Positions 1-64,000 of a stretch of 64,000 nt of DNA are shown one piece after another. Both the position numbers and the translations under genes were made by a program. Each line of letters begins with the position of its first letter. Positions within the stretch are counted from its first letter, which is position 1. This stretch comes from Aphelenchoides besseyi (taxonomy: Eukaryota; Nematoda; Chromadorea; Rhabditida; Aphelenchoididae). Location: the NCBI GenBank assembly GCA_024699855.1, contig JAMPIQ010000002.1, positions 11,656,001 through 11,720,000 of the forward strand, read 5' to 3'. The notes under the pieces are model-generated. The model searched no databases, had not been told where the DNA came from, and saw only the letters and a list, made by a program, of their open reading frames with translations.

Positions 1-1461
1 TTTCATGAATGATCGTCACGTCGAACGTTGTTGAATATGATTCATAACGAAGACCAATCCTTAGAGTCAATAGTTTGAATTAAACAAGTAGCAGCATAGA
101 TGGTGGATTCATGCGACTCTTCGAATTTAAAACCGCCGAATCATCCGCGACGTTGACGTTTCTATCTTCCTTAAGTTTCCCAATGAATGCGGAAAGAAGC
201 AAGTTACGTCATAAACGCAATGCAATCATGATGATCATTGAGCACGCGTGACTTGAAAAAGATTCAAAGTGCATCGACCAAAACTTGAGAATATTCATCT
301 CGGATACACTGCAACGTTTTCTTCATTTCCTTTTCATCTCCAAGTTCCGGTACGTAAACTTTTCACGCTCAAATAAGACAAATTAGTGACGCTTCATTTT
401 GTACCTGATCATTCTCGGTAAGGTCACTGCATGACGTAAAAAACAAAATCGAACAACTTGACCATTCTTGCAATTCTTTTTCGAGTTCAAATCAAAAGAG
501 CAATTTCTAGACGCTTAGAACGAATATGCAAACAAAACAGAATTTGTCTTGTTCCTCAACTAACTTGACCCTCTTCACGCACCCAACATGCAGTCGCGCC
601 CGGAGGCTGTCGGCAGTGCAAAAAGACGATGCGCTGGAGGCAACCATAGAAAAAAGCGACAGACATGAGAAAGAACAATTTCCGGTCTATAAGAAATTTG
701 TATCAGTTCTTTTTGTCGTCGTTCTTTTTTCTTTTGATCCACACCTATTCCCTCATACTCCCAATTCGTTCACAGCACGCGGACTGCCATATCATCAGCA
801 GCTTGATTGTCCGTCGGCCCGCCTTCTGAGCGTCCTGAATCAACCCGATTGGAACGCGACTGTTGCTCTCTCGCCCGTCATGAAAAGTTTGCAGCCGCGC
901 TTTTTACGGAATAAGTTCTGAGGAAGTTGATTTTGGGTTCCCAGTCGACTGTCGATTTCAATGGATAATTGTGTTCGTATCTTTAATGTCAACCCAAGCG
1001 AGATTGTTTGTTTAAGAGTTGTACTTCGAATTTGTTTGACACCATTTACGAGTTATACATCAATGTTTGCCGAACACGTTTACTCGTTTCATTCTCGTGA
1101 TTATTTTTATTATACTTCGGATAATTTATGTTAATTTAGCACGAAATGTGCTCGGCGGATACACTCACCGCCGTCACTGCCAAATTTACGGGCTTTTTTG
1201 TGACGCAATTCGCGCCATTATTGGTAGAAACGACACTTTGATTCGAACTTGTTCGTTAGCTTTTGGCCGCTCAGGTCATTCTCCGATTATCTTATCGCCA
1301 ATCAACGTCACTGTTCAATTGGAATTCAACGTGAAATACTGATCGATCTTGATTCGAAAGCACACTGTCAACACACAAAGTCTTCTCACTTTTACCTTCG
1401 TATTGTCATCGAAACGACAACTTTGCCTCAACTTTATCGCCCTAAAGGCACCCGCTTGGCA
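1..1461. other. Non-coding region upstream of grk-1
   Basis: I see no convincing coding exon here. The open frames are short, have no recognisable protein character and no supporting splice signals. The stretch is presumably the promoter and 5' leader of the GPCR kinase gene that follows. Unlike several other genes in the window, the kinase start codon has no clear TTTCAG-type acceptor close to it. Confidence 0.5.
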
Positions 1462-4100
<2,639 letters not shown>

Positions 4101-5465
4101 AATCCCATCTTTTGTTCTTATTTACATCCTTTCGTGCTTTGTGTACATTCTTCAATTGCCGGACGTGTTCGATTCTTCTTTCAAAGGTATTTTTGTCGCT
4201 TGAATTGGTGGACATTCGCGGAAAGATGCGTACGTAAAATTTATTGAAAATCTAGTGATTGTCGTGCCACCAGTTAACATCAAATCCTAACAGAAGTGTT
4301 TTTAGAATGATTCTTTTTTGTGATTAATCAGTTCTCAACTGAATTACTGATTCCAAAAGCCACCATTTGACTGTAGCAGAAGAATCATGCACTTGTCATC
4401 AGCAATGTCGAAGTGTACGGAAATCACGTTCAATAAATGATTGTAAACATTCTTCTTGTTCGAGCTCATTTCCAACATATTATTGTAACGATGCAATTCT
4501 TCCAGTTTTTGCTAGTAATGATTACTGATGTTCAAAGACCTTCTGATTTCCTCAACTTCATCTGAATCCACTTGATCTGATCCAATTCCCATTTATAAGT
4601 TCGTTTCTATGTATTTGTCTTAATTGGCACTCTCGTTCATTAGAATTACTTTATTCCGATTCTTTAAATTCCTTCTTGTATCAGCCAAAAGATTCGTGCA
4701 ACAATGTCAACTCTTCTGTTCACTGCTTTCATTCTTTCAAACTCCCGGTTAGTTCGTTTTAATCTTCGTAATTGCTTTAAACTAACCAAGCACTCAACGG
4801 AAGTACGTGCTTTCTCTTGTTTACCATCTCTCGTCCTTCGATTTCTGGCCAACGATGAACAATCAGGTTCTCATTTTGGCTTCACCTCTGAATGCGTTGA
4901 GCTTTTGCGGTTTTTCGTTGTCCCCCAATTGTTTGTTATTCACGTATCTTTCTCTCGCAATCCTACACGGGTTCAATACTCAGAACTTATCCAGTACCGT
5001 CGATATTTCGCTAATTATCCACATCGCTTTACGACCTAATAAAAAACTTACTATAAGCAGCGTTCTTGATCCGAGAGTTATCAATAGAATTTATGCTAAT
5101 TCCTAATGTTAAAAACAACAACTGGCGTTGCAATTTGCGCCAAAGACAATCGGGCAGTGACGTGAACGATGGGCAATTCGAAGGGAGCGAGATCAAAGTT
5201 TTGATGAGATTGGCATTCAATTTATTGCAAAATTCGTTATATCGAGAAAACGGGGAACAATCGCCGTGGTCGGAAAGTCTACGGAAAACGAGTTGAAAAA
5301 CAAAATAAAACAACCGGATGTTTTTGCCGTCACCTTTTGAAGCTACCATATTGAGAGATTTTCAAAAACAATACAATGTATGTTAAACAATGAATATGAC
5401 TACGAAATAGGATTCTTTGTTAATGAGCAAGTTGTTTAAGCAGAAATAACAATTGAAGCGCTATT
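4101..5465. other. Convergent intergenic region, grk-1 / rimb-1
   Basis: The 3' ends of the kinase gene (+) and the RIM-binding protein gene (-) face each other here. AATAAA at 4432-4437 is a plausible polyadenylation signal for grk-1, and TTTATT at 5221-5226 could serve the minus-strand gene. Short open frames on both strands near 4.7-5.3 kb overlap each other and look like chance. Confidence 0.5.
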
Positions 5466-8400
5466 TTAGGTCTTTTTCTGAAACAAAAATCGTTTTTTAT
5501 TGATTAGAAATGATCGTACAAACCTTTGGCGCATCTTTTTTAGCGGCTTGTGAGGATTTTCGAGCGGCGTTGGAGTTGGTTTTACTTGTCGCATCACTTT
5601 TCTTTCCCGTTGGTTTGCTTGAACTGGTTGAGGCGGACGACGGTTTTTGTTTTGTAGCCATTGATGGTGCACTTGGAGCAATTACGCCGGTTAGTGAGGT
5701 CTTTCCCGAAGTCTGAGATGTTTGGCGGACGGGTGTGGGTTTGCGATTGGCTGTATCGCTAAACATCACTCCTTTCGGTCGAGCTTGTTGATCACCGACA
5801 GGTCCGTAAGCTCCAGTCGGTCCGGCCATTATACCCACCGCATTACCGGCCTTCAAAGAGCTTGGTGGTGTGCCTTGAGCACCCGTAGCAGGCATTGCAT
5901 TTGATGCAGTTAATGAGTTGCCAGTCATTTCTTCCAAGAAATTTGAAGGCACTAAACCACGCACTCCGTTCAGTTCACCAACGTAAAAACCGTCTTCGTC
6001 CATTTCTCCAAACACTGTGATAACATCGTCTAATCGGAAACTCAATTCAACCTATAGTTCGAAAATAGTTGAGCTTAGTGTGTAATCAACGAACCTGTTC
6101 AGCATCAACATTTGGACTTAGATGGCTTGTGTCGTAGTCATATTTAGCACGCATTCGTTTCGTTGGTAGAACATCCAATCTATTGAAACTGAAAAATTTA
6201 TGTTGCAAAACTTCGAAGAAAAGCAAAAATACCGTTCATCAACAAATTGTTGCGTATTTGTTTGGGCTTTTTGAAGTTGAGTTGAATAAGCAGCTGAAGG
6301 ATACTGTTGTTGTGACGGGTTTTGAGGTTGTTGTTGGGATTGCATTGGTTGGCTAGTTGATTGACTTTGTTGAGGTCCTCGAGTCGCTAGATTTGTCAGT
6401 TGCCCGGAAATATATTGTGGTTGTGATTGAACGGGTGTGCCGCCGATATTTTGTTGATTACCAGAAGATTGCAGTTGTTGAGAAGAAGATTGCTGTCCAG
6501 CTGTAGTTGAAGCTGTCAGATCATTAGTCCATTGATCTCTGGGTGCAACGGGCGCAATCGAACGATCATAATTTCGTGATGCATAATCTGCCAATGCAGT
6601 TCTCTGACCTGGAGCATAACGTTGTTGACCTTCGGTATAATCATAACGTTCTCCACTGCGAACCGTTGCTGCACCTTCCCTGATGTCACGTGTATCTCGA
6701 TGATCATTCGGATAGTCCCATCCTTGTTCTGGTCGTCGTGAATCTCTTCGATTTGCATAGTGTTCGCGGGATTGCGAACCACGCGGATCATAACTTGACG
6801 ATCGTTCGTATGAACCGCGATAATCACGAGATGGATAACGAGGCGCCAAAGCACCAGCACGAATCGATGAAGATGGAGCGTGCGAGTCAGCAAAATCGTA
6901 ATAACGACTGGAATTTGAGTTGTAGTAATTGGTTTCGCGTCGGCCCAAAGACGAGTAGCCATTGGACGATGGACCGGGAACATGATGAGGCGGTGGTCTA
7001 CGTTCAGCGTTGTCGTAACTTCGTGATTTTGTTGATCCCCAACGCATTCGACGAGCCGCTGAGTCAGCTATTGAACTGCCGGTTGGAGCATGATAGTCAG
7101 GTTCATTTGGCGGCAATCGACGAGTACCAGAGAACAAATCATCTTTAGCTATTTCAATGACCATATTCGATGGTACCAATCCGCGACGACGTCCAATAGC
7201 TCCGTGATAAAAACCGTCTTGATCAACATCACCGTAAACCTGAAATACGTATTCAATTGACACACAGTTTGTTTTATATTACTTTGATTAATTGGTGTTT
7301 AAAAAACGAGAGTTCCTCTTGTTGAGCATTTGGATTCGGTGACATGTGATGGTTGTAATCGTAAAGAGCGACAAACCAACGACAATTCTCCTCATCTGCA
7401 TAAATGGGCATTGGTCTAAGATCAGGTTCACTTCGTGTACCGAGAAATTCGTCAGAACGAACACGCGACAGTTTCGGCGCCATTTGAGACATACTCATCG
7501 TCCCACTGCCGCTTATTGTTCGTCGATTTCCCGGAAACACTCGTGCGGTAGAGGCTCGAGAAGGTAACGGTCGTCCGTAATGATCGTAAGCTGGAGCTGC
7601 TTCAAAACTATGTTGTTGTTGTTGTCGATGTTTCAGTAGATAGTTGTTCTCCATTTCCAGCACACTCGGCTTTTCGTCCGTTGTTCCGAGTTCTTTGTAC
7701 AATGTGCGCGGATGAAAAGTGTAATACTGATTGAGCGGTTGTTGTGTTTGTTTCCACTGAAATTTCGATTATTAATACGAAAACAAAGTTTGAATTACGT
7801 CGAGAACTGACGCATATTTTGGCAGCGGCGTTGCAGAGTTGTGTAGTAATGCACTTGTGCTAGAACGACCAAGAAATTTATGCGGATGTTGAGTTGCATG
7901 AACTTGATGAGCGCTATGAAGTGGATGTTGTCCAAAGAGTGACTCCGAAATTCGTCGATTGTTAGCTACTGACCATTGATTCGGATTGTCGCCGCGTTGC
8001 ATCGTCATGATGTTCGCTTGAGCTGGTTGGGCAGTGAGCATGTATGCAGTGGTGGGATCCGATGCGTTTAATTGTCCCGCCAGCGGGTTCACTCCAGTTT
8101 GTGTGAGATAAAGAGCTGGTTGATCGAAGGCATAGGCAGTGTTGAGTGGATTGGCAGTTTGTTGAGCTGTAGACTGCGGCAGAGTAGTTAAAAGACCGGG
8201 AGGTTGCATTACGTTTAACGGTGCGGAAATAGCGGGTATCTGACCAGCACTAAAATCAACGCCCGGCAAAGCACTTCCTAAAAATAAAAAAGTTTATAGA
8301 ACACTCCAAATGCACATCTCGAGTTCCCATATCAATACAAACGATTTGATTGGATAAAACCAAATTCTCACGATTGAGCATTCCGTTTGTTTCCAAACAG

Positions 8401-11400
8401 TTTTTTGAATAGAAAAAGAAGTCCATGAGCCTTCAAATTTACGTACCAATAAAGGCAGCAGGCAACGAGTTCGTAGTCAACGGTGCATTTGGAACTGTAT
8501 TCGCAATTACACCGTACTTAAATGGATCCGTTAAGCTGTTCAACGCCGACGTTGATACACCGGTGATCGTGTTGGTTAGAGCCGAGCTACGAGGAACGCG
8601 GACCACATTCGAATCGGCTGAGATGACTCCTTCTTTTGTCCTTGTTCGTACGGTAATAAAAATTGGAGGATCGTCGGCGAAGTCAGCAAGTCGCAGTAAG
8701 ACGTGATCGGCTAAAATGGATACAAAAACGATTAGACTGAATTAATGAGTAAATAAAACAACAATCTCACAAAAACGACCTTGTATTGAATTTCAAGTGA
8801 CAAACTTTGAATCGAATTCTTTAACCCACCTGTAGCTGAAGGCACTTGAGCAATGTTACGACCGTCTGCATACACCAAATAAGAATGGACAGCGGCACGT
8901 GAGGGTGGTCGCGGTTGAGTGGTTACTGGTCGCCAAGATATTAACAAGGTACCGGGTTGTGGCCCAATTTCCACTTGAACCTAAAGGTTATGAATACCGA
9001 TTATGTGTTTTTTGAACTTTCTGGACTTACATTTGATGGAGGATCAGGTAAGCCGACTGAAATTATAGTATTATAATAATAATAAAAGACATAGAAGACA
9101 TCAGCAAGATATTAGAGTAGTAGCACAAATCATGATGACGAAATTTGTAAGCTGCTAACAACAGCAAAAAGTACCAAGAGGTTCAGAGAAAAAGAAGGTA
9201 CTTATTAGATACGGTCGAGTAATATCCGGGCGGCGAAAGAAACCGTTGGTCCGCAAAACGCGTGTGAAAAAACGCGAACGAAATGGAAAGAGACCTGGAG
9301 AGTTCGTTCAACCGCTCAAAATGACACACCGATGGCTACAAAAATCTTCTTGAAGCATGAAACGAGTGCTGAGAAGAATAAACGAAGCTTGCCAGAAGAA
9401 TCATATCAAACGAAAACATGTACCGAGCATTCTCTCGAAGACAACAATTTGGCTAATGTTTAATCGTGAATGTACGTGCGTCAGCAGTTGGTCGCCTTTT
9501 TCATGGAGTAATGAAAAAAATTTTAGGGTAAATATTTTGCTCTATAGACATCCCAACTGTATCTCATTTTCGACGTTCCGGCACTCCATTTCGTTAATAA
9601 GAAGGCGCATTGCTGCCCTTTGGGACCGCACAACTTTTGGTCGACGAATTAAATGTGCCAATTTTCCGCGAAAGACGAAGGTTAGATGATAAGTCATGGC
9701 GCCTGAATCGACGGCACATTTAGATTAGCTGAACAAAAGACATAAATGAAGAAAGTACTGTGGATGTTAGAAGAGAGTCATGTGTAAAAAAACAAGAAGA
9801 TTATGTGGAATCCACTTTTTGGTGTTCATTAGAGAGTTTCGAACTGAGGACCCTCGGGTTAATTAGCAGAAACAGCGTCTGAGGTAGTGTGGGCTCGATT
9901 CAATAAGAAAAACATAAATGGCGTTGAAAATTGTAAGAAATTTTACGTGCGTTCAAGCGGAAATCTAAAGTGCGAAATGCGGGAACACGATGTCAAGAAT
10001 TAAAATGGTAGTGGCAAAGAGCAACGCGAAGAAGCGGCAAAAATGCGGCTATAGATGATGATGAAAAAACCAACTTTTAGCCAATGTTTTGAAGTCTAAT
10101 GCCCTTTCAACAGCTCGTTGCTCCAGTACTGCTTTCGGGTGCTTCGTTCGCACGGAAACACGGTAAATGGTCGATGGTGTTAAACCACGCAATTGGACCT
10201 AAATTTCGCGATTAGTCAAACATTCTGCTTGTTAAGAGAATATGGAAACGTGAGTAGAGGATTACAAATTTCGCAATTTGATCTTAGAATAAGTCAAATA
10301 AGCCCACCTGGAAGACTGCTGGTGGGCAGACTCCGATCTTTAATGCATTTAAAAGTACCACATGTTCAGCGTTAGAATTCGATGGATACCAACTAACACA
10401 CGCAGAAATGGGCGTTATATTCGTGACCCTTACGTGTTGTGGAGCAACGGGAGCTTCTAAATTCTCGTAATCAACAATCAAAGAATGGAAGCTCACCCGA
10501 ACCAATTGCTAATGTGCACGCTGCATCAGCGCTTTGACCATTTTCAGTTATTGAGCGAATCGAGATGTTAACGAATTTGTCCAATGCAAGATCTTCTATC
10601 AGCGCTGAGCATTTGCAGGTGCCAGGAACAACAGCTTTAACAACGCCGTCCACACATACATGATATTGTGAAATGGCTGTGAGTTGATCGTCTGGCGGAA
10701 GCCATGAAACAAGAGCACCTCTACTGAACCTCTTCTCTACGGTTAATTCACGTGGAAAAGCGACTGAAAATATTCATTTTGTTGTAATCTCCTCACTTTA
10801 AATTTCTATTTTGCGTTGTAAATCTTGAAAGATAGCTATTGTTTCAGGTATAACACGATAAGAAATAGGTTTAAAAAAGTGCGAGTTTTGTTAAAAGAAG
10901 TTTTTGGTTGTTGAAGGCGCGGTTTCGCTCGACGGACATACGAACGGCTTTCGTCTGAAAAGTTTGTTTCCAACATAAACTTGTTCGTACGGCCGTTAGT
11001 GTTGCCGCAGTTCTTTGACACTCTTTAGGGATTCATGCCCTTTGATGGCCGTAGACAAAAGTTCCGTAACTAAAAATGCTTTCAACTTGCAAGTGGAAAT
11101 CTTGTGTTTCTCCCTCAATCTTTTGCATATGATATGCTATAAAACTTTCAGGGAACTCAAACTGTTTTTGTAAGGAAACTTTCTAAAATTTCAAACAAAT
11201 GGATCACATTTGCTCAAGCAATCCAACGTTCTCGGCTCTACGGACGTTCCAATGCCGTCGATGCGGACAAATTAATCCCCGCTGAATAGTCGACAACAGA
11301 AAATCGCGTAGTAAATTGGCCGAGGTTTACTTGTTTTGAGAGCGCAGATTGTCGGAGTTTGTGGGAATACGAATATCGCAAAATTAAACTTACCACGTGG

Positions 11401-14400
11401 TTTGTCGGGATTTCGAATCTCTTGAACCGTGACTTTGGAAATATCAACCATCGGATATGGGCAAATAGAATCGGGCAAGGGTACATTTTTGTTGTCGAGG
11501 TCTGTGAAATCATGAGTGATTTGTGTATGATGGGGTTGAATATTGAGCGTGAAGGACGGACTAGCGGGGCGTGAAGAAGCGTTGACAGAATGATTGTGCA
11601 CTGCCGGCAGTGCAACACCGTTTGCCAGAAGTGTGTCGGTTATCGTTTGCACCGGACTATGTTGAGCGGACATCGAACGTAACGTATTTTGCGGTATAGC
11701 ACTGGTCGATTTTGGTAAAGGCGCAATGCCATTGCCATAATAAAGCTGATTAGAAGACGAGGCCACCGGACAACATCGCTGTGCGGTCGGTTTTCGTGAC
11801 GACGATCCGACTGTTGAACAACCGGTAGCGTTCCATTGACTGCACGACTGACCAGCGGCTGACGGACTCGGTGCTCTTGAGGCGTTTTGAAGAAGCACAT
11901 AATCAGGTATTCGTTCCACATAATTAGAGGGTACAAGACCTAGAAGTCTAGCGATTAAAACTCTGTCAATCATAATCTTTAAAAGATGTTCATAGAAATG
12001 AGGTTAACGGTTTGATGTGAACGGACTTCAAGTAACCGTTTAATGCACTTACCCGTTCGACCGGATAGTGTTTCGCCAAAATAAAATTGATCTTCATCCA
12101 TTTGACCGTGGACCAAAACGTAATCGCCAGCATGTAATGGCAGTTCCAAATGAGGATTTTCGTTCGGTGAGTCACGTAAAGGAATATATTGGAAAAGTGC
12201 GCGAAAAAGGCTAAAATTCAACGATTAGCTCATGTTCCAATGGAATCTTATTAGCAATATCAGTTTGGAATCAAACGGTCTAATTGCGCAGGATTGAATG
12301 TGAATGATTGCAATAACGATTTCTACTTTTACATGAGAAAGTATGTCACAATTCCCGCCCAACAGCATTGTAAAAGAAACCGCGATGGTATCAGAAAAAA
12401 GAGGATGAGTTAAGGTCTCTAAAAATATGAGCCAAACTTGGCCATTTTCCATGCTCTCTTGTCTCTTGCCCTCGGAGTTTCCGCGCCTTCAAAGCCATGC
12501 ACTTGGTTCCTTTTCTTTTGGCATTTTTTTATAGTTTTTTTCGGCTGCAAAGCAGTACACTCATCGAAATAACTCCCATGGACATTGGTAACAACAGTGC
12601 TCGTAACGCCTACATTTTCCATTCTTTTTCTATTCCAAACATTCCACCAATAGCCTCTACCGGCTGGACAGACGACCCCGTCCATCTTTCGCCGGCGACT
12701 TTTTTGTGGTTTGCACATGGACAAGCAAACATATGCAGAAATTTCTTGTCCTTCGTCATACATGCGCAATTACACGGCTACCACATCTGCACCAAAAACC
12801 CATATATTTGACTATCAACTGCTATCATATTGCACTGATGTAGGAACATAATCACATACTGAATTACATGTACAGCAAGACATTTGCTGAGCTTAATTTT
12901 ACTAATGAAGTCATAGAATCCGACCGGATCATCAGTTTACGCGGAACCCACCAGTAATCTCAATTTTCATTAGCTCACTACTCGTCCCAATTTCATTTGC
13001 ACAAAACTTCATTTTCGACTACAACTTTCTACATCATAAGGATTCTATTTTCTATATTGAAATACGCAAACTTTACAGTAACAAAAAATGTCTTAAGCAC
13101 CAAGTAGAATGCATTGCAGTCAATTGAACTATTCGAGTGACTGCTTACACAAATTAGCCAAATTAGTGTTCTGATTCTGAAACCTCAAAGGCTGCGCTCT
13201 TTATTTTCGTATAAGGATAATCACGTCAATCGTTTGTTTGATTTCTAAATGAACAAACTTGATAAGATCAACTTGTTACCGTTTGGCATTGGTAACTAAT
13301 TGACGGACGTGCTTTCATGCTTCGTTTCTACAAGGGCATTTTAGCTGAACAATCGCATGTCTGAGAACCTCTGTCGTATAAGAAAGCCATCAAACGTAGA
13401 CACGAGTTCGATTGTTCAAAGGTAACAACATCGAGCAACGACGCTTCAAAGGACTCATAGAAATCGAATTGCACTCTAATCGCAACAAAATTTTGACACG
13501 CAAACAATAAAAGTTGAGAGTTTCAAACATTAATGCGTGCATGTAGCCAATTATCCGAGCAAAAATACGCAAAAACAATAACGACTACGAAACAAATTTA
13601 AGGCGAGTAGATGAGTCAAAAGGGACCTAGAATAAACTAAAAGCGAGTAATTTGAAACCTAAAAAGATGGTAATTTCAATAAAATCCACGCTTTCTAAAC
13701 CATTGTTTTGTAAATGTCGACTGGTAATCTTGATTTTTGAGTGGTTACTTAGCGTTAAACAGTCTTTAGCAACTGGAGTAATACAGTCATTCGCAAATTG
13801 AGCTAAAATCGAAGAAATTTATAAGCACACAAGAGCTCGGTTCTATTGGAGTTTTTGGGAAATTTACTGAAAACCACACAGCCGGCTATTTGGCAAAGTA
13901 ATTTTGAAGATTACCAGTTGAAAAGTGGGCGTGGTAAATCCTGTGAAAGCAGTCCAATCAACAAACAAATAAGTCAAATGTACTCGTCAAGTACTTAGTA
14001 ATTTCCAACCAAAATCACAGATCTTGTTGGTAAGTTAAGGATTGTCGTGCTTCAGAAGTGTTAAGACAAAAAGCAAAGTGTTTTTACATCAGAGTGAAAT
14101 GCGATTAATTAAAACTTGTTCGACTTTAACACTGATCTTTAAGCCAACGAATTAGCTCTTTCAAGTTCACAGTCCGAGTAAAAGTAACTCCTTTTTGATC
14201 ACATAACGAACGTGTTGTTCGGTCAACGGACGTGTCCACAGAATGCACTGCGTTTAATCCGTAAGGAGTTTTTATGTGGCTCGCTGTTACAAAATTAGAT
14301 GAACAAGCGCTTGGGATTTGGACTTCGGCCAACTCCCTCGAAGACTACTGCGACAACTTCTTCAGAGCGGACGGGTCGAGGAACCACGACGATAAATCGA

Positions 14401-15154
14401 AGAACGCGAAAGATGGCGCATTTGCAGATGTTGAAAATGAAATTATGAAACGCTAACAAGTTGAAGGTCGTTGAGAGGTTTGAGATCGTGAGCGAAGACA
14501 AAAATTAACTTTGGCAAATTTCTCAACAGCTTATTGGCTTAATTTGAATTACAAAGAGCAGAAGTTAAGACCCATTTCCGATGCATTCTGTAATTTAATG
14601 CATTAGAATGTACAGAACCGGGTGTCCATTGTGTTTGTTCGCTTGCAGAGTTTTGCTTTTTGAGCATTGGGTTAAGACATTTTTGGACTAACAGTTAAAA
14701 TGGGCACACAACGTCGAATTCCCTTGGGAAACAGCGAGCAATGCTTCAAACTCGATTGTATTTGAGGGTGCAACGCACTTTCATTCGTTTATATTGTTAA
14801 TTTTGATCAAACTAATTACCGAGTATTCGGACGACTTCGACGAAGAGCAAGAAGCAACGCGTCACTCAATGGCGAATTGTGTTGAAAACGTAGTGGATCG
14901 TTTTGTTCAGCGAGTTGACGAGAAGACAAAGGTGCTGAAAGACCAACATCGCGATAACCAATATTTCCCGCTTCCTCATTGCTAGTTGACGTTCCAACGG
15001 TGCATTTTTGAACAATATTCTGGGCCGTTGATGCACGCTGATGTGGTGACAATCCAATATATTCGTTGTCATCTTCGGACGAATAAACATAATTGACGTT
15101 GTGATGTGAACGTTTGAGGGTTGCGGCCGGGCTGTTCGTATGACCGTAGGACAT
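5466..15154 (-). CDS. rimb-1: RIM-binding protein (three SH3, three FN3 domains)
   Basis: Presynaptic active-zone scaffold. In this family the SH3 domains link RIM/UNC-10 to voltage-gated Ca2+ channels. Reliable exons, in minus-strand order: 12210-12053, 11939-11394, 10763-10497, 10456-10308, 10198-10075, 9056-9031, 8980-8830, 8710-8447, 8277-7799, 7756-7283, 7239-6233, 6188-6095, 6051-5524 and 5477-5466; all join in frame. SH3-I ([16 protein letters not shown] ... GLVPSNYVE) spans the first two. FN3 repeats lie at 10.76-10.5, 10.46-10.08 and 9.06-8.5 kb. SH3-II ([15 protein letters not shown] ... GLVPSNMV) lies at 7.4-7.1 kb and SH3-III ([13 protein letters not shown] ... [10 protein letters not shown]) at 6.2-5.9 kb. 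SH3-I, long linker, FN3 x3, then two C-terminal SH3 is the family order. The 7.2-6.2 kb linker is rich in R/Y/S, then Q. The last exon is uncertain: either the 46-base intron 5523-5478 is used (ending KKT) or translation reads on to a stop at 5497. Two 5' exons are tentative. Confidence 0.88.
9057..10074 (-). other. Long intron of rimb-1 (between FN3-2 and FN3-3)
   Basis: About 1 kb with no coding exon that I can support. A decayed tRNA-like stretch lies near 9838-9905 on the minus strand. The flanking donor is the unusual GTTGGTTT type. Confidence 0.6.
12211..14132 (-). other. Long presumed intron upstream of the SH3-I exon
   Basis: About 1.9 kb in which I see no coding exon, RNA gene or repeat. 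It is AT-rich and broken by stops in all frames. It is an intron if the 14-15 kb exons belong to rimb-1; otherwise it is the promoter region. Confidence 0.4.
14133..15154 (-). other. Tentative 5' exons of rimb-1
   Basis: Two minus-strand open stretches lie upstream of the SH3-I exon and read like protein. 15154-14820 starts with ATG, contains [20 protein letters not shown] and ends at a GTAATT donor. 14336-14133 contains [19 protein letters not shown]. With these limits both join in frame to each other and to the exon at 12210, giving about 1605 residues in all. The splice sites are weak (acceptor TTCGAG at 14337, donor GTGTTA at 14132), and I know no homology that fixes this region, so it could also be a separate small gene. 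Confidence 0.4.
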
Positions 15155-18100
15155 TCCACACAACCAACAGTCGTTTAAGTAACGGCAGTTTGTCGATCAA
15201 TTAAGCGACAAGATGTGATTGAAATTGACGGCAACCGATGACGTTGATGTAAGTGAATGTGGTTGATAGATAGCCAGAATGAAGCGACTTGACGGTTTTA
15301 ACGTTCAATTCACCAGTTGGCCACTTTGCCACGTTTTGTGGGCGCGTCTACCGTCGAAAATGGACGGTAAGCGCGCCCTTAGCGTTTTTCCGCGAAGTAG
15401 TGGTGAGTATCGAAGATATTGTCACACCGATTCGTGTTCAGTTGATTCTCAAACAAACAACACAACGGCACGTAGGCCGAAGCCCAGATACCAAACAAAA
15501 AGCGCGCTGGTTTTTTTAACGCAATCTTGAAGTCTGTAACCAAAACATTGAAGTCACTTCAAGTCGATAAGAATGCTGCTAAAATGATTGCAAACGTTAA
15601 TTCAATAACCTTCGACGCGAAATGTTCTCGTATAACAACGTCAAAAAACGTTTACTGAGACCGAATCGAAAGTACGTAGAAATATAGCTAATTAATCTCC
15701 AAAGCAAACAATCACAACTTGGTCGTATGTTGCAAAAAGAAGCTTGTCAACAGAACTAACAAACGGGTATGAACGGTACGGTTTGAGAGAACCCGAAATT
15801 AGCGTCGATAAAGACATAAGCGGTAATTAGAGCTAAAGTGGGAAGAAATAAGAAACGCAAAAGTGCGCGACATTACGGAAGCCGAACGGAAAACAACAGA
15901 AATCCCGAATAATGTAAAATGAATGCCGAACTTGCTGTTATTCTTGGCCAAGCAAGGAATTCTCGCCTTCAATTCGTCAGTAGCATTGATGCCCTTTGCG
16001 GACACCAGGAGTGAAAAATAGAAAAAAGTAATACCGCGGCACATACGACGTCTATGACTGGCCAGTATACACGGCAGTTGAGCGTGGAAAAGCGTTGGCT
16101 GCTGTCGCTTTTTTAGTTGTCTCGACCGAAAAAACGTCGTTGCGCTTTTGGCACGGTCGATTTCGGACCCTCGACGAACCGACAGAGAGTTTTCTTTATC
16201 TTTTCGTTTTTCCAATGTACTTCCTTTTGCTGTCGTGGAGCGCTTTGTGAAAGTGCTTCATGGCACCTCAATGGGCGGTCGTTTCGTTCTGTCGCATTGT
16301 TGCAACGTTTGACGAACTTTCAACCGATCTCTTGAGTTTCAAAAAATAGAACGCAGAGCAATAGCAACCATTCAATTAACTTCAACTGCTTAAATAGCAG
16401 TCCGAAAAAACGATTGCCAGCGAATAATTACACCCGCTATTGCGTGTCGTGTTTGCAACAAAAGCGAAATGACTAATAACCGCACCTTTGGATACGAGCC
16501 AAAAACCCAAACTACGAGGTACAGAGCGTTGCATTCGATTCCCAATCTACGTTAACGAATTTCACTTTCTACCATTTAAGAGCTAACACACACAAAAAAA
16601 ACTGTTAAAATAGCAGATGCGGTTCAGTTGCCATTTCAATCGACGAGTTTTTGAGAGTTGAGGGGGCGTGAAGTTGAAGTAAAACGCTTCAACTGCTCGT
16701 AAAGTCAGACGCGGCATTTCGCGTAGTTGGACGCGCTGAGAGCGTTGTTAATTTGTTTGTGCTTGTGCTTCACACGTTGTCCCTCCTCGTCCTGATTTTC
16801 TTTGAATGAGCCCAAATTTGTGGGGCAAAGCGAGAAAACGGTACGCGACTTTGCGGCAAAATGAGAGCAAGACCATTTTGCCATCTTCCAACATTTCCGT
16901 TTACCAATTCACTCATTCATCGCTTCGGCGCGACCGGACGAAGGCTTTGACGACAAGATTTCAAACGATAGTAATCAGTTCAAACAATCACAAACCAAAC
17001 ACAATCCGTTTATCCGATTCCACCCATTGTCGACGGAACAGCAACAATTGAGTGTATTAGTACAAAAAACCTTCTTGTTTGCCGAAATTTCTATTCACAA
17101 CGATACAAAGGCATTCGGTTAATAAGACTTGTGGATCAGTGATTTGAGGTCTACAAGAATAGCAATCTAAATGCTATCGTAAAAATCGCGTTTACCGAAA
17201 AGTTAAATTGAATTGACAACTCAAATGAATTAGCCCAGAGGCAGAAATAACGTTTCGATCTTATAAAACGAACATTACAATGGCTATTTGAACGCCACGA
17301 ACATTATCAATGATTATGTCGAGGTTCTCAGCACCTGACGATTGTTTATTGCTAGTTGTGAGACAGGAATCGATGTCCAACTTGTCCTTGTAATTTTTGT
17401 CTCTGGATAACTAAACAGCTCATTTCGCTTCTTAGATTTAATGATAATTAGATGAAAGAGTTTTAACGTTATTTTTGATTATAAGAATTCCAAAAATGCC
17501 ACTAGAGTTACCCGACTATCTCAGGAACAACGTGCTATTGTTGAATTAGCTTGTCACTGTGCGTGAAGACTAACAACCGCGATGCTTCAAATTTTGCCTA
17601 ATAGTCACTTAAATTACATCGATAGTTTGTTCGAAGTCTCCAAACAAGTAAGGGTTTCCTAATCGGCATATAGGATTACTGTAGAATTGAACAAATACGT
17701 TTTAAGGTCATTTGGCGGTTAATCGGTGATCTATTGTTGTGAAAGGTTTTTGTTCACAAACGTTGCTATTAACACACGCTAATCTTAAGTTTAACAGAAG
17801 ATGAATAAAAGAGTTTATTTATTTGGACTCCATGGCTATTTAACTACCTCGAATAACTATTCGTTATTCGTTGGATTGAAACTGAGATCACATGGATATC
17901 TAGAGATTACGTAATCAATTTGGGACGTTAAATCCAAGTAACCCCAATGTTCATTCTCATATAGAAAGTTATTTGTGAGGTGAAGTTTATTAATGTGTTC
18001 TAATTTACATATTTGTTGTTGAATTGGAAAATTCTGGAGATTTCAATCTTGTATTTTCAATGATGTCCACAACCACGCGACTGAAGATCTTAAGCGAAGA

Positions 18101-20528
18101 TCTGAGTTTGTTTTGAAAATGAAAGTCCGCGCGATAGATGATGTTGTACTGAATTTAATGCGGGGCGAATGACGCGTTTTTATGAAAACACACTCGAATG
18201 AGCAAAGTTGTATTTGGGGAGCAAAAGCCACGTAACATACTAAATTCGCCCACGAGATTCGGTACTTGAGAGGTTAAATCATGTTACTTGTTCTTTCGGC
18301 GCTCAAACATTGCGATCAAATAAACATTCTATTTCCCTATGAGTTGAATTGAGTGCAGTTGTTTTCTGATTAAGCGCCTTCAATTAGTGTTTGTTTTATT
18401 CAAAGACACTGAGCAGGTCAACAGTCGACGATTTCTTTACGGAAATCCGTTCGAAAAGAATTCTCTGATTGATGGCTATTTTGAAGACGTTACTCGTGAC
18501 TATTCGGACAACTCGAAGTGAAATTAAATTTCATGTCAACGAATACATGAATTGCTCTAAAAGGGATATTGAAATAGCGATTGTTCTATTGATTCAATTT
18601 CAGTGAATATCGTATTTTCTGATTGAATAACATTTCCTATTTTACAAGGCGAGTTTCCGTGTCACAACCTTTTGGTTTAGAACGTAGCAGATGGTGTTCT
18701 CGGTATCTTTCAAATTTCGACCACACTCTTTTCTTTGTCATTTATAAGAAAACGTTGGGGATCGGTTGGACACATGCGTCAACCTTGAGTTTGCCATGTG
18801 TTTTGAATTGCCAATAAAAGTGGGTCGATCGTAGAGTTCAAACTACTTCAGATTCCAGGTCGAATTTCGCAACTTCCCGGACAAGTGGCTCATTCGAACA
18901 CAAACATCCATCAATCAATTTGTTGTTTTTTACACGATGATTAGACAATCAAAAAACGTGACCGGCTGCGAGCATTGGAAAAAGGCTCAGCATTTTGGGT
19001 TTGCGAACTTGGACGCTCTTTCTTTAGTTTGGTTGAATGAGCGGTGGTCCTTTTAAATCTTAAGGCCCCGCGTTTGCTGGCATTTTTTGTCGCCGCCGAC
19101 GTTGCAAAAGAAAATTTGCCGTTTACTGACCGCAGACCAAAAAAAAACCGAATACGATGTGGCCATGTTGTTTGGATTGTTTTCGGTCTATGTCTCGAAT
19201 ACGTTTTTGTTTGTCGCTCACAAAAGTGTCAAGTTGTTGTGCTTCTCTAGTTGAACATCGTTGTCGTTGTGTCCATTTTGCTGGTTTCTAGTGGTCACTC
19301 TTTTGCAAAGTTCGTGCTCAATTATTCATTAGGGCGTCTAGTTGAAATGGATACTCGTCGACAGACCGCTGTTTCAGTTCGAAGATCCCAAAAAGAAGAC
19401 CAAATTTCATTTCACTGGCAAATTTAAATAATTACCGTTCTGGCAAATAGAATAAGGTCGTTCTTTGGCGAAATAAGACCTCATCCAATTCCAAAATCTC
19501 TATGGACCATTTTCTTTGCTCATTCAAATTTGTCCTGAAGCGGCGGTTGTCGTTTGCATTTCCGACTCGAGTATTTGTTTTTGGAGTTAATGATGGAAAA
19601 TGAGACCGTTCTGTGAGATGATCGTAGTAAGGGAAGAATTGCGTGCCCTACGACCCGCTAAATTTCCCTTACGTTCCCTTCAGTTTTCTCTTCACTGACT
19701 ACTTTTGCTGAGCGTTTACAAGTTGTTCGACTAATGCTGCCAATTTGATCGTAATTTCGTCCGTCTGTCGTTCGGCTGTAGCTTTTCGCAGAAATCGTGT
19801 GAACATCAGGAAAACGGGTACAAACCTGGCACTACGCAAATTGTCTCTTTTGTTTCTAGTCTGTCAGTTTCGAAGAGCACTTCCGCTTAATTTGACATTA
19901 GGACCAGCGAGCATAAGCGACAGAATTTGTTGATCCGATTGTGGCTCTCCAGTTTCTGTTATTCATTAGCAAATTAATTACGCGAATGTTGAAATGGAGA
20001 GCTGTTGTCGGTGCTCAAATCAAATTCCGAAGACCGGCCATGTACTCCCGACGGTCGCATTATGTGAAAAATCTCCTCAATGTCTTACTTCCCACACGCG
20101 AAAACAACCGCGCACATTACAACGCCATTGAAGCGAGCAAAAGAAGCGGCACAACTCGACCGCAGAAGCGCGCCCTTGGCACGCGTTTTGGCCAATTGCC
20201 CTCGTTCATTTTGTGTTTCATTTTCTTGTTTTAATGTCGAAGTTAACACCGAAAATCCCGTACTTACAGCAATGCTATTACAGAACTCCACCCAGCGGAA
20301 TTAAAAGACAAGATACAAAGCTGCTTTAGTGAAACGGAAGTAAACGCGGTTTTATTATCAGACTTCGACAAAAAACCATCTGAATTTTCTCCCTCGTTGT
20401 ATTCGACAGCTCGTGTCTCTGAAGACTTAAACCGGTCATTTCAATACTTCGCAGTTAACTTTCGTTGCGTTGTAGTTATTGTAATTTTAACGACAGTGTT
20501 AAGTTTGTGTTTCAGTCGTTCGTACGCA
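15155..20528. other. Largest gene-free stretch, between two divergent genes
   Basis: The rimb-1 gene runs leftward from here and the copine gene rightward, so this 5.4 kb should hold both promoters. Open frames are short and have no recognisable motifs. A clean acceptor (TTTCAG, ending at 20515) sits 13 bases before the copine start codon and marks either a spliced-leader site or the end of a 5' UTR intron. Confidence 0.5.
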
Positions 20529-23500
20529 ATGGACGGTGCGTTTGATACGGAAATCGTACTGGGCGGCAGTACATTTCCACATCCGGCACCACTTGTTGAT
20601 GAGTACAATGAGCGTAAATCTGCACAGGTGATGTTAACAATATCTGCCAGGTATGATTGAAAACCGTACAGAAACGATAGTTACAATTTAGTGACATCAA
20701 AGACGTTGATCCGGACTCGGGAACCGATCCTTATTGTGTGGTGAGTGTTAGTGATGCTTCGATGGTTCGCCAAAGACATTGGGAAGAAATTGGACGAACA
20801 GAAACTCTTACGAATACGATTGAACCGGAATGGGCAACCAAAATCATTATCACTTATTACTTCGAAGAGCAACAACGATTGCAATTTGAAATTTTCGACA
20901 AAACCGGAATTCACAAGAAACGTGTGGGTAATGCGAGCATGTAAGTTCTTTGTATTAAATAGAGGATCGTTTAAAATTACGCTTATTTTGTTCAAAAAGT
21001 TACGTTTTCAAAAACAACTGAAACGTTTGCATTATAGAATTGTACACAGTCTACTTGTTTGTCTTCTTTTAGGTTGTTACATGAGATCGTTGGAGCGAAA
21101 TATAATCGATTAAGTAAGGACTTATTGTATGTTTGTAATCTCATTAACCAACAAAAGCTCGTTATGTTTAGGGAAGAAGGAAAACATCATGGTGTGATCA
21201 CCGTAAGTGCCGAGGAATTGAGCGAAGGACGTCAAGAGTCCGTGTATTTCGTTGTATCAGCTAGCGATTTGGATCGAAAAGATTTCTTGGGAAAATGCGA
21301 TCCATTTCTGAAGATTTTTCGGTACAACGAAGATCAAACGCTACAACTTGCCTATCGTACACGATATCATGCGCAGACGTACCAACCGCGCTGGAAGCCA
21401 TTCGAGATTCACATCAATCAGTTGTGTTACGGTGATAAGGATCGTGAATTTCTAATTGAATGCTATGATTGGGATGCCGATGGCGAGCACGATCTTGTTG
21501 GTGCGTGCAATACCACGGTTAATCGGCTGCTTTCGGGAGTCGACAAAACGTTGCCCGTAAGTCTGCGCACACTTAGATCGTATACAACTTGCTGTAGCTA
21601 ATTAACGAGAAAAAAGCTCGAAAGACGAAGAAATACGTGGATTCCGGAAAACTTCACTTTCACAAATGTTACTGTTGGATGGATTGGAGTTTTTTCGAGT
21701 TTATCAGCGGGGGGTAAGTTTTTGTAAATCACTTCGCTTATTTGATCCTTACTGTCCAGTTGACTGCTAGTCAATCCACAACTTTCGGCCTGCTTTCGAA
21801 TTTGGTCTATCATTGCAGAAAGATCGTTCCGTTTGATATTCGCAAATTTCGAGCCTTAAATTTAACAACAAATTTCCTCGCATATTTGCGTACTTACCCA
21901 TACGATAATCTTCTCGATCAGTACTCATTCGCGGTATGGGGTTCAGTAGCGGTGTCACGAATTCACGACCATGCACATTAGTTGCTGACGAAACATTCAA
22001 ACCCGATTTTGTAGTTGTTGGTTTGTGCGGGCCCTCAAATACGATCGGATTGCAAAAATGAGTTTATGTGAAACCATGAGAAGATTTTAAATCAAGAAAA
22101 TGAAATTACAATTGCATTGAATTAATGAAAAAATTGTGAGAAAAATAATGAGATTAATTGAAAGTTTTGGGAATTAAAAGAAATTGAGTTGAATGCTCGT
22201 GAGTAACTGAGCCAATAGAGAAAAATACAAAATCGACATTAAATGAGCAAAACGAGAAGTTGAATTGGAACGTTGAAATGAATTTGGACACGAATTAGAA
22301 ACCAACTGAAACCCAAACCGAGTAATTTTTACTTTGAAAACTTTTACCTCTGAGTTACTCGAGTTCGGTAATGAATTCGTTAGTGACCTTATCAAACCTA
22401 ACGAATTTGTGCCAAACAAGTTCTCCCGTGACCGGATGAGGACGCTGGCGTGCCCGCCATTGTACACGTTTTCCAGCGCACCGAGGACCTCGCCAACGAA
22501 AACCCGCGTCTTTGAATTTCTTTTCATATCGTTGCCCGTTTGTCAATCCATCAGACTTCATTGCCTCCTTTCTCGCAGCGGCTTTATCGTGATAAGCTTG
22601 AACTTCCGGCTCCACAGGCTTCGCGACGTATTCACCAGTGTCTTTTTCAAATCGAACAAACTTCCACCGTTGGACCTTTCCCGACTTTGGATCAGTTTCC
22701 TTTCGACCAATGTAGTAAATATTCTCTCCATCGATTACACCTCTTTGGTTGATAAAACCACTCTTGCGCAATTTTCGTTTTTGTTGTCTATTCGTAGAAA
22801 GTGCCGCTTCGTCTTCATCCGAGTCATCAACTTCTACCGCCGCGAATCGTCGGTATTCAGGTCCATCTTGTTTCGTTCCGCGTCTTTCGCTGCGTTAATT
22901 TCCATCCGATCGTGCACCGCGTCGCTAACAGGAATCTTAACACCATTTCCGGAAGCATCTCTTCGGAGATATTCGTGCCAACGCAATTGTCCCGATTTTG
23001 GATCCATTTCCTTTCGCACCCAAATTGCACGGGGTTTTCCATCAACAGTCACCCATCTGTTAATAAAACCGTCCAGTTGTTTTCGCCGTTTCTCGTCTAC
23101 ATCACTGCCTGTGTGTGGCAGGAGTTTCGTCTCGAATTGGATGTCAATCACTTCATCGTGTTTGTCTTTCAAATGTTCAAGCCAATGCGTCGAGTTAAAT
23201 GACTTCCAAACGCAAAGATGACAACTCCAAGCCCGCAACCAGTTCAATAAACTTCACTTCCAATTTGACTTATTCGACTAGGATGGACAACCACCGGAGA
23301 TTCCAACGCTTCCATCACGACTTTGAATACTTCATCGGCTTCTTCCCTCGTATATTCCAAATATCCCGGCAAATGTCTATATAAGTCCGACCTAGGATTA
23401 CCGGCCCTTCTCGAATAGCCATCGGTTGTAAAGATGCGGTTTTGATCGTGTAAGATGTATTCGATACGGAAACTCTTATACATCATCTCTCGCCAATGTC

Positions 23501-26126
23501 CATCGGTAAAGTTCGCGAGTTTGATCATCGATAACACATCGCGGTTTGACTTCAGATATACACCAGAATCGGATTCGCGAGCATAAAGGGGCCGTTTGTA
23601 TTCGTATGCACGCTTCTCAATGGGTCGAAAGGCAACTGTCCCATCATTGTAGACTGATTTGAACATCGCACGAATTCGATTATGACTCTTCAACTTCTTC
23701 GCCTCTTCCAATTGTTTCAAATTCACGATCAAATAGTTCGAGGATCCAAGAGTTTTCTGGACATACGTTGTAGGTCTTTTCTAAACATCAAATCAATGAT
23801 AAACTCGTACAAATTTTCTAACCTTTGGCATACAATATGATGCATGGAGAAAATTGAGCAAATCATCGTCCAATTGTTCTTCATCATCTTCCAATTCGAC
23901 ACCTTTAAAATCGTCAACGTTCTGTGCACCTTCGTCATCTTCATAATCAGACTCTTGATCATATTCCATATCATCATAATCGCTCCTACAAACATCTACG
24001 ATCATTCAACCCAACAACAATCAAACTCACGACTTTGGTTCGAACGCCATTGACGAACATGATTGTTCGTGTTCTCGGATGGGTGTCGAGTCCACGATTT
24101 TGATCCTATACTTCTATTAAACAATCAAAAATAATCGAATTCTTACATTTGCGGTTTATTCTCCTTCTCCTCTTCAGACTCGCTGTCAGATGAGTAAGTG
24201 ATCACCAATCTGTAACCCAACAACAATTACATACAATCACAATCTGAAACTCACGGCTTGACTCGTTTTGCAAACGGTGGGTCACCAAAATCGTCCCCAT
24301 CTTTCGGCGTTCGAATAGGATTCAACGGTTTTTTCGATCGTTTGCTCATTGACCTCGACTTTGGCTGTAATAATCAGATTATTGCGTTATCTCATTTACG
24401 TAATGGACTTAAAACGCGAACAACCACGTGTAATTGCGACGAAAGCAAAACCAACCGACAAACATCCTACAAACATTCGTAAACAACCGACCGACTGAAC
24501 GTTCGCCCTAAGACTCCAATCTGGCGAACAAAACAATCGACTGTTAGCGCGCTTTCAAAACACAATTTACTTCGTCGGTGATCGAATAGTAAGCACTAGT
24601 TTGCATTCGTTTTACCAATACGTCCACCATTCGTTGCAATCTATTGTGTTTTGTTGTTTGATATGAATTTCATTCTACTTTTCGATTAAATAAAAAGAAT
24701 ACGCAATTTGAAATACGAAAAAAACAACGTTCATTCCATAAACATAACAACTTAATCAACAGAAAAATACGAACAACAATCTCATCGAATCTTAAGTCTC
24801 CTCGTCGCTTTCATGTACGCTTGGTTCCGTCATTATATCCTGACTCAGTTTTTTTTATCACTCAAGAAATAAGTTCATAGAAATGAGAGTCGATGTGTAC
24901 ACGTGTTTATATTGGAAGGATTAAGAGAAGAATGACGTAGATGTCTGAGATGTTTAAGATGTAATTCGTCTAAAACCAAAAGAACGAGTATTTGCTGGTT
25001 GAAAACATTTAAATAATTGTGTTTATTTACAGCACCGAATTGGATTTTACAGTTGCTGTAAGTGAAGCAACGATTCAGTTGCTTATCGAACAAGTTTCGT
25101 TTAGATTGATTTCACAAAATCCAATTTACCAATGGACGAGAAGTCGTCTTTGCATCATTTGGATGAGTCAAAAGCCAATCAATACGAAATTGGGATTGCG
25201 GCTGTTGCTGATATCTGTCAACATTACAACTCTAGTAAGATATTTAAAGGATACGGTTTCGGAGCGCGTGTACCACCCGACACAAAAGTTCGTTATAACT
25301 TCCCATTGGTTAGTGATCGTCTGGTCAGAACAATGAAAGCAATAATTGAAGAATCTGGAAACGAACGATCCAAAATGCCGCGGCGTTCAAGGTCTATTGG
25401 AAGCGTATCTTATTGCACAATCACGAGTAGAACTTTCCGGACCGACAGATTTCGCTCCGCTTATACGATTTGTTGCTCGTCAAGCAGCTGCTACGCCTGA
25501 AGATGGATCCAAGTACAACGTACTTTTGATCCTAACAGACGGAGTTATTACTGATATCGAAGCAACAAAAGAAGAGATAATCAAAGCCTCGACTTTGCCG
25601 TTGTCTATCATCGTAGTGGGTGTTGGTTATGACTCATTCGACGAAATGAAAATCCTCGATTCCGATCATCAAATGTTATCCGTAACACGTCATGGAAAAC
25701 GTGAATATGCGAAAAGGGATATCGTTCAGGTTCGTTGATTACTATGAAAATCTACAGTTTATAATTGTAGTTTGTTCAATTACGCAAGTATCTACCACCA
25801 CATCGCGAGCTCAGTGATCACGACCTAGAGATAGCAAAAGCTAAGCTGGCGAAAGAAGTTCTCTACGAAGTTCCTGGTCAACTTACAAGTTATATGAAAT
25901 CGAAAGGAATTTATCCACGTGGGTGATCATTTATAGATTGAATTATGATCTTATTCTAGGTTCTCCCGCTTCACCGTTTGATTGGCAAGATCTACAAACT
26001 TCAGTTAGTCCAAATCAGAGCCTATCGGACAGTTTCCATGCGAGCAGTCAAAATTCTCCACGTTCGCCGAGACGTCTTTTGCCAGCGGAGCCATCGGAGC
26101 CTTTTTCCCAAATGCACATTTACTGA
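20529..26126 (+). CDS. Copine (two C2 domains plus copine-type vWA)
   Basis: Ca2+-dependent phospholipid-binding protein; in C. elegans, copines (gem-4, nra-1, cpna genes) act on ion channels, receptors and muscle attachment. Exons: 20529-20650, 20692-20940, 21073-21126, 21172-21556, 21598-21713, 25033-25057, 25105-25308, 25352-25729, 25771-25918 and 25960-26126, giving 615 residues. C2A has the Ca2+-loop signature DVDPDSGTDPYC; C2B has SASDLDRKDFLGKCDPF and YDWDADGEHDLVGA. The linker KKYVDSGKLHFHKC leads into the vWA domain with TVAIDFTKSN, GFGARVPPD and LLILTDGVITD, closing with RDIVQFVQLRKYLPP. A Ser/Pro-rich tail follows the usual copine end. Intron 5 (21714-25032) is 3.3 kb while the others are mostly short, and it holds a gene on the opposite strand. 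The family is certain; which paralogue it matches is not. Confidence 0.93.
21598..22033 (-). CDS. Possible short gene or last exons, antisense to the copine
   Basis: Two open blocks, 22033-21898 and 21854-21598, join in frame across a 43-base intron with a good GTAAGT donor. They encode a hydrophilic stretch including DRVLNPIPRM-like text around NVHGREFVTPLLNPIPRM and a possible helix DLSAMIDQIRKQAESCGL. The last part overlaps copine exon 5 on the other strand, so the true end may lie earlier. I cannot join it in frame to the nested gene upstream. It may be a separate small gene, 3' exons with a different splice pattern, or chance. Confidence 0.25.
22355..24349 (-). CDS. Unrecognised acidic/basic protein with a three-fold repeated module, nested antisense in the copine intron
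   Basis: I do not recognise this protein. Exons in minus-strand order: 24349-24255, 24209-24147, 24105-24031, 23985-23823, 23780-23253, 23202-22838 and 22787-22355, giving 573 residues with no signal peptide or membrane segment. The N-terminus has a basic, nuclear-signal-like start (MSKRSKKPLNP) and acidic runs (SSDSESEEEKE, DYDDMEYDQESDYEDDEG). The middle (23.78-23.25 kb) looks globular. The C-terminal third holds three related modules. Module 1 has DGFINRWV, then DPKSGQLRWHEYLRRD; module 2 has SGFINQRG, then DPKSGKVQRWKFVRFEK; module 3 has AGFRWRGP, then HPVTGELVWHKFVRFDK. The join 22838/22787 uses a 50-base intron. An alternative frame through that intron also reads like protein (DDSDEDEAALS). 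An acceptor (ATTACAG, read on the minus strand) lies about 15 bases upstream of the start codon. Confidence 0.7.
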
Positions 26127-28228
26127 TCACTTAGCGCTTCATTATGAACGATTTTCGATAATCTAACAAATACAAATTACGAGTTTGTCTACTAGTCTTT
26201 AATAGCCTTTCATGTTTAATTTGTTCGTCTGCACTTTTTCTAACTTAATCAGTCGACTATTTCTGATCTCATATTCTCTGTAGTTTATTGCACATAAAAT
26301 AAGTTCATTAAGAAGGAGATTAACGCGCAAACCGTAAGAATCAAGACTTCTTGTAGAAGACCAATCAGAATGACCACCGGATTTGGCCATTTTGCTTCGT
26401 GCAATTTAACCTCAATCTTGTCGTCCTTCTCGTTGTTCGTCTGAATTCAAAAGCACCTTCTTTGTCAATAAACTCCGTTTTAGTTTGCTCGTTGGTTTGT
26501 ATGAAGTGCATTTAGGTAGACAACCGATTTCACGGAATTTTTGATCCTTACAATCGTGTAACTCCACTTCGAAGGTAAAACAAGATCGCCAACCGATTTC
26601 TCTTTTAAAGTAAACTTTCAAACGGACAAAGATTACGATCTTAAGCGGCATACGAATTAACGAAAAACTGCGCTCAATTCGAAGGTAAATCGGGATTTCG
26701 AATTAAAAGGGTCATCGACGGTCTCTGATCGTATCTGAAATAGAAGGACGGCGATTCGAGTGGGCGCATACCTCAAATGCGATTGAATGGATAAATGATG
26801 ATTATTGGAGAATCGGCTTGAAGTGATAGTCGGAACTTGAATTGCATAATCCAAGCGTGTAATTTCTATGGATTGAAAATTGCCCCGTTACACCCGTTAG
26901 AATAGCGAATCCTAAACTTTACTGTTGAACGTTGTTTCTCGATTTTGTTTGTCAGTTTGTTTGAACGTTATGTGATGACCAATCAACAATGTAAATAACC
27001 ATTGGATCTTACGATCGTGAGCGAACCGCGCGTTCTCTTCCGGGACTGAATTGATCTTTTTGTTTGTCCGGAAACAATCACTCTCCGCACACCATTCCGC
27101 TGATATTAGAGATCCGGATCTTAGATTCCAAGTGCTATGCGCTAAAGTTCGCTATTACGACCACTTTTTTTATCACCACCTCCTCTTGAGTGTCCATCTG
27201 CTGTGAACAATTCATTCATTGGACGTCTCTATGTTTGTTTGCTAGAATTATCATGTATCATTGAAAAGTGATAGCCCACGACTGACATCGTAACGACCAT
27301 TTCAATTCTTGTCGTTTCGAACATCAAACTCTCGAGTATTTCAGCTTGTTGAAGATCGTTTGTCTATTCGCGTGTTTCCCTTTTAACTCGTGAGCTTTGA
27401 ATTTCTTGCAAAATGTCGTCGATTTGCAACGAACGCTTCTCGCCCTTTAGTTGTTTGTTATCTATAGATGACTTAAGCGGCACTAAGACATAATTCTACG
27501 GGCATTTCAAATATTAAACTGAAATATCAACAAAGTTATGGGCAATCAATTAACCTCATTAGCGCTTTTTGGATCTTTTAATAATCCCACTAAAATGCAA
27601 CATGCTACTGAGGTATATTTGAATCATATTGTAGAGAGATTGAAGATGACAGCAATGTGCAGAACTTCAATTTTGACGATTTTCATTTGAATCTCATAGA
27701 AAAGTTTGCGCGTTTAGTTTTTCTCGTCGTTAAGAGGTTCAAGGTGCTTGTTTTTGGTTGTGAGCGGTCGGCAGCGAAAATGAGTTGCGGTTACGTTCCC
27801 ATTGGGTCATTCGTCAGCCATCACGTAAACATGTGGTTTGATGAGAAATGTCATTGTGAGAATCCGTAATCGTCCCGGAAGAATAATTGAAATGAACGGG
27901 TGTGTGGAAGATCCGTTTAAAAGTATGTCACACCTTTCTCTCGTCCTCAACTTTACAAGGATGAAGCCAAGAAAACGAATGTTTTATTCGAAATTGTGCA
28001 AACAGTTTTGGTTTGAATGTGTTCGCGACTCGACGATTATCACATTCCAACATTGTTATGGACGAGAATGGAAATGAGTAATTCATGGCCTCAAAGGTGA
28101 TGAAACTTTTGCTCGCTTTCATTTCTCTTTTTATGTTGTATTTTAAATGATCAAACAAAATTCGTCGCGTGATGTTTTGCCGATTAGATTTGTTGTGTTT
28201 TCCTTCTTTTAGGATTCGTTGCGTTGAA
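26127..28228. other. Intergenic region, copine / formin
   Basis: No coding exon that I can support. Because the formin model begins part-way through its N-terminal domain, missing upstream exons could lie here, but none was found. The strong acceptor TTCTTTTAG, ending at 28212, stands 16 bases before the formin start codon. Confidence 0.45.
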
Positions 28229-31200
28229 ATGGGCACAGTCAACGAGGACCCCGATCTTATACCAAGTTTGATTGCAAATCCAGAACGAAACTTTACACGA
28301 TTGCTCTTCGGTTTGTTTCTTCCTCACTAACCAATGAATTTGGCTTCAGAGTTGTCGCCTATAGCCTCCATTGAGACTTTGGCCGATCTTGTTCTTCATC
28401 CCGATGGCGGTCATTCCGCAACAATTCGCTGTTTATGTGTATGGCAGGACTTGCAAGGTTACGAATTTGCATTTTCGTCCATTCTCGAAGAGATCAAAAA
28501 CGCGGAGTCTGTGGACACTTTCAAACTATGTTTGGAGTTGGTGAACCGATTGCTGAACTACTCACCAGATAATTTGATTAAAATAAGGATGCTACGAGAA
28601 CTTGACGGTAAGATCACTTTTCAAGCTGCAGCGTTTGCCAAGAAAACTAGAAGGTCCTTGAGTTTTCGACGTTGACCACAGTGATGTTGGGTCTTTAGCG
28701 AAAGTTACAAAAATATTGCCATTCTATTCATTCTTTTGTCGCGTTAAAACAACTTGATCAGCAATTTGCATAAATCTCAACACATTCACAAGCGCCTCAT
28801 GAACCTGAGGATACAAAAGGTCACGCCAACATTTGACGCCATTTTTTCGGCTTATCGTTTTCATTGCTCTATTGTCGTTTAATTTATGCGTTTGTATTTT
28901 TAGAGATACGTTTCGAAGAGCACTTACGAGATCAGCGGTAAGTCGACGTCTTTGCAATCAATCTTTACACACGTTAACGTTGTCGTTAACGTGCCGAGCA
29001 CACGTGCAACCAATTGAATACTTTTGTTCGAAGTATCGATGGTTTATGCGTCTGAAATCCGGTTGACCGTGCAGAATTTCTGCCGTTATTTGACTTCTCA
29101 TTGCGGTTGCTCATTTTTCCTCACCAGTTGCCACAAGTCCGTGGAGTAGTAGGCCGGGCAGCGACGCTGATTCACTCGACGTTCCGCTACGTCGATTTGC
29201 CTCGTTTTTGATTGTTTTCCATTTCCTTTCTTTAAAATTTTCTATTGTCATAACTGCAAAACTTATCGACGTTTTATTCCCACTGTACTTTTTGTTTTTA
29301 GTACACGATTTCCTTCTGCACAAGTTTCCGATTGCATTGAAAAGTTCACGTTGTTATCGCGCAAATCGACAGTTCCGTTAGTCACCCATATTCCAGTTGT
29401 GGACATTCATCGTCGCGCTACAGACGCCGACTCGGGCACATTCTCATCCGAAGAAGACGATCCGATGCCAAGCGCCGTTGAAAATGGTCAAATCAATGGA
29501 AAGCAGAGCTCAAAAACGCAGTTCGAAAACTTGGAAGCATTCAATGAAGTCAACAAGCTTATTTCTGAAATCGCTTCTCCTGATGCCTTATCTTTGTTGG
29601 TGGATTTGCTTCGTGAACTGCGAAACACACAAGACTCACCTACAAAGTTGCTGAAACAACTGAACAGTGAATTCAATCGTTGGACTCAGAAATCAACAAC
29701 GAGCAGCCCGAAACCTGTTAATCCACCCGCTGCTCCACCACCACCACCGTTAATTAGCATCGCTCCGAAAGCACCTCCTCTGCAGCCTCCTGGTCAAAAG
29801 CCACCACCACCTCCAAGTTTTGGGCCTTTGACAGTACGTCCGAAAATTAAAACCGAAATACCTACGGCACTAAAACCCAAAGTCCTGCCACCAGATGGCA
29901 AAAAACTCCGTCAACTACAATGGACAAAGATTCCGCTCAATAGTTTGGCTTCCGCAAATGCTATAGATTCATCAAACATTTGGCTACAAATGGATAGTTT
30001 GGGTGGTGAATTCGGTATGTAAATCGAAGTTAAATGGCAACTAAATTATTTTACTTTAGTTGGTAAACTTGATTTCTCAGTTTTAGACAATCATTTTGCA
30101 TGTGAAGCACAAACTGAAGTTCAGAGTGCTGTTGCAACTGAGAAAGAAAGCAAACAACAAACTGTGAGCTTGTTATGTGCCAAACGAAGTCTCAGTGTTA
30201 ATGTTTTCCTCAAGTCATTTAAAGGAGTAGATGAACTTATCTGCTACATTCGACAAGGCAATTCAGACGAAGAAGGCGGATTGGAACGCTTGAGGATGCT
30301 GGTTCCCTTACTGCCGACTGAAGAAGAATGCCAAACGTTGCGCAACTATACCGGTAATCGTGCAGAATTGGGAACTGCCGAACAATTCCTGTTGTTGCTG
30401 CTTGGAGTGCCTGATTACTCGTTGAGGATTGAGTCGATTATTTTACGTGAAGAATTCTCTGCATTGGTTCGAACAATTGAACCCGATTTACGAACATTGA
30501 TTGTCGCATGCAAAGGTTTGTTAAGAAGTTATAATAAAAAAAGGTTTTGTGCTTAGAATTGAGACAAAGCAAAAATCTACGTACTATTCTGCTTATTCTC
30601 TTGCATATGGGAAACTATCTGAATCATGGCGGCGGTTTGGGCAATGCGGTTGCATTCAAACTAAGTTCTTTGTGGAAGATCGATGAGCTTCGCGCAATCA
30701 AAGGTGGACGTACGCTTCTGCATTTGGTTGCTCAGGTTAGCAATATCTTCATCCGTTTTTCGAACATCCTGATTACAGCAAAGCGAACAAACCGGAGTGA
30801 ATTTGGACGATGTCGCTCATGTAGACGAGGCTGCTAAGTGAGCTGAACAGAGTCTTTTTGTTTGAAAGAAACAATTTCAGAGTACCATTTGAATCGTTGA
30901 AAACCGAAGTTAAGACTTCAACTGAACGAGTGAAACGATTGAGCGAACAAATAAAACAAAAGACATTAGACACCTTCTTCGCCGAAATATGCACATTTCT
31001 AAACGTTGGTTTTTGAAGATAACGGAAACCAATCACGTGTTTTCAGGATGCCAATCAAAAAATGAACGACTCGAACAAACTGTTAGCTGAGTTGGACGAA
31101 GAACGACGTCGTTTGGCCGTTTACTTTTGTGAAAACGAAAAAACATTCAGTTTGGAAGAATGTTTTAAAATTTTCAGTAACTTTCGTTCACGTTTCACTA

Positions 31201-32724
31201 TTGCATCAACGGTAGAGCAAACGATCGGCTTAATAACAAGTGAGTTATTTGCAGGAAAATCATCAACGTGAAGAACGAGAAAAACGTAGTCAAGAACGAA
31301 ACGCCATTCTTCCCGCTTCAACAGTTCAAGCGTCATCATCTCCAAGGTTTCAATTCACATTTTGTTTGTACAACTAACTTTCGAGTATTCAGAAGTCCGG
31401 CAGGTTCGGTTTCCAGTTTATCTCCTGGAGCAGTTCGACATTCTTCGGTTGTGATTGAACAGGATCGTGATCGAAACTCCTTGCCGCAGGTTATTGGATT
31501 GCGCCGAAAATCGTCTGCACGTCGAGAATCAGCAATCTTCGACAATTTGTCGTGTATTGAAACTGATGGAAAAACGCAAACAAATGGAGATCTTAGTTCG
31601 TTCGTTGATCGGGCGTTGGAATTTAACAGACGAGTAAGTGATCGACGATCACAAGTTTGATTGAGTCGATTTAGCGTTCATCTCGCATGTCCACTAACGC
31701 CATATTGCCTTCTGTGGTTGAATTTCGTGATACGGAAAATCGTGAGACCGAAGAAGTTCGAGTGCCGGTTCCAACGTTGGACAGTCGACTTGTCGATGTG
31801 CCATCGAGTGTTTGCGTTTCAAGCGAAACAATCAAAGAAACGAGTCGACGACCATTGACGGCCGAAGAGAACAGGGAATCTAAGATCGTTCGGAAAATTA
31901 GTGAACCGATAGGTCCTCGCTCAACTCCAGCAAGCAGTCGACTAGCAACTAACAACAAAAAGGTGGCAAGTAATTCGAACGTTAAAATCTCGTCATTGTC
32001 ATCGCGTAAAACTGAAACTACTGCGCGAACTCCACCATCTACAAGCTCTAATTACAAATTGGGCTCTACAGCATCAAAATCTGATGTCAATAATACGACA
32101 CCCACTTCAACGGCAGCGCTGAGAAAAGTGCCGGCTCCATTACAAAAACCATTAGTAGGAAGCACAAATCTAACAGAAAGTATTGCATCTCCCTTACGTA
32201 AAAATGTTCTTGGACGTGTTCGAGCTCGACAGTCGAACGAATCCAATTCTACAAACAATTTGCCTTTCAAGCCTGCCACTCCAACAACACCACCACTTCG
32301 ACCATCGCAAATTCGAGCTGCACAATCGCGTATCGGTTCCGACGTTCGAACTACGCCTAACTCTCATTCATCCGTTGCCTCAAGTTCTCCATTAAGTCCT
32401 ACGAGAACTTCAACTTTACCTAAAAAACCAACTTCTTCAACTCCTCCAACACCAAATGGACGTTCTTCAACTTCAAGCACTCCGTTGACCGCCCGAAAAG
32501 TTTCGTCCGAAAAACCACCGATCTCCAAGAACTCTGTTACATCACCTCGAACTCCAATATCATCGGGACGGAATGGCACGACAAGTTCTCGTCCAACAAC
32601 TTCTCGAACAACGATGTCGGCTACTGAAAAGCGATCTTTGTTCAAACAAAACTCAGTTTCAACGGCTTCACGACCTTCATTAATCAAAACCGGTTCGACA
32701 ACCGAAAAACCCCGCTGGTTTTGA
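28229..32724 (+). CDS. Formin of the INF2 (inverted formin) type
   Basis: Actin nucleator and elongator; nematode INF2-type formins are the inft-1/exc-6 and inft-2 class. Exons: 28229-28310, 28350-28607, 28904-28937, 29302-30014, 30060-30515, 30557-30735, 30779-30837, 30881-31004, 31047-31211, 31255-31346, 31393-31633 and 31675-32724, giving 1150 residues. The N-terminus matches the end of a DID/FH3 domain (RLLNYSPDNLIKIRMLRELDEIRF). FH1 is a short proline block (APPPPP, KPPPPPSFGP). FH2 runs from KKLRQLQWTKIPL through LCAKRSLSVNVFLKSFK, LRIESIILREEF, LHMGNYLNHGGGLGNAVAFKLSSLWK to the FCENEKTFSLEECF end. The 350-residue tail is Ser/Thr/Pro-rich and basic, a character compatible with the microtubule-binding tails of this class. 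The FH2 text fits INF2 better than FHOD or DAAM. The first half of the DID is missing from this model. Confidence 0.9.
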
Positions 32725-32837
32725 AAATCTTAGTTGTCTGTTAGATTGTACAAACTTCTATTCACATAATCTTATAGGTTCAGTGTTCTTAGAAAGTGGA
32801 TTGTTCTATTTAACATGTGATTGTCTCATGTCTGGTC

Positions 32838-32843
32838 AATAAA
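32838..32843 (+). terminator. Polyadenylation signal of the formin gene
   Basis: AATAAA about 115 bases after the stop codon, the usual distance for a cleavage signal. Confidence 0.6.
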
Positions 32844-35800
32844 AATGCTTGCTGACAATAGCAATTGTAAAGCACGGGTGTTTGAAATGAATTTCCTTAA
32901 ATTTGTAGCCTCAATTTGGACGGAAATTTCTTAGGACAGAAGAGCCAGCGGTTCATTTCGGCAAATTGGTACACGCGACGAACTTCGTTCTAAGTGGCGA
33001 GCACATGAAGACGTTCGTTCAAATGCTCTCTTTATTCCTAACTTAATGGCTACTTTGCAATCGTTGATTCAGAAACGCGTTTGGAACTAATTTGATTTCA
33101 ATCCGAATAAACCCATTCGTAGAAATAGAAAATTCGATTGTCATTTCCTTTCAATTGCCAGAGATTCGAGTTAAAGTAGAAGGCGGCATTAGATTCCAAC
33201 TCTACTACTCGAAACAGCACCGCGTGTTTCAGCTACGTTTTGGATTACTGCACTGCTTATCATCACGAATTAGCGCTGCAAAAGCTATAACTCGTCATAT
33301 GTTTTCCCTTAGAACTAATCTATGGCCTGAGTAATTTGTTCTCGCGGTTTATTTTCGGAACAAAAGTTTCCTTAAAAATACCGGTGATGTTTGGCCAACA
33401 TACAAAGGTGAGCTGGAATGACGTCTTTTTCTATTTTGACTGCCGTCGAAGCCTAATTACCGCCCACTGGTTGTCCATGCGAATTGTGTGTTCGATCGAT
33501 TGAACTGCTCGGAACCTAACAAATTTAACTACCGATCCTTTCACCCACGCGATCATTAGACATTGCGAGTTGTTTTTATGGCAGACATCAGATTGATGAA
33601 CAGTGCGATTCGTCGGCAGCTGCGCTCTGCACATTTGGACGGCAGTTTGATTGTTTGAAATTTCAATTTTTTCTCTTCACATCCGCGTTTCCGCTTGAAC
33701 TGATGATGTTGGACGCGTTCGAAGATGCACAAAAACATTGTACTTTTGCTTTAATTCGTTGAACCTCACGCTTTAGAAGGAAGTAGACAACAATGGCAAA
33801 TCAAACAGAATAACATGAAAGAATGTAAGTTGAACATTGATGTCAGTGACCATATTGAGATTGTATGTTGACAATCAATGAGATTACGCTTTTGAATTTA
33901 CCTTAAATCGTATTTCGTGTACAAAAACATTATCGTGCCATTCAACTACTTCATTTTTATTCGTCTAGCCGATGAATTTTAATGGACGTTGTTTATGTCC
34001 ATTCTCAATGATGCGCAACGGCCTAAGGGCATTACTATCTTTGTGACGTTCTAATGGCGAAAGCTCAACGGCGACGGCCATTAGACCATCGAATTTCTTT
34101 GCATAAAACTTGGCAAATCTCTTACCTTTTGGTCTGTGACGAAATCTTGCCGGTTGCATTCTTAGTGGCACCACATTCCCGGCTCATTCATCATTTTATT
34201 ATTGAGCGTGTTCGCGGAGATGAGTCGTGTTTTTCTTCACGTTGCCATTTGCTTTTGAGTCTGTAACTTCGGGTCGTTCGCATCCGTTGCATCATCCATT
34301 AGTTCATTAGGTGGATATCACCTTACAGAGGATCTTGAAGTTCTTGAAACGTTCACTGATGTATGGTGGGACTTAAATTAGTCCATATGGGTTTATGCAG
34401 TCGGTCGAAGAACATCAAATGCTAAAAGACGTCTTACGGCTTAATAGCAAAGCAGACTGCATTTGTTGGATGTTTTCTGTGATGACCGACCAACAAAGTA
34501 CACTTGGTATTCACGTTCATTGTTGTAATACGAGTATTGTTTTTGAATATTCTAGGTTCTGTGCGGATTGAAAATGTATGTTAATGGTCGTGTATTGTAT
34601 CCTTTTATCCAAACTGGAAGTCCTTTTTGAATGAGTAACAACTGTTCGTGTGCGTCGATTAGCATATTTTGCTTCAAAAGTTATCCAAACCAAGAGAGAA
34701 GCGTGCGAATACGTTGACTTTAACTTCAAATCCGGGCATTTGATTAAGAAGCGGAAATCATTTGGTTCCGTTTGCTTTTCGTTCTTTTTGCCATTTCGGT
34801 TGGAAAGTTTTTCTCCAAAAACATTCGCAGCTTCTCCTTTAATTGCACATAATTGCTCTTTTTGCGCTATTTAAATAGATGCTATCAATTCAAAAATGCA
34901 GTTTTCGATCCGTGTGTTGTTCGTGTCCAACAAAAATCTTTACGTCGAGTAACTTAATAATCGTTCAAAGAAAAGATTTCGACCAACAAGCGAAGATTTG
35001 AATAGCCTTTTTAGGCACGGTTTGTTTTCATTTCTGTCGAGTGGAAAGGAAGCGGTACCTTGTCGAAACTCTCGAGCATTGCCTTGAGGTATAAAAGTTG
35101 ACCAGGAAGTGCGAGCCAATAAAGCGACTGATGAGCAGTCGGTCCATTAGTGAGCTCATTGTTCACACCAGCAGTTCAATATAAGAAAGCCGAAGTCTTC
35201 TCGATTGGTGGCAGGAAGTTCGTGGGGCCGATCGCTTACACGCCGCTAGTCACCACAACCCATTGGCGATTAAATGCCAAAAGACACGACCTAAAAAATT
35301 CCCAATAGTTTTTAGCTTGTGGTTTTTGCTTTATAGATTTTCGCAACGGTGATAAATAGAAAAGAAATCAAGAACCGGGTACACGCTCCAGTTACCACTA
35401 CGCGTAAAAGACAAATTTTGGACGTGCCACTGAGAGTCCCACTCAAAATCCTTTCTCTTTGCCATTGGTCGACATCTTCCTTTGTTTTTAATTACTCGAC
35501 AAACAAACACACCACTTCCGTTAACATCGCTGAGATTTCGTTGGTCGCTGAATTCGTTCTTAGTCATGCACTCTGTTCGACAGATAATTTGACCAAATGA
35601 GGAATAAAATCCTACACTCTTGTTTTCTCCAACCGACTCTTCCCATTTTTCCAACTGATTTCCTTTCTCTGACTTTAATTTGCCTTCGAACAGTCCATTG
35701 AGTGTGTTCTTTGACTATTGTTTTCATATTTGAAAGGGCGAGTTGTCTGTTGGCTTTCTAGTTCTATTGTATCATCATTCCAAGTTGATAGCTTTCGATT

Positions 35801-36371
35801 TTCCGCGACGTGTAATTACTTTAATCTCGGCCAATGAGCAGTTTTAGGTAGCACACCATCGGCATTAATTATAACCATTCGTTTTTGATTCTCGCCAAAC
35901 GATTCATGTTATTAAACGAAGATATTACGTTGACTGGTTCGTTGAAATGACCAGCTCCACAGTACGTGAGGCTTTTTACTCGCTAAACTTCCGCCCCCGA
36001 TCATCGTTTCGTTGGCATTTGGTTGGTGACGCCAATGTGCATAGTTTCTGTCAGTCCACTTGTTGAAATCTGCATCGCCCACACGTTTAGCGTTGCGCAA
36101 CAGTTGGTATCATTGTGTTTGACGTCTTAGAACACAAATTCGAGAAAAAGCTCGTAAAACTCGAACGACATCCGTCAGCCTCATTTCTTTGCAACAGCTT
36201 AACAGCATCAATTCATCAGCGGTTTTGGCCAAACATTGACGAGAAGCCCGATTGTGCCAATACATTCACACCGTTTAGTCCAAAACATCAATTTGTTTGC
36301 AATTTAAGAAGACGGAACGCTGCGAACCTCGGCATTTTTTGACTTTTTGCTCTTCGTCTTTTGAGACCCAA
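32844..36371. other. Intergenic region, formin / K+ channel
   Basis: About 3.5 kb with no exon that I can support on either strand; presumably 5' regulatory DNA of the channel gene. Small open frames near 34.0 and 35.4 kb have no recognisable character. Confidence 0.5.
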
Positions 36372-38397
36372 ATGCACGATCATCAACATTCGCCAATGTT
36401 GCCGTTTGCTGCGATGAACCGTTCACTTTCAACGCCCGACTTGATCAATGCTCTGACTGCTTTTTCGAAGCGATCTTTGCCGGAATGTCAAACCAATCTC
36501 GACACAGTTTTTCTCGCTTCTCAACGCCATTCATCCGTTGGCTCGTCTGCCGAAAATGCCAACTCAATCTCAATGGAGAGAACGAATTCCCACAACTCTC
36601 GCAATGAATTAACGGTACCCAACGGCGATCCCATCCACATGTCGCATGTGTCGAACGGAAGTTTGATTTCGTTTGACGGAAATGTTCAACTTCTTCGTGG
36701 TAGCGCCGATCGACTCATGATGGAGCAATGTGATCGTCGGGTTTCAATCAATTCCAATCAATCGGAATCCCATCGCAACTTTCTTTCACTTCAAAATGTG
36801 GGACGTAAAATTCAGGAAACTCGAGCGAGTTTAAAACGAACGAGACTGCTACATGCTTTCTACTTGGTTTCACTACCCGTCTACACAATCATTGGTGCAT
36901 TAATATTTCAAGTACAAAAACATAATCACATTCTTACTTAAAGACCAATCGTTTAGTTGTTGGATGGTGAGTTTGACGATAAAGTGCTAGCCGAGCATCA
37001 ATCGCGCTGCATGAGCAATCGCACCGAAAAACTACGAGACTTTGAAAACTTGTGTCAAAACGCTGGTGTTGAGTGTTTTCAAAAGTTTCGTCTTTTTATC
37101 GACGATTTGGATTACTGCTATCGAAATTGGGAAGGTGCACGGGATGTGCCATTTCATTCAATGTCTGACTTCACAAATGCAATCGTCTATGCATTCAGGT
37201 AACCTTCTTGAACTAGTATAAACAAAATTTTTTAGTGTTTATACGTCTATTGGCTACGGAACTGTTTCGGCGAGCACAACTGGCGCTCGTGTAGCGACTG
37301 TAATTTACGCTGCCTTCGGTATTTCAGCAACTTTTGAATCGTTTTAACCGTACATTTGTAGGAATTCCTTTGTTCTTTGCATTTGTAAAAGAAGAAGGAA
37401 ATCAGTGTCGTTGGCTGTAAGTGTATGGTTTTGCTTAGTTGAAGAGCTTATAACCGGGCTAACCAATGCACAGAACCTTCGGATTCCAACTAAAAACGAA
37501 ATTTTCAGGTTCATTCGTATTTACAATGCACTCAAACGAATGAATCGAAGACGATGTTATTTTCGTAAGCTGCCTTTTTACTCGAACGTTCAATGTAGAT
37601 TTTCAGGAAAACGTCAAAATGGCAAACGTGGAAGTGACACGGAATCATTGACAGTTAAAGCAGCTGTTATCGAAATGGGTCATAGACAACCGTTCTATCC
37701 GAGTCATTCAATGACAGCAGCGCATGGTAACAATAAAAACTTGGAATCAAAAAACACTGAAATTGCAGATCAGGGTTTCAGTCCATCAGATCAACAGCGT
37801 ATTTTTTACGCAAGCATCATACTGTTCATTATTTATCTGTTGGCTGCTTCGTATGTTTTCTCGGGTAGGTGGAATTTGCATTATAACCTTATCTGTATGG
37901 TTCAATCTGTTACAGCAATGGCTCAATGGGACTATTTTACATCGTTTTACTTCACGTTCAGTAGCGTTGCGTTGATCGGCTTTGGAGATGTCTATCCAAA
38001 GAATTCGTCTATTTTGGTATTGAACATGCCCTTCATTTTGATCGGTTTGTTTTATGCACTCAAATAAGTAAATAAAAACAAATTTAGGTGTGGTCTTATT
38101 CAGTATGTGCTACTTTATTTTACAAGAGAAAATTCGTGTGAGAGCGTTCGAAGTAAGAACCACAGTAACACTTCAAGCATCCTATAATCATTTTAGGCAT
38201 CCCGAAAAGCCAGAATGTCGATTTCCAAATACTCTCATTCACTTATGTTGCATACAAGACCGTGGAGTAGACGTAATTCTCCCGCTTTTGATCAGCAAGA
38301 AGCGAACTTCAGCAACAACTCGTCGAAGAAATTCGATCGACTGAAGAAAAGACGACAATCAGCACCAGCAATCACTGTACAATTGGATCATCGTTAA
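36372..38397 (+). CDS. Two-pore-domain potassium channel (TWK family)
   Basis: Background (leak) K+ channel of the plasma membrane, working as a dimer. Exons: 36372-36911, 36957-37198, 37236-37318, 37362-37416, 37509-37564, 37607-37864, 37916-38044, 38088-38152 and 38197-38397, giving 542 residues. A 165-residue cytosolic N-terminus is followed by M1 (YLVSLPVYTIIGALIF), a long extracellular cap with a CMSNRT glycosylation site, pore 1 with TSIGYG, M2 (VIYAAFGIPLFFAFV), a basic loop, M3 (SIILFIIYLLAASYVF), pore 2 with ALIGFGDVYP, and M4 (MPFILIGVVLFSMCYFI). Pore 2 has Leu where the K+ filter normally has Thr (TIGFG becomes LIGFG). The start is the first ATG in frame, seven bases after an acceptor-like TTTGAG. 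I cannot say which twk gene it matches. Confidence 0.92.
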
Positions 38398-39584
38398 TTA
38401 AGCGCACAAACCGTACTTCCTATTGTTCTGCAATTAGAATCACTTAGCATCGTATCTCTTAAATACTAAGTGTTTTTATTCGATAGAATTAACTCACATT
38501 ATTCTACCCTTAACTTATTCGATTGATCTCTTCTCACGCTTCCCGTCGACTCTTCTTTGAACAACTTCACTCCTCTGTCGCCAATTGCATAAAACTGAAG
38601 TACCGGTGTATTTAAACTCTTCGAAGCTCGCACTTTCTGTTACAGTTTGTAACCATCGTCCTAAATATTCCAAGACGCGTTAGTTTACTATCTGAACTTC
38701 TAGTTCTCGGGTACCGTAATTACTGTTCAATTCCTTTTCCATTGAATAAATCAATTACAAATAAGCGCAGATTTTCCAACAGTTGTTAATTTGAAGTCAA
38801 ATAGAGTAATTACACTTGAAAGTCATAACAAACAAGTTGATTCGGGTGTGAACAAGACTAAGAAGCGACCCGTTTGTTTAGCTTTTTTTCGCTGCATTGT
38901 TTACGTATGTTCTTCAACGTCCACGTGAGACTTTTGAGTTCCGGTACTTTTGATTAAGAGCCTCATTGACGGGTTATTTTCAAGTGATTGGTAGAATCAT
39001 GTTCTTATGAGCTGTTACAACATCACAGCTCTGAAATGCGTCTTTACAAACACCAAAGAACTTCAATTTCGAAGGCTGACGCAATTGGTATCTATTTGTA
39101 CAGAGATACCCGATTTTTGACCAATTTCCCACGTTTCATATTTACAGAAGCAGGAATTTGAGCTGTTTTGACGGTATTGCATCTCGTGGTGACAAAAGTC
39201 GAGTTCTTTATGCAAACTACTTTGCCCGTGCCTTTCTGCAAAGTTTACGTAATCACTGGATACGTAGACATCGATTGATTTGTGAACAATCATCAACTGC
39301 ATCTTCTCATACGTGTCTATCATCTTAAGTTTCGTTGTTCAAATATTTACTTTCAATCCGATTGACATCTGTTGTTGTTTAATTCGTTGCTATGTCATAG
39401 ACTCACGTTTCCTCAAGCAAACTAGAGAGCCGTTAATCTCGGCAGTCAAATGACCAATGGCTACCGTGGGAATAATTTGTCATTTGACAGCTTAAAACGT
39501 TGCTGAAACCCTTCAGTTCACATTAAACATGTGAAGTACAACGACTAATTGCTTGTATTTTTAGAAAACATTATTTCTCGCAAA
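38398..39584. other. Intergenic region, K+ channel / tetraspanin
   Basis: No exon seen. A TATTTTTAG acceptor ending at 39564 lies 20 bases before the tetraspanin start codon. Confidence 0.5.
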
Positions 39585-40497
39585 ATGAGCTTCCGACAAA
39601 CGTGCACGAAACTTAGTCGCTTTATTTTCATTTTTATCAGTCTAGTCGTTGCTGTTGTAGCAATTGCCGTTCTCGCATTGACGTTATGGATTCGATTTGA
39701 CGCCAACTTTGAACGATCACTTCGAGCGAACATTTTGAACACTACACCAAGTCCCTACGATTTAGCAGAAACCAAAGAAAATCTGCGGAATGCGGTAATT
39801 TGCATCATTTTGATGGTTAACAAGTTGGTATTTAAGATAACCATTGCTTTTTGGGTTATTCTTGGAATATCAATTGTTACTTCGATTATCAGTCTTGTTG
39901 GGATCGTCGGATCGATTACAATGAAACGAAGTTTGCATCTTCTTTACGTGGTTGTTATCATTCTATTGATAATAATTCAAGTTGGTATTGGTATTTTCAT
40001 CATAATCTATAGACCAACTGTTTGTAATCATCGATAATCGCAACTGAATTGTCTTTTAGATGCGCGCCGTTACAGATCGTTATTGCAGGTAAACGATAAA
40101 CGTACAGCAAATCATGTTATTTTCATTTCAGTCTTGCATTCCAATACAATACGGCCGATGCTTCAGCGTTGGTTGACAGATATCAATGCTGTAAGCTTAA
40201 TAACAGAGTGAGAAAGTAAAAACCAATGTTTAGGTGGTGATGGAACACAAAGTTTGTACAACCAGCGATGTTATCAATTGGGTTTTTATCAGGTAAGTAA
40301 ATCTGCTAAAACGAAAGATTTCGCTTTTTAATCTCAAAATTTAGCGCGACTGTCCCAGTGCCGTTTGGAATCGACTGGACTTCACGTTGATGATCAGTGG
40401 ATTCGTTTTGCTTGCGATTATTCTTGTCGAAGCTTTGAGCTTGGTATTCGCTTTTGTCGGAATAGTCAATCATCGCTATGGAACATTAATCAACTAG
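39585..40497 (+). CDS. Tetraspanin
   Basis: Four-pass membrane organiser. Exons: 39585-39794, 39837-40019, 40060-40088, 40132-40190, 40234-40292 and 40345-40497, giving 230 residues, a normal family size. TM1 is FIFIFISLVVAVVAIAVLALTLW. TM2 and TM3 lie in FWVILGISIVTSIISLVGIVG and YVVVIILLIIIQVGIGIFII. TM4 is ISGFVLLAIILVEALSLVFAFVGIV. The large extracellular loop has the diagnostic CCG motif (YQCCGD), split by an intron between the Cys codon parts, plus two further Cys (QRCYQ, RDCPSAVW), the minimal four-Cys pattern. The second intron boundary uses an AAG acceptor (39836). AATAAA at 40654-40659 is a likely polyadenylation signal. Confidence 0.9.
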
Positions 40498-41932
40498 CAC
40501 CAGTTTACCAATCGAATCTACTTCTCTCCAGTTCAACTGGTCGAACGTTTATATGAAACTCGAGATTTAGACCTCAAATTTCATATCCAGTTTCCTGTTT
40601 GACTGCCAATTAAAAGCCTTTACTTCAATGTTCTGTTGAGATCAAACTGATGAAATAAACTGCCATCTGACAAAACTCTTCGCTTGTTTCCGTTTAAGAG
40701 CATCCAAGTTTTTCGATCGCAAAACTTCGAATTTCATTGAACCTTCTCAATGAGTTGGACGAAACGACGAACTGAATTTATCAGCTGATCAGAAAAGAAA
40801 TAAATTTCCGACAAACCCGGGACTTGTTTTTGAGGCAACAGAGTTTGCAGAAACTTCTTACTTTTTGCAAAAGTTTATCGAAATTTCTTTTGCCAATTTC
40901 TCTTTCAACCAAAAAGATTGAAATCCAAATTGGCAGCGAACTGCTCACTGAAACGTTCCAACGACTTTTCCCACAATTTGAAGAAGATTTCGTTGTTTTT
41001 TTGGATCGATTAACGTGAAAATGTTGCACCTCGTAAGTTCACTTTTTCGGTTCTAGTGATTTCGGTTGTCGCCAAAAATATTTGGTTATGAGGGCAAATA
41101 AACCGATGGGCAAACTGCCACTTTAAACCGATTTTTAATACTCGGAAACGAGTGCAATCGAGAATGTGCGCACGTTCAATTGACACACGCATCGTGAGCT
41201 GCTCGCCCGGCTGTTTTGCATTCACTCTATGGCGTAAAACAAAGAGCGTCGTCGTCAGTCTTCGATGTCTACGACCTCATGGCAGTGCCGGAAGGCGGGA
41301 GAGCGAAGCACGAGTTCAGTGAAAGGCAACCGAAAGAGAAATAAGACGTTCAATGACAAGCACCAACTGACGGAATGTGTCCGTGTATTTTGTGGCCATG
41401 CGATGTGGGAGATTTTCGGTTAACCAACAACCCGCGAGGTTTGAAGAAAATTCAAAAACGCGTCCTCTAATCACAACTTGAAAGTGTTCTCACTCACTTA
41501 TATTTCTTGTTAGTTGGTTTGTTACGAACTTGTTTTCAATTAAAATGCGCGAAAAATGGACGCGCAGATGTCCGCGTTTTTGCGTCCACACTCGAGTCCG
41601 AACTGCCGAGGCTTCTCGACGACATGTGTGCCGTCTTTTTCTTCTCTTGTACCAAATGCCGTTGTTTGGTCTTGGGGAGTTCTCGTGTGCGGTGTTATCG
41701 ATTGGAGAAAACGTTGCAGTCGACGTTTATTCTCGCGGGACAAGCGTATCCATTAGAGTAGTCCGCGTTTGTACGTCCGCGAATGCCAATCGTTTCGTTG
41801 AGTCTCCAACCAAAAAACATGTTATTTCTCCAACAAGCTTTTCTCGCTCATTTCCGCCAATTTTTATGTTAACCGATAACGCGAAAATGGTCGATCTTTT
41901 GTTTCAACAATCCCGACGTTTGCAGATGTAAC
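40498..41932. other. Intergenic region, tetraspanin / unc-51
   Basis: No coding exon that I can support. Overlapping open frames on both strands at 41.5-41.9 kb look like a CpG-containing leader or promoter rather than protein. The TTTGCAG acceptor at 41925 lies seven bases before the unc-51 start. Confidence 0.5.
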
Positions 41933-44900
41933 ATGGAGGAGTTCGACGAATTTTCGTATAACAAAAAGGATCATATTGGTCATGGCGCATTTGCCATCGT
42001 GTATCGCGGACGACACAAAACGGTGGGTTTCCGAAATTTGTTGTTTTTTAGTGTTTTCTTTCAGAAGAACGTTGAAGTCGCGATTAAGGCGGTAGCTAAA
42101 AAGAACTTGTCAAAAGGAAAAAATTTGCTACAAAAAGAAATCAACATTCTGACCGATTTGAAGAGTCTGAAGCATGAAAACCTTGTTTCGTTGCTCAAAT
42201 GCGTTCAAACACCGACTCACGTGTTTCTGGTTATGGAGTTTTGTAATGGAGGAGACTTGGCTGAATATCTGCACACAAAAGGGGCCATAAACGAACCTAC
42301 TATTCAACATTTCTTCAAACAAATTGGTTGGTTTATAATCTTCTTTTGTTTGCTATCTTGTTTTTAGCACAAGCTCTTGAAGCAATCAACAAACGCGGTA
42401 TCGTACATCGTGATTTAAAACCTCAAAACATTCTTCTGTGTAATCCACCAGGCAAAACCAACCCACGAATACAAGAAGTCGTGGTCAAGTTGGCAGATTT
42501 CGGGTTTGCTCGCTTTCTGAACGATGGTGTTATGGCCGGAACGTTGTGCGGATCTCCAATGTATATGGCACCAGAAGTTATCATGTCGCTTCAGTACGAT
42601 GCAAAAGCTGATTTGTGGTCAATTGGAACAATTATGTATCAATGTCTTACGGGAAAAGCTCCGTTTGTGGTATTCGTTTATAGTTCTCTTTATGTTTTAC
42701 TTTGTAATTTATAGGCACAAACTCCACAAGCTCTAAGGAACTTTTACGAACGAAATCGTGAACTACAACCGTCTATTCCACCTTACTGTTCCCAAAATCT
42801 CGCAGATTTGTTGTTGAAATTAATGAAAAGGAACGCAAAAGATCGAATTGATTTTAGTAAGTGAATAGAAATGAGATTTCTTTTATCGAAACAAATTTTA
42901 GATGATTTCTTCACTCACAAGTTCCTGCATCAGCCCGTTAATGCATCGCCGGCCAGAAGAATTTTGGAACAACACAAAGTGCCATCAAGTCACGTGCGAC
43001 CAACATCAGCCGTTGAACCACCCGTTCCCGCAAACACTCATCCATATCCTCAAAACATTCATCGTGTTGGTTCAGAACAATCACATCAGATTCCACACAG
43101 TATTCCACATTCGCCGGTAATAAATCGCGCAGTACCGTCCACTTACTCGAATCCGATGCGACGTCGTTCTGACAACAACATGAGCGCTCCACGAACTTTG
43201 GTGCGCGGTGCAAGCGCCACAACTACAATGATTCCCGAACATTCACAACCCGAATCCTCACAACGAAACCACTACGATTCGCATTTACGTCCTCAAAAAT
43301 CGGCACCACCCAATCAAGCGATGACTGACTCAGAAGAGTTTACTTTTCTTCCACCTCTCAATCAACCGACTTCGTCCAATTCTTCTGGAATGCCATCACC
43401 TCAATCCGCCCGCCATGGTCAACAACAAGCCACGGAAACGGTGGTTAAACAAGTTCAAGTTCACAGCTCAAAGAATAGTTCTGCAAATCCAACATCCGCA
43501 GCATTCAATGCTCGCGCTGTTCCGGTACCCAGTCAACGATTAGCGTTTGCAAAGATGGAACAAGAACGCCTAAATACGAACTCCAATAATCGTCCAATAG
43601 CCGAAACTGTTTCTGAAGAACCAAACTTCGATGAAATGCGACCGCATGTCGAAGAGTTGAATCCTCCTAAAAGTAAGATATACGCTCGATCGAAGTTGTT
43701 CAATCTTAATTTAGCTAAATTCCTTATTCGCGAGGTTCCAAAAAGCAAATTGCCGGCACGAACTACCGTCTTCCGAAGACCCACCATGGAAGACGACGTT
43801 GAGAACGCGGAACCAACCAAACCATTGCATTCACCTTCTCGTTCTTCGACTACAAAACAGGAAACAAACGCGAGTACAAATGGAGCAAAGAAAATGAAGC
43901 CTGCTGTTGATAACATTCGATATTTGAGTGCGACACCAAGCAAAACGGAAACGCAAAATCCTCCAAGTTCCTCCAAGAAACTTGAATTGTAATCAACGTA
44001 ATTGTTTTGTTTAATAATTATCCTTTTTTAGAAGTGTAAGCGGTGATGAAGAGGATGTAGACGACGTATTGAATGAGTTCACCGGTAATGTACCGTTTGC
44101 AGCCGGTTTATCTGTTGGTAAGTAAATTCGTGATCTTGTTAATAACCTGAACGAAATTACAGAATCCTCGGGATCTCAAATGATGGACAGCGTGTCCGGC
44201 GACGATACGGGCACGACCACGAGCTCCGGTGTTTATAGCACAGCAAAACCGGCTAACGCAGTTGATCAACCAACATCGGCAAACCTTGCAGTTAAGTCAT
44301 CTCATAAACTTTCGGGATCAGTCAATTCCCAACCGCCAAATGCGGATGCTTCACCACTAATCGCTCCTGTACCGCTGAACACGCTAGAAGCTCCACCAGA
44401 ACTAGAAGACGAAACTCTAATGGACGAAGAACATCGTCAAGTGTTGGCCAAATTGCGCTTTGTTCTCGAACTAACAGAAATGTTAATTGGAGTTGCGGAA
44501 AACAATACGAACGCTATCGCTATGTTAATGGAAAACAACACACGTCGATCGGTTTGTTGAAAAAATGAAAACGTTTGCTAACTGGTTTCAATTCAGAAAG
44601 AACAATCAACTGATGCCTATCGCCGGTCTGAGCAATTGATTTTATACGTAAAAGTCATGCACATTATTTCTTCTTCGTTAGTTATGGCCCAACGACACCG
44701 CGATTCGGCAACCCTACAACCATCTCATGCCGTACAGCATGTTCTCAACCAACTAAACGATACTTATCATCAGTGCTTGGTAATTCAAGTCGTTTATTTC
44801 GTTTCTAACTTGTGTGTAATTTTTAGGCACGCTCCCAGGAATTGGCTTCGTTAGGTGTTCCAAGTAGTACGGATCCGACAACAGCAATTGTTTCGGCTGA

Positions 44901-45184
44901 AAGAATCATGTATCGACATGCCATTGATTTGTGTCAATCCGCTGCTATGGACGAGTTGGTTGGGAATCCGCAGTTGTGTCCAAAACGATACAAAACCGCT
45001 TACATGATGCTCCACACACTTTCTCAACAGGTAAGTGTGAAATAAGAGAATAAACTCATAACGTGTATTTAAGGTACAAAGCGAAAAAGATCGTACCGTT
45101 TTGGAAAGATACAAAAATGCTGTCGAGACACGTTTGCGTATATTAGAGAGTCAAGGTTACGTGATTGCAGTTACGACCAAATAG
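41933..45184 (+). CDS. unc-51: Autophagy-initiating kinase UNC-51 / ATG1 / ULK
   Basis: Ser/Thr kinase that starts autophagosome formation; in nematodes it also guides axons. Exons: 41933-42022, 42065-42326, 42368-42666, 42715-42856, 42902-43988, 44032-44117, 44163-44551, 44597-44779, 44827-45030 and 45074-45184, giving 950 residues (C. elegans UNC-51 is about 856). The kinase occupies roughly residues 8-275: [32 protein letters not shown] near 131, LADFGFAR near 160, MYMAPEVI and the end [17 protein letters not shown]. The long Ser/Pro/Asn linker contains an LC3-interacting-type motif (DSEEFTFL, near residue 410). The C-terminal ATG13-binding region (tandem-MIT class) begins at [15 protein letters not shown] and runs to the end. 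The family is certain. Confidence 0.96.
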
Positions 45185-45983
45185 TCGTTTCAATCATTTT
45201 GACATCCTTTCCAATAACCTATTTCTTGTGGCCTTTCAGGTGCTTCAATATAGTTGATTCTATGGCGGGCGTTGACTTTGTAGATCGATTAATCAGTTTT
45301 ACACTTCTTTTCCTCTTTAATTGACTTTGTTCTCTAAACGGCTCCTAGAAAAAAGAACACGATTCCGATCTTTGCTTTCTACATTAATTGTCATTCTTTC
45401 CAATTCGACTAATGTAATGTTCACGAGTCTTTTTTCATCATTCTGATGATAAGTCTATCCGGTACGGTTTTATTGACTAGTCTATTTATGTTTGCATGCC
45501 ATTTTGTATAGAGATGTTGGCAAAGGAGCTTGTTTGACAATGCCGACATTTACAGTGTTTTACGAAATTGAACATAAATTTATTGTTAAAAGCGAGTAGT
45601 CATCAAAACCGAAGGGTATTCTTAGACGAGAAGAAACAGTTTGGATACCTCGACTAATTGTCGGTAGACAACGAATTGACGAGTTCTTTTTTCGCCCACA
45701 ATTTTGACAACAATCAGTTTGAGCGTGTTAATCCGATCGCGGAATTAGCGGTCGGACCACATGTTTTGTTCCGCAGTATCGGTCAACTTCGGCTGTCCGT
45801 CGACTCTTCGGGTTCTGTGCATCGAGCGGGAAGATCGTTGTCCTAATCAGCCGCTTCGAGTCTCGTTCAATTTAGTGGTCTCGAATGGTATCGATGTACT
45901 GAATTTGAAATGCTGCGCGAGCAACATCGCAAGGTTTAGTTCATTGGTGACGATTAGTCGAAAATTAAGAGTCGTTCTAATTA
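45185..45983. other. Intergenic region, unc-51 / class C GPCR
   Basis: About 800 bases with no exon seen. It must hold the unc-51 3' UTR and the promoter of the receptor gene. Confidence 0.5.
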
Positions 45984-48900
45984 ATGCATATTATTTTCCT
46001 TCTTATCTTCATATTTTCCTTCAAAGTATGTGGTCAGCAATTCGTGTCGCCCATTTCAACAGGCGGCGATTATCATCGCGTGATCGATCAGTTGGCTAAA
46101 GCCTTGAGTTCACGCGCTCAATCCGTTGGTAATGTCACTGGTCTGCTGAATCGTGTATTGGACGGTCAGTCGCATCTCAATTCTTCTAATGGAATTCGAT
46201 CAAGTTGGCCAAATGAAGCGATATATCGTGTTGGCAAACCGTTATATCGAAGTTCTGCGGTCAATAATTCAAGTGAACAAACCGCCGCTGAAAAGTCGGA
46301 CAGTTCAATGGATAAATCTACGGAAACAGAAACCACCGCACACTCACGAGTAACTGTTCCGAGTCAACGTCTGCTCAATGATATTCTCGTTGTTCGATCT
46401 TCGCGACGTTTGTACATTTTGGCTTTGATTCCCGTTCATGAATCGTTGAATACGAACGTATGTTACGTCTTGCTTCCATTTCTAATTTTCGTAGGGTTAT
46501 GAATGCGGACAAATAGATGTGAATGCTATGGTCAGATTAGGTGCCTTTTTGACAGCGTTAGACGAAATTAATCAACGGGTATTGGAGCCGGATTTAAACC
46601 TTGGTGTTGTTGTTATCGACACTTGTTCATCGGATCTAAGAACATTGGCTAATCTCTACGAACTTTTTACCGGCACGAACATTGACAAGTAAGCAGATAA
46701 AGATAAGGACTGTAAATATTTAAGTTTATAGATCTGATATTGTGTCCGTAATTCTCGACGACGATAACTACTTTCCAATCACTAATCAGTATTTGCATCA
46801 TCTCAATTTGCCAATTGTTCGCACATTTTTTCCTCATCAGCAATCTGTAAGTCGTCGTCTTACTCAAATTTTTACCTAAATCTTTAGCAAATGTCAATTT
46901 CGATGCTACCCAGTATTACGCAGCCGATAGAAGCAATTTTGGATCTTCTTCAATATACGCAAAGTACGTGTGTGAGTGTAATTCACGACGAATCTTATGT
47001 TGAGTATGTTAATTTAAAGAATCAAAAATAACTTTTATGCTTGTAGGTTTGTTCGTGGATTATCGGAATTGGCATTCGAAAGATACATGTGTATTGACAC
47101 GGTTGTGAGTGCAAATTCAACTGACGGTATTGCTGGTCAACAACGAGTTGTTCGCAGTCTTCTATTGTCTGAAGCTCGAGTGATTCTCGTGTTGTATACG
47201 GAACGTTCGTGGATTGACTTTGCAAAAGCATTAAACGAAGAGATGGTTATTTCTGGTCGTTTTATTTTCGCAAGCTTATACTCGAGTCGTTGGAAGACTT
47301 CACGTGTGTACACGGAAATTTGGCCCAAATTCGACCAACTGCTCTTATCTGTCAAATATAAAATGCATCGCAACATTACATATTTAAACAAATTGAACGC
47401 CGAGTTTGCTCACTTACCGTTCCCTGTTCAATGGCTGCGACAATTTTGGACTACAGCGTTTAAATGCCATTTCATTGGCGAACAGTTTTTCGGCGAACAG
47501 TTTTCACGGTAGTTTTCTTCGAGCAATTGATAGTAAAGGTAGTGATCTTAGAATTTGTCCATCTCAACAAAATCTCGACCTTACCACTATATCTCCAGAT
47601 ATGAACGTCGCTCCGATTTCATTTGCTGTTTATTCTGTGGCTCAAAGTCTTCGTCGACTTGTCGAACAAAAATGTCCAGGTATCTTCTGTTTTCACGTGT
47701 GTTACAACAATTTTACGTAGGAGCATTGGTGCGTTCTCTTACCGACTGTCTTAGCGAACCGTATGATAAGCTGGTTCAATTGATTCAAACTGCCTCATTT
47801 CCACATCCTTTCGCAACGGGTGGTCAATTTAGTATCAACAGCACGGATGGTTTTGCGAAAGCTGAACTGATGCTCAATCGCGTTTACATGAATCAGGGCA
47901 CGTTAGTTAACGAAGAATTGGGTGTTTGGGACTCTGAAGGCGGACTCACTTACACCGCAAATAAGCACTTATTTGTTGAGGATCGTGATGGGAGTCGTAT
48001 TCAAGTCATTTCACAATGTCCAAAGTAATCAACTTTGTGGTGTTTTTTTAATTAGAGACGTTCTTTTTCAGATCATCTTGTTGGGGTGCGAGTGCAGTGA
48101 AGAGAACATCACGAAACACTCCACATTTTATTGACTCGTTATTCAACGTGAATACATTCGTATTCTCTTGTGTTTCCATTTGTTGGACATTTGTTTGTTT
48201 GATGTGTACCTATCAAAAAATGATCTCTTCCACGAACGATCCATTTTGGGCGTGCTCTTCAGTTAGCTTCGTTGGTGCCGCGTTAACGGCGTTGATGTCG
48301 ACGTTGTTTGTAATGGCTCCTTCCGAACCAACATGTGCATTGAGATTGAATACTTACTCTTTTTGTTTGCTTTTTGTTACAGCACCAGTGTTCGTTCGAG
48401 TTTGTTTATAATGTTTTTGAATTTGCTACTTGACAGTTTAGGTATTTAACAGTTGGAATTTTCATGCCGTTTCATTGAAAGGCGAAATTGTTGGAAACAA
48501 TCGGCCGATGCCGCCAAGTTTTCATTTTTGGTCATCGATTGAAATCATTTGTGTTCAAGTCTTCCTGTTGGCCCAATGGTCGTTTTTCGAGACTTTAGAT
48601 CAACTGGAATTCTCGCAATACGCCTCGCAATTTGCATGGCGATGTTTGGGAGGAGCACAGGTTTGTTCGAGGTATTAGATGGAAAAAACGAAACATTTTA
48701 GAGTGAAAACGTTCTGATACGATCTTGTGCATTTGTTGGTGTGATTAGTTTGCTGATGTTTTGTTGTGCTCTTTTTCGTTGTACAAATCGCGACATTCAT
48801 GCCGTTCTTCTCGCACTGAATACGTTTGCCATCAACGGAATCCTGTGGTATTTAACTCCGCAGCTCAATTTCCTGTTTCGTGACTATCTGGTTACTGCTC

Positions 48901-49249
48901 GTATGTTAAAAGCAAATGCAATTGACTATACAAATTCTCATTACAGTGTTGTTGTGGTATTCAGTTTCTGCCGTCCTCACTAACTACTGTTTTTCGCCCA
49001 AATATCCGATAATCGAATTGGCAAATACAGCTTTAAGTGATACGTCATACAACAACAAACGAGGCACACTGCTTCGTAAGGTACGAAACAAGATATCAAC
49101 GAATGAGTAACTGTCCTACTGTTTAGACTCAAATTGCTCAAGAGCAACAACAGAAAAGTCAAGGAACTAACATCGATTTTCAATTCGATCGTTCCACTTT
49201 ACACCAACCAACCACCTTGCCCAAAGCCTCACTTCAAAGTGTTCGATAG
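45984..49249 (+). CDS. Class C GPCR, mGluR-like, with a frame break
   Basis: Seven-pass receptor with a large Venus-flytrap ectodomain. Exons: 45984-46457, 46495-46688, 46732-46846, 46888-47003, 47047-47679, 47721-48024, 48072-48399, 48442-48660, 48702-48900, 48947-49080 and 49127-49249; about 945 residues if one base in 47486-47490 is ignored. It has a signal peptide ([17 protein letters not shown]), then mGluR-style text: [50 protein letters not shown]. The block of nine Cys that joins the ectodomain to the membrane in mGluRs is absent; only the CPKSSCWG pair is left. TM1 is [17 protein letters not shown]; later segments include [32 protein letters not shown] and [15 protein letters not shown]. 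In exon 5 the frame shifts at a 14/15-base duplication, and as written a TAG follows at 47510-47512. It resembles mGluRs and orphan class C receptors; the ligand cannot be read from this. Confidence 0.8.
47477..47505 (+). repeat. 14/15-base tandem duplication at the frame break
   Basis: The unit GGCGAACAGTTTTTC (47477-47491) is followed at once by GGCGAACAGTTTTC (47492-47505). The copies differ by one T. The reading frame used before the repeat is open only to 47512, while the frame that continues the receptor is offset by exactly one base here. Confidence 0.9.
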
Positions 49250-50279
49250 AACACAACAAAACGTACGATCATTTTGCGTCTGTCCACGATTGTTGTCATA
49301 TATTGGTCCATCTTATACACCATTCGAATTTCTTGTTAATGTATTTCTTGTCCATAAAACAAAAAAAATGACGACAGAGGATGAATGGTTGGTGGACGTT
49401 GAGTCGTTCGTTATGCGTACGAATGGAATCATTTGCATTGTTTAATCGGACAGCAACGCTAATTTAGTCAAATTGAAAGATTAATTTTGAATTTTGTTAG
49501 AATTGTTGGTCCATCACAACAAACTCACGTGTTGTTTGGTTCATTAATCGAATTTGCTTTTTCACTGAACGAACTTTTCTGCGAATTCGAAACCCACGGT
49601 TTAGTTTATTTTTAACAAATGAATCGTACAATCGATATATTATTCAGATACCCGACCATTAACTGATTATACTCACAATTAGCACAAATTTTGATGAACA
49701 ACCACTTCATTCTATTGTCACAGTAGTCGTATGTCATGTTCATTTGGTTGCATTTTATATTAAGCATGTTAAATACGTCCAAAGAATTTTTAGCGGAGTG
49801 CTTACGACGCAGTTCAACGTGGCGGATGTGCGGTTTGACTTCCGACCCACGCGCCGAAGTGGATGATTGGAACCAAATAGACGTGGTTAGGCATCATTGC
49901 CTTTCAAACGTCTCGCTTCCCATCGTTCCAATGGCAAATCTGACGTTAAATTCGACAGAAATTTCACTCTGGGGAAATTCTGGAGTATTTCTCTAGAAGC
50001 ACACTGACCGTTATGTTCGTGTTTGGGCCACGACAACAACACGCGACCGACCGTATGCTTCGGCAGCAGTGGGGCGTGACTTAACGATTCGCAGACGAAG
50101 TCTTAAAGAGACGTTCAGGAAAGACGTCGTCCGAAACGGAGGCGGAGTCAGTCGGAACGGTACGAACACGTTGACGTTAAGAGAAAACTTGTTCGATTAC
50201 ATTCTCTTCGCATTCATTCTTCTTCTGCTGATTATTCACAGTCGGCGGTTTCCGAGTGTCTTTGCTCGGTAGTGTTAAC
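49250..50279. other. Intergenic region, class C GPCR / neuropeptide gene
   Basis: No exon that I can support. An open frame at 50069-50272 ends just before the neuropeptide start and is read as leader or promoter sequence. Confidence 0.45.
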
Positions 50280-52201
50280 ATGAATTCCACTGTTAAAATT
50301 TACATGCGCCTTCTTTGTTTTATTTGTATCGTAGGTAAGTCAAAGGTTGTGTGATAGAAACAATATAAGCCGAAACTTCTTTGTCTCAATTTGAATTCTC
50401 TACGGAAACTTAAAAAGCGTGTGACTGTAGACGGTTGTTGTTGTTTTCGGAGTCATTGAATGATTATAATCGACTTGGACTATCCGTCATTACCATTATC
50501 ATAAGGTTGTTTTTCCCGATACCTATCCATCACAACTGATACATTTCGTTTACATGTCGCCGGCCTTTTCGAACATCCACATACCGAGTCTTCGTATTAG
50601 ATATGCACGTTCGATATTTTCGAACGAGCTGTGAATAGAATATTCGTTGACATTCGGCGATTACTGTAAGTTACGTCAAAAAGAAACATCCAAAAATGAT
50701 TGCAAAAGTCAATCAAGTTTCCTAAAATGGTTTCTCGATTGCACTAGTGTGTGAAGGCATTGTCCGTTTATCAGTAGCATTTGGATCTCTAGAGGAAATA
50801 AGCGGATTCGCGTCATGTTGCGCTACGCGCCCTCAATTCTCTTTCTTTCGTAGTCCTCGATGCAAATCCAATAATCTTTGGAGGTTCGCTGAATGACGAA
50901 CTTCTTGTCATTGTGTTCGTCTCCGACTGCACGATTTATTCCAAGCGGCATACATTTGCTGATAAACAAAATTTAATTTCTTCTGTAGGCCACACAGCAT
51001 TTCGGGGGGCAACGGTCGACGAAAACAATTTGATGGTCGTACAGAAGGCCGAGTAAATTCTCTAATCTCTTTTCAATGTTTGTAACTTCGACGCTCAGCG
51101 ACTTGGAGTTCTTTTGTTTCTAACGAACAAAAACTTATTGTTCACGAAACCGAACTCGTCATCCATTTGAGTGAGTGTCCTAAAGAGACCTCCAAATTGA
51201 ATTTACCGGTTGTCCATGACTTCCACCGACTTACGTGTATAACGTAAAGTTTATTGAAATTATCGTACAGAACTGAAACATCATTATGACTAATTGTTTG
51301 CACAATTTCAATGTGCGTGCTAATCAAATTGACACAAACAAGTGCAAAGTGCAGGAATCGATGTACAGTCTGAGGTTTTGCGTAATCTTCAATCATCTAA
51401 CTCGTACGTTCACAGCCTACGCTCAGAACAATAATCCAATTTCCGGACTGCGTTCCAAATCAGGCAATTTGGATTTTAAGACAAAAAATAGAAAGTTTGT
51501 TCGAGAGATTGTTATGACGAGAACAAATTTCGGAAAAAGAACAGGGCATCAGTTTCCGGATATTGAGACTCTTGGGAAATACGTAAAATCATATGGGCGA
51601 CTCTGTTTTTGACAAACCACTTCGCTTTGTTTTAGGCGTCATCGTTGAATACGGAAATTGTGAAACGGAATCACAAAGTGCAATTGCGGAGAACACAGAC
51701 GGTAAGAACGAGTTGCAATGAGCATAGTAATCGCATTGAATATCTGTAGAAATCTACGATGAATCGGAAGTCGCCGAAAAACGTGCCGGTGCGCGACCAT
51801 TTGTAGACTTGGATGCAAACAAACGTGGTGGTGCACGGTCGTTCCAATTGCCTCAAAACTGGAAGCGAGCCGGCGGTCGTGGATTCGGATTCTACAACAG
51901 TGATTTGGCTTCAGTAGTGAAGAGAGCAGGCGGAAGAGCGTTCTATGGAGGTGGAGCTGGCTATAATTTCGGCTCGTCGTTGTACGCTCCGAGTTACTAC
52001 GAAAAGAAAGCAGCGTACGTCCCCTACTACCTGTCCGAATACAAACGCGGTGGCGCTCGGGCATTCGGCAGAGATCAGAATCAATTTTGGTACGTTAACG
52101 AGAAGCAAAACGAGGAGAAGAGGGCAGGCGGTCGTACGTTCTCCTCATTTCCTGAAATAGACAAGTCAAATGAAAAATTGGTCAACAAAATGCACATCTA
52201 A
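50280..52201 (+). CDS. Neuropeptide-like protein precursor, [GA]G[GA]R-x-F family (nlp-9/nlp-21-like)
   Basis: Secreted prohormone. Exons: 50280-50334, 51636-51701 and 51750-52201, giving 190 residues. Exon 1 is the signal peptide (VKIYMRLLCFICIVG). Exon 3 holds six predicted peptides, each directly after a KR cleavage site: AGARPFVDLDAN, GGARSFQLPQNW, AGGRGFGFYNSDLASVV, one starting AGGRAFYGGGAGYNF, one starting GGARAFGRDQNQFW and one starting AGGRTFSSFPEID. C. elegans NLP-9 and NLP-21 carry GGARAF- and GGGRAF-type peptides, which is the basis for the family call. No Gly stands before the KR sites, so the peptides should not be C-terminally amidated; activity is expected to sit in the conserved N-terminal part. 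The 1.3-kb first intron is long for this window and may hold regulatory sites. Confidence 0.9.
50335..51635 (+). other. Long first intron of the neuropeptide gene
   Basis: The signal-peptide exon and the first spacer exon are 1.3 kb apart. I see no other exon in between; an open frame at 51286-51612 has no recognisable character. Confidence 0.6.
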
Positions 52202-53422
52202 AATCCATTAGACGCCGCAGGTGATCGTGAGCTTTGAAACATGTTTGACAGCTGATTGTGGCTTATCTGTCGCTTTAAAATTCGATGTTATAGGCGAACA
52301 GTTTCAGAGTGTTTGATGAACGTATTCGTTGCCTACTGCCTTTCTCTTGCTCTATCGCACATATCTGTGTTACTGAATGGCTTGTAAATGCGCTTATTTT
52401 CAGATAAACCGCGGACAATCGCGAGCTTTCCGACCATCACCTTTCCATTGGTAATTCGTTTTTGATCATCGATAACATCACTAAGGATGCGATTAACAAC
52501 CGATCACACCGAAACTCCTAACTGTTCTTCTTCTAATTTGGACATTGACTGCATGTAAATTATCTTATTCTCAACAACTGCTTACGCACTTATTTTCTTG
52601 TCAATTCGATCAATAAATTCTTGATCCGAGGAGCACGCCACTAGTCGTCTTGGTGTAATCTCGTATTTGTATACTCGTCCAAGATCTCTTTCTTGTTTCC
52701 GTAAAATAAATGGAATCCAATTGTTAATGCTGAGGTTATGGAATTTCTGAAATGTTTGACCGATAGACCAATTTATTGCTTTGAACAGGACCAAGAACGC
52801 CGATATTTGCGATCCATAAATAGGCATTCGAGGTCTCTACGAATGCAAGCAGAATACCGAACGTTTCATAAAGAATGATCGTTTCCATGCAAATGATTTC
52901 AATTTTCGTAAATGAAAACCCTATTTCACGACTTGGATGCCCTTCGATGTCTTTTTCTGCAGAATCGAGAATTCAATTAATCATTTCCGGAAATACGAAA
53001 TACACGGTTCGTTTCCCTTACTCTCGCTAAAGCAGGTTAACCAACGGCAACTAACAAACAATTCCCAGTTGGACGTTTGAAACGGAGGTTCTTCGGAGCC
53101 GCGGACCAACGTCATTTTGAAATATCGATGAAGAGCAAAAAACAAGCAGTTGAAGACTTTAATCTACTGGGAATATTTGAGCAACAGCCCAGTTTCTTTA
53201 TCGTCCTTTTAAACGTAATGATTGATATGAGCACATTGCGATTGTCGAAGTGGGTTTTTTAGAAGTCAATCGGACCATTGGGAAACGTCTAAACAGCAAA
53301 CGGTTGTGTTGTGATTATGGCGTTTAAAGACAACGTCATGAAATGAAATTTAATTGCACTAATACTCTGTTTATGGCATAATTTAAAAGCGGACGTAAAC
53401 AAAATATTCAAATGAAAAGTCT
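52202..53422. other. Convergent intergenic region
   Basis: Lies between the 3' ends of the neuropeptide gene (+) and the Cys-module gene (-). No exon or repeat that I can support. Confidence 0.5.
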
Positions 53423-56400
53423 CTAAGCTGAATGACCGGCAGAACGGTTTTTGCGACACAGTCGACGTCCATTCGGTCCGATTGGTGCTCGTTCTTTTGG
53501 TGGAAGTCCCAACGCCTCTCGACATGACAGGTAAAAACGTTTGCAGTTTGTGCGATTGACTTTTGCAACTGTCGGTGTCTTTTGTGGTTTTGGTGGAGCA
53601 ATCACAATTTCCGAATAACATTTGTATCGCCATTTACATTTCTGACGATCTTCTTGTGATACCTCCGAGATGTTGACTTTGACTGGCGATGCGTTCTGTT
53701 GCTCATGTGATTCTTCTTTCTCGATCTCCGGGAGTATCTTTGTTTTGTCGGTAATTTCAACAGGCTTTTCATCGCCTTTAGAAGCTTCCTTTGGTGCATC
53801 GGAGGAAGTTGATAAGTGGGAGTAACAGCTGTAACGATACTTACACGCCAATTTGTTGTCATCTGACGGTACAGATGATTTAACTTCTGAAGTGCTGATG
53901 GGTTTGGGAAGTGAGATTGGAGGACGCTTTTGTTCGGCTTTAATATCAGGCAAAACGCCCGTTTGAAGGCACGATCGCCTGTACTTGCATCGCAAACGTT
54001 CTTTTTCATCAATTTGCCGATTTGTTTTTGAATCGACAATGTCACTGAATTGCGTCGGTTCTTCAGCTTGATCTTCCGGTTCCTGTAAATCTTCAGTTGA
54101 AACGGGAGCTTCTTCAGTCGGTACACTTTCATCAATTGATGTTTCAGCAGAAATTTTATCTTCTTCATGCGAATCCTCAATAGTTTCTGTAGGAACTGGA
54201 ATCACGTCTTCGATTTCTGGCTCTTCGACATCTTCGGCTTGTAGTTCTTCAACTACTATCATCTCACTCTCGTCCGTTTCAGGCACTTGCTCATCTTCCT
54301 TCTCATCAATATCCGTCGCCAAAGTTTTTGGAACCTTTTCGTACTTTCCAATCGTTTTAAATTTGTTCACGTATCGATTGGGATCCCGTCTTTTTCCGTC
54401 AGCGACCGTTTCCGTAGACTTTGTCTTTTTGGATTCTTTCGATCTTTTTGTCTTCGATTCACGTGCAACTGTGGGTTTCGGTTGTTCAATAATCTCGGGT
54501 TCATCTTGATGATCGTCTTCTTGAACTTCGTTCATTTGATCTTCGATTTGCGGTTCTATTGTTGATTCTTCTGTTGGTGTTGTTAATTCTTCTTCCGTTT
54601 CATCAATTACTTCGATCGTCGAAGTTTGAACTGTTTTGTCGTCAACAGAATCTTCTTTGTCAAGTCTTTCAAGACAGCTGCGACGGTACTTGCAAAGGAG
54701 TTTGCTGGGCTTTTTAGCTGTTGCTTCTGCTTGTGTCTTCATTTTCTCGGTGATGATCGGCTCGACGTTCAACGGTGGTAATACGCCCGTTTTATAACAA
54801 CTTCGACGATATTTGCAAAAGAGTTTGAGTTCATCTTCTTTGATCCCTTTGACATCTAATGGTTTACCTTCTGTTGCCTTCGACTCTTTTGTAGTGATGA
54901 TCGGCTTGACGTTTAACGGTGGTAATACGCCCGTTTCATAACAACTTCGACGATATTTGCAAAAGAGTTTGAGTTCATCTTCTTTGATCCCTTTGACATC
55001 TAATGGTTTACCTTCTGTTGCCTTCGATTCTTTTGTGCTGATGATCGGCTCGACGTTTAACGATGGTAATATGCCTGTTTCATAACAACTTCGACGATAT
55101 TTGCAAAAGAGTTTGAGTTCATCTTCTTTGATCCCTTTGACATCTAATGGTTTACCTTCTGTTGCCTTCGATTCTTTTGTGCTGATGATCGGCTCGACGT
55201 TTAACGATGGTAATATGCCTGTTTCATAACAACTTCGACGATATTTGCAAAAGAGTTTGAGTTCATCTTCTTTGATCCCTTTGACATCTAATGGTTTACC
55301 TTCTGTTGCCTTCGATTCTTTTGTGCTGATGATCGGCTCGACGTTTAACGATGGTAATATGCCTGTTTCATAGCAACTTCGACGATATTTGCAAAAGAGT
55401 TTGAGTTCATCTCCTTCTAAATCTTTAACATCGATTGGTTCTTTTGTAGTCGACTTTTGTACGGAGACCGGTGTCGAGTATTTAGCGTTTTGAATGGCTT
55501 CGAGATCGAGTTTTCCGCTTTTGTAACATGACTTCCTAAACTTGCAATTGCGTTTTCCAGTAATCCGAGCTTCGGTTTCCTCCTTCTCTGTCGACTTTGT
55601 ATCTTCAGTGTCGTGAATTACATGGATCGTTGGAGTTTGAACTATTTTGTTGGCAACAGAATCTTCTTCGTCAACTGTTAAGGGGTAACTACTTTTGCGG
55701 CTTGTCTGAAATGCAACACTTTAATTGTTTCTTCGATAATTGGACTTTGATGTAAATTTACGACGTTAACACAATTCCAACTTTAAAATTGCCATTTGCC
55801 ACACGGAGAACCACTTTTCTTGTGGATCGAAAACGTATACAAGGAGGCTTTCTTATGCCAACTCAACAGTTTTTTGGTCGTTGAAAAGTCGGTGTTCATT
55901 TGGGGTTTTTGTGAATTCCTTATTTTTCATTGTGCTTATTCGAAAGTTTTAGGCCTATCTACACGTTTACAAACATAGATGGTTTGAACTCCGAAGAAAT
56001 GGAGATATCAAAAGGTAGTGAGAACAACTTGGAAAAGTAAAGCTCCGGCAAGAATACTCAAGTGCAGTCTTCTTATTCCGGTTCGTCAACAAACGGAGCT
56101 AAATCGGTGCATTATCGATTTCTCCGACTTCTTTTTCTCTCTACCACGATCATTCCGAGCATTTGATGGTTGAGAAGTATGTTTGCTTAAACGTACCTTT
56201 TTGTTCTCCACATCGGAAGCTGTAGAAGCGGTCACAGGCTCCTCTTTTTCTGTCGGGTATTGATTCGCATTTGGATATTTCTTTCCGCTCGACTGAATTC
56301 CAAATTTAGCATAACAATTGAAGCGGTAACGGCAAAGCAATTTGACGTGTTTTTCATCAAAATCTTTGTTATCGTCATCATCGTTTATGGGATGACTTGA

Positions 56401-57417
56401 AGTGATTGGTTGGATTTTAGGCGAAGGAGTGGAAACTGACGGCGCTTCTAGACCATCTATACATGACCTGCGGTACTTGCACGCTAACTTGTCCAACTTG
56501 TCAACACTGGATTGAATCGGTGCATCATCAATTGGCTCTAACTTTTTTTTCTCTTTACCATAAACACGATTATGCCGAGCATTTGGGGGTTGAGAAGTGT
56601 GTTTGGTTGAACGTATTTTTTTGTTTTCCACATCGGAAGCTGCCGAAACGATCATTGATGGCCAAAAACGATGTTGCGGAATCATGGCAAGACTTATCGA
56701 AGCATCGGTTTTGACGAACGGCGTAACATCTATGAGCATTTCGACATCCGACGGCTTTACACCGTTGCAAAGGATCACTTGAGCAGGCGCGTCAATCATC
56801 TCCGGTTTCAACTTTCCGGATGCCCAACAAAACGTGCTGTGTTCAAGCAGACTGCTAGTTTGGATTGCATTTGAACCTGAAAATGTGCAAAAATCTTGTT
56901 TGCAAATCCCACAATTTTCATACCAATTTCAATAGCCGCAATTCCTCCACTGATCTCGTAAAGCACAGAATGCAAAGCACGAAGTTCGTCCAAACTCATT
57001 TCGTTTGTTCCTTTGAAACAAACAATAACAGTCGTTTTTGAAATCGTATTCACAGAGGAGATTGAGATCGAAAAAGAACGATCCGACTGAACAATATGTT
57101 GATACAAATCGAGGTCTCGTTCTTGACCCAGAATTGCAATACTAGCCATTGATTCTGCATCTAAAACAGTCAGATTAGAATCGTTGAATCAGCGAACAAA
57201 AACCGACTATTACTGAAGTACTCATCCAATTCCACGTCCGGTAGAAAATGCTGTGCAATCGTTTGTTTCAGGTTATTTCTAGTTTCGCTGCCAAGTAACA
57301 AAATAATAGGTTTCACTGTAAGGGGAAAATAATCAACGTTCGTTCTTTTTTGTGCTTACCACTATGTGCTGCTATGATGAAGTTGCTAAGAAGTAGAAGG
57401 AAGAGTAAACTCGTCAT
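53423..57417 (-). CDS. Secreted protein with 13 CKYRRSC-type Cys modules (unrecognised)
   Basis: I do not recognise the function. Exons in minus-strand order: 57417-57360, 57315-57214, 57160-56924, 56876-56095 and 55705-53423, giving 1153 residues, all in phase. Exon 1 is a signal peptide (MTSLLFLLLLSNFIIAAHS). Residues 20-200 look globular (KPIILLLGSETRNNLKQTI, SKTTVIVCFKGTNEMSLDEL). The rest is Lys/Glu/Thr/Pro-rich and studded with pairs of Cys five residues apart in a basic-aromatic setting: CKYRRSC, CRYRFNC, CKFRKSC, CKYRYSC, CKWRYKC and, with one extra residue, CKRFYLSC. I count 13. Five lie in a 48-residue repeat encoded by a 144-bp tandem array. The block SDVENKK...HTSQP...NAR also occurs twice in exon 4. 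Two Cys per module suggest a small disulphide loop or a cross-link site; the signal peptide suggests extracellular matrix or secretion. Confidence 0.8.
54771..55425 (-). repeat. 144-bp coding tandem repeat (about 4.5 copies)
   Basis: The marker AACG(G/A)TGGTA recurs at 54771, 54915, 55059, 55203 and 55347, exactly 144 bases apart each time. A unit encodes 48 residues running from EPIISTKESKATEGKP to FCKYRRSCYETGILPSLNV. Copies differ at only a few bases; the outermost are the most changed. The period is a multiple of three, so copy-number change keeps the frame. More diverged relatives of the unit flank the array on both sides. Confidence 0.95.
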
Positions 57418-58088
57418 TACGTATTGAAGACTTCAATGCCACACAAAAGATAAGCGAATAAAGAAAATAGAAAGTTCGTGTGCAAATTAGACCGAGAATA
57501 CGCACCGGAATACCCAATCAAGTTTGAGTCTTACAGTTCACGACATTAATTGATTGGACATCGAAGCAACGTGTTCAGACGGTTCATTTTCGAGTGAATA
57601 TTCGATCGAAATGAGAAGATCAGTGTTCGGCATTCACCCCTCCAAAGCGTCTGCCGGGATCAATTTGTGGTCATAACAAGTAACGTGAAGAGTTTTTTGA
57701 CCGGAGACGACATGAGTGCTTGGTTGCATGAAAAAAGAAAAGCGGATGCTCGAGTAAAACGAAAAGATCAGGTGCAATTTATTTGTTCTTTTTTCTTCGA
57801 ACCAGCTACTTTTTATCTCTCCACTTCACTTGATCCTCAAAAGCGTGGACTTCAAGAGACGTTCACTTTGACGTAAATTCGAACACTTATTTCTTCTTAA
57901 CAATCTTGGAATTAGTTTTTGACTTTTGAATTTGTAAACAACGCATTACTTTTGCTTTAATCAATCAATGATAATGTAAATCAGTGCCACGAAAAGTCTT
58001 CGAAAGTTTTCAAACATTGGTAGAATTCGTTTATTAAATCGCTCAGTACACTAGAAATATCGTTATAATGCCAACTGTGAAACTGCTT
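57418..58088. other. Intergenic region, Cys-module gene / Ig gene
   Basis: Both neighbours are on the minus strand. TTTATT at 58030-58035 (AATAAA on the minus strand) is about 55 bases past the Ig-gene stop and is its likely polyadenylation signal. The open frame at 57667-57876 has no known character. Confidence 0.5.
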
Positions 58089-58817
58089 CTAATCAAAACA
58101 CAAAGCAAGACTTTGTTGATTGCTTCCTTCTGAATTGACCAGTCGACATTTGTACTTTGCTTCGTCTTCCTTCTTTGGTCCGGTAATCTCCAACAGATAT
58201 TGTGTTCCTTCTTTGTCTTTGTCATCAGGTTTTTGAAGAATCTTAATACGATCAGACGAAACTACCGGTTTATCGTCCTAAACAACTCCTTTAACCTTTT
58301 CATTCAATCAATGCTTACCTTGAACCATTCTGCTTTAACTTCTGTAGCCGACTTTCCACGAACTTTAATCGCAATAACATTGCCATTATCACGTTGAATA
58401 ATCTTTGGCTTATCGTAGAATTCGGGAGCGTCTAGGAATTGCTATTTTAAATACACTATCATTAATCACTTACTGCCCGATTGAACAGTAAAAGTCGCAT
58501 AGTTTTCTTCATTGGCACTACTCGAGAAAACGGCTTTGTATGTTCCCGCCAAAGATTTGTCAAAATTCTAAATCAACTTGTGTTTTACAAGCATTAACCG
58601 CGAAAGTTACCTTGATTTCGCAGATCAACTTCTTGCGATTATCGCTATCATCCGCATGACTGAACTTGTAACTCGCCGTTGCGTCCAACTCATTGTCACC
58701 CAAAAACCATTGAGTGTTTGCGGGATCGGCCCCTTCAACACTAACTTCCAAGAACACACTTCCACTCTTTTCGTCCTGCGTGATCTTCGGATCTCCGTGG
58801 ATAGTTGGTGGGGCCAT
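58089..58817 (-). CDS. Small intracellular two-Ig-domain protein (I-set, DIM-1/muscle-type)
   Basis: Exons in minus-strand order: 58817-58611, 58567-58474, 58431-58319 and 58277-58089, giving 200 residues with no signal peptide or membrane segment. Ig domain 1 (about residues 5-95) has VFLEVSVEG, NTQWFLGDNEL, LICEIKNF and LAGTYKAVFSS. Domain 2 (about 100-198) has VIAIKVRG, VKAEWFKDDKPV, YLLEITGPKKEDEAKYKCRLVNSEG. These are I-set features like those of nematode muscle proteins such as DIM-1 and titin/twitchin modules. A clean TTTCACAG acceptor ends three bases before the start codon, so the mRNA leader would be only about three bases plus a spliced leader. The Ig fold is clear; a role in muscle is inference. 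Confidence 0.85.
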
Positions 58818-59444
58818 TTTCTGTGAAATAACGTGATTCTAATTCTTGCTTATTTCTAATCGCATTGAATTCAAAAACAAGAATACAAACACGCTACAAT
58901 GCTTAAGTTCTGCTAAGAGTTACAGCAGAGAGAAAAGCACGAGAAAGATATCCAAGGTGTCAATCGCAACTGAAACATTTTTGCCAAAAGCAAAAGTTTC
59001 CGAATAGTTGGCGCCCATTTATTTCCATTATGAGCCTTGAATTCCCGTGGCCACGAAGTTGAAGAACGCACAAACGATGGGCCGAATCACATCATCAAAA
59101 GATCCGCCGTTTTCTTCGTTTGATATCTTGAGCCACATGAGTGAAACAACACACACAAACAAAAGGTTAAAAAATCGAAGTTTGGCATAAAGGTAGAACA
59201 CACACACACACATTTAAAAGATTCGTTAAGGCCAAGAGCATTTTCACTGCTAATGCAAAGCTGTCAGCTGAAGTGGGTGATCGATGTTTGAGTCGTTACG
59301 AGCAGACGCCCACGTTTTGGCCCGGTTTGACGATTTCCGTTATCTGAGCTTTGAAATGGGATACAAAACAAGTTTATGCGTGATTTTCTTCAGTTAAATT
59401 AAACACAAATTTATCGTCAACTTATATAGAACAGCGTGTCTTGA
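58818..59444. other. Intergenic region with an AC microsatellite
   Basis: Upstream of the Ig gene and downstream of the membrane-protein gene, both on the minus strand. It contains an uninterrupted AC run at 59198-59212. No exon seen. Confidence 0.5.
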
Positions 59445-60931
59445 TCATCGAGCGTAGAGTATTGTCGGATTGTTTGTATCTTTTCGACAGGAGTTGAAGA
59501 AGTGAGTAATTCGCATAAACAACATGAGACCAAATCCGTTTGTTAGAACACATAAAAAGGGACGATTAGAAGATTCGGATAAAATTGTCGTATTTTGCAC
59601 AAGAACAATCTTTCGACGTGTGTCCAGCAAGAAAGCAACAAACTTTAGTTTGTCGATTGAATTCTTATACCGATCAATAATTCGGCGTTGTATTTCCTTT
59701 TGGCGGGTGTCAAAAAGATCGTCCATGTACAACAATACTTTTACAGAACTCTTACATGTTAGTGCTGGATATATGTTTAGATCGAATTCATGAGCATAAA
59801 CGGCGAGTAACATCGTGTACCAAAGAAGAACAAACTGAATGATACGAATTGCGTAGATACGATATTTGTATTGATGAATAATACTGTAAACCGTGCAATT
59901 ACATCCTAAATCTGCTTCTCACCCAAAATGCTCTTTCAGTCGACTGAATTGCGGGGGATCGGGCGACAGCGGTTGAAGATTCGATTCACAACAAAATAGA
60001 AAGCCGGTCGTGTACGTAACCAAGTACATTAAAGCGCCAATAAGTAAACTTGCTAAAACTACAATGGCAATCGAAAGTCCCGTAGATTTCTCTTCGATGT
60101 CTTTGTAATTCGTGATGTTGCTCCAAACATGTGAGAAGAAAGTCATAAAAGTCATAAATGCGAAAAGTATGGTAAAATAAACGGACATCTTTTGTCGACT
60201 CGAATACAACTGTCGAACATCTAAATCAGCTTTTTTCGATCGTTCAAAGTCGGCTGATGAAAAGTGGCTCCAACACAGAATTCGAACAATCCACGGTCGT
60301 TCAATTGCAATGCTCATCTTGTGAAGTTCCCATTCTCGAATGATATCAACGACCTTCTTCATTGAGACCTGAATACGATCTGGACCTTCGTAACTGGACA
60401 CATTCAAAAAAGATTCATCAGTTAGTAGTCCATCACGAGCACACATCAAGACTGCTCTTTTTTGATGCTTAGTCAATTGATCGATAAAATTACTAACAAA
60501 ATCCGTGGGAGGCATTTCAATGGATTCGAAACCACCGTAACGAACGTGCTCTACAACATCAATAGTCGCCGACTGATAGGTTTCAACTTCCGAGCCCGCT
60601 AAATTTGACAAACTGTATGGTCAATTATACACCTTCAAATACCTGAATGAATCCATTTTTGCCACGATGGACCGAGAAATTCCAAAAATTCACGTGCCGT
60701 AAAAGAAAGTTCGATGTGTTCCACCGAAAAGTTCCTAATCGTAGTGAGCAATAAAGTCGGTAATTAGTGAACTTACATTGTGTTTAAACAAAAAACTGTT
60801 TCTTCACTAAGAAGTCGAGCTTTAATTGGAGTCAAAATCTTCACTAGATCTTGATGCGAAAGTGATCGTACATAGCGAGTCAAAATCTCAGATGGTTTTT
60901 GCTCCAATTCTAGTTTACTGTTTTCGTCCAT
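59445..60931 (-). CDS. Multi-pass membrane protein, unrecognised
   Basis: I do not recognise the family. Exons in minus-strand order: 60931-60777, 60734-60643, 60598-59923 and 59883-59445, giving 453 residues. The N-terminal half (about residues 1-215) is soluble and helical in character (LTRYVRSLSHQDLVKILTP, FTAREFLEFLGPSWQKW, DFVSNFIDQLTKHQKRAVLMC). There are two clear membrane segments (MSVYFTILFAFMTFMTFFSHVW and LSIAIVVLASLLIGALMYLV), a likely third (IRIIQFVLLWYTMLLAVYA), and a cytosol-like C-terminus (LYMDDLFDTRQKEIQRRIID). There is no signal peptide. If the intron 59922-59884 is not removed, the protein stops at EHFG, 59919-59921; the phase match and the hydrophobic text after it favour splicing. 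It is head to head with mtm-6. Confidence 0.75.
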
Positions 60932-61550
60932 ATTCGAGAAACGAAGACTTTACAACACAAATGTTGCTAACTAATCCAATAAACTTGAATCAAAATTGTT
61001 CACAGTTCAATGGTTACTTTGGACGAAAGGCCGAACAAAGAACTAGACTGAAAACTCTTTTCCATCCTTCTTGATAAGCGAGAAGTAATAAGCGTAGAAC
61101 AAACGTTGTTGGCCACCTTTTTCGGCTTATCATCACGAAGTTGATCATTAACAAGGTGACAGTTTCAATTTATTTTAAAGTTCTCGCCTTTTTATTACTT
61201 TCAGTGTTGATTCAACGGTGATTTGCGTCACATCGTTTCGTAAGCATCCACTTGAAACATGAGCCGTCAACGGTTATTTCTCGCTTACATGCAACAGCAG
61301 TAGCTTTACGTTTAAAGGTGAAATACAAACCGTGGATTGTTATTAAAGTTCAAATAAGCACATCAATCTATTGCGTTGGGAGATTGCCACAAACAGTAAA
61401 CACTACGCAACAATGAGGTATTCTTGTTGAGAAAAGAAAAATGCACTCACAGATTATTAGTAAAATTAGTTGGATGCAAGTATCGGTTTACACCAATTTT
61501 TAATGCATCTTTCACTTTTAGTTAACTAGGATATTGATCTCATTGAAATA
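60932..61550. promoter_or_regulatory. Shared divergent promoter region, membrane-protein gene / mtm-6
   Basis: Only 619 bases separate two start codons pointing away from each other, so the promoters are close or shared. A CTTTTAG acceptor ends at 61521, 29 bases before the mtm-6 start. No individual binding site is claimed. Confidence 0.45.
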
Positions 61551-63801
61551 ATGCTACGTTATTCCACTCAGACACAATCTCCACGCTTTGGCGACACATC
61601 AACACCCACGGTTTGCTATTTTTTCGCGATTATTGAAATTGCTTCTGCACACTTCAGATGAAACGAGTCCAACTAGTTGACCGATTAGGATCTGATTCCA
61701 ACATTAATGGCACAGTTCATGTCACGACTTCTCACGTCGTCTTTCGAGCCGATGAAGGAGTTAAGGAGATTTGGGTGGGGTCTAAGAAACCATCGAAATT
61801 TTATTTTGACTTTCAGATTGCTAATGCTCTAATTAACACCGTAGAACGAACACCAGTGCCAAACGTTGGTACTCGACTGACCGTCAAATGCAAAAACTTT
61901 CAAGTCTTAACTCTGCTTGTTACCAAAGACAAAGATTGTACGGATCTTTTCGATGCACTTTCCACTTGTGGCCGTTTGTGTATGTTTGCTGAGAGACGAT
62001 TAAAAGTATCGATTTGATTTAGATAACATAAACGATGCATTTGCGTTTGTTCACAAAGATGGTGACACGAAGAATCCCGATGGTTGGGCCCGGCTGGATT
62101 GGGAAAAAGAATTTGAACGTCAAGAATTAAATGAAATGTGGAAGCTATCGGACTTTAACAAGGACTACGCTTACTGTGATACCTATCCAGAAAAGCTGTG
62201 GTTTCCGGCTCGAGCAACACGTCAAATTCTGATCGGTTCGTGCAAATTTCGCAGTCGCTCACGACTTCCATCGTTGACGTATTTCCACAAGCAAACTGGT
62301 GCATCAATTTGTCGGTGAGTTCTTCGACTTGTTCTGTGAATTTGGTTTCAGTTGTTCGCAGCCGTTGTCCGGCTTTAGCGCACGTTGTGTCGAAGACGAA
62401 AGTCTTATGGAATCGATTCGTTGTGCCAATCCCACTTCTCAGTCCTTGTTTATCATCGACACACGACCAAGAATCAATGCGATGGCAAATAAAATGCAAG
62501 GAAAAGGATTCGAAGATATGCGCAATTACACGAACATGCAATTTCATTCGTTCGACATTGAGAACATTCACGTTATGAGAAACAGTCAAACGAAGCTTTT
62601 GGAAGGTTGTTTGAATATCGTTCGTAAATAAAACGAAAAACATTTCAGCATGTCAAAAACAAATGCCGTTAACCGAGTTCTTGAAAGCCGTTGATTTGTC
62701 TAATTGGCTGAAACACTTGAAAGCGCTGTTTGACTGCGGTAAATTTATTGCCGATGCAATTTCACAAGGCACTTCCTGTGTTGTGCATTGCTCTGATGGT
62801 TGGGATCGAACGGCTCAAACGGTTTCTATCGCACAACTTCTATTGGATTCTTATTATCGGACATTCCACGGATTCCAAGTAACAACGATTAACATTCCAG
62901 TTATAGTTGGACGTGTGTTTTAGGTTCTAATCGATAAAGATTGGCTTGGGTTTGGTTTCAAAATAGACGATCGTTGTGCACATATCACTTCACCCAATGA
63001 CGAATATTTAAAAGAGGTAAAAAGTCTTGGAAGAGTCTTACATTGTTAATGAATTGCAGATCTCACCAATTTTTACGCAATTTATCGACGTTGTTTATCA
63101 GATTATGCGTCAAGAACCGTTAGCTTTCGAGTTTAACGAGCGATTTCTATTCGATTTGAATGAACACGCGTACTCATGTCTTTACGGAACGTTTGTTGGC
63201 AATTGCGACAAAGATCGTAAGGTCAGTATGGTCTTTGAAAGCCTCTGAACGAAAACAACTTAAGGATTTACGAGCTTCAACACGAACTCAATCGTTTTGG
63301 CGCGTAGCTGATAGTCGATTATCGTCGTATACAAATCCTTTTTATGATGTTTGTCTTTACTTTTGATTAGGATTCGAATTCACGTGTTTTAGCCGGACAG
63401 TTTCAAATTGAGCGAAGTTGATATGCCACATTCCGCCTTCGTAGTGTGGAGTTCGATGTACAATCGCTTCGATACGGGTATTCAAACACGAGAGTATTTC
63501 TCCGACATTCCGTTGTCTTTGAAAGAGCACGTTGATTTGATGGAAAGAGCGTTAAAAGAGCCGGAGGTTGTTTATTTGATTTGGTTCTTTAATTTTGTAT
63601 TTTTCGACAACCAAAAAGGTGGCCGTACAATGGCAATCGCTGTTGGGATGCGAAGAATGCAGTTCAACGGACTGTCAACGAGAGTTTGTTTCGCGATACG
63701 AACATCGTTTACACTGTCACTCCTGTGGTCTTGTTTATTGTCAACGGTGCATTAATGTCAAAGATGATAGACGGTTGTGTGTGAATTGTGCGTCCAATTA
63801 G
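61551..63801 (+). CDS. mtm-6: Myotubularin PI3P/PI(3,5)P2 3-phosphatase, MTMR6/7/8 type
   Basis: Removes the 3-phosphate from endosomal phosphoinositides. Exons: 61551-61610, 61658-61774, 61817-61979, 62023-62314, 62352-62605, 62649-62878, 62924-63016, 63060-63221, 63265-63348, 63393-63566 and 63619-63801, giving 603 residues. The PH-GRAM domain starts at VQLVDRLGSDSNINGTV, with CKNFQVLTLLV. The catalytic domain has WKLSDFNKDYAYCDTYP, SLPSL-type GSCKFRSRSRLPSL, CSQPLSGFSARCVEDE, FDIENIHVMRNSQTKLLE and the intact active site HCSDGWDRT (Cys near residue 343), so it should be an active enzyme. The last 60 residues form a FYVE-like zinc finger (CEEC ... CHSCGLVYCQRCI ... CVNCASN). The text matches vertebrate MTMR6/7/8 throughout, and C. 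elegans mtm-6 is that class. The first exon is tentative: the ATG at 61658 stands directly after an acceptor and could be the start instead. The last intron ends in AAAAAG. Confidence 0.93.
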
Positions 63802-63902
63802 GTGCCTTCGATTGCATATCGTTTCTAACCCATTTGCCATTTTGATTCCGGTATTCCAATACAACACTTCGCTTGCTTTATTGTTTTATTTCTTGTCAAA
63901 TC

Positions 63903-63908
63903 GAATAA
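63903..63908 (+). terminator. Polyadenylation signal of mtm-6
   Basis: AATAAA about 100 bases after the mtm-6 stop codon. Confidence 0.6.
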
Positions 63909-64000
63909 AAGCATTTAAAGATTTCACCGGAATTTGACCAAGAGTTGATTGCGGCCAGTGAGCAATAAGAAAACAAACATTGTAGACATGACCACATGAG

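Follow-up and report, generated by a model that had tools for sequence, protein, structure and literature searches.

An orphan Aphelenchoides besseyi gene family with a predicted GIY-YIG-like core, a C2H2 zinc finger and variable tails, one member of which lies antisense in a copine intron

Introduction

What kind of gene occupies the minus strand of a long copine intron in the plant-feeding nematode Aphelenchoides besseyi, and does it still make a protein? The window analyzed here is a stretch of 64,000 nucleotides (contig JAMPIQ010000002.1, positions 11,656,001 to 11,720,000). A first-pass annotation proposed a seven-exon antisense gene within it, whose product would carry three related C-terminal modules of no recognized family. 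The observation is partly confirmed and its interpretation partly supported; overlooked were a core domain of about 165 residues, a C2H2 zinc finger and an entire gene family. The best explanation, to which we give middling confidence, is that the nested gene belongs to an orphan A. besseyi family joining a diverged GIY-YIG-type domain to a C2H2 finger and a fast-changing tail.

The copine intron and its nested gene

The plus-strand copine gene brackets the nested gene, with a C2 domain upstream (E=1.8e-12) and a Copine domain downstream (E=7.5e-14 and 5.4e-39). The intervening intron (21714..25032) spans 3319 nt between GTAAGT and TTTACAG ends, in agreement with the 3.3 kb proposed for it. 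Further downstream, the copine coding sequence at 25105-25735 changes frame near 25380, where the Copine profile runs from positions 1-57 in one frame to 55-176 in the next. This shift is probably an assembly indel, and single-base assembly errors are therefore likely in the region.

Spliced translation and domain patterns delineate a multi-exon minus-strand reading frame at 22355-24349. Exons 1-5 (24349-23274) form one open frame across four GT-AG introns of 41-45 nt. The nuclear-signal-like start and acidic runs described earlier are borne out by this translation: exon 1 (24255..24349) begins with a basic stretch resembling a nuclear signal (MSKRSKK..KRVKP), exon 2 (24147..24209) holds the acidic run SDSESEEEKE, and exon 4 (23823..23985), which follows exon 3 (24031..24105), is strongly acidic. 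Exon 5 (23274..23780) encodes the core, predicted to be GIY-YIG-like; its 3′ end is placed by homology, the window having no GT there. Beyond it lie the pattern-matched zinc finger CHLCVWKSFNSTHWLEHLKDKH (23158..23223) and, delimited by module alignments, module 1 (22927..23091), module 2 (22613..22780, in a different frame from module 1) and module 3 (22361..22525), with a TAA stop codon at 22355-22357. Of the seven exons proposed, the first five thus stand and the last two are doubtful.

The 5′ flank and first codons of the gene (24328..24584, minus strand) are 96% identical to C1:4570227-4570483 on the minus strand of another contig. That segment adjoins C1:4570720-4571033, which lies on the other strand and matches the exon 1-3 region at 71%. 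Judged by sequence, the two matches are a rearranged fragment of the nested gene.

A family of core, finger and tail

The core exon matches 16 places in the 47.4-Mb genome, window included. The 15 paralogue places, all covered by 14 ten-kb regions, comprise four near-identical young copies with 55% identity to the window, eight places with 26-30% identity, and three fragments of lesser length with 34-49%. Twelve of the 16 places, the four young copies among them, are on contig C2 (17.8 of the 47.4 Mb).

A C2H2 pattern (C-x2-C-x12-H-x3-5-H) is found just after the core in the window and at 12 of the 15 paralogue places, followed by a variable tail; one of 2000 shuffled segments contains it by chance. 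The three places where it is absent after the core (L047, L050 and L052) all carry stops. Pfam zf-C2H2 reaches only E 0.18, under its cut-off, in database relative P0001. N-termini, examined for the window and P0001-P0005, are basic and acidic where known, which would suit a nuclear location.

Among 5.8 billion proteins, a profile search returned five relatives at E<=1, all named A. besseyi, and none from outside this species; the window gene's own protein is not among the five. Proteins of A. fujianensis are present in the database (P0008). The search covered proteins of about 200-637 residues sharing short words and therefore does not prove that other species lack relatives.

Comparison of the window core with the four young paralogues gives pS of 0.74-0.77 and pN of 0.32-0.33; the core protein has therefore been retained for long, and this substitution pattern shows old, long purifying selection. 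The six pairs among the young copies have dS of 0.02-0.04 and dN/dS of 0.44-1.06, values that mark these copies as recent and little constrained as far as is visible. The corresponding figures for the window's modules (pS 0.60-0.93, pN 0.45-0.57) say little.

Fold and catalytic residues of the core

The AlphaFold2 (AF2) prediction of the window core has a pTM of 0.70. Structure comparison of this model by VIA matched Slx1, and comparison with BFVD gave a list rich in GIY-YIG and homing-type endonucleases; among the 39 PDB matches listed by Foldseek, none is GIY-YIG. The prediction and two of the three comparisons thus weakly favor a GIY-YIG nuclease fold that has diverged and whose motifs are spaced as in LEM-3/ANKLE1. 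The competing idea, that the core fold is unrelated and the likeness due to chance, is unlikely but carries real weight. It is favored by the lack of any significant sequence or Foldseek match. Profile-profile comparison of the core with the LEM-3/ANKLE1 family (PF22945) by hhalign gave P=0.09, with at least 5 of 60 decoys scoring higher, and in global mode the core fell below its decoys. What weighs against chance is that the two structure comparisons favored GIY-YIG proteins without knowledge of the idea, and that the motifs are collinear with LEM-3-like spacing.

Other searches were negative. PF22945 passed its Pfam cut-off in none of eight cores, and a genome search with it produced nine matches, none at a family locus. 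Pfam found neither ankyrin nor LEM domains in P0001 or in any of four scanned ORFs of the window; a scan of viral contigs that used the aligned cores brought up no relative; and neither core nor modules had a solid match in Pfam, PHROGs or PDB sequences. The core stayed unresolved in the AF2 model of P0003 (7 sequences, pLDDT 46). The paper library searched contained no literature pairing GIY-YIG with Aphelenchoides. LEM-3 GIY-YIG genes themselves occur at several loci of the genome (L053-L061; C1:6058688, C3:8500250-8500775, C3:8706085, C1:8540920-8541364 and C1:11099080), more than the single gene known from other animals.

Twelve cores were aligned. All keep the GIY tyrosine, and 11, the window included, keep the catalytic glutamate, which is absent in L046. 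A lysine occupies the K519 site, in the K..RI strand, in six. The second tyrosine, at the YIG site, which together with the first is expected of the GIY-YIG superfamily, aligns as asparagine in all 12; the metal-binding asparagine, 14 residues after the glutamate site, is present in two (L043 and L046), and the histidine site is not histidine. In ANKLE1, the substitution Y486F is reported to lower activity 3,500-fold, and Y453F, E551A or N565D to leave no detectable activity (PMC10287932). The replacement of the YIG tyrosine throughout and the retention of the metal-binding asparagine in two of 12 cores therefore suggest a DNA-binding pseudo-nuclease, and the core is predicted to be a nuclease-dead DNA-binding domain. 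Two observations count against the overall explanation: the global hhalign result, and a tyrosine directly before the YIG-site asparagine in five of the 12 cores, those of the window and its four young paralogues.

The tail modules

The three modules of the window gene, about 55 residues each, are related as the first-pass annotation held: local alignment scores are 80 (modules 1 and 2), 72 (2 and 3) and 55 (1 and 3), each reached by 0/1000 shuffles. Module number varies among paralogues, from one in L042 and two in L041 to three in L039 and L040, and the tails of L043, L044, L045b and L049 are short basic repeats. Structure prediction of modules covered the database relative P0003, whose modules are modeled by AF2 as a helix and four strands (pLDDT about 62-85); the structure matches are weak and Tudor-like.

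Sequence libraries add little. The P0003 tail matches PHROGs families 22500 (7.7e-5) and 25048 (1.5e-4) over 16 and 32 residues, and the repeat tail of L043 matches phrog_17714 at 1.7e-9, all families of unknown function. DUF629, a candidate on window ORF 22836-23253, was rejected (E 0.0075, under its cut-off).

Is the nested copy still working?

At the junction of core and finger, the donor is GT in all eight readable paralogues (nine stretches displayed) and the acceptor is AG; the window has ATAAGT and GCGG instead. The intron measures 40-43 nt at all seven paralogue places joined, although the joins of L045b and L046 leave the finger frame or run into a stop and that of L051 is cut short upstream by a stop. 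When GT/GC-AG joins of 30-140 nt were enumerated in the window, none kept both the core end and the whole finger; one 83-nt join keeps the finger at the cost of about ten core residues. Modules 1 and 2, which share one frame with no intron between them in L039-L042, are in different frames in the window. A single donor offers five GT-AG joins, 77-137 nt long, that would connect them in frame, which makes the exon 6/7 split proposed earlier possible.

The window copy may accordingly be re-spliced, decaying or altered by assembly errors. Decay would mean a family relic, its junction splice sites lost and its tail frame broken, from which at most the N-terminus and core are made. The divergent junction, the want of a join preserving core and finger, and the change of frame between modules all fit such a relic, as do the stops or shifts in L047, L050 and L052 and, at the finger exon, in L045b and L046. 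Yet long open frames persist (core, 178 residues; finger and module 1, 139; modules 2-3, 179), and they survive although synonymous sites of the core are close to saturation. In-frame joins between modules 1 and 2 are available, and the frame change in the host copine makes single-base assembly errors likely. We regard a relic as unlikely but of real weight.

Spread of the family

The four young copies share a left boundary in three flanking contexts; this boundary occurs at no fifth place in the genome, and their right ends differ. Two places carry isolated pieces of the downstream segment. Helitron-related ORFs adjoin L039 (2-3730), L044 (7444-9998) and L049 (2844-4067), that of L039 having a Rep domain (Pfam E=2.6e-59) and those of L044 and L049 being assigned by DNA similarity, in L049 over the N-terminal part only. 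The stretch before Rep in L039 and L049 we take to be ULP1-type protease-like, and ORFs at L046:611-1584, which lie some 3 kb away from a copy of the family, are presumably ISXO2/Merlin-type DDE transposase-like. Young Helitrons have been reported in A. besseyi (PMC11118728).

These features raise the prospect of a mobile gene, homing-like or transposon-borne, in which GIY-YIG domain, zinc finger and DNA-binding tail are still spreading together. The layout parallels that described for I-TevI, with its GIY-YIG domain, zinc finger and DNA-binding elements (PMC1564403), and both the shared boundary of near-identical copies and the neighboring Helitron-related ORFs would suit such a gene. The left end, on the other hand, occurs at four places only, by which a high-copy transposon was rejected, and the right ends differ. 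No inverted repeats of >=18 nt surround L039, L041 or L042, key catalytic residues are replaced, and introns are retained. The window's is the one known intronic copy, intron location having been examined for it alone. A mobile gene is accordingly improbable. More improbable still is the bolder view that the family is an equivalent, in an animal nucleus, of the modular homing endonucleases: GIY-YIG-derived and zinc-finger-guided, it would spread with interchangeable tail modules in one genome, and one old copy would have come to rest on the antisense strand of an intron, where a selfish gene is safe.

In L041, direct repeats of about 375 bp (2811-3183 and 6433-6808, 99% identical) flank the copy; they are absent from L042 and were read as a local duplication. 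We read the spread as dispersed, segmental duplication of short stretches, with possible help from mobile DNA nearby. Such duplication does not account for the shared left boundary.

Proposed function and comparison with known systems

Under the preferred explanation, an orphan family of GIY-YIG-type domain, C2H2 finger and tail, the first of these has most likely lost nuclease activity and would now bind DNA, perhaps branched or nicked. The finger would aim the core at DNA and the modules would make further contacts, in a tail that appears to change rapidly, between one to three modules in the window subfamily and short basic repeats in others. Dispersed duplication of short stretches would have enlarged the family and left one old member inside the copine intron. 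Such nuclear proteins might serve genome maintenance or the control of mobile DNA. If this is true, a GIY-YIG fold has diverged in a nematode to become the core of a DNA- or chromatin-binding family whose tail changes fast. That would be an unusual outcome for a nuclease fold of this kind, and it is described in none of the family libraries searched. The locus also illustrates that an orphan gene can persist antisense, nested in a host intron.

Among known proteins, LEM-3/ANKLE1 resembles the core in predicted strand and helix order, in spacing (30 residues from GIY tyrosine to YIG site in L043, 33 in ANKLE1), and in the glutamate (11/12 cores) and K..RI lysine (6/12). The family differs in lacking a PF22945 match, in the asparagine at the YIG tyrosine, the altered histidine site and the rarity of the metal-binding asparagine (2/12), and in having a zinc finger and modules rather than ankyrin and LEM domains; A. 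besseyi has separate LEM-3 genes. For the modules, Tudor and Agenet domains offer a resemblance under trust level, from which they depart by an extra N-terminal helix and the lack of a sequence relation. Slx1 has a RING finger at its end (PMC1564403), the present family a C2H2 finger. I-TevI shares the order of GIY-YIG-like domain, zinc finger and DNA-binding tail, as laid out in the same source; unlike it, the family has no NUMOD match and no homing shown, and consists of spliced nuclear genes whose GIY-YIG-like domain is predicted to be inactive.
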